From Trichuris trichiura (taxonomy: Eukaryota; Nematoda; Enoplea; Trichinellida; Trichuridae), in NCBI GenBank assembly GCA_037903355.1, contig JBAJFE010000014.1, positions 2,046,001 through 2,110,000 on the forward strand: 64,000 nt of DNA, read 5' to 3'. Made by a program: the position numbers and the translations under genes. Position 1 is the first letter of the stretch; each line of letters starts with the position of its first letter. Below the pieces are notes generated by a model. That model saw only the letters and a list, made by a program, of their open reading frames with translations. It was not told the DNA's origin and did no database searches. Positions 1-64,000 of the stretch are shown here, one piece after another.

Positions 1-2947
1 CATCTAAGCGTGACGTTCAGCTGAGCAAGGCATGACAGCAGTAGAAGTCGTCAAAACTTACACGAGCGTTGTTCGATAGCAGCAGTGCACTTCTCAATTT
101 ATACGATTAGATGAAATTGTAATGTTGCTTACTAATGCGAAGTTAAGTGGAGAATTACTGTTTTTTTTAATTTTGTCACTAAACCGAAACGGATGATTTC
201 AGCCATAGATGTAATTCTTAGCTGATGCGCAAAGAAATCTGACTGTGGAAGCAAGTATAAGTTTCTCGAAGAGTGGCTTCGTCGAAAGGTAACATCGGAG
301 TAGTGGTAAACTTTACTCTTCCTTGCCGGCAGCGTAACCGACACTTTCAAACACTGCGGAAAGTTGAATGCTTTCCAGAACATTAGCTACCATTGACAGA
401 AATGCAAAACAACCCTTGCTAAACCACAGAGATGGCATATGGGCTGAATAAGAAAAGCTGACTTAGCCAAAAGTTTGACTTTCAGCGAAAAAGATACAAT
501 GGCGCATGGAAAACTGATTTGCTGGAAGGCAACTATCCATACGGGCTAGACATGATTTCTATTTGCTCTTGTCCAGCGTGACTTCGGCATGATGCGATTA
601 GCGATCGAATGCCCATGAGTCATGCAGTTGCATCCTCATAAAAACGCAGTCAGTTGCTTTGCGTTAAAAACTGTTGCATATACCTCTCATGACTGTGTTT
701 GTTCAGTAGACATTTATTGCTCACGAAGGGAAGACCAGAGAATTCATGCAGGATGTGAAATATCTTTGGACCTTCAGACGGATCAGTAAATGGTATTTTT
801 ATAGCATCACAGTTTTCTCTGTTATAACTTCTGTTTCTTTGATCCTTCAACTGCATTTTAATTTCCAACTGGCGAAACGCGATAAAGGTGGACGCGTTTT
901 TTAAATAGATTTGACGCATTACAAAACTTTCGTAACGGATGTCGCTGCTTCATGTCTGCCTGTCATCAGCGCATAATGTCGCTCGCTGAAAATTGTCGTA
1001 GTACATAACGTCAGGCATTAAATGCAAATGACTGGGCAAAATCCTCCCTGAATGTTCCACAATTAAGCATTCGTTACAAAACGGATAGTACCCATACGAT
1101 GAACGTATAGTCCGGAAGTAGTGCATAACCCATCTACATTTTTACAAGAAGTTTAACGATCCTTCAATTTAATTGACTTCGTGAGCTCTATTAATGGAAT
1201 TAGAAGTCTAAAATCCACTTCCTCACTGCGAGAAAAATTTAATCGGTACCGTACATTTTCGCGACACGGTTCGTTCTTTCTGCCTTACTCAACAATTTTT
1301 GCTAGTTCAAACATAATGGTTTACTTCCTCCAAAATGAGTCAATAAACGACATTTAAAAATTATTCACTTTGGAAGTGCTTCCATGCAGAGACGTTCGAA
1401 GGGTATAGTGCTGTTGATATTCAGTTTTTCGTAGGGCCAGACAGACTGGGTAGCTTGAAGCTGCATGCATTTTTGGAGTCGATGTTTGTATATCTGCTAC
1501 AATGTTCGTCATAAAATAGTAGGAAAGTGCCTTATAAAGTTCTGGGAAGCGATTCACACTTTGGAACGCTGTTGCTTTTGACTGGTTGATCTTGTGAGGA
1601 ATTGGTTTTGAAAGACCTACACAATCCAATAACTTAAGGACTTTTTGTTCTATTCAACTGTCTGTAACATCATTTGAAACAATATATGAAATATGAAGTG
1701 TTTGAGGTAGCTGTATGATTGATCATCTCCTTTCAAAAAGCAAAAAAGATCTTCTTCCGAAATAGACAACTGGAACCGCATAGTGAAAAAGTTTTCTTAA
1801 AATCACGTTTAAGATTATGAGAGTTTACTAGAAAACGCAGTAAACCATAGAGGCAATCAGCAGTTGATATGAGAGAACATACACTCAGAATACACTGATG
1901 CTGTATCGATTCGAAGCGTCACATGAGAATGGCATTTTCCTTGAAACTTCAGCGTCTGCCGATCATCTGCTCCCACCCATTAACGTTTCGGCTGAATGGA
2001 AAGAAGAGTAAAAAGAAATTTTACGTCGCGATTGCAAGCTCGCTACGCCTGTTGATCGTTTATTGTTTCGTCTAAAGTCACCTTCTGTCATTGGACTCCA
2101 TTAAACGACATGCTGGGGCGTAAAAAACACGTTCCAGAGAGAATCTTGTTTAGATCTATCGATTCGTACCGCAGCGTAGACATTACCTTCTGCGTGTCAA
2201 GTCTGTCTGGTACGATTTAAAAGTTCGCTCAAAATTTCCTGCCTTTGAAAGCCAACGGAAAAGGTGGCATAATTGGCGAACAGCTTTTATTCGTGAAACA
2301 ATGCCAACGCACTGATCCTATAGCACTGCCAACTAAGAACGCAGGTTTTTATATAGTTTATAATTGCGTCGAGCATCTGAACATAATAATACTTTACGTT
2401 TAAACCGGATGGCATGCATTTTATATTTGTGTTGTTGATTCAATCAGCCTTTGGCAATGACAACATTTCTGGATGATTGATTGATGAATGAGCAATGAGA
2501 ACAGGCTGGCAGAACTGAAATGGTGGAACAGTTTTTTGCCTTTAATTTTAACCTCTGTGGGTTCGTTGGTAATCACTTTTAGGGCTCTATTTCTTAAATT
2601 GACCAAACAAAACTGTTTAATCGGCTGCAAAGGTACCGTTTAAGTGAACTACAGATTCAGTCAGACTCGGCTGAACGATTACTATTGACTTCTGCTGCTC
2701 TGTGTTAACCTGTCGTCTTGGGTGCCGTGAAATAATTGATAGGAGGTAAGTATAACTTTTTAAAGATGGTTTCCAAGTTCGCTAGATTATTCGCTGGAAA
2801 GAGAAATTACATTCCAAACGTTTGGCAGCAGCGGAAAATGACGCACCGCACCAGCATACTACTATAAAGAGTTTTTCGTTCATTCATGCAGTTTTTCATT
2901 TTCCGCGTATTAAGAAGACAGCTTCAATGTCATTTACGTTCTAGAAT
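1..2947. other. Upstream intergenic region, no recognised gene
   Basis: No reading frame here has a recognisable domain or a convincing exon chain. Two minus-strand open stretches (650-919 and 1354-1629) have no motif I can name. A donor-like GTAAGT at about 2745, 200 bp upstream of the cotransporter start codon, could end a 5' untranslated exon, but this is not supported further. Confidence 0.5.
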
Positions 2948-5900
2948 ATGGCTGAAGGCCACAACAAACCGCAAGTTGAAATAGTGGTGGATGGTGCGTC
3001 TGAAATTACTGAGGTCTCTCCAACGGCCAACGGTGCGTCAGCAAGTGCTGAAGTTTCTCCAAAGATCGATGGCACCCCAGCAGCAGGCAATGAAATGCCT
3101 GAAGGTACGGTTCGACAGAAACAACTGCAGTTTACTATCGACCCTACAATCAATCAAACAAGCGAAAGTGGAGGAGCGTCTGTTACGGATTTACCCGTTA
3201 CTGATCTTGAAAAAGAACCACAATTTGATCATTACCGAAACGCACTTTCCATTAAAAGGGAGGTAATTCCCCGCAGACCAAGTCTTAAGCAATTACATGG
3301 AGTTGAATGGGACCAAGAAAAAGAACTCACGCCATTGCCTCCACAAAAGGCAACGGTCGGATCAGAAAAGAAAAAGTTAGGATGGATCGAAGGAGTACTA
3401 GTAAGTAAGCTATAGTACAACCCGATCTAATATCTTGAGATGAGCTTTTACTTGACACATTCATGCATAAATTGAACATTGTATTTATAGATCATTGTTG
3501 CATAGATAACAGTAAAGAAAATATGTTAGAAGTTCCAACTTAGTTCGCAGAAATTGATGACTTTCCCCTTTTGCAGAGGAGAGAAGATGCAGTTAACATT
3601 TTTTCTTAAGATCAGATGTGTGCTGAACATAATCGGCGTCATGTTATATCTGAGAATTAGTTGGGTTGCTGCCCAAGCTGGACTGCTTCTCGGTAGCTTG
3701 GTGCTGCTTCTTAGCTCCGCCATCGTCTTCCTGACAGCGTTGTCTATGAGCGCAATTTGCACAAATGGAAAAATCAGAGGCGGTAATTGATTAACGATTG
3801 GCATATTTCCTGCCGGAAAAAAGCGTTTATCTTTTTTTTCAGGTGGGACGTACTTCATTATATCAAGATCACTGGGTCCTGATTTTGGCGGTAGCATTGG
3901 AATAATTTTTGCGGTTGCAAACGCAGTGTCAGCCGCCGTCTATCTGGCCGGCTTCGCCGATACCGTGCTGGAAGTTATGAAGGTGAATAAATTTAGTATA
4001 AAAGCACATTTTGAAAACCGCTCGATCTTAGAGTCACAATACTTATATAGTTGATGGTGGCGTTAACGATATTCGCATAATAGGATGGATCACAGCTATT
4101 TTTCTCCTAGCTGTCGTGTGCGCTGGTCTCAACTTCGAATCGAAAGCACAAATTGCCCTACTTGTGGTACTTGTTATTTCTCTCTTAAATTACTTCATTG
4201 GCCTATGTATGAGCCCTACAACGCTTCAACGTGCCCAAGGGATCACAGGATTTAATGGTACAACGTTGACAGAAAACTCATTGCCTGACTGGCGCGGAGA
4301 GACTTTTGCAAGCGTTTTGGCGGTGTATTTTCCTGCTGCGACAGGCTTCTTAGCGGGTGCTAATATATCTGGTGATCTGAAAGAACCAGAAAGGGCTATT
4401 CCGAAAGGAACTATAATCGGCGTCACAATCACTTCCATTCTTTACTTAGCAGTGCTGTGGTTCACTGGTACTACGTGTTTAAGGTAATGTGCAATTACTT
4501 TCCGTTCTGCGCTTGTGCTTGAAGAGCAATCTGAATAAGCATTCTGCTTTCATGAAGCTTAATGATAAGCCGCTTTAGTGTCAAACTAAATGTACCAGAA
4601 AATTGTAGGCTGCTCCGCAATAGGGTGGGTGCATTATCATGTGAAAGACGAAAGTGGCATCATGAAATGAGTTCAAGCAATCTTAGATTTGCGAGCTATT
4701 TTAAGAATGAGTAATCATCTAATTCTCTAACGTTCAATGAACCTTGGTGCAAGAGGTTCACAAAGTACATCTAGTTAACTAACACGTACGATTAGCTATA
4801 GCCGATTACGTTGCCTTACGTAGCTAGCCAGAAAAGTCATTTACAGTTTTGGCCCTATTAAAGCAATAGCAATATCACACTGTCGCATACCACTAGTGCA
4901 CATCATTTTTGAAGATATCCGCTTCAAGATGATTAAATTGATTAACTGCCATCTACTGCTTAGAAAAGGGCAATACTGCTAATAAGTTTTTGAATAGTTC
5001 TGTCTCATGAGGTTAACTATTGTAATGAAATGAGCACCTGCTTATTAGCATCTCATTGGCGCACCAGAGGAAAAGCAATTGAAATGATGCTACTTTCAAC
5101 GCAGGTAGGAAATAAGACCGAGTGAATATTGTCAAGGGGTTTGAAAAGCTGGAATATAAGAAAGGGTGATTGCTTCATTGTTACTGATAAGTCGAAGTAT
5201 GCTCACGCAAATGGAAATTCCGATGCAGTTTAGATTGCAAACGACTTTATGCTTGCTGCCATAAAGGCTTATGACAGAGAAAGCACCTTGGAAGTTGAAC
5301 AGCAATAACTTTATTAGTCTATTTTGGTATAATGAACTATTTGGTACTCTTTGCATATCTCTATCATATCTTGGAAGATTAGCAATCGTGCATTTTTGGC
5401 CATAATTTGATGTCCTTATCAAAACCATTGCCATTGCGCAATACTCGCTGACCCGAGCAATTCAGAAAGAAGAACCCGGATTGCAACAGTGAGACAAAAG
5501 GTTCGCTTACAACATAACGCTTTCGTCTCTTACTTCGTGAATAAGTGCTGAGCTACTTAAAACTATTCTGATGGGAGTAAAAAGATTGAAGCTTTAGACG
5601 CCCTACGCGTTTGCTAATCATGAGTGATTCCTAGCACGTGCATTCGTCCGGAATGTAAAGATTTAAAAATTCGCGCTGTTTTTAAGCTATGCTTGTAAAA
5701 TATTAATAAAACGCAAACAGTCGAGCACGAATCTGCTCTTTCGTAGAAGACAGATTCTATTCAACTTGAAACGAGATTCATTGCTGCTTGCGGAAAGCCC
5801 TCATTCACAGCTTTCGTTATGGCTTAACTAGCAATGCTGGATGGGTAAGGGCCAATTGCCTTAACAGAGCCATAAATCCAACGATAGCAACAGAACAACA

Positions 5901-8900
5901 TCCTTCTGGGCATTAAGCGTCTGCGTGCTTTCACTTTTATTGATTTTTACAAGTAAAATTCTTTTTACAAATTTCAATCAGTTTCATTCATTAGTCAGGG
6001 TTTTACTGATTCCTTTCCAGTACTAAAAGTTGTAAACTGGCCGAAGCAGATTTAGATGATTGAAGATGTGAAGTTAGTTTTTGTCCCAGAAAATTGAATT
6101 TCTTATAACATGGAAAGCTGCGTTTCAAACCTTGAGTTATCTCATAATTTGTTTAATGGACCCCAGAATAGAATATGCTTGATTCAAAGAGGGAAACGTG
6201 TTATTTCTCAAAGACTTTCTTCAAAAGATTTCAAGAGGTCGAGCAGTTAGCTAAAAGCTATTGAATTTATATTTAAGACATCTACGAAACTTAAGAACGG
6301 AATTTTGCGTGTAAAACTATGTAAGGTCGACACTGATAAGAAAGCCCAGTGATCACTGACATAATTGAAAACGTTTCTTCAGTTTATAGACTTCCTGCCT
6401 ATCTGCGCTCTTATAGTATTTACATGCTTAAAGCAAACTGAATAAATAACTAACGTTTACGGTATTCGTTTGCTCCATTATAAACGATTTACTTTTGCAT
6501 CGCGATTACTCGATCAAAAATGAAGATTGTTTCTGAACTTTAGAAAACCTCAAGTGCACGCAGATTTCTTATAATCGTAAACCAAATAACTCCCCCAAAC
6601 TTTTTTTTGTTTTACGCTGAGAATAAGCGCAGGTATCTAAATTATTTTTGTTTTTTTTAGAGATGCGTCTGGTTTAGTAGAAGACCTCAATAACGGAATG
6701 CTGTCAGCCTGTGCAGTCAATCAAACCTGTGTTTATGGGCTTCACAACTACTACCATGTAAATGAGCAGCCAAAATTATTAAAATAACACTTCTGAAGTT
6801 TCTTTTGGCTTTGCAGATTCTGGAACTAGAAGGCGCCTGGGCACCGTTAATCACAGCCGGCGTATTTTCGTCAACTCTAAGCTCCGCATTAGCGTCGACA
6901 GTTTCCGCTCCAAAAGTACTGCAGGTAACTATTAAGCGACTTTCCTCCGCCCTTGCTGATCGAAAGTCTGCTAAGCGTAAATTCTGCGTGTTACAGAAAA
7001 GTGCAAAGCGGTCAATCTTTTACGTTCCACTGTCCTTATTTTATTGATTCAATTTTCAGAAGAGCGTTGGAATAGCAAGCGATTGCAAACCCTTTGATGC
7101 GGTAATTTTATTTAGGTTAGAAAAGGTTTCAGAACGAGCGAGAGTTAAGCGCTTCTTTGCAACGGATGTATAGTTTCAGTTTTTCTTAAATGGCCTGGTT
7201 CGGGAAGTCCGTCAGTAGCTATCAAAAACAAAAAGTCTCCCAAGGGATCGTCAGGCTTATGTTGGCTGGAATGAAAATCGTATAGGTGGAGCCTCTGATC
7301 TGAAGAGCGGCCTATTCTGCGTGCGGTAATGAGACCATGCGTTCTTCTGTGCCGTTCTGCGTGAAAAACACGTGAATCATTCCTTTGCCTAGCTTGTTTG
7401 TGTAATTCGCGTTACATATCCTTTGGTCATCTAATAATTGCTTAATTCGGCTACTGGATCGATTGGTCATGTATCACAGTGGACGCATTCAACTAACCCT
7501 TGACCTGGAATGCGTAAATTGTCTTAACAGGTTTGAACAGTTTCATTGGCATTTTACGCGGATTTGGCCTGCCTGAAAGTAAAATGCTTTATTTGTAATC
7601 ATGAAAAAAGTACTCGAAGCTTTCGAGATATCTTGAGTCACCTGTTGCAAAAGGGTAAGCGAAGTGCAGGTAACCCTCGTTGTACGTAATAATGACAACC
7701 ATGATAAAGATTAATCATGATAGTAATTCATTCGCATATGCCAGAAAGATCAATGAAGTGCACCTTATAGCTTTCACTTTTCAGCGATGTAGCGTAGGAC
7801 ATTAATCACAGCTTTGTCATACCGCGAACGCTTCTTCAGTATCAGCCTAAGCAATTACAGTGCCTGCATCATTCATTTTGGTTAATCGCGTTAAACGTTG
7901 CTCCATCATCGTAAGAAGCACATAATTCCATACTTTTTAGTACAAAAGGCCATTATAATTGTTCTGTTTATCCTTATCTGCTTTATCATTAATATGTGAA
8001 TACACAGCCTTCTATTATTGCGAACACTAACTGCACCCCGCTTTTGAATCGCGCTTTCCCACAGGCACCCAGAGCAAGTAAAGACATAGGACATGACATA
8101 TGTTAGCTGCACACCGCTACCCATGATAAACGTTCCGAACCAAAAACTGCGGATACAACGGGAGATTTACGTGTTCATAACGGTTTCGGAAGGCATGTTC
8201 CCCGTTGTCATCGCTAAACACCGCGTGTCTTTTGTCGGATGCGGTATTCCCATACTGGTTTCCAGTCCCAGTTGTTCCTGACGTCGCACAAGCAATTGCA
8301 ACTGCAACTAAATTACAGAAGTGGTTTATTGGTGAATTTGTGAGCGAATTTCCAGAGAAAGTATTGAGCAACTTTTTTTCGTAACTTTCGCAGCTCCTCT
8401 TGTTCCGTCGTGAGCGATCTAAGAAAGTATGTATCTGTTCGGTAATGGGTTTAGGACAGCGGTAACAATAGGTATGATTACTTCGATGAAGTGCAGGACT
8501 GGCATTTATTAACAGCAGACAATTGGCAAGACTGCCATTCCCTTGAAAGTGCATTCGCGTTGGGTGCAATCATTAAAAAATATCAATTCTACACCATAGC
8601 AGTCTAACCACCTCCGCTGTTACTGGCTGCCAATTTTATGCCATTGCAGAATCGCCGAAGACGAAACAGAAGCAATTCCAAAACACACAAAAAATTTGTA
8701 AATACCGCGTTCCAATGAAAGACACCCGGTGCTCAGCAATGACAATGGGGAACATGTTTTCTGAAACTGCCGTTCAACGTACAGGCCGCTCACCGTATCT
8801 GCACTCTTTGATTCTGAACATTTGTTGTCGATTGCAATGACGCGAACAAGTGTTATTTCTTATGGCTTTAATTGCTCCTGGTTGCCTACGAGAAAACCTA

Positions 8901-11900
8901 ATCCATGAGCACGGTGTAGTTTAAGATAAGCCGGAATAGGTGATCATAATGCCAGAAGGGGGTGTATTCAAGGACTTCGTATTAACAGTTGTGGAATCAT
9001 GAACTTTTTATGATGATGCTGCAATGTCCACGCAGTTAATCAAATTGAAATGAATGATGTTGGCCTTGGGATTGGTTATTAGCCTCCTACTGACTTTCTG
9101 ACGATGCATCCGCTCCATCATCACATCATGATTAATGTCTTGCGCTACTACGCCGCTCAAAAATGGCAGCAATCAGGCGCACATAATTGTTCTTTCTGGC
9201 ATACCTGATTTACTGCCACAAATCGTCTTCCCTCTTGATGTCTATTCTTCCCGTCTTGATGACTATTTGATATTTGAATTACTTGAGTACAAAGTGTGAC
9301 GTATGACAGAACTCAATCTAGCATATCAAAAAAATATTAATGATTAAGGACATGTAGCGGGAACTTCACAGCTTGGATAAAAGGAACGACTCGCGTGATT
9401 CGTGAGGAACGGGACCGGAAGGCGCGTGATCTCATCATCATACGCAGGATAGATCAAACTTTAAGCTATACGACTCCATCTATAAACATCGTCGTTATCT
9501 TTTCTGGTCACTCTCAGAGGGAGGGACATGGCAATGAAATTCTTCCTGTGTTTTTTAATCTGTTGTGGATTTCGACATTACAGCCGCATGCGTACCCAGA
9601 GTCCCATCGCAACCAGAACTCTTCCGTTCATATATTCTGCATTTTCACTCGCTTAAGGAAATCAATCTGTCAACTGAACGACCTGTAGGTCAAATGACTG
9701 TCACCAGTAACTTCTAAGCTTGTGTTTACCAGTTGCGTGTCCTCAAGGCTCCCTTTCCTGAAATGCGCGTCCGTTGATCTGGAACCACAGGTTTCAAAGA
9801 ATCAACCTTTTCTTGGTCTTGGGTTACCACGTTTCTACCTTCGCGTGGCGTAAGATGTTAGCTCTTCCGTTGGTAACTGAACCTCCGCTTTGGCGGACCT
9901 GGGATTCTGCCTACAGTATGTTCTATATGTACTTGCCCAATATGGAGTACTTTTGCAGCTATTTTGGATGAGACAAAGCAAATACTGTCTAACCAGCTTT
10001 AGTTTTCGTTAGGCTACGCTTCTGAAGTGTTTCCTTTTCGGGGGCCACGTACCTATGCATTTGTTTACCTCTTTTTCCGTGGAATACATGCCCGCATGTT
10101 ATTATATCGGAATATTTTAATTGGGACAGGTTTTGTGGCAAAACGTCGAGTGATCAATAGGTGAACAGCTTTCTAGCAAGGCCTACCTTCAGTATTAGAA
10201 ACCGGGGGAACGCGCTCGGCGGACATAGATCAGTAGGCCGGCCCCCGCGTTAGCAATCTGAGCAAGTATGGCCATTTGACAAGAGAGCAGAAACGTACAA
10301 AATGCCTGACCCTGGGAGCATAGGGTAAACGAAGATTCCTCATCGGCAGTTGGCTGCGCCAAAGTGAGGGCTCAACAGTCGATGGGGCAGCGTTACCCTG
10401 GTGATTAGGCCACCAGCAGTTTACCATATTTGAATCGCTTCGCCTTTCGTCACAAGCATTTTGCAGGGATCAGACATAAAAATTTGCTGATACCTATGGA
10501 AAGAAAGCCATGAAGAAACACGGCAAAGCAGACCAAGGCAACTTGGAGGCAGACATAAGTCAGGTATCAGGTTTGTTTAGAGCGAATGAGGACATGCGGT
10601 GAGCCGTGTGCTTTGAAACATGGCGCACCTAAAGGAATTTGTTAAGGCGTCTTTCAGGTGATGCGAACAGTAGTTTGACAGCTTAAAAAGTGGCTTTACT
10701 AATAGGTTATACTTGAGAGACGGGAGCAACTTGTACGTAGGCTAGCGTGACTAATTACTACCCTAAAAAATGGAAACAATAGCAAACAAACGCCCTTTAT
10801 TTGGTACAGAACGCTCGTGGTGTTACTCGTTTGGATCCTGATTCAAAACATTAGTGCTGCGTGAATGCAGACGGCAATGAAGCCATTATCTTACGATTCC
10901 TCACCACAAATAATGAGGTAAATAAGATTTCTTAAAAACAGTAGCTTCGGCATCTTTAAATATTCACAAAAGCTCTAACGGCATAAAAAGTTCCTGACAA
11001 CAGCAAAAATTCGCGGGGCAATCAATGGCACTTATCTTGGGTGCAACTAAGAAAACGAAAACTTTCTTTCCAACTTACTTAGCAATGAATGCACACATAA
11101 AACCGCGCGTTTCCATCCAGACATTTTTGGTCATTTCCCTTGAATTGTGTTCGTTAGCTGGAAATAGTTATACTCCCTCTTTGCGACTGTTTTAATCGTA
11201 GTTATTTTAGGCGGTGGCGCGAGACAGGATCTTCCCATACATTGGCTTCTTCGCCAAGGGCAGCAAAAAATCAGACGAACCTGTGCGAGGGTACCTGCTC
11301 ACCTTTGCAATTACCGTCGGCATTATAGCAATTGGGGATATCAACCAAATAGCTCCGCTGATATCGAACTTCTTCATGGCATCCTATGCACTAATCAATT
11401 ATGCCTGCTTTGACGCCTCGTTCGCAAAGTCTCCAGGCTTTCGTCCAGCCTTCAAATTCTATAACATGTGGCTCTCGCTACTTGGAGCGTTCACTTGCAC
11501 AGTGATGATGTTTTTCATTAGTTGGGTCAATGCATTAGTAACTGTGATTTTTATCATGCTTCTATACGTTTACCTGGCCAGGAGAAAGCCAGGTAAGACG
11601 GCTAGTTATCTTCAGGGATCAAGGATATTTAGCTACAAAATTAAATGCTCAATAGTGCAACCTGTTACCAAATGCACTTTTCTTACTTTGCCTCAGCAAA
11701 GCCTCTTCCAGATGTCAACTGGGGAGACAGTACTCAAGCCAACTCCTTCAGAAATGCTGTTCACAACATGCTAAAACTGCAAATGACTCAGGATCACGTA
11801 AAGACCTACAGACCAATGATCCTTCTTCTCACAGGCAACCCTTGTAAGCGAAAAGACATGGTCAACTTCGTCTCGAACATAACAAGAAGCCAGGGCATGC

Positions 11901-14900
11901 TTATTTGTGGACAGGTACTGCAGGTAGGTGACAGTAAGGTAAAAATACTTACAGGAAGTTTTACACACCTCTTTTAGGCTCCATTAGATGATAATACCTT
12001 GCATGCAAGGTACCAGTTTTCGCGCAAAATTATTTGGTGGCTGAAGAAAAGGCACATCAGAGCCTTCTATTATTCTTACTTGGCAAGTAGCTTGCAGGAA
12101 GGAGTGCTGGCGCTACTCCAACTTTGTGGAATGGGAAAACTAAGTCCCAATATAATGATCATGGGTTTCAAACACGATTGGGAAACATCAGACTACGCCG
12201 CTGTAAAGGAATATTTCCTAATAATTCAGTAAGTACACCATTTCCGAATATCCAGTAAATTTAGTTTCTTTGAAAAATCTTTCCCCTACTAACTAGATGA
12301 TTACATTCCTTCTCTGAGATCAGATGTTTTACGAGCAAGGAGGGCTAGCCGATGCGCGCCAATAAACGTTCACAAGCAGCCTTTTATTGAAAACTAATGG
12401 TGGTCCAATGATCAAAACTTCGTTCTTTAATGCCGTCTTTCTCCCATAATAAGACTTGGTTTTATATTTATTTTTCCTTCAAAAGGCATGGCAAGGCTTA
12501 TTTTCCGGGGTGGTGTATTATCATTTCAGCTACCACACTCCACACTTGTTCATTTACTTATGCGCAGAAGCCAATACGAAGCATACATCTAAAGGAAGAA
12601 AAAATATCGCAACTGGGGCTAATTTCAGGGTAGGGCTTATATTAAGGAGCATCGTAAAAGTAATGCTAGGGCGTATTTTCAGAGGGGGTCATATTGTAGG
12701 GGAAACGCGGTATCATTCGTTGTCGGCAACCAAAGGTAATCTTTTTTTTAAGAAAATGAACTTAGCAAATTTGGCACTGTTTCGGCGCTAGTCAAGGGCC
12801 TATGTTCAGTGAAACTTCAACGGTACATAAGAAAAGTTTAGTAACAGTCAGCAACAAGGCGCTTCTCATTTGATCAGTCGATTCACAAAAAGAGTGCAGT
12901 GGGTGTAACATAGGCCTTAATATAAAGTCAGAAAAGTTTTGAAAATTAAAGCGTTTCATGCAAGCTTTATAAAAATTCCAAAGTAAAAAAAGCCGCGGTT
13001 TGCTTTATCATACAGTTAACGCCTCAACTATTAAATTCACTGCTTTAATGCCGGCATTTAGTCAGGGCGTGTTGCCTACCGCACGCAATCACTCAACAAA
13101 TATAAATTTGTCACAATTTTTTCTGAAATGAATCTAATGAGGATATTTACACTTTCATGGAGGGCAAAAAGCCGCAGTAGCAACCAGCGCTTACTTTTCC
13201 CATGTCGGCTAAAAGTGAACGTTTGTTTGATTTACGAATCTTTCAGAAACTGTATCCCTTCGCGCACCTGCTTAAATAGGTGGCCCTCAAGATACCGAAA
13301 CGTCGAAAATACACTGCTAAGTTCAGCCTTGTAGCAGTTGTGCATTTTACAGGGCACTTTCGGCCTATTCGGGATATTGACCCTAACCATCCATAAATTT
13401 GCATCTGCGTTGAAGTAGCAGAGTGCCTGCTCACAATACTTCCAACGCTGACGGTGGAATATAAACGTCCTAAAACATCTGAGTTCAGACCAAACATTCT
13501 ATAGGAAGTTTAGTTTTTTAACTTACAAACGTTAAGGACAAATAAACCGGCATCACCCGCACAAGACTATTTAAGCCACACTGCTCCGTACCATTACGTT
13601 TTAAAGAATGTTCTTAAATTCAGCAGCGGCTTTGATTTCAACAAAGGTGTTGGCATCCTTCGCCTATCCAATATTGCAAAAGCCCCAGTTGAGAAGGAAC
13701 CAAGGCCGTTTACAGAAACTTGCAATTCAGAGCCACAACAACTGAATACATTGCATTTATCGGCGGATATGAGAACAAGCCGCAGGAGCACTCTCAGCAC
13801 GTCACAGTCAGTTGAAAGTTTTTCCATATTTGCTCAACGGCTTTGGCCGACGGAGTCGGAATTGAGAAAGGTGCGTGTAGCAGCTTTTTTCTTGATTTGC
13901 ATAATCATTGCTGCATTGTAGACTGCAGGAAGAATTACTGAATCCAGCTTTGAAAGACAACAGGTGGGCATAGTAATTTTAGATATTCGGCATAGACTTT
14001 CCGCTATTTGAGTTGATCATTAGCCTGAGCTTCTGTTGTCGCCTACATTTTTTAAGGGTGTTTACATTTACAAATGCACACAGTAGCCTAACAGAAACAT
14101 TTTAGTACACTGGTGAATTATCAGACGTGTAATAGTGATGGTGTACGCAAGCGTACCCTGAAAAACCTTCAAGTAGACAATAACGTTTTAAAATTTTAAA
14201 TTTCGACTGTTGCCGCCACTTACTGTGCGACTACTTGTAAGGAGGGGCAATGCATTGCTTTTTCAACTGACAATATTCCGCCGGTGATTTTCTTTAGATT
14301 TTCAACTGAGAATCGGCTTGCTAGGAAAAGCACTATGAAATTTCATTTTGCATCATACCTTTTTCTGTTAAACAAATGACCACAGACTTCGACACTTACA
14401 TTACATCTCAACAGCGAAGGATGTCTAACCAAGTAACGACCACGCTCACCAGGCTCTGCATGCATGTTGACCTTATTTTGCGATAAGAGAGCTCAATGCG
14501 TGAATCATTTCAAAACGCGGTGGTACGCACACTACACCGTGCAGCTTACGTTTACTTCGGTTAACGATGTTCCACCATAGGACGTTTAGTGAAGAAAACA
14601 TAAACTTTCATAAATTGAACTTATGGAAATACAGTTCGACGTAAGACAACAACTGTTGTTTCTGTTACAGGCAGAGTAGCACTTGCTTACAGCGGTTAAC
14701 AGTAACATCTTTAGGGTGTCTCAACAGAGAAACAAGGCGGAACCGACGGAAACCGAAACCGACCACGTCATACGACGAATTCGTCGAGCAGCCTGAGCGA
14801 AACAAGCGCAAAAAGCCAATTCGAAATTGAGATATTGGACAATGAAGAGAAGAAAAAGAATGGTATTTTAAGTATAAGTAAACTACGCCGAAAACTGGAA

Positions 14901-15726
14901 GCTGAAAAAGTAAACAACAACGTGCGCGTGGAAAACTTTCAAAAACGAATTAAAAAGGCAATAATCGACGTATGGTGGCTTTACGATGATGGAGGTACGC
15001 GACAAATACTAAACGTTCTTTTCAGTTTTCTATATTCAAGGGTTATCTGTTCTGATTCCTCACTTACTAAGTCAAGAGGGATATCTAGAAAGTGCAAAGC
15101 TAAGGATATTCACGATCGTCAAGCGTTCGGAAGGTTTCGACGAAGAACAGAGCAAGTACGTCTACTTGACTACTGACATTGTTAACATGTCAATCAACAT
15201 TCCTGTTTAATAATACGCGGTCACTTTTGTTATATGCTATGCAATTACTACCCAATTTTTAGGCTGATTATCCTGCTGAACCAACTTCGTATCAAATTCA
15301 GCAAGGTCAGTGTTTTTGCCGAGGACAGAATCCAAGAAAACCAAGAAACCTTACGTTTGTTTCATGAATTGATCTCCAAATTCAAGGTGCCTAATAAGAC
15401 GATTGGCCAAATCGAAGAGCCTGCTGCTTCGGTGTTAGTCGACGATGCCGAGTTAACAACATTCCGATCCACGGTACACGGAAAATTAATCTTTCTTGCT
15501 TCAACTAACTTTTCACTTTCAGACGGAAAGAATAATGAAAGCTAGAAACCTAATTTTGACGCACTCCAAAAATGCAAATCTTATAATCGTTACGATCCCG
15601 GTGCCGAGAAAGAAAGCGTTATCTGCTAGCCTCTACCTCGCGTGGTTAGAGCTCCTAAGCCGCGATTTACCTCTCACGTTTTTGCTTCGAGGTAATCAAG
15701 AACCAGTCCTTACTTTTTACTCTTGA
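2948..15726 (+). CDS. SLC12A2: Na-K-2Cl cotransporter (SLC12A1/2, NKCC type), complete, 14 exons
   Basis: Electroneutral cation-chloride cotransporter of the plasma membrane, 1107 aa (vertebrate NKCC1/2 are about 1100-1200). Exons: 2948-3400, 3611-3782, 3843-3982, 4032-4483, 6661-6757, 6817-6924, 11211-11592, 11712-11923, 11978-12228, 13624-13870, 14715-14994, 15041-15155, 15263-15473, 15523-15726. All join in frame with GT-AG introns. The cytosolic N-terminus is 1-150. Transmembrane permease domain follows, starting at [15 protein letters not shown], with [37 protein letters not shown] and [18 protein letters not shown], to about residue 600. The SLC12 C-terminal domain runs from [12 protein letters not shown] through [18 protein letters not shown] to the conserved end [14 protein letters not shown] is a possible glycosylation site in an extracellular loop. 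NKCC rather than KCC is inferred from these motifs. Convergent with RPL9. Confidence 0.95.
4484..6660 (+). other. Cotransporter intron 4 (2177 bp)
   Basis: AT-rich sequence between exons 4 and 5 with no recognisable coding block. The acceptor has a long T tract ending TTTTAG at 6660. Confidence 0.85.
7520..7587 (+). repeat. Hairpin repeat with conserved head (copy 1)
   Basis: The head TGTCTTAACAGGTTTGAACA with GTTTCAT is followed by a 9-bp stem (GCATTTTAC at 7549-7557 against GTAAAATGC at 7579-7587) enclosing GGATTTGGCC. Same layout as 30746-30825 with an unrelated stem. Confidence 0.6.
8170..8248 (-). repeat. Inverted duplication, left arm
   Basis: Read on the minus strand, this stretch matches 8701-8782 read on the plus strand at roughly 75% by eye. 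Shared landmarks are AATACCGC at the start, a central GATGACAA/GGGGAACATG block and CGAAACC/TGAAACTGCCGTT near the end. It is probably a remnant of a dispersed repeat. Confidence 0.6.
8701..8782 (+). repeat. Inverted duplication, right arm
   Basis: Plus-strand partner of 8170-8248, about 450 bp away, inside intron 6 of the cotransporter. The element beyond the matched 80 bp could not be delimited. Confidence 0.6.
12229..13623 (+). other. Cotransporter intron 9 (1395 bp)
   Basis: No coding motif or repeat recognised. The exon 9 donor is GTAAGTA and the acceptor at 13623 ends AAATTCAG. The join splits one codon and gives [17 protein letters not shown], which matches the family sequence. Confidence 0.85.
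13871..14714 (+). other. Cotransporter intron 10 (844 bp)
   Basis: Nothing recognised in it. It separates the exon holding the low-complexity Ser/Thr-rich linker from the exon with the [12 protein letters not shown] motif. Confidence 0.8.
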
Positions 15727-15819
15727 TTTGTACAATCTTCTGAACAATTAAAAAGAAATCTCGTGGGACCTCGCACGCATTCTTACGGATAAGTGTCTCG
15801 TACGCCGGCATGACATAGC

Positions 15820-15825
15820 AATAAA
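15820..15825 (+). promoter_or_regulatory. Poly(A) signal AATAAA for the cotransporter
   Basis: Canonical AATAAA 94 bp after the cotransporter stop codon, within the 163-bp gap before the convergent RPL9 stop codon. No matching signal was evident for RPL9 on the other strand. Confidence 0.6.
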
Positions 15826-15889
15826 CGCATCGTGTTACAAAGCCGGCAATTCGACGAAACTTTACTTCTTTCGTCATGAACCACGTAAA

Positions 15890-17413
15890 TCATAGTTCGG
15901 TTATGTAACCTTTCTCGGAAACATAAATGCCGTCTATAAATGTACGAATGTCTTTTTTTCTAACCAGCGTTGACTGTTGTAGTCTGGCGGCTAAAACAAC
16001 AGGATTACTACAAGCCTACACGAGTAACCATTTAAAGTAAAAGTTAACTCTCACTAATCCGGTATCGTTGGGCCCAGCAGCTGACGGCTGGACTAGTGAA
16101 TTTGCCGGAATAACAAAACTTGAGTTAGGGGATACGGTTTACCTGCCAACCAATCACCGCAATGCGCTTTTCCTGTTATTTGCCCCCCACGCCGTCTATA
16201 CGCTTTGACTCAGTTCGCTGCCATCTTTTGTTCTAACAGGTCGAGGCTTAGGTGAAGCAGACTCCTATTTCTGCTTACTATATTGCTATACCCAGATTGA
16301 CAGCCTACGCCTATGTTTATTGAAAAAAAGATGACGACGCCAACCGCTAAACACCAAACGAAAAGCCATAGATGTACACACTAGTTATACTAGCTAAGGT
16401 TTATCAATAGCCGTAGTTCGATATCTCTAAGTATCCCACATCTCGCTGACCGCTTACAGGTCAGCTGATCGCGAGAAATGCGTTCAACGTCGCGAAGGAA
16501 CGAGATTACCGCTTGCCGGATTAGTGAGAGGAAGTATAGAAAACTACATAAAACATTTCAATGCAAAGAAAATGAACTTGTTTAAGGAAGAATTTAAAAA
16601 TTCAATGGTACCTGCTCCTGATACGGCTTCCAAGTCGTTTCCTTCGACGAAAAGCTCATCTTTCTGCATAGTCGATATAACAGCAGTTACCCCTTCGGGC
16701 ATGCGAATACGACGTAGGAACTTTTCGCCAAGAAAATTTCTAATCTATATACAGTACAAGCTGGTTTTGTCAAAAATATACAATAAATCATGCTTTACCT
16801 CGACTAAACTTCCATTTTCGTGCACGGTAACGTTAATGGGAAAATGAGCATAAACTGAACGCATCTTATACCGATAACCCTGAAAAAACTTATCCACGAA
16901 TTAAAGATTCTATGGTGCTACAGCCTTTGCTGTTATCACCACTAAAAAACAGTACTTGCGGAGTTTCCGATTATTAAAACGAAAAATGATCATAACAAGG
17001 ATATGTCACTAAGTACTAACCTGTCGTACTCCTTTGATCATGTTTTCAATGTGACTGCTAATTGTACGTATCTTAGAAAGCTCTTTCCGCACACCAAACC
17101 ATTTGCGAACCAGTATTTTGTGGCGGCCGAGCTTTTCGATGTTAAGGTAGACATGACGAAAGTTACGCTCCAACTTCCCGCGAGGACCGGTCACAGTTAC
17201 TTTTCTGGCTTTAATCTTCACGTCAACTAAAAAGATATTCAGCTAGCTCCGATGCAGTGCTAACATGCTTATGCGTGATGAAATAAAACGACCAGAAGTT
17301 TGTTGAAAGAAGCGAATATGAAAATTGTAGCGTTCGACAGCTGCAAGTATTGAACTGCGCAACTTACCACCTGCAGGAATGGTTATGATTTTACTTGATT
17401 GTATGTGCTTCAT
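15890..17413 (-). CDS. RPL9: 60S ribosomal protein L9 (uL6), complete, 5 exons
   Basis: Structural protein of the large ribosomal subunit, 188 aa (family about 190). Exons on the minus strand, 5' to 3': 17368-17413, 17021-17226, 16799-16879, 16612-16744, 15890-15990. They sum to 567 bp and every join is in frame. The N-terminus [15 protein letters not shown], then [53 protein letters not shown] and the C-terminal [17 protein letters not shown] are diagnostic. The two L6-type folds span most of the protein. ATG at 17411-17413 starts at the family N-terminus, with an acceptor-like ACAG 5 bases upstream that might receive a trans-spliced leader (inference). Divergent from PES1. Confidence 0.96.
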
Positions 17414-17991
17414 TACTTCCTGTACCAAACTTGCACTCCGCAATCACGACACTCGTACACAATATACTTTTCTGACTCGACGTGTCTACAGTAACCTGAA
17501 TTGTAAGTACGTAGCAGTAAAGTAGCATTCGCTGGTAATAAAAGTGCTCTAGTATACAGCAGAGCTCTCTGAAAAAATGCAGTTAGCGTTATCATGCCTA
17601 TTACAAAAATTATGAATACCCTTTAGCCAAAAGATATTTGTTTAGTCTATTTTCACCTTTAAACAGCATTGAAAAACGTGCAAGACAAAGTTAACAATCC
17701 TATTGTTTTTATAAAAGACATTCAGAGTAGCAGAAACACGCGGAGGCTCTGTTTTTTATGCGCTTTCACGGGCTCTGTTTCTTATGCGTTTTCAGAAAAG
17801 TGTTATGCCGATAGATAGGCTGTATGTCGTATTTTTAGAAGCGTAAAATTTTACTGATTAAAAAAAAGTTGCCCTTTGTGCTTCCTGGACAATGAGTCTT
17901 AAAATTAGTGAAACGAGGTTTTTGCTGGCTAACATATCTTTCACATTAGTATACTGTAGCTTGTTAATATTCTCTCGTTTTCTGAAGAAAA
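17414..17991. promoter_or_regulatory. Shared upstream region of RPL9 (-) and PES1 (+)
   Basis: 578 bp between two opposed start codons. It is the only space available for both promoters, so a bidirectional promoter is likely. I saw no TATA box or named transcription-factor site. The pairing of two 60S-subunit genes makes co-regulation plausible but this is inferred. Confidence 0.5.
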
Positions 17992-20959
17992 ATGGGAATG
18001 CGGAAGAAGGTAGAGTGCTACGTTTGATTGAACACTCATTGTTAAATGTATAACCACTTGTAGTACGAAAGCGGCGCCGCCACAAATTATATTTCTCGAA
18101 GGCAGGCTTTGACCAAACTGCAGTTGAATCTGCGAGATTTTCGGTTCGTTCATCCTTCCAACTTTCCTGCTTAATGTTTAAGCAATTTTAGACGCCTGTG
18201 TATCATAAAAGGTATTCATCCTCACGAACCGCGGCACAAAAAGAAAGTAAACAAAGGTAGTAATGTACAGCGGACCTGGTACTTCGCGAAGGATATCCAG
18301 TTCTTGGCTCATGAACCGCTGATCAACAAATTTCGTGAGTTTAAGGTATAATTTTGCCCTGCTTTATATCACATTGTCAATGTGCACCTGTGATCTAACT
18401 GCGACCAAGCCCTTATGTGACCACTTTTAATTTGCAGTCAGGTATTTAATAGTCTTGTTTGCTAGGTTTTCCTCAAAAGATTGCATCGTGCAAAAGTGGA
18501 AGGTGACCAAGACGAGGTGAATAGGGTATCTAAAACTCGGCCCTTACTGAAATATGATCGCATAGTCAAAGAGAGGTAAGCGTCATTTTATTTCCTTCTT
18601 CCTGTCCCAGTAAGAAGAAGGTAATTCGAACTCCTTAAAAGGCACCGTCGCCATAATCGTTAATTCACGCGGTCTTACTGAAAATTCCTTGTTTTTTGAG
18701 GCAAGTTGCCCGGCATTTACTTGCATAGGCTGCTTGACTCCCTCAATAATCTGAGTCGTAAATGGCTGAATTGAACTAGCAACAACGGACCTCTGCAACA
18801 TCGTTTTTAAATGTTGCTGATAACAGTAAACAAAGGTGAAGCTTTTAAACTTGATCATACGTCTTTTCCGCATTAAACGGGTTTGTCCTCGGCTTGTGAA
18901 GATGAAAACAGATTTATCACAAAAATGTTAGTTCTCAAGTGATAGTTCAGGCTCAATATTAGACTTCATGATTTCTCCGCAATGTTTCCTTGGTAGATAT
19001 CCGACCTTCATCGATGCCATTCGGGATTTGGAAGACGCGCTATGTCTATGCTTTCTGTTTGCCAAACTGAAGAAAAAGTCGAGAATTCCTAGCCGCATAC
19101 CGCATATGTGTCGCCGGTTGACCGTCGAATTCATGCACTTCGTTATAGAAACTAAGGCTCTAAGAAAGGTGAGACCGTAAAGGTGTCTATCAAAAATCTT
19201 AGAATCGACTTTTCAGGTTTTCGTATCCATTAAAGGAGTATACTATCAGGCTGAAATCATGGGACAAACTACAACTTGGATTACGCCTCACGAGCGTGCT
19301 ATTGAAGTTGGTAAATTCCTGTTTGAGGAATTTCTCAAAACTTGTATTTTCAGGAAAACTCTGATGTCGATATGTCTGTGATGGTCACATTCGCTGATTT
19401 CTACATAACCTTTATGGGTTTTGTTAATTTTCGGCTTTATAAGGACGCAGGTTTGTTCTACCCGCCAAAGGTAATATGCAGCGCTAAAGAACTGCTATGG
19501 CCATGCTGTTTACTTATTCTTTCAGTTGGGTAGAGTAAACTTGCTAACCGCGAAGGAACACGAGGCTGACAAAGAGGCAAGCCAAGAGGTTATCACTCGT
19601 CAACGAGAGTGCTTTTGTTTTTCATGTTGGATATCGTGTTTCAGTTAATATTCTCCTTATCAGAAGAACTGGGTCGAGATTCAAGCACGGCTGCAGCACA
19701 GGAACCTGCAATGGACGAATTTCTGGTCAAATTCGACGCACGGCATTGTATAATAGATACTTGACTGTTGGTATTTCAGGAAGAAGAATCTGGAATGGAC
19801 ACTGACGTAATTGCAGACTATAAAAGGGTCCGCAGCGTGCAAAAGCTATTTGCCGGGTTGAAATTTTTTCTCTCTCGCGAGGTCCCGCGAGAATCGTTAA
19901 CATTCGTCATACGGTAATTGGCTTCTCTTCTTTTGAAAATGGAATTCTACCTAATGAATTCTATCTAGTTTCGTTTGCTTTTTCTTTTGTGTAACGTTCT
20001 ACTTGCCTTATCAATAATCATGATCCTTGTTGCCACGCAACGAGTGATTTCATATATAACATTTTGTATGCATGTAACCAGGTCACGCGTTTGTGTGATT
20101 AAAGGAAATAAAGTTAATTCTTAAAAGCATTAAAGAATGATTTTGTCGCCCACTCTAAAATTCTTTGGTTTTTTAGTGCCTGCGGTGGGCTTGTATCTTG
20201 GGATAGTTCTGTAGAATATGGCAGCTCCTATCCGGAATCCGACGAGACAATTACTCACCAAATCGTGGATCGACCAAATCAGTTGACGTCCTTCATTAAC
20301 AGGTCAATTTCAAATGAGCCTTTTTCGTTCTTAGCGCAGGCGTAACTTTGCAGGTCGTATGTGCAGCCTCAATGGGTGTATGACTGCGTCAACGCCGGAC
20401 TGCTTTTACCCGTGCAAAGCTATTTCTTAGGAGTTGAACTCCCACCTCATTTATCGCCTTTTGCTGAAGAGAAGGAAGGCGATTACATTCCACGGGAGAA
20501 AGTAAAATTGTTGCAACTGCAAGGAAAAGGTTAACATATTATTCAGTTTATTTAATTGTTTAAACGTCTTTGCTTTACAGATGTTGGCGGGTTGCTGATA
20601 GAGGATATGCCTAAAAGCGTAGATTCAACTGGCGTTGCCCTGCAAGGTTCCAGCAGCAACATAACAGATGAACCTAAAGCTAAAAGAAGAAGGAAACGTG
20701 CGCCGGCGCTTGCAGCTACTCCAGGCGCACCGGCGAAGCAAACACGCGAGGAAGCGATTGTTGAAAAGGCTGAACAGAGGAAATTGCAAGAAATAATGAT
20801 ACCTAAAAAGTATAGACGCGTGTACAAGAAGATCAAGTATGGTCAAAAAAGGAAAGCTATTGAGGTAAATCCGGATGCCATTTCGTTCCTTTTCAATGCA
20901 TTACTTCTTTTAAGAATCGCACTTTGTTGAGAAAACGTCAAGCTTTGGAACAAGGCTGA
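17992..20959 (+). CDS. PES1: Pescadillo homolog, ribosome biogenesis factor, complete, 14 exons
   Basis: Nucleolar PES1-BOP1-WDR12 complex subunit for 60S maturation, 549 aa (human 588). Exons: 17992-18009, 18064-18143, 18192-18345, 18466-18575, 18997-19168, 19217-19306, 19354-19470, 19526-19588, 19645-19725, 19780-19913, 20177-20302, 20354-20529, 20581-20864, 20915-20959. Pescadillo N-domain: [80 protein letters not shown] domain about 312-412 ([44 protein letters not shown]). Basic C-tail [20 protein letters not shown]. Donors after exon 6 (GTTGGT) and exon 9 (GTCAAA) are weak, chosen because they keep frame; those two boundaries, and the 18-bp first exon, are the least certain. AATAAA lies at 21002-21007. 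Confidence 0.93.
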
Positions 20960-21001
20960 AGTAACAGCCCAAAATCCAATAGCTGCTGCGTCACCATGTG
21001 G

Positions 21002-21007
21002 AATAAA
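21002..21007 (+). promoter_or_regulatory. Poly(A) signal AATAAA for PES1
   Basis: Canonical hexamer 43 bp after the PES1 stop codon. Confidence 0.6.
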
Positions 21008-24000
21008 TAGAAGGGTCTTGCGAGTAAAATATATTTGTTTCACTAGTGCAAGTTTGTTGAGCAGCGATAAAGCCATCTGTTTTTTTTTGTAGTGCATTGC
21101 ATGTTGGCATGCCCTTTTCCGTGCTGTTTAATCAACAAATGTAGTTTAGGTTTGTAGTTAGGCGAGAAAGGGAAATCTCTTTCGTGAAAAGTTGGCTTAG
21201 TAGCTATTCGCACCTACATGGCGGTTGCAATGAAAATGTAGTTTTTTGGGAGGTCTGCAAAGGTGTGTATGTAAGGATAGCGAAGTCAGGCTTTCGTTCT
21301 CTGCTTGTATGATTCGTTTCCGGTGAATGTCATTTTATGTACTCCGAAGGCAGTTATCCAAGTTCAACCAACTGCAAATGATAACCCCTGGATAACCATT
21401 CAGCTAATATAATAGAAATGTCTTGTTTTGGACTTAGAGAATTCTTGAGGCGTAAACTAATTTTAGGTTTAAGAGTTTTGTGCCCAAAGAATGATCACTG
21501 AGTAGAAAACTTAGTACATTTAAAAAATTGACCGATGGAGGAAGATGGTCCCCATAACCTGCAAATACTCTAGCAGTTTATAACCTGGTACGATTACAGA
21601 ACGGGCTCAAGCAGTCGTTCAAACGTTTATCGGATGTTGAGGCATTGTTACTACCAAAATTTATATATCTATTTTTCTATAATATTTCTGCAATAAGATC
21701 ATCCTTTTCTGTTCAAATGATCACAGCATAAGTTATCGAAATTCTACTACTTATGATCATGCCCGTGCAGCTTGGATTGACCTTAATTCCCCTATTTGAA
21801 CGCTGCTGTTAAACATCAAAGCTGAAGGGGAAATGAGGAAGTGAATACCGCGTTCTCCTTGAATCCTTCCCATTTAATAATATTTTCACATTGTTTTTGG
21901 TATTCTTGTTTAATTCCGATCTACGTCGTATCAATAATCCGCTGGAGGTAAGTATTCACTTTACAATCGTTCTAGTTTATCAGTACGTTTTTTAATGTTC
22001 AAGTTGGTCAATTGTTAGGAATACCCCCGCTTTTGAACAGTTGCTATTGAAAAATGTTCCGAAGCTTTCACCGTCCAACTTGTCCTGTCTTCAGCTGAAT
22101 ATTTATTTCGCCGAAGATGGGCCAAGCTGTGTTCCGAAAGCTTCGGGCCTTTTTTGTGAAAAGTGATCAAAAAACAGGTTTGCGGAACAATTCATCAACA
22201 TGAAAACGTATGCCCTGATTACTAAAAGCCCTGTGCTCAAATGATTCTTGTGTCATCCTTGCAACTCTTTACTGTTAATTCCCGCTGATTGTAAAAAGGA
22301 TGGGTGATCTTACCTTGGCATTGCAAAGTTGGGGCAATGGATCTCTCTTTAGCTTAATAATTATGTAAGCTTTTACTATTTTAAAAAAGCACTATTTTCT
22401 TTTGACAGTGAAAAATACCTGCAACTAAATGAACGAGTATCTGAACAAAGAATAGGCCGCTAGGTGGCTATATGGACGATAACATTGCGTTTGTAATTTG
22501 CAGCTATTCCTTGAAAGTAAGTGGTTGTCGCATGCAAGATAAAAATATACTGCAAGTGAGCGAGCAGGGTTTTGAATAGTGCACACTTTTGCTCTACGAA
22601 TAAACCAAAATTTCTGTGGAAACTTGCGCACTGTTCTCGCCTGTATTGGTAATCGTTCACCTATTCATTTAATCGACTTTCGCTCCCTTACAAAGGAGCT
22701 TCTACTGACAACATAACGAAACTGTAGCAAACACAATGACACCATATTAACTGCGTAATCGAGAGGGAATAGCACTCAGGTTGCATTGGAAGAATCTCTC
22801 TTTCAAGGACAAAAATAAATTCCCTTTTTTCGTCCAATTGTTGTAAGATAGGCAATACCGCGCAGCGATAACGTTAACGCACTGGGTCGCAGTGAAGCAT
22901 GCAGCTACTACTTTGCCTCTGCTCTGCTAATCGCCGATAGTTCGACATGAAAGAAACGGCGTTTAATAGTTTCACGTAGGCAGCCGATGGAAATATTTTA
23001 AACAAAAATCGCTCATCTTCCTAGTGTTGAAATGGTTATTTAGTTCAACTTGACGGCTTAAGTCAACCCATTAGATGTGGAGCAGTCCTCAACCTGATTT
23101 GAAAAAGTTTTAGGTTTAACGTTGGCTTCACGCTCCACCGTAGGGATAGTCGAAGCTGTCCATTTCACCGTTGTCGGCGGACGTCCGAAAGCAAAATCAG
23201 TGAAGGTACTAATTTAATCGTTTGCTCAGAAGTTGTGGAATTCAAAATAACGTCGAATTCGAAACTATTTTTTGAACTGGAACCGCGCTGAAAACTTAAA
23301 TGACTCTTTTGTAACGAGGTGCCGCAGTCAACGTTAGGTTAATCTGTGCTGAATAACTTTTATCTACAGTAAGCATTACTCCAACTCGAGGGCACACACT
23401 TCCAGCGATTCATCAATTCATCTCTAACTATCTGGTCTGCACATGTCGTACATGGTTAATGGGAAACGATAGGAAACAACAATGAATTAGGCATAAGCGT
23501 TCAGGCAAAGCGCACCTGCTAAGAGTACTTAGTTTCTAGTTGCGATGGGCAAAAATGTCAGAACAGTTGCATTGCTCAAAGTAAAAAATTACCCTACAAT
23601 GCTGGAAAAATTATTGAACTGCTATAAATTCATAAAAGAGTTTAAAATATGGGTACTCCTCAGCTTCAAGAGTTATCAGCTGCTTCTGCAAACATTAAAA
23701 TGACGTTACTCTCCGGAATTCTAAGCTCCCGTCTTAACAACGTTACATTGCTATTTTAACTTGTTTGAAATGTGAAATTGCGAGGAATCTCATACGTTCA
23801 TACGTCATGGTTGTTATTAATTTTACTATATATATTTGTTATAAACTTATGAAATGCTTTTTACCACTGTTCAGACTTCGCACTAACGATGAGCAACAGA
23901 CAAGTCCTTGCATGTTGTTCACGCATCTGGCTATAAGTTCGCTTTGCTCATTGAATGCAAGTTGACGTGATCACCTTACATGAAGGATGAACCGAAAGCA

Positions 24001-24227
24001 AATAACTCTCGCATTGGACTTTCTTTGAACTACTCGTTGCGATGAGAATGCAGCTTCGTGACTAGCAGCTGCCTCTTTATTGCACCGTGAACAACGTACG
24101 ATTGGATCTTTACTGCAGTTTCCTACCTTCCGGAACGCTTAAGTCAAGCCCGTTTCGCTCTTGAGCTATTGTTACGCGGCAAGCGGCTCTTTGGCGTTGC
24201 ATACTTTTAGCACGTATCCAACGTAGC
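21008..24227. other. Intergenic region between PES1 and the SnoaL-like gene
   Basis: No supported gene. A plus-strand open stretch at about 23114-23203, flanked by acceptor-like TTTTAG and donor-like GTACTA, reads VGIVEAVHFTVVGGRPKAK. It looks somewhat coding, but no partner exons were found. Confidence 0.5.
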
Positions 24228-27200
24228 ATGGCTGGTTAGTTGAGCATTGACTGACCGTCCTAAGTTCTTACATTGAAGGTCTGATAAACAAAGAGTTGCG
24301 AGCTAAAGTTGAAAAGCGACTTGATGAATACAATAAGCTGTTGAACGCGCACGACTGGGCTCGGCTTGGAGATTTCTTTTATCCGAAAAATGCCAAACTT
24401 ATGCTGCCAGGAGGAATTTGCATAGACTCTTCAGAAGGTTAACTGTCAACAACTAGTAGCAGTGAGTGATATTCTTCACTACGCCTACTTAAGAAATCGT
24501 CAAGCATTTGGAAAAGGACAGTGAAAAGGATAAGAGCGAAGTAATACTTAAGATTGACGAAGTCCTTGGAGACGGTGAATGGGCGTTCACTCGTGGAACT
24601 TACAAGCGCAAGGCAGGTGACAACGTGCAGGACAACGGAAAGTAAGTGTCAGAAGATAATTTCTCGCTAAATATTCACACATCCGAACAGGCAACTTAGG
24701 AAAAAAAATGATTGCAGATGAAAATGATTATTTTAGAGCATCAGATTGTTAGAGGCAGCAGTTGCCTTCTCGCATCATTTCTCTTAGAACAATAAGCTTG
24801 TGTGTATGCACACGTGCATTGAATTGTGGCGTTTCGATTACATGATTCGTCACGCAAGTGCGATCAGCTATGCTTTTCCAAGACTGCTCTTCAAACTCTG
24901 TCAATATCCTATCATGAAAAATTCTCTTCATTTCTACAAGCTTAAACATTACTGCTGTTGTCCATGAACGTTTCCAACTGCAGCATTCGGGAACCGATTC
25001 TTAAGGATAAAAAACTTATCTCTTAGTAGTCAATAAGCCTACGGGATCGTTAAACCATTATCAGTATCCAAACGGTTGCAAAAGAATGCACTGACAATTA
25101 GTTTAGGTATTTAAAGCACATTAGGTGTAACCTTACGGGTTTGCAATCTGCTTCTGATTAAAATGAGCTTGTTTGAAACAATTGAATTTGAGACGCAATC
25201 ACAGATGCAGCAAGTGTTTCGCTTTTATTGATCATTTTAAACTCTCTGAACTTCTAGCATTCAATTGATATTCGTATGACTCACCACCTTCGCTAATCCG
25301 CAAAAGTATTGATATTCGTACTCATAAGTTGGAACGAAATGTTGCCCAAGTTATTATGCATTATTTTATTCAGAATTTGCTTTGTTGTATTTGCAGCTAT
25401 CAGTTTTTTATTACCCTCTGTTTGACTTTCATGCATAAAAAGTTATCATAGCGTGCACATGTCGCTTGGACCAGCACGTTTTGCGTGAAAACAACAATTC
25501 AAAACGATTCGTTTTTCTTAACTTGAAAAATGCTGTAGTTATGTGCTCAATTGTGCAACGCAAAGACTAACGCATACCTTCGAATGGATGGGCAGCAGTC
25601 AAACATTCTGTTTTTAGGCGGTTTCAGAATCAGCTCCTCTGACGTCAGTGATCGTTGCATTGCACTAACTTCACGTAAAAGAGTGCAGTGAACCAGTCCT
25701 GAAAAGTATTCAAAGTTGTTTCAGCTGCGCTAAAGTTTTCTTTTCACTAAAAGTTGTTTACTCATCTGCCAACACAGTTTTTGATTATAAACGAAGCTGG
25801 CGATGGGAACAGATGGCTTCTAAAACCTTTTTTGATAATCGTAAGGCGCTCAAAAAAATGGGACCTTTCCATAATAAGTGTTTAGGCTTGACCCACCCGT
25901 TACAGGAAGCTGCATTTTCAAGTTCGTCTTAGCTTTTTGTGTTAGCATAATCCAAGTTTCTCAAACTTTTTCATGCCGGCTCCCTGGACCTCGCTAAGTG
26001 TCTCCATTTGTTGCAAGCGCCGTTTGGTCACTGGCATTCACCTGTCAAATTTGTGTAGTCGGCTAGAAGGCCCAAAGCGTCGATTCGACCTTTGGTAGCT
26101 TTAGTTGGTTTTCCGGTACCGACTGACGCTGAACCAATTAGAATCGTACAACTAAGGTCCAGAGTAACCCTGGGCCTTCCAACGTTCCTTTTAGAATTAC
26201 TGGTATTAACCATAAATACGCGGCAAAGAGATGCACGACGTTTTAACGCAAAGATTTGACACAAACACGTTTGGGCGTGCAAAACTTGATTCGCATCGCT
26301 TGGCCTCGATTCGTAGTAAATAGTTCACAGAGCAGCCACGAGAAGCCCTTTACATTGTCGCTAACGGTCGAGCTAGATGGATAATTTGTTCTAATATTCT
26401 CGTACGGTCAATATTGCAGCTTTTTTGTGGATAAGTTACTCAACTGCTCATGCACAGAGCATTCGTTGAGTAACTAGGCTTATAACTCGCAAACCAGGCA
26501 ACCAATACATTTAATAAATTAATTAGGTTATTTGATATAGTTGGCCCTCGTTAAATGTCGTCTTCTTATCCGCGGGTTTCACGAAACGCGGTTTTTCCGG
26601 AGTAAAGGGTTACGTCATCTTTTGACGAAGATTGCCGCTTCGCTACCTGGCATGGTGGTTCCCATGATGTCATTGTGTGCCTTTGTAGCTGCAATCTTAT
26701 CTTCTCTACTACAGAAGAGCTTTTGCATCTACACCACTTGCAGAACTACGTTGAATGCGAATGAATCGTTTTTGCTCTACTAGCTGCCGCTGTTTACTTC
26801 TTCGTTCGAGTTTCGCAACTTGTTATTCTACCTTTTTACTCCCTCGTTCCGAGCGCAAATATTGGTCTCTCTGAACCGTTAACTGCTTTAGAGTTGTTTT
26901 CCAGTCGTGGCTTTCGTTCTGTACTTTTCTTTCTTGCGTCTGCTGTTGCGTGAAGTAGAGCAGTTCCACGCAAGCTAAAAGAGATCCTAGTGCACTTTGT
27001 CCCCATGAAAACGTAAGAATCTTAGGTTCTTATAAAGCGCAGTTTCATTTGTTGAAGTGGGTCGTAGTGTTGGTAGGAAAAAATCGACTATTTGTCCAGT
27101 GAAGCACAAGGAATGTCAAATCCCTGGAAGTGATGGGCTGACAGTGTATTCGCCAAAAAAGCTGCTTTTCTGTACTGAGCAAGTTTATGCACATCTTTTT

Positions 27201-27746
27201 CTTATATCTCGTTCCTAAGCTTCGTAATACGTAACACTGAATAAGCATCTGGTATAATAGAGTAATTTGAAGAAACGTAAGGGTGATTCGAAGACTGCCA
27301 CATGAAACACGTCGGTCAAATACATGTTAATCTATGTTCTGTGCAAATGGTAGCATATAACACTGTAAGCTCAGGACAAATTAAGTGCAGGTAACGAGGG
27401 CCGGCTGTATTAGCAAAGACGTAATCTCAAAATAAAGACTTCGGTTTGAAGTACTCACCACGACAGCCTTACAGCAACCAATATTCGTTGCAAACAGGGA
27501 AGCGGTGTTGTTATTACTGGCTGAACTGTTTAGCGAAGGCCATCAGTATGCAAATGAGATCAAAGTCGTAGCATAATTCGACGCGTAGGAACTTTTCTTC
27601 TGCAACAATCTAATTCTCGCTAGCATGGGCGCCAATGCTTAAAAAACACTTGCATTAATTTTTCTTTTAGGCATATCATGGTCTGGCGAAAGTATAAAGA
27701 CAACTACGTGATCTACAATTTCATCTGCAACTCATCGAAAGCTTGA
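24228..27746 (+). CDS. SnoaL/NTF2-like (DUF4440-type) small protein, 4 exons
   Basis: Predicted 129-aa single-domain protein of the cone-shaped NTF2/SnoaL fold, a family with many nematode paralogs whose substrates are mostly unknown. Exons: 24228-24234, 24279-24437, 24494-24641, 27671-27746, totalling 390 bp in frame. The helix EKRLDEYNKLLNAHDWARLG followed by DFFYPKNAKLMLPGG matches the family start (helix, then strand with a Pro-Gly turn). The family's closing strand-Trp pattern is HIMVWRKYKDNYVIYNFIC. A 3029-bp intron separates exons 3 and 4. The short last exon was placed because it has a good TTTTAG acceptor, the right phase and the expected WRK...W/Y ending. The 7-bp first exon (M-A-G) is the weakest part. 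Enzymatic activity is not implied. Confidence 0.72.
24642..27670 (+). other. Intron 3 of the SnoaL-like gene (3029 bp)
   Basis: No nested gene supported. An 80-codon plus-strand frame at 26541-26783 and an 84-codon minus-strand frame at 26028-26282 have no recognisable motifs. Confidence 0.65.
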
Positions 27747-27864
27747 AGACGCAGGCATTTGAAAATTTCGTCAGTCCACGGAGACCGTGATCGAAAATGT
27801 TTAGGAATCAAAAGCGTAATGAATAATTTACTAGACTGATCATTCGCAAATTATTTTTTCGCTT

Positions 27865-29824
27865 CTAGCGCAGATACATTAGCATAAAAATAAAGTACAT
27901 AAATGTCAGAAGTACAAATGATAACTGTTTGATAATCTGTGCAAATGGTATTTGACGCAGACGTTTTCTGGCATTCAGTGAAATCTGACTGTTGTCCGTG
28001 GCTGGCACGTTTAGTTCGATATTCGTAGAGGTCCCTTCAACATTTGAATCATTGACTCCAGCGTGCCCATTATTAAAACGAACTGAATCGCTCCTGCCAT
28101 CCCTCGTTCGGCGATTCCACATCCATAGGAAAAAAAATTTACAGCCTTCATCTTTGTGCTGGCAGGAAGCACTTTCTGCCGTTAGCACAACTATTGCTGT
28201 AGCTACTGCGGTTGCTATCAGATTGAATGCGTAGTACTTGACTACAAAAAATGCAAGTAGTCAATTTAAACTTTCGCACGATAAACGTTTGCAGCTTACC
28301 AATGCTGGGTACACTAGACGTTGTTGGAGGTAGCTGCAATAAGAGATCTTCTGCTAGTACAGCCTGCAGCAGTAAATTGAAAGAAAGCAGGAACACGGCC
28401 TGGTGAGTGCTTTCTGCCCAGAATGAGCACAACGTTATAAGAGAAGTGACAACAGTGGGTATTAAGACACCAATGAAAAATAGGGGAGAATAACGCTTTA
28501 ACCGTATCCATATATTAACTAAGGGATAGCTAAAGTAATGCAAATCCGCTGAAGGTACTGTGCTCATCTGTGTGTTTGTAAGGACGTTCCAATATGTAAT
28601 GTTCAGGTGCACGTCAAGAACTTCCCAGCCACTTACGATCACTTTATCCTGATCCCACAGCAAATTCAGGATTGGCTTTGTAAGCAGCGAGCGAATATCC
28701 AACTCCCTGCAACCAACGATATTGTTTTTATACTTGTATCTTCGAACTTCTATACGCAAACTATGTAGCCATACTGACTGCACTAATGTCACTCATAAAT
28801 ACTGGTTGCCAAAGAAGGTACTCCATGCCATCTTTCTGCAGGATGTTGCATTTAAAGTTTTGAGTAATATGTAAAAGCATACATGTTCAGAGCGAGGAAT
28901 AAGACAATCCAACGATAGAGCATTTGTAACTATCTGTTCCAACTTAAACTTCTTCTTTCAGTAGTCAAACTTATTAAAAATTAAAAATGTTTGGCAGCTT
29001 TCTTTGCTCACCATAACAATACCAACCGTACTTTAAGCTATGACTCCATGAACCAAGAACTATGGGGCATTCTTGGATGTCGTAAGGGTAGTCGGAAAAG
29101 TCGAAATTGCAGGTCACGTGATGTCGAAACATTGGAAAATATTCAACTCTTCCGGTTGACTCGACCCAAGCATGTTGTTGGAAGTTCATTCTTGTCGATA
29201 GATCCAGCTGATCAGCGCTCAAACAGATGAAGTTAAAATGCAGATAAATGATTTCAAGTAAAACATATGAGATAACTATTTTCTAAACTATCCATTGCAA
29301 TCGTCGTGCGCAATGGTAAACTGCAATCGTCGGATATTCCGCCTGGTGCAAATGACTAACTTGATGCTAAAAAGCAACTTACGCATTGTATAGCACTAAA
29401 TCCGGTTTCCATATTCTCCAGGAATGAACGCTCATTCGACTGACACCGCTGTAGTCTGCTGGATTCCAATACAAGTAATCATCATGCCACAACTGCATGA
29501 ACGGTAAGTTTCCAGCGATTTCAATGATCAGAACTTACCAGATAATGAAATCCGTGAACAGTCATGGATTGCTGTTCTTCATTCTGAAAAACTTTCCGAT
29601 TAGAAGGTAACTAATTTGAAGATATGCGTCATTACCACGTTCTCTATGTGCTCTAACACAGCGTAGAACAGAACAATGACGCTGAGTTTTTCATCCTTAA
29701 CTGGTCGATTGTTTGGGGTACTACGAAGCAGAATAGATCGCTCTAGTCTGTTGAGCTGCTCCTGATATTCCAGTAAAGCTGACGTGTTGTAGTCTACTGA
29801 AAAATTGCCATCTTCTACGAGCAT
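27865..29824 (-). CDS. Cys-loop ligand-gated ion channel subunit (nAChR superfamily, divergent), 6 exons
   Basis: Pentameric ligand-gated channel subunit, 437 aa as modelled. Minus-strand exons 5' to 3': 29636-29824, 29539-29583, 29383-29492, 29032-29217, 28300-28706, 27865-28241; 1314 bp, all in frame. Extracellular domain contains WHDDYLYWNPADYSGV, RIWKPDLVLYNAADQLD and the Cys-loop (C151 to C165, 13 residues between: C-NFDFSDYPYDIQE-C). M1 is FFIGVLIPTVVTSLITLCSF, M2 THQAVFLLSFNLLLQAVLAE, M3 VKYYAFNLIATAVATAIVVL and M4 SFVLLTFMYFIFMLMYLR at the extreme C-terminus. There is no vicinal Cys pair (so non-alpha type) and no GEK before M2. No signal peptide is visible; an in-frame TGA three codons upstream of the ATG blocks a simple extension, so a missing 5' exon would need another acceptor. 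Exon 4 donor (GTACGG) is chosen for phase. Confidence 0.87.
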
Positions 29825-30212
29825 TATTGTTCACTAAGCGGTGGTATTACGCATTCCTAAGTTCCGTTACTAATTACAGTCTAAATTTTTTTGTTCGCAT
29901 GCCAGTGCCCAAATTCTGCTCTTGTTATTGAAACCCGTTTGATCTAACCTTCTTTCGACATGGTATAAAACGTTCATAAGACACAAAGGTGTCATGCTTG
30001 ATATGTTGTGTGCGACATCCGAAGTGTGTTTTTCCTTCTAGTTTCTATGCCGCACTAATAGAACTTATTTGTCTGAGCATGTTTATGCAATACTTCCTCG
30101 AATAAAACTTTTTCATCCACGGTAGTGCGCCCTCAGAGCTACTGCTGAGGCTTCTGTTCCTTAATTCCACACGGATTGGCCGTTGATAAACTGAATTAAT
30201 TTTATAAAAACA
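29825..30212. other. Intergenic, upstream of the channel gene
   Basis: No coding exon recognised, including no hydrophobic signal-peptide exon joining the channel gene in frame. It ends with the left direct repeat TTATAAAAACA (30202-30212) of the next element. Confidence 0.5.
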
Positions 30213-30324
30213 TTTTATTTTTATATTGGATTACCATTCCTTTTCCCATGCCAGTTTCTTGCTAATATCTTTGCGGTTTTCAGTCCTAACTTTAAAATAA
30301 CGTTTATGAAGTAAACGTTAAGTT

Positions 30325-30361
30325 GTGGAGCTTTCAGGTCATCTTGGACCCGTATCAGCGC
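30325..30361 (-). ncRNA. Decayed hammerhead ribozyme motif (minus strand)
   Basis: Reads CTGATA in place of CTGATGA, so the G of the catalytic GA is missing. The hairpin CGGGTC/GACCTG and GAAAGCTC remain. Helix I (GCG against CAC) no longer pairs fully. Predicted inactive. Confidence 0.55.
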
Positions 30362-30538
30362 AATGTGTGCCGCTCGTCAGGTCGGTCTTCATGGTTGCAA
30401 GCCACTCCATCCCACCAACTTTGGCGGAAACCTCCGCTGTCAGACCTATCTTGAGCCGTCGAGCCTTGGCCTCACCTAGTCAGTTAGATGGCGCAGAGAG
30501 CGCCCAACCGCAAGTTGCTGAGCTTTCGGGCGCACGTT

Positions 30539-30577
30539 GCGCTGATGACGGGTCCCGGAATGACTCGAGAGCTCCGC
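30539..30577 (+). ncRNA. Decayed hammerhead ribozyme motif (plus strand)
   Basis: CTGATGA and helix I (GCG/CGC) are intact. Helix II (GGGTC/GACTC) has one mismatch, and the invariant GAA after helix II reads GAG. Predicted inactive or weak. Confidence 0.6.
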
Positions 30578-30745
30578 GGCTTAACGTTTATTTCATAAAC
30601 GTTATTTTTAAGAGCATGTTGAGAACCGCAAAAGTTTTGCAAGAAATGTTATAAAAACACCCGCTAAAAAGAAAGAAGAAAAAAATAAGATTTTTCTGTG
30701 CCAGCAAATATTTTTATTCTTTATGAGTAATTTCGAAAGACAGGA

Positions 30746-30825
30746 TGTCTTTTAACAGGCTTGAGCAGTTTCATAGTAGATCTTCAGATTCACGGATTTG
30801 GCCAAACCCGTGAATCTGAAGATCT
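30746..30825 (+). repeat. Hairpin repeat with conserved head (copy 2)
   Basis: The head TGTCTTTTAACAGGCTTGAG with CAGTTTCAT is followed by a perfect 18-bp inverted repeat (30778-30795 against 30808-30825) around an ATTTGGCC loop. A related unit is at 7520-7587, where the head and GGATTTGGCC loop are kept but the stem sequence differs. Identity unknown. Confidence 0.65.
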
Positions 30826-33682
30826 TTATGATTAATTATCTTTTGTTAACACTTAATCTGATCAGCCAAACTAATACTTACCTTTGACCTTCTATAATCC
30901 TTAAAGGGAGCATGAGATTTAATTTCAAATGCTCTGCAGCGCAGGAGTCACGTTTTTTTCTCCATGTAAGCATAATTCAATAAATCTAGTAAGTTGTTGT
31001 GAACAGTTAGTTCCGCATTATGAAGTGTAGCGATTACTGCCTATTCAGTATAGCAAACGTTGGTAGACAGAATTTATAAAAGCAGAAGTTAAACGTTCGC
31101 TATTTGTTTAAAAAACGAGAGCTTTCCTGAGAGTTAACGACTTCCAAAAAATTTTGCCTTCAAGTGTGATTGACCTATTTTGTACTGGGCTCGTGAATAC
31201 GAAAAGCGCTGAAGAAGTTATTAAAACAATGCTTTTAGAGCATAAGCAAGGCACTCTTTCTTTTTGCAGGATACATAATTGCTTAATGTGAACGTCCGTT
31301 GCATTAGTGACTTCCTACCTTAAGTGCTGATAAAGAAGCTTAGCGTATGCAACTTTTGGATTCCAAACTGACAGTTACATTTCCGTGGTAAGAAAACAAA
31401 ATCCAGTGTCCAGAACACTTACACATAAAAAACAGATTGTGAATTATTAAACGACTACTGATCAGATACCAGTTTGAAGCATTTAACAAAATACTAAATG
31501 ATGTGAAATCCAATGGAAAAAGTTTATTTATAAGAACTGAAAGAAGCTTACATGTTTCACCTGTCTGCTGGAATATTCCTATATGAAACATAAAACAAAA
31601 GGCAAGAGCTTGCAGCCAATGTCGCATGGTTAACAACTGCTCTTTATCGCTAAAGTGCTTTGAACTCTGGCAGTTTACTAGCAACTGTTAGCCTTATGAA
31701 GCCAAACCCAGAATGGTTTCATGCAAAGTGTGCTGATACCATATTACAGCTTGCCGGTGTCAACTTACGGTTTTTCGTGACGTTAACCTGCACCATTGCT
31801 GGGCGTAGAAATTAGATCTGAAACAGAAGTGAGCATACTTGCCAGTAAGTTGAACTCAACAGCCATATAGAGCATCACCTAGTTAACATCCTTCTTGAGT
31901 TCTCTGCTAAAAACCTAACCATAAAACATTGCATATTAAACTCTGAAGCTAGCCATTTCCCATTTAAAAACGGCGTGAAGACTAGGAAATTCGTTCAGCT
32001 ATGAAAAACTCATGGAATAAACCTATTAATAAATACGATTACGCGTTTCTCATTGTCCGTACGGAACGTCATGTTTTTATTGATTTCGTCTCATTGTCAA
32101 TCAGGCATTGCTTTTTGCAAATGGAGACTTCAAATTAGAGAGATAATAAGACAGAATAACTGCATTTTGTGGGACTTAAAGAAGCATGGTATAAAACGAC
32201 AGAGCTAAACGGTAGACCATAGTTACGGGGAACAGTTATCATTGCAACTACTTTTGGAGAGAGGTCTGAGAGACAATAAACATTAAAATAGTCAGCTTCT
32301 TTGGGCATCAGGTGTATACATCATAATGAATTAATAGTGCTTCATTCTTTGAAGGAGCTATTCTATTTCAGTGATAGGAGTTTAGCACAAATAAACAACA
32401 AGCTTCCTCGTATGCTCATCTTCTCTGAAGCAACAGACTATTGGAAATAGGATTAATGAGACAGATCATAGATCTATACGAAAACGTTCCTTCAACTTTT
32501 GATACAGTATCTACAATCTCTAGGCACGTGACGTCTTGTAATCAGCCTGTAGGTCTTTATTCGAAGTTTATTTATTCCGTAAATTAGCCTTTCTTAACTC
32601 TGCACAAAAGAGCAGGAAGAGTGGAACAGCTTGTATAACGTATCGCATAATACATGCATTATCCTTACGTGCATTTGTGAAATTTTACGCGTCTGTAAAA
32701 AACAGCATGCTCTATGCAGAGCTTTCATATACAAACTGTGGAACAGTGTAACGAAAAATAAACATATTTTACCGGTTTTGCTCGTAAAACTTTTCAACTT
32801 TTCACCCAAAAATTCCAACCTCTTCTTTCTGCTGTCTCAGCTAAAGATTTCATTCTGCTGTTGGAACAGGTTTGTTTTGATCATTCTATCCTACGTAGAA
32901 CTCTTTACGCTTGTTAATAGACGAATGCTAATGATCTTCAACATTCGAAAAGAGGATCATCTGCTCAGTTCAGAGCAGAGAAAAAAATGTTTTTTTCATA
33001 TTGTCATAGCTTTTAGCATTCACCTTTGCTATTTTTATTACATTAACACAGTGTAACGTTTCCTTACTGATTTGAAAAATTAAAAAAACGTTTAATTCAG
33101 AGCTAACAAATAGAAACCTGCAGTATCCTGATACTAACAACGCTTCACTGGTATGTTCAATTGAAGTTTAGGCGTATGCTAATTATGTTGACACGAGCAA
33201 ATTATGTTACGCGGACAGAGAAGGCTGTGAAAAAAACTTCAACCTTCCCATTGCATAATATAACCTCTGAACGCAGTTTTGCATTGGCATTACTTTTTCC
33301 AAAGAGTAAGAATCCACACTATGCTACTCGGAATTTACTTTTCTTTTTTATCGAATGATTTGTTTAAGTATCCTTTCCCCGCTTTTTTTGCTTTCAACGA
33401 ACAATGAACAACATGAATGTTCATTTGTCCCTAAGTATACTGCAGGAGTGTTATTGAGAAATGCAAAAATTCCAGATCATTGCAACGGAGATCTAAGTAT
33501 CTGTTTGCATTGAACTTCCACATGTTCCAGTCGCACTCTTCCATCTGCTTACCATTTCGCTTCTCTTATGACTCATGAACCTGCATAATTTGTTCTCATG
33601 TAATTTGCATGACGGCTATGACATTAAGCAGTACTCAGCCCTATAGTAAGGCGAATGTTAAGCTCATCATCAGTTTGAGTGG
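30826..33682. other. Intergenic region between channel and GPCR genes
   Basis: AT-rich, no supported gene. A 141-codon plus-strand frame (32631-33056) is hydrophobic and low in complexity, with no recognisable domain. Confidence 0.5.
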
Positions 33683-36600
33683 TCAGCAATGTGACTCTAC
33701 TTTCTCTGGAAGCCCGTTCGCGTCTTCAGCAGAGGAAATTAATGGCATCTCCTCTGACGATGAACTTGACGATGATTCTTCAGAAACAGCCACTAGCTCT
33801 TCACTGTGATGAAAGACCTGTCGAACGGTAGGAATTCGGGTTGAAGCTAAGCCCCAATCACTCTGGCATGATCGCATTTGAAAATTAGTGGTAATCATGG
33901 GTGGGTGGAGCAGCGGGGATTGGAAACGGTCATCCTGGGAGCATGATCTTACTGCACCTATAATGAACCAGTTGAACAAATTCGCATCTCTCAGTTTATC
34001 TATTAAAATATATATATTAAGAGTAAATTATCCGTGCTTCGAAATGAAACTGTTAACTTCAATAGACACTAACACAATGCCGTGGTAGCACAAGTAGTAC
34101 AGACAGAGCAAAGTTGACCTACCAAGAAAACGCTGCACATTCTGAGCGGTTACTGTTGAATAAACGCTGTTGCAAACGGTAGATAATGCTGTGCCAGTGG
34201 TGCAAGTACCCGGGTGGACGTACAGGCGACGGTCATATTGTTCCCACTTAGGGGCATGTAGCTTGTTGATTGCAATTTTGGAAACACCTTTGCGCCATAA
34301 AGTTTTCCACTTGGAATGGTCAGTTCTTCCAGGCAAATTGACGCTTACATCATCCGATGGCTGAGCTATGCTTGCATCCTTCTGCGATTTAATCGACTGC
34401 GATATTGATGCGTTCTTCTGTCTTGATGTAACTATGTGGTGGTTACAGGCTTCGGTGGGTTTAGGAATGTTTTTCAATAGCAGTCTTCTTTGCCAGCACC
34501 TCTTAATTTCTGCACGAACCTCATGGTTGCAGAAGCAATAAATAATTGCTACAAGAAGACCCTAAACAGTACTAATTGAATCAGCGCGTAAGAGAATGAT
34601 ATTTTACATTAAAGCAGCAGAGATTACTACAACATTCAAAATAGAGCGATCAAAATAAAAATCAAACAACCATAGCTTAATTAGGCACTCAGTGATGTCA
34701 CTGTGCAGCAAAAGCCATCTGAAAAAAGTGCTTCGAGCACGGAATATTAAAAGCAACTGGAGATAGGGTTTTTAGATACAACGTAAAATAAGTCTTCCAT
34801 TCACCTGTAGACTGCTCAGTACGTGTTCAACCGACAGACACGACAGTAGACTTTCCGTAAGAACAGTGTTGTCCATTGTTAATACAGGGATAGACATAAT
34901 AAAGTAATATCCACCGAGGACGATAATAACTAGGCACGTTGACTTTGCCAGCTTCCTGAAATAGGCACCTTTATGTTTAACGTTTGTACATTACGCTTAA
35001 GCCAGTATTCCATTAAAACAATTAACATCGTAAAGGCTGCACGTTTCTTAGGGAAGCAACTAATGCTCCTGTCAACGAATCTTGGGCTATACATCACACT
35101 GGCACGGTCTACGATGCCTTCGATGATGCCACTAGTAACAGGGGGTGCTGGGAATGAAAGTACAGGTACCTATTTATCTGAGTGTACATACTTTTGGTAC
35201 ATTGTTGCTTTATTTTCTAGAAAATCTGATCTGACGACAAAGGCATCCAGGATGGGCAATTTTCCGTTTCCTTTTTTTTGATAGCAAAGGATATATGCCC
35301 AAGAAACAATGCACTCTGTGCTTCTACTAGTACCTCTTCTCTGCTCTGGGAACAATGCGAAGACAGAATTGATGCTTTGGAAAGACGGAAAAGCGTTTCT
35401 TCAAGCTGCCCCACGAATACTCCTAGGATAGCTGAAAATAGACTACCCACTGGTGCTGCACTATATTTTCTGTAATAACATCCTTAATATTGGATAAAAC
35501 TCCTTTCATTCATACGGAAAGAAAAGATTAGAGAGCTTCTGGAAGTTAGTTATCTGTAGTTTTTAAGCGCAGTCATCAATTAAGGCGAATAAGGCTTTGG
35601 GGAGTCGGTGATTGGGTCTAACGGAGTTGAGGAATAGACGTCATTATGGAATCAGTCCGACATTGTGCTTACGTAGAGACCTTCGTCTAAAGAAACAACG
35701 ACGTCGCTCTTGCCCGTTTTTGCTGTTGAACTCTATATGAGCAGAAGCTTCTCAGAGCGTTGAACCAGTGTGTCAAAAGGTTTTAAGTAACTTTAAGCTC
35801 CTGTCGCAACAGCAGTTTTAATATAGCACTTTTAATTTTCTATTGCGACGTTTCTGCCAACCATGCTAGACTTCATTAAGGCAAAAGTTTCCAAAATGGG
35901 TATACTTCTTGGACATAGGTATGAACTGTAAGCCTTTAGGAGGAACTTATTTTCCCATTTCAAGTAAAGACTGGAACTTGGGTTCACTACAATCTTGCCC
36001 AAACCCGCACTCTGTTATTCTGATTCTATGGTGTTTCTTGCTGGCGCTGACTGCGAGAAGAAAACTGAATGGCAGGTAAAGCGACACTGGAATCTGTTGG
36101 CAAGCGGGTTCAACTTTCTTCGTAGAACATTCTTCCAAGATAGGGTGACAAGAGCACAGGAGTTCTCAGCTAACATGAGATCTTGGCATTTATTCCTGTG
36201 TTTAAACGGTGTGAATTGGTTCGGAACTTTTCTGAAGTAACGCAGCCCTTCCTCTGTAATTTCTAATGATGTTTCGAGGAGAACATACCCATATTACGAA
36301 GGTTGAAATTATTTTATTGTTCCCATGTTGAAGCACTTCGGTAGCGGTTTTTCATCCCTGGATTCTAGCAAAGCCGTGAATTTTCCAAGAGTAGCAATAA
36401 GTCTTATGGGTAACCGTTGGATAAGCGCTACCGTTTGAAGGACCGTGAGTACTATCAACGCAATAGGACAGAGGACGTTTTTTAACAGACACCTAGATTT
36501 TTTATATTTAGGCAGGTCTGTCATTTTGATTTATTTTTCAACCGCCTTACTGTTGCCACGATACTGAACTAAAACGTTGCAACGTTCCGGTTTTAAAAAC

Positions 36601-39600
36601 CCCACCTGTAAACATGCTGCAACAATTTATTAGAGCATCATAGGAAATAATTCACAGAATTGAGATACCATGGAAGGTGGGTATAAGCAGGGTTGGGTTA
36701 ACAGTCTGGGCTAACAAATGAAAAGAAGTAAATGGCTGCATGCGAACTTATTCTTACTTGTATCTTTCCAGATCCTTCAGATGGCTTTCTCTGAGTTTCA
36801 TGAATAATTCTCTGCAGATGTTGATGCAAAGGCAAAAATTTACCTTAAAAAGACAAACATAAAACAACAGAGACATTCAAATATGCAAAAGCAGAATAAC
36901 TAACAATTCTACTCCATTTCAGATCGGCTAGTGAAAATAAAAGTCACCAATTGATCAAGTGTTTTACGCACTCGCTAGTTGCATTAGTCAGTTTTCAGGT
37001 AAAGGTTGAACCCTGCTTATGCCCACTACCTTTGCACGATTCAATCAGTCGTTTGTCTATCAGAAATTAAAAACTAACGAAAAGTATCACACTACTGAAC
37101 TGAGAATTTTTTTCAGCTCAACAAGCGTTTGCGGTTTCCTTCGTTCACGGTTGTACAAATGGATTATCCTAAAGCGCAATTGTCGATACGGCTTTTTCAC
37201 CAGCGTTACTGACACCTTGTCAGAGTGCTAGTAATCTTGACGGCCTGTTTGCATGAAGTTTCCTATCTCTCAACACTTATTTTTATGGGGCACATAAATT
37301 CGGTCAGCAACTTGGGACGTTTGCTTACGTTTTCAAACTAGTCCCACATTTCTTGAAGGAGATTGCAAATAGTAAAGATTTCAAGGTTTGATAAAGTTGT
37401 TTAATACTCACAATGATTATCACCATGATAGGGCCACGCAGAATCCAAAAGTTATCCAAGTTTTGATACTGAATCCAGCATCTAAAAACAGTGAATTAGG
37501 AAACGATTAATTGAAAACCTGCAGGCATACTCACAAGTAATTTTCGTTGTGCAGTTTGACCAATACCCATGGCAAAATAATGAGCAGCGGTGCGCCCCAT
37601 CCAAGAATGATGTACACGATCAGTGGAGTATCACGGAAGACAATATAAACGAAATTGTGCAGATAAAGTCCTTCCATCAGTTGCCAGAAGTAGCTGGCAA
37701 CAAGAGAGTAGTTCCATGTTGAAATGATTAGCTTACATCCCCAGTGCTAAAATTTGGCGTTTTAAGTGCGAATTCATAGAATGAATGAAAACATTCACTT
37801 TCATGAAGGAAGCACCCTATAGTCCGTCTGATGGGATAGGAGTACGTTAAGAGCTTCCGGGACCATGAAGTCTCGATTCCAACAAAGACTGATGAAAACT
37901 TTTATGAAAATAAAAAATACGCATTCGAGGAATATGCAGGATTTGCGTATTTCTTTCTCAACACTGTAAAATATATTAACATGGCAAATTGCGCACAAAC
38001 GAATGATTAGAACTGGCTTGCGCATTTACGCGCGCAGGTATAGAATTACCTTGTTACATGAAAGATCTCAACGCATAATTACTTCAAATAACAGCCTGCA
38101 TGTTACTATTAATGCAACTTAGGTTATTATTCCCTTGTGTTGTACTGCTTTTATTTTAGAAATAGAACAGTCTTTGAAACGTATCTGCTTCGTCATCTTC
38201 GCGAAGTACAGCAGCTTATATTGAAACTATAAATCCACCGACGATGGGACAGGTTGCACTTTGAACATTCCTTGCTTATACACATAATAGGAACAAGTCA
38301 ACAATATTCCGTGATGACACAGAACATGTAGAAAGCGTCTGGAGTAGCCTGCCTGCTGAGCATTATTTTAAACTTGAAAGCGAATAAATAAATATTCCAT
38401 TCGATTGTTCATCATTATTTTCCATTTCACGGCAGTAAGAAAAAGTACAATAGCCCAGTACAACGTCATTTACGAGGAAGATTGAAGTGAGGAAACATAT
38501 TCAACCTGGAAAGCCATTTTAGAACAACAAATAATCCTTTCGTCTTGAAGGCAGTTTATTGCCCAGTTAAAGATCAAAGACCGGAAGCTGTTAGGCTATA
38601 CAAAGCGCGCTGGGGCATTATGCTAAAATACTTTTTAAATTTAACTACTGCCTCAGAATTTGCTATAGGTGGTCAACCACAGTTCGATAAGACTTAAGAC
38701 TGAAAACAAGTATCTCTCACAGCTAACTATTTTGCATTACACTAAATCGCTGAAATAGATTTACAACTGCAATCTACGTTCAATAAATTGTTAACCCTAT
38801 TATGCTACAGGACAGCTGGGCTAATGATCTGTTCTTTGAACATTTATGCCCATTCTGTAAAATATTCTTGTAAGCCATTTTCTTAGTGTAGTGTGCTCAT
38901 TAGTATTAATATAAGTGAAGAAGAAAAAAAAGCGTCTGCTTTACTTCAACTTTTAAGAGACTACGAGAAGTCGCCGCTAGAAACTGGGGAATACTGATAT
39001 GGCTTCTTATTAGCGCAGAAGGTTTCGTCATTTCTTTATTGTAGAAAAAACTACCAGTTTTGTTGAGCCCTCTTACGCGTATGACTTCACCTTTTCGCCA
39101 CGGTCATTCCTCTGTACTTTCCAACTTTTGTTATCACATAAAAGTTGAACTTGACGGGACAATGGGACAAAGCCAAATAAAACGTTTCTATATCGCAAGA
39201 ACAAAATGACTCAATGAAGAATGACGCTTCTCCTGTAATAAAAAATCTTGAAACATTTATTATTGTTATAATTCTGCTTATTTTTTCTTTTTTCTTTTTT
39301 CCCTCTTCTAACGGGTGTGTCATTCAACATAAAAATTTTTTTGCGGTTTTTCAACCCGTTCGTTAATGAAAACGTTTATTCCAAACGTTTATCCTGCGGA
39401 GCTTTCGGGCCACGCCGGGGCCCGTCATCAGCGCTAAGTGCGCCGCCGTCGGGTCGGTCATTATGTTAGCAGGCCGCTCCGTCCGACCGACCGTGGCGGG
39501 AACCACTCAGCGCACTTAGCGCTGATGACGGGCCCCGGCGTGGCCCGAAAGCTCCGCAGGATAAACGTTTGGAATAAACGTTTTTCATTAACGAACGGGT

Positions 39601-42600
39601 TGAAAAACCGCAAAAAAATTTTTATGTTGAATGACACACCCGTTAGAAGAGAAAAAAAGAAAAAAGAAGAATCAATTTTAATGTGTGTGCGGGCACCAAC
39701 AACAAAGAGATCAACGAGTGGCGGGAAAAAGAAGGTGAACATCCGGAAAGAAGGAAGTTTAAAGCCCGTGTGTTTAAACGGGCGGTTATGTCGTTTGTGT
39801 AATCGTTGTTTCTCATTGTTAGTGCTGCCGCCGTCGTGGAAGGTCGGTTGGGTGCTCGCCGCAAAGTCTGACTGACTAGGTGGGACCAAAGCCTGACGGG
39901 TCAAGGATCGACCTGACGGCTGAGGTTCCCGCCACGGTCGGTCGGACGGAGCGGCCTGCTAACATAATGACCGACCCGACGGCGGCGCACTTAGCGCTGA
40001 TGACGGGCCCCGGCGTGGCCCGAAAGCTCCGCAGGATAAACGTTTGGAATAAACGTTTTCATTAACGAACGGGTTGAAAAACCGCAAAAAAATTTTTATG
40101 TTGAATGACACACCCGTTAGAAGAGGAAAAAAAGAAAAAAGAAGAATCAATTTTAATGTGTGTGCGGGCACCAACAACAAAGAGATCAACGAGTGGCGGG
40201 AAAAAGAAGGTGAACATCCGGAAAGAAGGAAGTTTAAAGCCCGTGTGTTTAAACGGGCGGTTATGTCGTTTGTGTAATCGTTGTTTCTCATTGTTAGTGC
40301 TGCCGCCGTCGTGGAAGGTCGGTTGGGTGCTCGCCGCAAAGTCTGACTGACTAGGTGGGACCAAAGCCTGACGGGTCAAGGATCGACCTGACGGCTGAGG
40401 TTCCCGCCACGGTCGGTCGGACGGAGCGGCCTGCTAACATAATGACCGACCCGACGGCGGCGCACTTAGCGCTGATGACGGGCCCCGGCGTGGCCCGAAA
40501 GCTCCGCAGGATAAACGTTTGGAATAAACGTTTTCATTAACGAACGGGTTGAAAAACCGCGAAAAAATTTTTATGTTGATAATTCTGCTTAATACTATTA
40601 TTACTTATGTTTTCTTGCTTTTAAGGAAAGCATGTCTTTATGATTACTGTTGAGTATTAGAGTAAGCTTGAGGTTACCTAGCTTTTGTTGTTACCTTGAC
40701 GATGACACCTATGACTTTCTGACCCAAAACTGCGGTTATGCTGAGCGAAAACTATTACGCAGCCAGACCACAAGCTGATGGCAAAGGCCAACAAATGCGA
40801 AGATAGGAAGGAGGTCTGCGCGCGCACGTGCAATACTAAACGGTTGTTTATGAATAGACTGAACAAAAACATCACGTTTAAAGGACACAATAGTTAGGTA
40901 GTTTGTTAACTCTGCTTTAGATATTACTAATGCCAGTCAGCAGCATAGAATCACTAGTGCTTAAAACAGGAGTATACCATACATAATTATGAGAAAAACC
41001 CCGTTTTCACCCTTTCGCTTAAATCCTACCTTTTTACAACATTGAGATGCGGTTAATAAACTTGACTTGTGGTGCAGAAAATGCACGTTTATCCATCGTG
41101 AATAGAAAATTAAAACATTACGAATGATATTACCGTTGCACCATCTGCAAACTGTTCACGTCCATTTTCGTCGAGTAGCAGTTCGCCATCGAACGATGTT
41201 GTCTTTCCGTTTCGAAACAAGCTGTATTGAAGCACACACATGAAGGATCGCATTATGAATGCAAAAAATAAATGCAAATGGACTACGTTTCTCGCGCAGT
41301 GCAGACGCCTGAAAGAGAGCAAGCACAAATAACAGTACGAAGCTTTAGAAGTACGCAAGCAGATGAAATGGTTTATCTTTTATTTAGAAACATAAAAAGA
41401 ACTGGAAAATCTCTGGCATGGCCTTTGCAGGAGCTCTGCCCAGTGACTGCACTGTATCTTCGCAAATTTTGTCAGTGAAGTAAACTCGTGGTTTGAAATA
41501 CCACACGCCAATGCAAAAACTATCAGGTACAGGCGAAAATATATATATATATATATGTATAAAGTATAGCACTCTTTATTACGTGTACCCGGAATTATTT
41601 AGAATGCATAAGCGAGGGTTATTCTAAAAGCAATATTAAAGGAAAAGCGATGCCGTCTGGCAGGCATACATTGAGCTTAGAACAAGGATTTCATTTTTGG
41701 AGTAGCTCAGTTCTTACAGAGTCACATCAAATGCTTGAACTACTCGTTTACGCTGAATTCAGGAAAGGTACAGTCCCAAAGAATCTGCTATACAAAAAAA
41801 CTGTTCCTTTGTAGAGCAGTTAACGCCAAGGAGAAAGCTACTAATATGCGCCCATTAGAAAAAGTTTTGCATTTAAAATGAGAAGACTGCGACAGAAATT
41901 ATTTTACATAAAGCGTAAAACAAAAAAGGTTCACTTCGACTGAAAAGATTATGTTCATGCTTCACTCCGCTCTGCGAAGCTTAACAGCTTTAACAATAAG
42001 CAGTAAGGCGAAAAGCGGACTTTCTTTAAACATTTTTCAGCCTTTTGAAAATCATTATTTAATGCTTATAGAATTTTAGAATCGTTGCATTATTGATTGA
42101 TACTATGACAAAAACCCGTCCGGCGAAAAATAATTTTTAATTAAATTGACGGAATCACGGCGTTCAGGCAAAGAAAGAGATCGGCTATTAGAATGCTTTC
42201 ACCTATGAAAGCATTCCGTTCCTTTTCAAAGCACAAGAGTGAGTATCGAGTAATCAACAGACTCATACTTTTAAATCTATTTTCCATACAATAAACTCAC
42301 ATTCTCACTTTCCAAAAAATTTCTATGTTTGATGCAAACTACACATGAAACTTGAAACTACTCTGCGCCTGTTTTATTTATTTTTTCCATGTCGTTTCTG
42401 CATTTAAACAATTTTTTAATCAATTTCTCTGAGGAATGTTTTGTCTATGCTAAGTATCTGTTTCCAACATCGCTCGGTCATTTCTTTAGTCAATGCTGAG
42501 CAGTTGAAACTAAATGGGCAAAGAGAGACCAAAGAAGAACTAGCACAGGTTTCAGTCTTTAAAAAAAGTGAAACCAACAGTAGACTTGGCAAAATTCCTC

Positions 42601-44176
42601 AAACACGTGAAACGGATAGTACAGGACAGGTGACGGCAGTAGCCACAGATAATGTCATGTTATCATGCTCACTTCTTCAACATTACTTTGAAGGAACTTT
42701 TGTTGACTCAGCTGACCATCTTACGTACATTTGACTTACATTTGGTTCTTACGTACATTTGACAATATTGATTTATATGCAAGAACGCCTGAGCAATTCT
42801 GAGTTGCGAAGATCAAGAAATAGTTCCACGCTAATTGGTTACGGACGCCCTAACAGCTTATAAGGTCTTTTCATTTAATCATTGTTCCAGTTTCGAAGGA
42901 AACTGAAAACCCGGGTGTCTGATAACCTGGACGTACGCTCAGCCTCGAATCGAAACACGAGATCGCTGGCGACTAGTTATCACGTGACTCGTTTTTATCT
43001 ATACGACATACTCAGACGTTAGCAAAGAAGAATGATATAGGCAAACATCACACCACACCACTGAAAAAGCAAATATCTAACATAAATCAATCGCACCCTT
43101 ACTTTAGAACAAACTTCATGACCCATGTCGTTATTACAACACAACGGAAGCGTCACTCACTTGAAGCGCAAAAAAATGACTGCCGCTACGAGCAAGGAGA
43201 TAAGTGAGATGCAATAACCAACGACGCCGCTAAACTGCGCAATTCGAAGTACCTGTGGATAAAATAATGCTTTAGATGTGTATAACTGTCAATGAGCTTT
43301 GCTTACACTTGTAAGATAGGAAGCTGACGCACTTTGTGTAGTTGAAGGATCTCTAGGCTTAATACACGGTCCGTACACTCCTAGAAACTCGTCAACGTTG
43401 GTAGGATGAAAATTCCAGGTCGAATCGTTTCTACAGACAATCGACACTATGGCAACTGAAGAATGAACACTTTAAAACAGAAAAATGGTACAATTTTCAT
43501 ACCACTGTTCGAGAAACCGTCAATATATACCGGGCAGGTCTGCAACGCCGATGAGCCGGCTTCAACTGGCCTCCAGCAAGTAGTTCTATCAAAGTAGTAC
43601 GGGCAGTAATTTCCTTAACATACAAATTCAATTTCTAAGAATTTGTACGTTTGATGGGAAACCTGGATAGCTGTCCACGATGTTCATATAATCACAAAGA
43701 GCAGATATGTCATTAAGTATTTGGGTCGTTTCTTCCTTGCTTGCCGGCTTTATTTTTTCCAATGCATGCAGAGCATCTTTCAGCTTCTCCTTCTGTTTAA
43801 TGATAAGCTCCACATTTTCGATTCCCATGGTTGAATTTAATCGTTTGAAGTTGGGAACTTCCTTCGCAGACTGTTCAGCAAGATACTGAAAATTTGTAAA
43901 TTCAGATGGATGATAACAAATTTTGAAATTCGGAGATCACGTTGGAAAGGTCGGGGTGCCAGCTTGAAGGCTGCCGATGTTCACCTTCTGCTGGCATCCC
44001 TTCAAAGAAATGGACTATTTTAGAAAAAGGCATTATCACCTTAGTGAATGGCAGTATGTTAGGCTAGCTAAGATGTACTGGCAGCCGATGAGAAATTTTA
44101 AATTCTTAGAATTTATAAAACCACATACCATTGCAATAAACGCAAGTGCGATTACACATTCAACTGAAAGCGTCAT
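33683..44176 (-). CDS. Family B (secretin-type) peptide GPCR, complete, 12 exons
   Basis: Seven-transmembrane peptide-hormone receptor, 639 aa. Minus-strand exons 5' to 3': 44129-44176 (signal sequence MTLSVECVIALAFIAM), 43663-43885, 43503-43613, 43307-43455, 43252-43161, 41134-41308, 37535-37746, 37412-37481, 36758-36843, 34805-34955, 34123-34561, 33683-33846. They total 1920 bp with all phases matching. The hormone-receptor ectodomain has six Cys (LCDYM, YCPYYFDRTTCWRPVEAG, LQTCP, VCRNDSTWNF, YGPC). TM1 is GVVGYCISLISLLVAAVIF, TM2 RLHCARNVVHLHLFFAFIM, TM3 HWGCKLIISTWNYSLVASYF with MEGLYLHN, TM4 LGWGAPLLIILPWVL, loop-2 Cys in LCWIQYQN, TM5 GPIMVIIIVNFCLCINI, TM6 KLAKSTCLVIIVLGGYYFIM, TM7/tail LLVAIIYCFCNHEVRAEIKR. 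The tail is Ser/Glu-rich. The ligand is unknown; PDF, calcitonin/DH31 or CRF-like receptors are candidates. The last exon could instead be replaced by read-through to a stop at 34028. Confidence 0.93.
34956..36757 (-). other. GPCR intron 9 (1802 bp)
   Basis: Separates the third intracellular loop exon from the TM6 exon. Nothing else recognised. Confidence 0.8.
36844..37411 (-). other. GPCR intron 8 (568 bp)
   Basis: Splits TM5. A 70-codon plus-strand frame inside it (37019-37231) has no recognised domain. Confidence 0.8.
39396..39434 (-). ncRNA. Hammerhead ribozyme motif, minus strand (host-sense)
   Basis: Reads, on the minus strand, GCG then CTGATGA, a C, helix II GGGCC/GGCCC, GAAAGCTC, then CGC. 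All core positions of a type I hammerhead are present, with a 2-bp helix III without a loop (A-U, G-C) and 3-bp helix I. The orientation matches transcription of the GPCR gene. Confidence 0.7.
39519..39557 (+). ncRNA. Hammerhead ribozyme motif, plus strand copy 1
   Basis: Intact core: CTGATGA at 39522-39528, helix II GGGCC/GGCCC, GAAAGCTC ending at 39554 (predicted cleavage after C17 there). Helix I is GCG/CGC. Confidence 0.75.
39555..40029 (+). repeat. 475-bp tandem unit 1
   Basis: Defined from one predicted hammerhead cleavage site to the next. Nearly identical to 40030-40504, with a compensating one-base loss and gain in homopolymer runs. Confidence 0.88.
39994..40032 (+). ncRNA. Hammerhead ribozyme motif, plus strand copy 2
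   Basis: Identical to copy 1 over the motif. Predicted cleavage after 40029, exactly 475 nt from the first site. Confidence 0.75.
40030..40504 (+). repeat. 475-bp tandem unit 2
   Basis: Second full unit, same length as unit 1. The array continues 74 bp into a third copy before the right direct repeat. Confidence 0.88.
40469..40507 (+). ncRNA. Hammerhead ribozyme motif, plus strand copy 3
   Basis: Identical to copies 1 and 2. Predicted cleavage after 40504, again 475 nt downstream. Confidence 0.75.
41309..43160 (-). other. GPCR intron 5 (1852 bp)
   Basis: Between the TM1 and TM2 exons. Contains a short (AT)n run at about 41540-41556 and a perfect hairpin at 42191-42216 (11-bp stem, 4-base loop). 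Nothing else recognised. Confidence 0.8.
42191..42216. repeat. Perfect short hairpin in GPCR intron
   Basis: GAATGCTTTCA, loop CCTA, then TGAAAGCATTC. No known RNA family is implied. Confidence 0.6.
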
Positions 44177-47100
44177 TTCATTGTGAAAGCAAAGTGGAAG
44201 TAGCTCGTGAAATAAACTGAACAACAGCAGACCACAGTGCATCAAGCAAGCGGTCCCTTTTGAAGCAAATGACCTTACAAAGTAATGGTTCCTTCATTGA
44301 CACCATTACGACGCACATTTGTTGACTCTTTAGGCTGTCCTATCCATTATAAAATGCGTAGTATTTGTCAGCGTTCCAACCAGCAAGAGTTGTCAGAAAT
44401 GGTCACGGGATTTTGCGCGGAACAATCTAGCAAATTAGCGACAGTACAAAAATGCAATTCGATGTCAACTTTCCAGTCCCATGAGAATTCACAAAAACAA
44501 ATATATGAACGCTCCTGGACGAAAACTTTGTTAACCTTGTTTGCCTTCTTGCATGGCAGATGGAGAGACATCGAATTACTTCTACGTCAATGGAATGAAG
44601 ACTAAGCGAGGGCTCATTAAAAGTCGCAAGATAGATCAAAATTCACGAGCTGACAAATTCCTGTCACCTTATTTGCGCCAAGTTAAAAATATCGAAGATC
44701 TGTCCGTCACGTTTCCCTAAAACTAACAACCTTACTTCAAAGCGAATAGGGAGTAGCAAAACCAATCAAATAGTTACTGCCAACTAACATTGGAAAAAAT
44801 AAACTTACCAAGAACGCAGAAGCAGCTTTTCTGCTGGACACCCTAATGAAAATTAAACATTCTCACTATTACGTAGAACTTAATGCCTACGAAAGAAAAT
44901 CAGAGCAGGCATGCTTGTTGGTTATCTAATGCAACAATGCGAAACATCAAACTACGGTTATTCTAAAAGGGTGAAGAAAAACTATCATCAAAACGAATTG
45001 CCGTGTTTTATCCGCCGCTCGAATGAATGCGGATTAATTATGGCTAACATGGAAGAACATAAGACGCGACTGAGGTGTATAAAAATGACTCACTGACAAC
45101 GCGGCTCTAAGTAAGACAGGAAAGAACACAGCTAAGAAATTCAGGTTTATAACGCGCAACGAGAAGACAGAGGGAAGAAATCAATGCGTGCTTTATAGGC
45201 TAACATACATACAGCAGAACGTAATCTTTATAAAAAACCGGTTGAGGCTACCGGCAAAGCGAAGAAAGATATGAGGTTAATAACGTTATCTTTGCCGTTA
45301 ATAGCTATATTAGCCACGTGTTATCTTTCTTTTGTTTTGCTAGTTACTACTGAATCAAAAAGTTTAACAGCTACCTCATGGAGGGATTAAGTGACATTCT
45401 CCTTTTCCATTCATACAAGCCATGAGCCATGAACTGCTATGATCAACTACCCACTCTAAAGATATGAAAAACTTGTGGCTGCAGTGTACAAAAATTGAAA
45501 GAGTTTCACAAAGAATTTCAACTAGTGATGCGATGAAACAGAGATACCAATCAGCATGCTATCATATGGTCATGATCAATGGTAAAACTTTCAATAAAAA
45601 GGTTTCGTAGATACAAAGTTGCCGCTGCGTTAATTGAGTTGCACTAATTGATGAATTTGGTTAAATAGGTTTGCAGGCAAAGTCTACGGGAAAAATTTAG
45701 ACAGACTATAATTCTTTGGTTGCTTTTATTTTAGCTCAAATGCACTTTTTCCTTGCTTTATGGGAATACTGGATTAAGACTTTAACTTTGAGCTGTTGTG
45801 CTTGAAGCTAAACAATTTCATGACGACCTGATACATTTCATTTTTGTATAAACTGGCTCGCTTTGTTTGGTGATAAATTGTGCATGTGCCGAAAAGTCAA
45901 ACAGATCATCACAGAGTACAGGTTCAGTTAGCGGTGCAGACAATGAGTGTATAATAAAAGCCGACTGCACAAAGCTTTTGAAACTCTTCTGCTGTGTCGC
46001 AACGATTAAAAAGTTCGTACGCGCAGGATTTTACCCCTGAACAAATAAAACCTACATACATGCACACACATAAATATACGCTTAACGTATTCATGATCGC
46101 TGAGCAAGGCTGAAATTAAACAATCGTAAAATGATTTAAGTGTCTTCAGAAGTTTTCAGGCAAATAATGGCGAAGAAAATGCTGACTGAATTCAGGCAGA
46201 GCTAACAAAAAGCGAAGCAAAAATATCGTCCAGTAGGCAGTAAACTGTCCGCCAAACATTATTTTTGCCACGCATCTATCTCATAATTTGCGGAACGTAG
46301 TTACGGTCACTTTTGAAGGCAACTTTTCTAAGGTGGACACTGATTAATTGCTTCTACTGTTCCTGCTGAAAGTGAGTGTTCAGGTGAGATTCACAGAGGC
46401 GTGAGATGTAAAAGCCCGGAAGTAAATAAAACTAAGAATAGGAAACATAACTTCTTGTATTATGTAATGCTGGACCAAACTCCGTGATCAAAGATGTATC
46501 CGTTTGGTAAGTAACAGGATGTCCGCCGCTTTAGTGGACATCGCGAATTTGACTACCAAATGAGTGGTGTAGACAAGCATTACAATGCGCCCTTACTTAA
46601 CGTAAAGTCACTATTACGTATGTTAAACGTAGCTACGTAGTTCAGAAAAGGTCGCACCTTACTGTTCGGACAGTCAGAAAAGTACAGATACGTACAAAAA
46701 GCGCGGACTTCCTTCAGGCCAAAGATAAAATGCATACTAACTCTGATGACAGAAAGTCCAAAGAAACCACGTTTCAAAAATGCTTAATACGGAAGGAAGA
46801 CCGCTACTTCTAGCCGTCCTTTATTATGGAGAGCAAATGACGCAAAGTTGCATCATTGCACTGCTCTTAGCCAAACACTAATGGTTGCCTGTTCTACGTA
46901 GGCAAGCAATCACAAATCGCCTACTACCGATCATGACGCAGGCTGCGAATAAACTAGTGTCAAACTACTAGCATATAATTGAATCACATTACCAGTATGC
47001 AGCCACAGACGTGGCAACGTAATTCCATTCATTGAAAAGATGCATGAGTAGACAGCTCACGTTTTTTCCTTGATTCTGCCTGCCTTCGTCCACTGCTTTG

Positions 47101-48857
47101 CAATGAAAACCCTCAGAAGTAGCGCGTTTGTGCGACGATTTGGTCACTCAACATGCACGACTTCAGTATGACAGCGAGTGCGATAGAAGTTCTGTTCAGT
47201 AATTTTAAAAAGGATTAGCGAGCAATAGGCATGGTACAATTGGTCAAGAGGACAACAGGTCAACACACAAATTGTTCAAAGTCAAAACCCCTAGTAAAGT
47301 CGAAGCAGCCGGTGAACTTAAAACTGAAGCATTTGTAGATAACTGTATGATCAACAATGGGTTATGTAACTCAAAACGTCTTCCCCAATGAAGTTACGTA
47401 AAAGTGTAAGCAGACATTACCCTCAAAATGCCCCTTCCGAAGGGCGACACAACTGCGTGTTGGACGAATTGTCTTTTGGACTTACTGCCGTGAAATCATC
47501 CCAAATATTGTATTTTGTGAGTATTGTTCATTTACTTCGATGCTGTTTTGTGGAGGTGAAGGGAAATGGCACGTTCTTTTCAGCACACTACAAAAAATAA
47601 TTCTCGGAGTGACGTGGATCAATCTTTACGGTTGAATGAACACTAATCAAGACTTCAACGGCGTGTGCTCAGTACATTCATTTATAGAAGTTAGGTTTAG
47701 CTTTGGCCTATCATCGTTAAAATTTTCAAATGCATTTATGAAAGCCATTGTTGACGCTCGCTCCATAATGATCACTTTTAGAGCTAGTGATGGAGATTGC
47801 CCGACAGGGATATTCTTTTACTCACGCAGGTCGCAAATACCATTTAATTTCGAACGACAATTAATTTAGCTCCATTTCTCCCAGGCGTTCAACGTGTTAA
47901 CCCATCTGGTAAAACAAATTTTCTAACTTTATCTTTTTCGTGGGATGTTGATTGCTTCAGCGACACCGTAGAAAAAGTGGATACTGAGATTCCTGCAAGC
48001 ATCCTAGCGTTTACGCCAGTTTGTTTCCATCATATGCGAATGCATACAAAGAAAGCTGAAAGGTGGTAATATTGACAGGTAGAACGCGGTTTACACTCAA
48101 ATGAGAACAAGACTTTCTAATTCGGTATGGGTATTTTTAAGCCTAAATTAAATTGGAGCGACGTGCTTTGCAATCCTAGTTGATAAAATTCTGAGAACAG
48201 GCCCAGTTTTGACTGTTTCTGTTCGCAGAAACTCTTTATGGCACTGGCACGGAAAGGAGACCATAGCTTCCGTAATGTCAGCTTAAATGCCTAGGTTTTA
48301 TTGGCCCACATTCTATTCATACCTCAAAATTTATTCATAATCGTAAAAAACATCTGAAACGCTATCATGCTGATTCTACTATGGTTGCCCTGTCATATCC
48401 GAGTCGGTTGGTCCTTTGGCGCTTCCTTTGCAGCCTTGGGTGGAACAGTAGTAACCAGTAACAGCAGCAGGATCCTTTGGACTAATCTTGTTGAAACGCA
48501 GCTGCAATATACGCTATCGCAGCTGTTATGCAAGTGAAACAACGAGAAAATTAACGTTCGTCTTGATCGTCGTCCTCTCTTCATCACAATAAGCAGTCAT
48601 CTAAGCATAAGCGGAGAATGGAACCCTACTTGGCCAACAGCAGCCCACTCCTAAGGCACCAATTACAATGCACAGAAATGGCGAAGAGAAAGTAGTTTTG
48701 TGGTATGGACGTCCTGTTGGTCAAACAGGATTCCATTCTTAGCTTAAGGTAAGTGGCGCACACCCAACGTGACGAACAAAGCACTATGAGCAATAGGAAC
48801 TTAAGTTGTTCTCGTTGTTTTACATGCATTCTAGGGGCGGCAGTGCATATTCTAGGC
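44177..48857. other. Intergenic region upstream of the GPCR gene
   Basis: No supported gene. A possible minus-strand terminal exon at about 48381-48509 (acceptor ATTGCAG, then LRFNKISPKDPAAVTGYYC to a stop) looks coding but has no partner exon. Other open frames here show no motif. Confidence 0.45.
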
Positions 48858-49280
48858 CAGTGATTCTCACGGTGGGGCAAGTGCCCCACCAGGGGGCCCT
48901 TTTGAGCTGTAGGGAGCACATGCCCCACCTGGGTGATCGTGTTGAAGTGTACAGGAAAGTACGATTTAAGAGTCAGATATTGTGCCTCCTGCCCAAGGGA
49001 AAGCTGCAAGCTGTTGTGCCCCGCAATTCTGATTAGCTGGAAGGGAGGACCGGGAGAGGGCAGCCGGCTCGGAGGTGAGAAAGTAAGTGTTCGACACACT
49101 ATCCGGGAAACGCTTTTCCCACAGAACTTTATGCAACACCTACATTATGACGTCCCGGCTACCCTCCATCTTCCCATTCAGCCAATCAGCGCTTGAAATC
49201 GACTAATTAGAATTGGGGGGCCCAAACGCTCAGAAACGTTCACAGGGGGCCCTGGCAACCCTGACCTTGAAAAACACTGT
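48858..49280. mobile_element. hAT-type non-autonomous transposon (MITE), about 420 bp
   Basis: Starts CAGTGATTCTCACGGTGGGG and ends CCTTGAAAAACACTG(T), giving imperfect terminal inverted repeats of the hAT type (CAGTG...CACTG). Flanks carry TCTAGGC (48851-48857 and 49283-49289), with one more mismatched base making an 8-bp target duplication typical of hAT. The GC-rich interior (runs of GGGGGCCC) encodes no transposase. Confidence 0.75.
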
Positions 49281-49289
49281 AATCTAGGC

Positions 49290-49951
49290 TAACAAAACGT
49301 CGAATATGAAAACAGAAGGTTGTTCTTATTTATCCAAAGGGTACAATGACTGCCAAAAGGCCAACCGACTCAACGACTACAGAGCATAGCAAGCTCCGAA
49401 TGCTTCAAGGATTTTGTTTACCTGTAAATAAAAATAAACGGTTTGTATTGCATGAGTAATAAATAAACAGATGAAATACTAACCTTGAAAATACGCTGCT
49501 ATCCATTAGTTTCCTAGAACTACAGAATACTGATGGAGGATATCAATATTGTGAAATCCCGAAAATAACTGTTAACACCAACGGTGAGCACCAACTAAAG
49601 GCTGTGTTCTATACGTTTTCTCTGAACGGGTTTCCCCTGTATCAGTATCATATGCAGCCAATGTTTGCTAACTTTTTGTACATAGGGGATTAAGTGTAAA
49701 ACTACTAGTCAAAATTTGTAAGAGTAAAAAGACGAAGAACGAACGACTCCTCCTTGCTGAGTCGTCTACGACCGCGTTGTTAACTTTTTTCTTCGACCAA
49801 AATAGGCGCCGGGAAGTTAAAAACCACAGATACTGTACTATCTAATCAGTTTCCAGTTTAAAGTACCAGTCGCGGAATTTTAAAATAGACAAAATACTTA
49901 GAGAGCATAAAAGCAAATGGGTGTAATTACCATTGCAGTTGTATTTGAACA
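49290..49951. other. Intergenic, between hAT element and RS-rich ORF
   Basis: Nothing recognised. This is the likely upstream region of the 49952 open frame. Confidence 0.5.
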
Positions 49952-50353
49952 ATGAGTATAACGCAGAGTGAGACGGACGATGAAGATGAAAATAGCTCGC
50001 CTCTAAGCGATGAAGGTGGAAGCAGACGTACGCGGTATTCTTCACGGCATAGGAGTCGGAGACGCAGAAAATATTCGGGAGATCAGAGGAGACTCCATCG
50101 AAGTCACTCTCGCAAAAGACGTTCAAAGGGCAGAAGTCGTCAATATCGAACGCGCAGGCGCAATCCCAGTCGCCGTCGCACATCCAGCCGTAGATCACTG
50201 CCACGAACACGGAAACTTAAGCGCGAACAATCACGATTACGGAAAGGAAAAATGAAAAGCAGAAAGAGAAAACAAAAGCGTGGAAGAAATCGAAGTACGT
50301 CAAGCCGGGAAAGTTCGAATAGTGTAAAAATCAAAATCAACCGTGGCTACTAA
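49952..50353 (+). CDS. Arginine/serine-rich basic protein, single-exon ORF
   Basis: 133 codons, ATG to TAA. An acidic N-terminus (SETDDEDENSSPLSDEGG) is followed by a long Arg/Ser/Lys-rich tract with RS and SR dipeptides, and the end is SSNSVKIKINRGY. Composition matches the RS domains of splicing-related nuclear proteins, but no RNA-recognition motif is present, so a specific family cannot be named. It may be an intact small gene or the last exon of a longer RS protein; no upstream exon was found. ATTAAA at 50418-50423 could serve as a poly(A) signal. Confidence 0.55.
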   Translation: MSITQSETDDEDENSSPLSDEGGSRRTRYSSRHRSRRRRKYSGDQRRLHRSHSRKRRSKGRSRQYRTRRRNPSRRRTSSRRSLPRTRKLKREQSRLRKGKMKSRKRKQKRGRNRSTSSRESSNSVKIKINRGY

Positions 50354-51701
50354 TTTAACTAAACGCGCGAGAAGTGAAATTCGAAATATCTGAACAATGT
50401 TTTATTTCACTGTTAATATTAAAGTTTTTGACCCTTTTTACGTCCGCTCCTTGCAAGAGACCACACGTCGTACCGCTGGCCGCAGCAGGGCAAACCACTT
50501 TTTCGGTCGGCGACGATCGGCTTATCGATAACCGGTCAAGGAATGGTAAAACGGGTTATCTGACCGTGGCAGGTCCATACTTTTCAGCTATGGCGGTTTT
50601 CATGTATCTGTTGGCGCAGGCGTGGAGAGTGCTTGTCTTAAGTTTCGGTTTAGGCTTAGACAGCCTACGTACAGTATTTGCGAACTTTCGGTTTACGCAC
50701 AGCGGCTATGAGCAGCAGCGCTTATCTTAAGCTTAGATGCCCTAAGGGCGCTTTTGACAAAAATTCAGTTCAAACAAAAGACCATCGACACGAGCAGAGT
50801 AACTCACGGTGAGCACCTGTCAATGCCGACGAAGTTTAACGTATTGATTTGTAGAAAAACAAAAAGGTTCATATACGTACGCCAGGATAAATAGCACAAA
50901 TAGAAATTTATAATAAAAGAATGTGTACGTGGAGAATAGGTCGGTTAATATCATATTAGGATATTGGGTTGCCCCAAATGCAGGTCCGGTGCCGGTGGAG
51001 CACTCCCTGTTCTTGCAGGTACTCTATAACCGCGCTTTCCTGCTGGGAGGGAACAGAAAGCCGGGTACGCTATCCACTTTGGAGGAGTAACACAGCTATA
51101 CCCGCAAGCAAAGTTTCGTGCCGTCATTCTGCGTCTTTTTCTGCAAGTGTTCATGCAATCCCAAAGGTCCAGTGGTGTAATGGATCCCAGCTGAGAACCT
51201 GTTGTCATTCCATACCAAAAATCAACTGCTGTAACCCTTCTCAAGTGGATACTGCACACTTTTGTACAGCCGAGCGTCCGCACTAAAGGGCTGGTTACGG
51301 CCAGTTCTCAACCGCTGAGTCGGGATGGTTCACTAGCGTGATTATCCCACGTTCTAGTCACCTGTTACGTACGCGTTTGCCTGTAGGTCCCTGCGGAGTA
51401 CAGATATAAAAGGTCTAAATTTTTTCGAAAATTGTTCTTAGGGAGTGTTTAGAAATAAAAATTTAACTTATCGTTAAAAAGAGCGTAAAGAAAAGTAATG
51501 CCCAAAAGTGCCAACAATACCTCGTATATAGTTTTGGCTGCACTTTTCCCCCAGACAAACTCAGAGCGAAATCTGACGGGATTACGCCAGTTGCTCTATC
51601 GCGGCAATAGCAGCAAAACTTTAGGTCTTCAAGAAACGTTTACCCAACAATTAACAAAGCTCAATAAGAAACACGTTCTAGGTGCAAAGGACTGCTGCTT
51701 A
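50354..51701. other. Intergenic; contains an unexplained Cys/Trp-rich minus-strand ORF
   Basis: A 110-codon minus-strand frame at 50951-51283 has a regular spacing of Cys, Trp and Pro (DLWDCMNTCRK, FACGYSCVTPPKW, YPAFCSLP). This suggests a decayed extracellular or element-derived domain. No gene is claimed. Confidence 0.4.
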
Positions 51702-52365
51702 TCACGTATTCTGCTCTTCCCTCTTTGCAGATTCGTTAGGACATTTCTCTTTGGAATTACTTTCGTTACTTTGTTCTCTGTTTCTGATTTCTTCATCAAT
51801 GCGTTCCTTTGCTCGAACAACCTTAAAAATATTACGTAAACGAACGCAAGAGATCACCAAAACCAACAACCTTTGATTGAATGTACAGAGAACCACCTTT
51901 TGCTTTGTCGTTAACAGCGAACAAATGGTCATAACGTTTTTTGATTTCTTCCGGTTCCAGGTTCGGCGAAACGTTAAGTATTTGAATTGCTTCCTGAAGA
52001 TATATCCTGAAAGATACGAGCAGGACGAGAAAACCTTTTCCTTGCCTGCAAGGTCATTCCATGCTTTAGATTGTGAACAGCTCCTTTATGGATGCTTTCT
52101 TGCCTTCCTGGACTGCTTCTAGAAGCAGCAGCTTGACGGGACGCTGAAAGGAAACTGATGACATGCAAAGGCTGAATAGCGGAAAAAATGAAACCGTTCA
52201 GTTCTTCACGAATCGCACGGCTGAGAGCGCGCCCTACGGCCTGAGAAGCGATCAAAATTATATTGGCGATGTATCGGGGCCACTAAAAGACATGAAATGA
52301 CAACATTCACGACATCCGAGTGCACAAGGGCAAAGAAAATGAGGAAACGAGTAAAAATTAACCAT
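51702..52365 (-). CDS. PAM16: PAM16/TIM16 (Magmas), mitochondrial import motor subunit, 5 exons
   Basis: J-like protein of the TIM23-associated import motor that pairs with PAM18/TIM14 and restrains its stimulation of mtHsp70 on the matrix side of the inner membrane. 143 aa (human 125). Minus-strand exons: 52363-52365, 52195-52282, 52046-52143, 51871-51993, 51702-51821, in frame. N-terminal segment [20 protein letters not shown] with [11 protein letters not shown]-like domain [56 protein letters not shown]. As in the family, HPD is replaced (DHLF). Intron 3 uses a GC donor (CAG|GCAAGG). The start codon as a 3-nt exon at 52363-52365 is inferred from phase and family length, and is the weak point. 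Confidence 0.88.
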
Positions 52366-53845
52366 ATATAGTGCACACGAACTTTTAATTGAAATACTTA
52401 CGGACATACGTAAGCAACATGTACTGTTTTATTGAATATCCGATCCAGAAATGTGTTATTTTCTCAGGCGAACACGCACTAGACAAATCGAGCAAAATTA
52501 AGGCAATCATAGTTGATGATTCGCAGGTGCGTTTCAAAACCACTATTCTCATGTTCTCTTCATGAGGCACGATTTGTTCAAGCTTTGTGCCGCCACTTCT
52601 TCTGTGGGTTGGCAGTAAAAAATGCTTGAAAGTAGCGTTGAACAGGGATAAAACTGCTCAGAAACTACTGTGTTTTATGTTCTCATCAAAATAGACTATG
52701 TGGTACACCTTGTGCACATTTAACTTATCTTAGAACCCATGAAATTGTGCATATGTAGCTCTTCTTACCGGTTGCGTTGGTTTGAAATTAAAATAAACCT
52801 AGTCTCTAGCTTTCGGTCATTGATTCGTCCTGCCATCATGAAACAGATAAAAGATAAATGGAGATAACGTTTTTCTTTATCGTTTATCTGGCCGACAACG
52901 GGAAAAGTCAAATACTAAACGCTCCAAATAAGTAGAACTCGCGTTGCCATTTTAAACAGGTTTTCGTAAAATCTGTTTTGGGTTGAAAAGATGAAAGCTT
53001 TTCCCTTGAGTAATCACACGTCGAATAGTTAGAAACCTAAGGTAACTATTGCGAGGCAAGCTAGCCTGTGGTTCGGTCAAGAGCAGTTGTGTTATGAACT
53101 AAGACCGCTTATGTTGAACACTGAACGCTTCTTAACGGGTTTATGGATTTTCATGATGCAGTTTCTTCCTTACCGCTTCGTATTGCCCGCTGATGATTAC
53201 TGAAATAACCGAAGCATAACATATATAATAACCTAAGACTATTTATTACTAATGCAAGAAGAAAGACCTCCCAAGGATACGTCATCATGGGTAGAAAAAT
53301 TACTGCTCAAGGAAAGCACAAGGAATAGAATGCTGTAAATCAGTAGTACTTGCTGATCTTATTCACTCGACTCTACCATTCATTTCAGCAATTTTGTTAA
53401 GCAGATTATGATGCTTTGACGGTACTGCGTTTTCGCGTTTGGTTTGTAACGCGGCTGATAGCGCCTTAATTGAGTTTTAAAGTTTCGGTTTTTGTACTTC
53501 AGTGAGGACTTGTTTTGAATAAAAGTGCTTTACTTTAAACAAAATTATTAGAAACTTTTAAATGGCATGCCGCGTAGATCCAACAGAAATATAACTGAAC
53601 AGTTTCTACCGTCACTCCATTTTTTGCGTGGACGTGCATTCTTTGCGTACTTGAGCATTTAAAAAGTTAGAAGCCACGCAGCTTTGGTAAATGCTGTTTG
53701 CGTTTTCGCAGCTTTATTAATTGCGTCTTATTTAATACATCCTGAACACCTCTCTATTAAAAACTTATTTCGTTTGGATCTCTGCTGTTATTACTTATAT
53801 CTAAGCCTTTGCCACAGCAACCAGCTCGTACTACTCAACGAGAAA
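52366..53845. promoter_or_regulatory. Shared upstream region of PAM16 (-) and MED15 (+)
   Basis: 1480 bp between divergent starts. AT-rich, with no named motif seen and no coding sequence recognised. Confidence 0.4.
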
Positions 53846-56800
53846 ATGGAAGAAGATTGGCGTACTCAACGTCAGAGAGAAAAAATTATCCAGCACTTGT
53901 GAGTATTCTGTTCTCATTGCTGCGTATTTGTCATAGCAGTTGCTTCGCTGTCCTTTACCGTGACTGATCATACGTCGCCAATTTTGACAACCGTCTAAGT
54001 TTACGTTTGCAGTAATTAGTTTTGAGTGTCGCGCATCTTTCATGAAGTCGATTTATCTACAGTGACATGGTCCAATTTATGCTTCGTTTCGACTTATATC
54101 TTTTACAGTAAACAGGGTTTATAGTACTGGGTTGCTGTTTATCCCATGCGACATAAAGGGGTTCCTTTTCGGATCCGTGAAGAGTTTCGATTGAAGAAAA
54201 ATCGAGGACGCAGTTACAACCAAACCTTCGGTCCTCATTGACGGTATAGACCATTCAGAACAAGCTTTGCAGCAACAGCTGTGTGTATTATGCAAGTGTA
54301 TTTGTTGTTTACTGCGATAACCACAGGTCCACCTCTTTGTCAGACGTACTTGACTGTAGGTGAAGTCGATTAGCCAGTTTTTCAGAAGAATGAAAGACAT
54401 GCTTGCTTTGCTATCTCCTGTGGTGCTGTTGCCAAAGCTATCAGTAGCGTTGGTATTATTTTCTAAGCGTAACTTTTGAAAAGTTATAGGTAATAGTGTT
54501 ACCAATTTATGCTTTTGTTATATGTTCGTACAGAAATATTTCTTTGCTATAGAATTAAAATATTTAAAAGTGCACATAGTGTGTACATTACCGTAGGCAC
54601 AGTTGGTGAAACAAGGTTAATGCATCAATATTTTCGCGCAAGCTGCGAATGTGTGTTTTGGAAACCGCACAATAGGCTGCGGCTTAAAAATTGCCTACCT
54701 TTGCTTTTTAGCAGGTTTTTAAACTTCGTGAGTTCAGCTTTATGTCATTATTCAAGAAGAATTATGTTTCCGCATTTGTTTAAGTTTTCAGACGCATAGA
54801 CATTTATCAATCGTTGCCAGCATAGCCAATAATTAAACTGTCAATACTTGAAATAAATGTTTTTTATTTACATTCATTTTTACGTTAGAAGGAGCATAGT
54901 GAATCCAAAATGGGGCAAGAAAGCTGTAATCCGTAAAGTAGCAACTATTGCACTAGTATTTTTTGGAACAGTAAAGTCAAGACAATTTAATGTTCATATA
55001 TCTGATGCAGGTACAGATATACCCTTATCAAGAATTTGTAAAAACGGGATGTCTCAGAATTTGTCACCTTTAAATACCTCAGGTATAATCTCGCAGATGA
55101 AAAATCCTACACATAGTTTTACGATGGTTCAAAACACTGTCAATTTTTCGGCAAAAGTTGTTTATGAATCAGATGACTTTGTAGAAAAAATTTTGAAAAG
55201 CCGTGCAGGAGAACACTTCATGCCTAAAAGGTCTTGGTTGTAGAAGATTATAAAATTTCTTATGGCCGTGGTTTTGTGCGTATCCCTGTTAAGTATATGT
55301 GAAAAAAATTAAATTTCGAATTTTAACCTTGGACGCGATCTTGTACAGGTCGCACTGCGTGATTGTAAATATTTTAAAATCAGTGGAACCTCAAATCCGT
55401 AACAGTTCCTCAGCATCCTGGCTAAGGGGTTGCCTGCCTGTTTCTAAATCCTTTCATAAAAAGAAAGTTTGAACAGGCAGTAGAAAGGGAAATGGGCGTA
55501 TAAAACAGTAATTTATTTAAATCGTCTAGCAATTTTGTCTGTCCATCTGCTGAGCAATTTGCATGAATGCTAATTGCTATTTTGAACGGTGGGCCATTTC
55601 GGTACTTTTATATTTGCATGCCAGTACACAGGAAGCCTTGTTTCTCTAGAACGAAACATAGGCGGCATACTTTGAACTGCCTGTGTCTACTGAAGCGCTG
55701 CATTGTGTGCCATAGACACCTCCGTTCATACGGTCTGCAGCGCCCAGGTCGATCACCAATTATGTTTACACAAATGCTGATGACAGCGAAAGTTTTCCAC
55801 GAAAGCTTTGTCATAATTCTCTATCAATAAACAGCTTTGTCATTTCCTAATTGATTTTTGTGCAATTCCTGAAGGCTGTGAAATGAGTCACATTTTTAAC
55901 TTATGCCTACATTGATAAATCCGAACTATTCAACGCGTCTGTCACTTTGCCGTTTTACTTTCAGCTGGAGTTGCATAAAATAACGAGTTCTATCACAAAA
56001 GAGAACCGCACTGGAAAGATAGTAAAATTTGCGATTGTACAACGTTTGCTCTGTTGTGTATAGGTTAAAATGCGCGAATAAATGCTGACTACCACATCTT
56101 ACACTTCGAGCAAATATCTGCAGTGAGAATTCAGAAGCTGCTCATTTGATGAGCAGCCATAGATTTTTTTTACGGAGAAAACATTTGTTTTCGTTTGAGT
56201 AGTCGGCCTCTATCATGCGAATGACGGCTTCATGTGTTAATGGAAAGCTTAAGTTTCACTGACATATGATTTCTGAACTACAGCGTTTTCCGTGGGTTGA
56301 GAATTTTCCAAAATACATCGTTGTGCTAGCACGCATTAATCCTGCTGCTTGGATGATCTGATTTCTGATTGTATGAGTGCTCGCTTATCTGAAGTGAGCG
56401 CAGGTTGCATTTGTGCATCGACAATCTCCCACGTTTTCTCACCTTCAGTTGTTTGCGATTGAACATTGCTGCTGTCTACAATTTTCTTTTTCACCCCTTG
56501 TTTTAGCTTGTAGTTTCTGTTAATTTTAGTACTTTCAAAACTTAATTTTTTCTTTCGTTCTCTTTGCTTAAGATTCAGTGCTTATTTTGTTCGGTCTATT
56601 AAAATACATGTTATAACGATAGGACTGTTGTTCTTGCTCCATTGCGCACTTCGTGGAGACAAAAGATCACCTTTCCCTATTCAGCTGATTAACGTGTCAT
56701 CGACCGCCTAGATGAATGTCTAATAGTCAACAGAGATAAGCATCGGAATCTGCCTTTGCATGCGTATCGGTGTTGTCTCTTTTCTCGGCGGTTACGACGC

Positions 56801-59800
56801 TTGAAAAATTGACATCTCGCAGACTGGTGCTTTTGCTGAGCGTTCAATCAGTTTTAAATTTTCACAGGGACAACGTAATTCGAAACTGCAAGGTGCCCCT
56901 GAATATTCCTGGTGACGCTAGACAAGTGGAAAATGCCGTGTTCATGAAAGCAAGCAACAAGGTAGGCTTGACCGAACATTGTACGACTTTTCTACTTCCT
57001 TGAATGAAATTTAGGAGGAGTACATGCATTACGTATCAAAGATTATCTATCATGGTTTGCAATGCTTAGGCGGACAAAAGTTAGAACGCAGTTGACAAGC
57101 GAACTTTTCCAGCTAGCAGCGGCGCCGCCGTAGTTGGTAACCAGATGACGTGCTCTCCGCAGCAAGGACAAATGAGTTCCGTGCAGTATGGAGCTATGCC
57201 GGCACCAGCAACACCTATGAACCAAGTGCATCCGGACGCGATGACCGTAGGTGATTTGAGGGGAATGCCCCATCAGCAACAGCAACAACAGCAGCAACAA
57301 CAACAGCAACAGCAACCGCGTCCCGCAAATCAGATGTATCATGGGTTAAGGCCTGAAATGCAGCGCATGATTCGCCCAATGCAGCAAAATAACATTGTTA
57401 GTGTGTAAACGTGCTTTGTTAAAATTAGAGACTGCGTAACTAACTGTTCTTAGCAAGTTCATCATATGCAAGGTTCATCCGTGAATGCCATGCAAAACGT
57501 GCAGATGTCCACTCAGCCACAGGCACAGAATGTGATGATGCTGCTTCAGTCGGGTGGTACGAATCGACAACCAATAGCTTCGATGCAGAGTCGTCCTGTA
57601 CCAAGCGAGCTCCAACTCTGTAACGTCTTGTCACATCTGCTTGACAGGTTAAGATGTCAGAATTTTGTAGTCATGCAGCAGTTGCCAATTAATGTCCGAC
57701 AGCAGCTGTCGCAGCTTCCTCCGGAGGAACAGTCGGAAATGCTGAAGAAGTTGTACGAGTCAAAGCGTTGGCAGGACCAGCAGGCCCAGCAGCAAAGACA
57801 GATGCAGCAGATATCTCAAGGACAGATTCACCAAAATATGATGCGACAAGCACCGGTGAGTTTTTCGCCTTCCTCATGCGAGTGTGTATTTTTCAAACTT
57901 CTGCAAATCTGGAGTCTAATTTTTTTAAACAACGAATGCTGAAGTCAGTTTAAAAGGCAACTGTTTCCCTTTTGCACAATAATATGTTGGGTGTGAGAAC
58001 CATTTACGCGCGAAAGACTCGGCTGAAAATAGTTGCGAAAGTTCTGCATCACTTCAATGGCATTTTAACTCATGCCATACAGACTAGCTATTATTAGCTG
58101 TGATACGAATTTATTCAGGTATTTGTAGCCGGAATTATCTAAAAGTCCCTGTCCCAATTAAGAGCTTGTTTTGGAGTCCGTAACAAACTTAGTCAAGACA
58201 TGAACATCCCATTGGTTTATTGCTTCCGCTTGAGTATCAACTGTGTTGATAGGGTACGCGCATGGCAGCTTTTAATTTTAGGAAGCTTCTTCATGGATGA
58301 AGATTTTTCACGGCTTGTTCCCGTTTGTTCTTGTAGTGAACTCTGTGATTGAATCAAAACAAGTGCTCTACCAAGAGATGGTTGAGCAATTATTAGGAAA
58401 ACGACAAAACAACTAGCAATTTTTCCAAAGCTTTTGGTGCCCTTTAGTTTCGTTGCAGCGAAGTAGAGGAGGACTGAACTAGAGCGTTCAGAAAGCTTCT
58501 AAAAACTGTTAGTTGCTGTTCTGCAACTTCTCGTAATAGTCGCTCATTCATCGGTTGGTAAGACAGTTGTTTTGCCTTAATTACAAGGACTTAATATGAA
58601 ATTAAAACGGGAAAAGCCGTGAAAGACGTTCATCCATAAAACACCTTCCTAAGTGCGCACGTCCATCGCTCTAGGAAGCTTCTTGTAAATTTGAATGAAG
58701 TCTCATTTAGGAAATTTAGGAACGAAAGTGGGTAGTATATTTAAGGCGACAACATTAAACGTTTAGACTTTCTTTGTCCTGGTATCTTCTTTTAATTTTC
58801 AGTTAACCGTACACTGCGTACTACCCTTATAGAGGCAGGTCTATACCGCAACGAGTGGTTAGTGAATTGTTGAAGCTTGAATTCAATTGAAGCTTTGAGT
58901 GCTGCACTTTTCCGTAGCAGAACAAAAGCAGTTTCCATTCGTTGTTCGTGGATGAGCGCTATTAAAAATGGCTAAGTGCGTTATAGCTGCAGATTGTCTA
59001 TTGCAAACTGTATGCGGTGTTGAAGCATAGCCCAACGTCGCTTCATTGGTCCATGTTTTATTGCGTTTTGATGTGATTGGGTCCGCAGGACCTATCAGTT
59101 TGACTAATCAAAAGGGTTGCTCTCCAACAGCTGCTGGACTACCCCTACTTTTGTGTAAGGTACATTCGAACATGGGTGGCCGACCAGCTGTGTGGCAGCT
59201 GCTGATTTGATTTCATCAAAATAGCTACTGCTCTGTAGCTGTCCAAGTATCCACGTTTGAATAACGCTTCTTCGCAGAAATGTAAATGCGTCCTGTGGTC
59301 TCTATCTCTGCTCATCGTTGTTACCCTGTTTTCCCACATGTCAATTCTACGGTGGTTTGAACGACTGCTTTTCAAAAGCGCTGATCATTAAGGTAGATAA
59401 GCTGTCAAGCTTTGGGCCGGGCAGTCGTCTTTTTATTGCAGCTACGGTCGTCGATGAACGAGGAAAGACAATTTTATTCTAATAAATAACCATAGAATCG
59501 CTTCTAAGAGTCCTGGGGAAAAGAAAGCTGCCGCATTCCTTGCGCCAGATCAAAAGTTAGAAATGACCAAGCTTAATGAAAGTGGCATGTCGGACATAGA
59601 GAATGGCTGAAAGCAAGGCCTGCTGCGTTAAACAATTCACCAGGTGGTCAAAGCAAAGGTAAAGATTTTGAAAAAAGTTAAAACATCAAGTTAGCCTTCC
59701 GTAGTTACAACCATCTTCGTAGGGCAGTACCGCTGGGTGGGGCTAGCGGTGCCCATAAATCCTGTTTAGCCAACACTGAAGTCGTAAACAGTTTCGTGGT

Positions 59801-62800
59801 GTTGTACCAAACAGTTTTGCCTTTCCGGTAGGCAGTTTAAGCCAGTCAAGGGACACAGCCCCATATTTTGTTACCACAGAAAACTTGAGCTGCTCCCAGA
59901 TGCTATTAATGCTAGGCACATATTGTTAAAGATTGGTGAGTTCGTAACAGGTCCATATGTTTCCATTTTTCTTCAAAGTAACAAAAATTTCCTGCTTTCA
60001 ACAAGTCTTTACTACGTAGAGCTTTCAGAACTATAGTAATGTAAAGCTCTGGTAGAGCGTTGTTTTCTTCGTGCTGACGTGTGCTCGAAATAACCGGGAA
60101 AAGCGATTTCGTTACAAGGAACCCAATTGTTCTTCCATTGCTTCAGCAGTGAATATATCTATTCTCTCATTTTTCTTTTGTTTTTTGTTTCGCTAGTTGT
60201 TTCGCCGGTATTAAATTGCATGGCCATTTTAAGAAACAATCATTTCCTTCGTATACTGTGTGGTCGATGCATCTTTAGGGGAAATTGTTAAATTTTGGGT
60301 ATTAGTTTGCTGTTATAATAAATTGAAGCAGTATGCGCGTAGGAAAGAGGCGAAGACATAGTTAACAACGATATTTAAATGTTAGTAGTAAAGAGTTAAC
60401 TCATTCATCGCCTGCATTCGGCTTTATCGCAAAGCGGTTCTACTGCGAGAATATGACAAGACCACTTTAGGAGGAATCAAAATATATTTTTAGAAAATGT
60501 TTATGCACAATTTCAGCAACCATATTCCGCTGGTCGACCAGCGCAACCGGTGCAAATGGTGCAAACAATGATGCAGGGTGCTGCAACCGTTCGCTTTGTT
60601 GAACAACCTCCAACTCCGTACAACCGTCCGCCGTCGACGCCAATGCCTGCTACACCGGCTCCTCAGCAAGTTGCCATCCAGCCGACAAGCATTTCCTCAG
60701 TGCCGGTTGCATCTCCCAGCTTTACCCCAATGAGTCAGTATCCAACACCGTCACCGTCCAGCGGGCCACCTACGATGGGACCTTCGCCTTTGTATGCCAT
60801 GGAAACTTCACCTGCCTTTGCACCGGCACCAACCCCTGGCGCTCCTGTTAGCAGTAAAGGGCCCAGTCCTTCCGGAGTGGATACTTCAGGCACAAACGAA
60901 CAACCCGGATATAGAGAGAAAGTCATAGAATTGCTTGTTTACCTTGACACGTTGAAACGAATCATAGACCAACAACAACGCGAAGGAACCGCGAGTAATC
61001 GTTTCTCTTGATGTCGTTTTTTCTCTCAATCATTGTTGTACATTTTCAGACGCTGCTCAAGTTCAAAAGTTTCAGCGAATGGTGGACATACTCGAAGGAC
61101 GTCAGTGAGTTCATAATTTCCTTTGGTTCATGTAAACTAGTAGCAGCTGAACGTTTACATTATTATTATTATTAGGAAGACTAGCATGGACGTACTGCTG
61201 AAATGTGAGGAGACGCTGAAACGTTTGTGCCACAAAACAGAGGACGCCAAGGCAATTTTCGCACGTCATTGCTCTGTCGCAAATTTTTTTTTGTTTTTAG
61301 GAGCGTAACCGAAACATATGTCAGCCTTTGATTGAAGCTTTAAGTTTCGCGCTGAAGCAGCGAGGTGGCAAAGGTTTAAAGCTGTCCTCCTGCTTTGGTC
61401 ATCTCACGTTGCCAACGATGGCCGAGCAGAAATTATGGTCCACTGTTCGCTTGTCGGTTCTCTTTAAATTTCCAACTTACTGTTTTATAGTTCTTCCGAA
61501 TGGCTCGCAATGGTAAAGGAAAAAGCCAGCGAATTTTTGGCAGTGGAAGATAACGCTGGTCAAATACCCATCAGCATTAGGCGGGAAGTCGCTCTTTTGG
61601 ATCCGAAATTTCAAGTCCAGTTGGAAACAGATGAATTGCCATTGAAGTCGTCATGGAAGAACTTGCACGTCGTCTGCAGTTTGCGTAACGATTTGAAATT
61701 ATTCCCTTAGGGCACTATTTCAGTTTGTTAGGCATATTCTTGGCTTTCTCGACTTAATGCACCATTCAGTAATTATTTTCTTTTATCCAAAACTTCGACC
61801 GAGCAGGCCTGTCAAAATTTAGAATTCAGTGCACTCCACATGTAAAAAGAGATGTACCGGCTTAAAAACGCGGTAGTACTTCTTCTATTCCGAATGTTCA
61901 GGAGCAGAAGTTTTCTGGATATGCACGGGTTTCAAAAAGTTTCTGCAAATGCATACTTGACATAATCGCGGGAATACAATTCATATAAGTAAAAGGCAGT
62001 GCGAGTCATTTTACTTTAGGCAACTTTATCCGCTCCTCGTGCAAGCCTCCATCTTATTAAACGTGATAGAATTATGCCCAGTTTTTTTGAAGCAAGTTTT
62101 TAGCATTGGTGTTCAGCAGTACAAGTAATTCATAATGGACAGCAACCAGTGTGCACAGCTATCGCATATTTGAAATCATGGGTAGTCTGAGGAATCTATT
62201 AATAGTAACGAGAATAATATGGAGCTAGGACCTACTTCGACGCGTCTTACACCGACGATGAGTCGAAGTAGACTTGACATCTGTTATTGTTTTCGTTACT
62301 AGATGAAACTAGTTCACGGTGTCTCACATGTGGAAGCCTAAATCCCAATTACAAAAAACGCCGTGTTCACATACCGTTCACATCAAAGCTTTCGTTCTAG
62401 TCCCTAACTTTACTCGGAATGAACTTGTAAGGCGGCAGAGAATTTATAGAATTTCCTTTTTGTAACTTTTGCTTTCTGTATTCGGTTAACCAGCGTATAT
62501 TATACCTGGGCGCTAACCCTTCTCTTGCATTTGGTATCGCTTCATGAACGAAGAGGGCATTGTTTCTTATTTTTTACATAAAATATCCTGTAAGTGCTTA
62601 AATATACATGTAAGTTGCGTCTACGTTTCTTCATTACTAAAGCCAGAAATGACCTCTCAACAATATATGGAAAATAGAGAGCTGCAAAAACTTTATTACG
62701 GTATAATTCCCGTTTAATGCGTGTTGACTCCGGAGCTTTCGGGTCAACCGAGACCCGTCTTCAGCGGTTGTGAATTATGGATATAAATTGTCCGCGTGAC

Positions 62801-63612
62801 TTGAGTCTTCTGTCGACAATTGACAGAAGACTCAAGTCACGCGGACAATTTATATCCATAATTCACAACCGCTGAAGACGGGTCTTGGTTGACCCGAAAG
62901 CTCCGGAGTCAACACGCATTAAACGGGAATTATTCCGTAATAAAGTTTTTGCATTATGAAAACATACGGTCCCGTACGAAGAAACCACATTTTCAATAGA
63001 GAGCTGCTAATTTTTCACATGTTAACCGGGTCCGTTATTACTATGATTATAAAAACTGAGTAAGTTAAGCCCGCATAGCAGTTATCGCTACTCTTAGTTC
63101 CTCTGGGATAGGCTGTAATTGCTTCTCAGCATTTAACAAATACCCATCTTGCTGAACGAATGAGAAGGCCAATTAATGTAAGAATAATTAACTGGTTATT
63201 GGGAATGACTACGATGAATATCCTTTTCCTCTCACTATTTCTGTGTCCACAAATACGCATCTTTCAGATGATCCGACACTTCCTAGTGTTCCGCCGTTGT
63301 ACTTGCGAATTCCGCTGAATTATCCCCAAGCACTGCCGAAGTACGACATGGAGAAGACTAGCTATGGTAACAAATGCCGAAAACTCTCTTTCGTGAAATC
63401 TTTTTTTTTCAGGAGGATCGGCGTTATTATTATCCGTGAAAAAATCCTTACTTGCTCTTTCATACGATACTGCCTCATTCAAGACAATTAGCTTCTTGCT
63501 GAACCATTGGGTACGCTGTGCAGTTTTCATATCAACGCTGTATTCACGCGTGATGATACGCGTTATAGGTGCTGGCCGTGCGCAAAGCGTCCAGTTTAAT
63601 GGAATCGAATGA
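53846..63612 (+). CDS. MED15: Mediator complex subunit 15, complete, 12 exons
   Basis: Tail-module subunit of the Mediator coactivator, nuclear, bridging activators to RNA polymerase II. 710 aa (human 788). Exons: 53846-53898, 56868-56961, 57015-57079, 57117-57396, 57454-57855, 60517-60994, 61050-61104, 61176-61251, 61301-61437, 61491-61684, 63268-63366, 63413-63612; 2133 bp in frame. KIX domain 1-72: WRTQRQREKIIQHLDNVIR, VENAVFMKASNKEEYMHYVS. Gln-rich middle with 14 Gln at 124-137, then a Pro/Thr/Ser-rich region. Conserved C-terminal part: YREKVIELLVYLDTLKRIID, KFQRMVDILEGR, NICQPLIEALSFAL, REVALLDPKFQV, DPTLPSVPPLYLRIPLNYPQ, ISFLLNHWVRC. Intron 8 has a GC donor and intron 3 is only 37 bp (or 43 bp with a GC donor). 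The exon 9 donor (GTCCAC) is chosen for phase. Confidence 0.93.
53899..56867 (+). other. MED15 intron 1 (2969 bp)
   Basis: Contains a 128-codon plus-strand frame (54857-55243) and a 128-codon minus-strand frame (54119-54505), neither with a recognisable domain. No nested gene is claimed. Confidence 0.75.
57274..57315 (+). repeat. CAG/CAA repeat encoding 14 Gln in MED15
   Basis: Mixed CAG and CAA codons (residues 124-137), so an impure trinucleotide run. Gln-rich tracts are usual in MED15. Confidence 0.95.
57856..60516 (+). other. MED15 intron 5 (2661 bp)
   Basis: No coding or repeat structure recognised. Confidence 0.8.
62730..62767 (-). ncRNA. Hammerhead ribozyme motif, variant family, minus strand
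   Basis: Minus strand reads CCG, CTGAAGA, C, helix II GGGTC/GACCC, GAAAGCTC, CGG. N7 is A and helix I is CCG/CGG, where the 39-kb family has U and GCG/CGC. Confidence 0.68.
62869..62906 (+). ncRNA. Hammerhead ribozyme motif, variant family, plus strand
   Basis: CTGAAGA at 62872-62878, helix II GGGTC/GACCC, GAAAGCTC ending at 62903 (predicted cleavage after it), helix I CCG/CGG. This is the sense orientation of MED15 transcription. Confidence 0.7.
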
Positions 63613-63796
63613 TGAGTCAGCGTTGGCTGAATTCTTAATAGAATCAGAGCAAAACGGGTCAAACTGTCAGCAAGACGAAGTCAAACTTATGTAGATGTGC
63701 GCGACGAGAGCATTAATCAGTGTTCAATAATTTCCACTGAGTTACTGGGGGGCACGTAAGGCATTGCCTTCTTTCAGTGCCGTTTAAGGCTTGCAT

Positions 63797-63802
63797 AATA
63801 AA
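63797..63802 (+). promoter_or_regulatory. Poly(A) signal AATAAA for MED15
   Basis: Canonical hexamer 184 bp after the MED15 stop codon. Confidence 0.55.
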
Positions 63803-63815
63803 ATAATGTGATCAA

Positions 63816-64000
63816 TCATAAATCTATGGCGCCAAGAAGTTTGCTGCCTTCCGGTTGCAGCGCAGGTATACCGTCTGAATGATAGGTTGAATTTGCTTTG
63901 TCCACATTTTGTTTTTCTTTCGAACTGTCCCACCACCACGCCCCAGTGCGCTTAGAACCATTGTTTTTCTGCTTTTGTTTGTCGGACAGTTTGCGCATCT
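63816..64000 (-). CDS. Possible 3' end of a gene entering from the right (partial)
   Basis: About 60 codons on the minus strand, ending in TGA at 63816-63818: polar sequence KQKQKNNGSKRTGAWWWDSS followed by YHSDGIPALQPEGSKLLG. It reads like an authentic C-terminal exon, convergent with MED15. The protein is not recognised, and the frame is open to near the window edge. Confidence 0.4.
   Translation of the reverse strand, partial: MRKLSDKQKQKNNGSKRTGAWWWDSSKEKQNVDKANSTYHSDGIPALQPEGSKLLGAIDL

Follow-up and report, generated by a model that had tools for sequence, protein, structure and literature searches.

The tandem array at positions 39281-40578 of the window (the whole stretch of 64,000 nucleotides of Trichuris trichiura DNA analysed here) is probably a single inserted copy of a non-autonomous element that RT-plus-GIY-YIG proteins of Penelope-like elements (PLEs) in the same genome mobilised in trans. 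We put the probability of this reading at about 0.82. The insert is 1298 bp long and is flanked exactly by two copies of the 13-bp sequence ATAATTCTGCTTA (39268-39280 and 40579-40591), a direct repeat already pointed out in an earlier, sequence-only reading. It consists of two inverted cDNA arms that overlap by 2 nt. The features are as follows.

39268..39280, strand not applicable: left copy of the target site duplication ATAATTCTGCTTA, 13 bp (direct sequence)
40579..40591, strand not applicable: right copy of the target site duplication ATAATTCTGCTTA (direct sequence)
39281..39511, minus: left cDNA arm, length 231 nt; 118-nt long tail at 39281-39398, then the hammerhead motif; inner end at unit position 365
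39510..40578, plus: right cDNA arm, length 1069 nt; begins at unit position 431 and contains two complete 475-nt units and the 74-nt short tail
39555..40029, plus: 475-nt unit A
40030..40504, plus: 475-nt unit B
39391..39439, minus: minimal hammerhead motif, inverted copy (49.3 bits, E 4.6e-11; model R1, from other families)
39514..39562, plus: minimal hammerhead motif 1, predicted cleavage after 39554 (model R1)
39989..40037, plus: minimal hammerhead motif 2, predicted cleavage after 40029 (model R1)
40464..40512, plus: minimal hammerhead motif 3, predicted cleavage after 40504 (model R1)
40291..40466, plus: long GC-rich hairpin, about unit positions 262-437; second copy in unit A
40543..40559, plus: tail hairpin AACGG...CCG, present in PLE tails too
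41113..41379, minus: secretin-family GPCR exon (PF00002, model positions 22-65; profile match)
37534..37746, minus: further GPCR exon (PF00002, model positions 76-143; profile match)

Direct checking of the letters placed the ends of GAAAGCTC at 39554, 40029 and 40504, at the exact spacing of 475 nt claimed earlier, and TRF returned a period of 475 with 2.3 copies at 99%. Two 1-nt indels are the sole differences between units A and B, and the GC content of the unit is 0.507. The region of the GC-rich hairpin (40290-40470) has a folding energy of -110.3 kcal/mol (z -10). The inverted fourth motif of the sequence-only reading was located on the minus strand at 39391-39439; that it is part of one of two cDNA arms had been missed.

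The array had been placed in a GPCR intron. PF00001 had no match in the window at E ≤ 0.001, so the receptor was looked for exon by exon and was identified as PF00002. The array lies between two matched PF00002 exons, 41113-41379 and the next one, which fits an intronic location. Since these exons are on the minus strand, the three tandem motifs are antisense to the GPCR gene.

Each copy of the motif is laid out as CTGATGA-C-GGGCC-N7-GGCCC-GAAAGCTC with a 3-bp GCG/CGC helix I. The CTGATGA, the 5-bp GC hairpin and the 3-bp helix I had been described correctly; the extra C before helix II and the nature of helix III, a loopless palindrome, had been overlooked. GAAAGCTC leaves zero loop in helix III, and a canonical stem III with a loop is absent. 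The palindrome is AGCU in the array and ACGU in a second large family; 29 of the 100 listed non-AGCU matches end without a palindrome (AACU, for example). The C between CTGATGA and helix II was present in 117 of 119 instances, a count in which the search behind L071-L090 required the C and that behind L012-L070 did not. Neighbouring motifs at most 300 nt apart were divergent in orientation in nine of nine cases.

Genome-wide, the motif pattern had 1357 matches versus 9 for a reversed-pattern control, so the motif does not reflect chance. Because the motif scans required the core letters CTGANGA and GAAA, finding these letters is no evidence. Both helices covary, and a covariance model built from other families recovered all four array copies, which bears out the hammerhead character of the motif. 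A canonical type I assignment did not hold. Rfam scans gave no hammerhead model at the gathering cut-off, nor at E ≤ 10 in 39200-40700. Among 73 scored of 12,095 candidates in the genome, Hammerhead_1 gave three weak matches at E ≤ 10, all under the cut-off; the best reached 26.7 bits versus the 34-bit cut-off and lay elsewhere than the array. The array motif is not a canonical type I hammerhead (Rfam RF00163). It is the minimal stem-III-less type described for PLEs. This type is thought to act as a dimer, and cleavage here is predicted. Nearest-neighbour energies did not favour a double hammerhead: its -25.9 kcal/mol compares with -16.8 per monomer, of which there are two, and with -45.4 for a different dimer.

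Two inverted cDNA arms joined mid-element are the common form of the family with the 475-nt unit: 26 of 39 family loci are two-armed and 13 have a single arm. Single-armed copies with target duplications exist, and arm lengths vary widely among insertions. The arms abut (-5 to +7 nt) in 18 of the 24 aligned two-armed loci. Flanking repeats of at least 10 bp were present at 32 of 39 family loci (one of them a microsatellite, and two locus pairs being duplicates) versus at most 10 bp among 228 mismatched pairs of flanks. In the set of motif pairs that includes the PLE loci, mismatched flanks reached at least 10 bp in 23 of 364 trials, so that the seven insertions with 10-11 bp are individually weak. 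Twelve of the 22 motif pairs in that set were without a repeat of at least 10 bp.

All 33 resolvable two-armed insertions (20 of the array's family, 7 PLE loci and 6 others) had one short and one long tail, 118 and 74 nt in the array, and the difference between the two ends was at least 30 nt every time. The rule held in 26 of 26 when only duplications of at least 12 bp were taken. The count leaves aside as unresolved six of the 26 two-armed family loci (L019, L031, L035, L039, L043 and L046), L077, L081, L093-L095 and the pair at 22.1 kb of the window. L034b, part of an inverted duplication, has tails of 78 and 54. In the Penelope and hammerhead literature, as far as it was covered, we found no description of such opposite tails. 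The tail hairpin AACGG...CCG, a pattern picked after viewing the tails, was found in 11 of the 28 representatives of tail clusters, with 0.015 expected; in a general search for tail stems, most clusters were not above shuffles. Compared over 102 nt, arms of the same insertion resembled each other more than they resembled other insertions in 5 of 18 cases, with one tie; compared over 260 nt, they were sister in seven of eight. The sequence itself shows the duplication, the inverted arms, the tail lengths, the junction and the ribozyme covariation.

Possible sources of the proteins are present in the genome. GIY-YIG had 86 matches at E ≤ 10, and RVT_1 accompanied GIY-YIG in both of the two frames scanned. 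A minimal hammerhead was found at 18 of the 20 PLE endonuclease loci examined (20 of the 86 matches), and this common ribozyme type upholds the proposed link to PLEs. Within the same 20 loci, no PLE shared the 475-nt unit beyond adjoining copies, in L062 and L068, and matches shorter than 35 nt. The seven resolved insertions at PLE loci have the same kind of short and long ends.

To our knowledge, the insertion route of PLEs, the reason for their inverted ends and the reason for keeping poor hammerheads are open questions. For the array, we infer that a PLE protein acted in trans, that both target strands were primed and that two template RNAs were used. A staggered cut would leave 3' ends on both sides, a stagger of 13 nt giving the duplication. 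Each 3' end would prime RT inside the element RNA, downstream of the hammerhead motif; one side would use a start region at +74 and the opposite side one at +118. Both cDNAs would extend upstream across the motif, with the longer continuing through another two units, before being joined with the 2-nt overlap.

In this scheme the usual template would not be left cut at the hammerhead. Of the 57 traced cDNA arms, 56 passed a cleavage site, 53 of them by more than 20 nt, which means that the RNA template was in most cases intact or religated at that site; ten extended more than 20 nt beyond a second site. Eight of 57 arms end at a cleavage site or shortly upstream of it (2.8 expected), a modest excess that is compatible with some templates having been cleaved. 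Inner ends cluster most tightly at unit positions 427-435 (11 of 57; 1.1 expected), at the foot of the GC-rich hairpin; this cluster may mark a transcription start or a hairpin stop.

The alternative that keeps most weight, though we still think it unlikely, is that the motif is catalytically dead in the small elements and has been retained solely as a binding structure for the PLE protein. The extra C, the loopless helix III and the 3-bp helix I agree with this, as do the mostly uncleaved or religated templates. Hammerhead mutants of PAc, the PLE protein of the green anole (Poseidon of Anolis), insert normally in vitro according to the available part of PMC11167929. The same part reports that the PAc ribozyme cleaves once protein is added, which counts against a dead motif, as do the covarying helices and the excess of arm ends near the predicted cleavage site between GAAAGCUC and CGC (8 of 57).

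We regard with rather more doubt the earlier proposal of an animal retrozyme, whose transcripts would cleave to 475-nt monomers and ligate to circles, around which RT would roll to give exact tandem units. The tandem array that it described stands. Units A and B differ by just their two indels, versus 22 differences in 479 columns to the L012 unit, the best other full-length match, which speaks for this route; a linear multimeric transcript would, however, yield identical units as well. Rolling also accords with the 10 of 57 arms that extend beyond a second cleavage site by more than 20 nt and with the 8 of 57 whose inner end is at a cleavage site or slightly upstream of one, but the tightest cluster of inner ends lies at unit 427-435 and two full tandem units occur in the array alone of 39 loci. 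Retrozymes of metazoans are known to occur as tandem repeats and to have circular RNAs of about 170-400 nt, and the accessible text of PMC7229834 states a GC content below 45%; the array unit exceeds this, and a canonical type I hammerhead is lacking in it and was not found over the cut-off among the 73 scored of 12,095 genome candidates.

Fold-back self-priming, in which a single cDNA folds at its inner end and copies itself, would also give inverted arms. Small copies with near-palindromic centres (L071, L091 and L092) suit it, and 5 of 16 elements are compatible outright. In the other 11 the long-tailed arm extends inward over a shorter distance than its partner, so that each arm has sequence missing from the other. 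Three of these (L014, L033 and L044) contradict fold-back, since nowhere does the short-tailed arm carry the extra tail in full; in the other eight the short-tailed arm has a full inner unit and could in principle supply the tail letters. Opposite tail classes every time are not predicted by self-copying, and we consider this route improbable. A Foldback- or MITE-type DNA transposon with terminal inverted repeats would explain why the ends are inverted and why the length of the duplication is fairly constant, but is very improbable given ends that differ by at least 30 nt in 33 of 33 measured insertions, widely variable arm lengths, duplications at single-armed copies and PLE loci of the same genome that end alike.

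Under the preferred reading of PLE-driven reverse transcription from both sides, the resolved insertions read as two cDNAs each, from two different start regions every time. A further, speculative step, which we hold to be doubtful, is that the palindromic loopless helix III serves as a dimerisation site pairing two element RNAs, one per cut target strand, so that a protein-RNA dimer would always combine a near start with a far start. If true, the role of the ribozyme would be to pair templates, either instead of cleaving or before doing so. Hints are the AGCU and ACGU palindromes (a compensatory double change, possibly one event), the sister arms in 7 of 8 and the asymmetric ends in 33 of 33; against it stand the listed matches without a palindrome (29 of 100 non-AGCU) and simple energies that do not favour the dimer. 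More broadly, in a genome with well over a thousand ribozyme-motif matches, the ends of resolved insertions may be read as a record of the reaction. Tail classes make the PLE insertion mechanism countable in any genome, and the data speak against fold-back copying as the general cause of inverted repeats.

Cervera and de la Pena (2014) and Lunse (2017) are said to have reported PLE pseudo-LTRs with minimal type I hammerheads. The available portions of PMC7761336 and PMC6155905 describe these hammerheads in PLE pseudo-LTRs as stem-III-less, with dimeric action proposed. Such PLEs share with the array the stem-III-less hammerhead, inverted pseudo-LTRs, target duplications and, optionally, a tail. 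Unlike them, the array has no PLE ORF and carries a 475-nt GC-hairpin unit in tandem; the extra C after CUGANGA may or may not set it apart from other PLEs. Animal non-LTR retrozymes, as presented in the accessible text of PMC7229834, resemble the array in their non-coding tandem hammerhead units of exact length and differ in having canonical hammerheads, lower GC and demonstrated circles. For Penelope families of Adineta vaga, the part of PMC3846280 available describes an inverted pLTR that makes the insert complete, a 31-bp tail that may be present at one of the inverted pLTRs, pLTR sequences that suffice for mobilisation in trans, and an inversion ascribed to self-priming. That tail is optional, whereas a short and a long end were found in 33 of 33 insertions here, and simple self-priming is at odds with 11 of 16 elements. 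Another close system is PAc, which in vitro cuts and extends both target strands and starts RT internally on the RNA at two sites downstream of the hammerhead (PMC11167929, in part). The available part of that report gives no strand difference in start site, whereas in the array's genome the two ends differ in every resolved insertion.

The array is an insert of 1298 bp (39281-40578, checked in the sequence letters), with these features:

39268-39280 and 40579-40591: target duplication ATAATTCTGCTTA, bounding the insert on both sides
ends at 39554, 40029 and 40504, plus strand: three hammerhead-type motifs, spaced exactly 475 nt apart
39391-39439, minus strand: inverted fourth motif

All the elements that the sequence-only reading had named (three plus-strand motifs, 475-nt spacing, inverted fourth motif, flanking repeat) are thus seen in the letters. 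Its placement of the array in a GPCR intron fits two predicted secretin-family exons (PF00002) matched around the array; because these frame it and lie on the minus strand, the array would be intronic and its tandem motifs antisense to the gene. The two complete units differ only by two 1-nt indels. The two arms, inverted cDNA copies, measure 231 nt (left) and 1069 nt (right) and overlap by 2 nt.

Rfam gave no match in the window at the gathering threshold, and the hammerhead covariance search proposed earlier as a check left the array (region 39200-40700) without a match even at E ≤ 10. The top Hammerhead_1 score genome-wide (73 scored of 12,095 candidates) was 26.7 bits, below the 34-bit cut-off; it lies elsewhere, at locus L009 (C21:2570085-2570133). 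The pattern CTGATGACN{10,24}GAAAGC matched 1357 times across the 72.7 Mb of the genome; reversed, it matched 9 times. Among the first 100 matches listed, helix II had 5/5 pairs in 66 and 4/5 in 24, and 42 distinct arm pairs averaged 3.86 pairs, compared with 3.26 when shuffled (maximum of 2000 shuffles, 3.57). Covariation was assessed in 22 of 119 motif instances, with each family represented roughly once and no match to the 475-nt unit among them, though L079 and L082 are possible distant kin. This set was preselected for at least 4/5 helix II pairs; helix I, free of selection, covaried at all three pairs. Overall, 96% of cells were paired, falling to 14-56% when the partner was slid, and both-side changes occurred in 29 cells versus 7.0 in shuffles (reached in 0/500). 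A covariance model of the 22 motifs recovered 4/4 array copies (49.3 bits, E 4.6e-11). The pattern excess, helix covariation and covariance-model matches identify the array motif as a real RNA family; its core is that of a hammerhead with one additional C, and its helix III is loopless.

The extra C follows CUGANGA in 117/119 instances, in a search that partly demanded C. An extra nucleotide in a viroid hammerhead core is named in the title of De la Pena and Flores (2001), a reference listed in PMC6155905; that nucleotide reportedly follows A9. Helix III is AGCT in most of the 119 instances. The pattern CTGANGACN{14,18}CGAAAHNT, which bars G at the second place, gave 590 genomic matches versus 19 in the control. 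Among 100 listed non-AGCT matches, 71 ended in ACGT, nearly all from one family (GGAAC...GTTCC), and 29 had no palindrome (13 AACT, 6 ACCT, 4 ATGT, 6 others). AGCT and ACGT are both palindromes, as a putative dimeric helix III would require, and the switch between them may have been one single event. Loci L093-L095 belong to the ACGT family, which has a GGAAC/GTTCC stem and CTGACGA; about 125 nt of tail is common to both arms of L094 and of L095 and the left arm continues, the sequence stopping short of the outer ends.

We found 86 GIY-YIG matches in the genome at E ≤ 10. The same ribozyme type, mostly CTGAAGAC-GGGTC...GACCC-GAAAGCTCCGG, lay within 9 kb of 18 of the 20 such loci fetched (absent at L053 and L059); for scale, the CTGATGAC pattern averages one match per 54 kb genome-wide. 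RVT_1 preceded GIY-YIG in 2/2 open frames scanned, and the closest named relatives of one Penelope-like element (PLE) protein were from Trichuris muris and T. suis (among the best 120 of 3620 listed), so that a whipworm or a close relative of one is the probable host. The 475-nt unit is not shared by these PLEs themselves: among the 20 GIY-YIG loci it was found only next to a PLE, in L062 and L068. What the array family and PLEs share is a module of ribozyme, then predicted hairpin, then element end. The hairpin AACGG-N5-13-CCG, a pattern picked post hoc, lies at most 75 nt past the ribozyme in 11/28 cluster representatives, where shuffles predict 0.015; the figure is 13/28 if any member of a cluster may score, and 92/134 over instances. 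According to parts of PMC7761336 and PMC6155905, the ribozyme type and its PLE link are already known from 2014-2017 work; the 475-nt-unit element is a new member of that grouping.

Of 39 family loci, 26 carry a minus-strand arm left and a plus-strand arm right, and 13 are single-armed. Arms were aligned from the outer end inward in 34 of the 39; they abut (gaps -5 to +7 nt) in 18/24 two-armed loci. Among the first 100 pattern matches, neighbouring motifs ran minus-then-plus in 9/9 cases up to 300 nt apart and in 15/21 up to 1100 nt (one plus-then-minus). At L034 the element and its flank are present as an inverted duplication on C26. The pairs L028/L030 and L036/L037 (the latter oppositely oriented) have identical duplications, and are therefore duplicated regions or uncollapsed haplotypes. 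Other ribozyme-motif sites in the window are:

62725-62911: second two-armed insertion, bearing PLE-type ribozymes and flanked by the 13-bp duplication AATAGAGAGCTGC; its tails measure 47 and 91 nt
30320-30582: older copy, also with two arms, flanked by the 11-bp duplication TTATAAAAACA; its tails measure 115 and 74 nt
22054-22151: divergent, decayed motif pair without a 10-bp duplication
8374-8422, minus strand, and 55769-55816, plus strand: single weaker matches, 29.1 and 27.2 bits (22-motif model)

Tails, from cleavage position to outer end, were measured with element ends set independently by target duplications no shorter than 10 bp. They fall into two classes: in the family, short tails are 60-84 nt and long ones 109-131 nt; in PLE loci and most relatives the ranges are 47-61 and 87-98 nt; L092 has 77 and 116 nt. 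In 33/33 resolved insertions a short tail is paired with a long one, the two lengths being 30 nt or more apart; under equal independent chances the probability is 2^-33. Mismatched flanks reach 10-11 bp in 23/364 (motif-pair set) and 3/228 (family set) trials; with the 7 insertions having 10-11 bp duplications removed, the count is 26/26. The 33 comprise 20 family loci, 7 PLE loci, L071, L091, L092, L096 and two further window pairs. Four family loci were added later to 16 (L013, L020, L029, L034a), with the cleavage position taken from alignment to the unit; L020 and L029 have one arm without an intact motif. Left out were L035 (duplication within a microsatellite, tails 74/122), two loci lacking a clean duplication (L019, L043), three in which one arm was unmeasurable (L031, L039, L046), L034b (tails 78/54, part of the inverted duplication of L034a and flank), the decayed window pair at 22.1 kb, and L077, L081 and L093-L095, whose sequence was too short or which had no duplication. 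The second pair of L066, the L090 motif-pair row, the 12/22 motif pairs lacking a 10-bp repeat and all 13 single-armed loci were left out as well.

The predicted cleavage site was passed by 56/57 traced arms, in 53 by > 20 nt; a second site was passed by > 20 nt in 10/57, and the right arm in the window extends beyond three sites. Because most traced arms run past it, the usual template RNA was uncleaved or religated at the predicted site. Inner ends cluster at unit 427-435 (11/57 versus 1.1 expected), which is the foot of a hairpin (-110 kcal/mol, z -10) or perhaps the RNA's 5' end. Inner ends at most 3 nt from the cleavage site (3/57 versus 0.7 expected), and those from 20 nt upstream to 3 nt beyond it (8/57 versus 2.8, P ≈ 0.007), hint that a minority of templates may be cut there. 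A rolling circle of 475 nt is a possible source of the window's tandem units, which are also explicable without one. The ribozyme palindromes may pair two template RNAs, a putative role for which simple energy models give no backing.

The two arms of one insertion are sisters in 7/8 cases (over 260 nt), and therefore come from the same source sequence. For Adineta Penelope elements, part of PMC3846280 puts inverted ends down to self-priming, with the tail optional on one inverted pLTR. Such self-copying is improbable here: the long-tailed arm extends less far inward in 11/16 elements, so that each arm holds sequence that the other lacks. Three of the 11 (L014, L033 and L044) strictly rule it out; in the other 8 the short-tailed arm's full inner unit is, in principle, a possible source of the extra tail. 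In the parts of the open-licence literature covered, we found no prior description of the asymmetry rule or of this case against self-copying.

The insertions fit a reaction like that of PAc, the PLE protein of Anolis, completed from both sides of the target. As described in part of PMC11167929, PAc cuts both strands of the target and extends each of them, and its cDNA begins within the RNA at two sites whose distance equals the genomic tail. No difference in start site between the strands was noted for PAc in vitro (same source, in part), whereas here each resolved insertion has two different starts.
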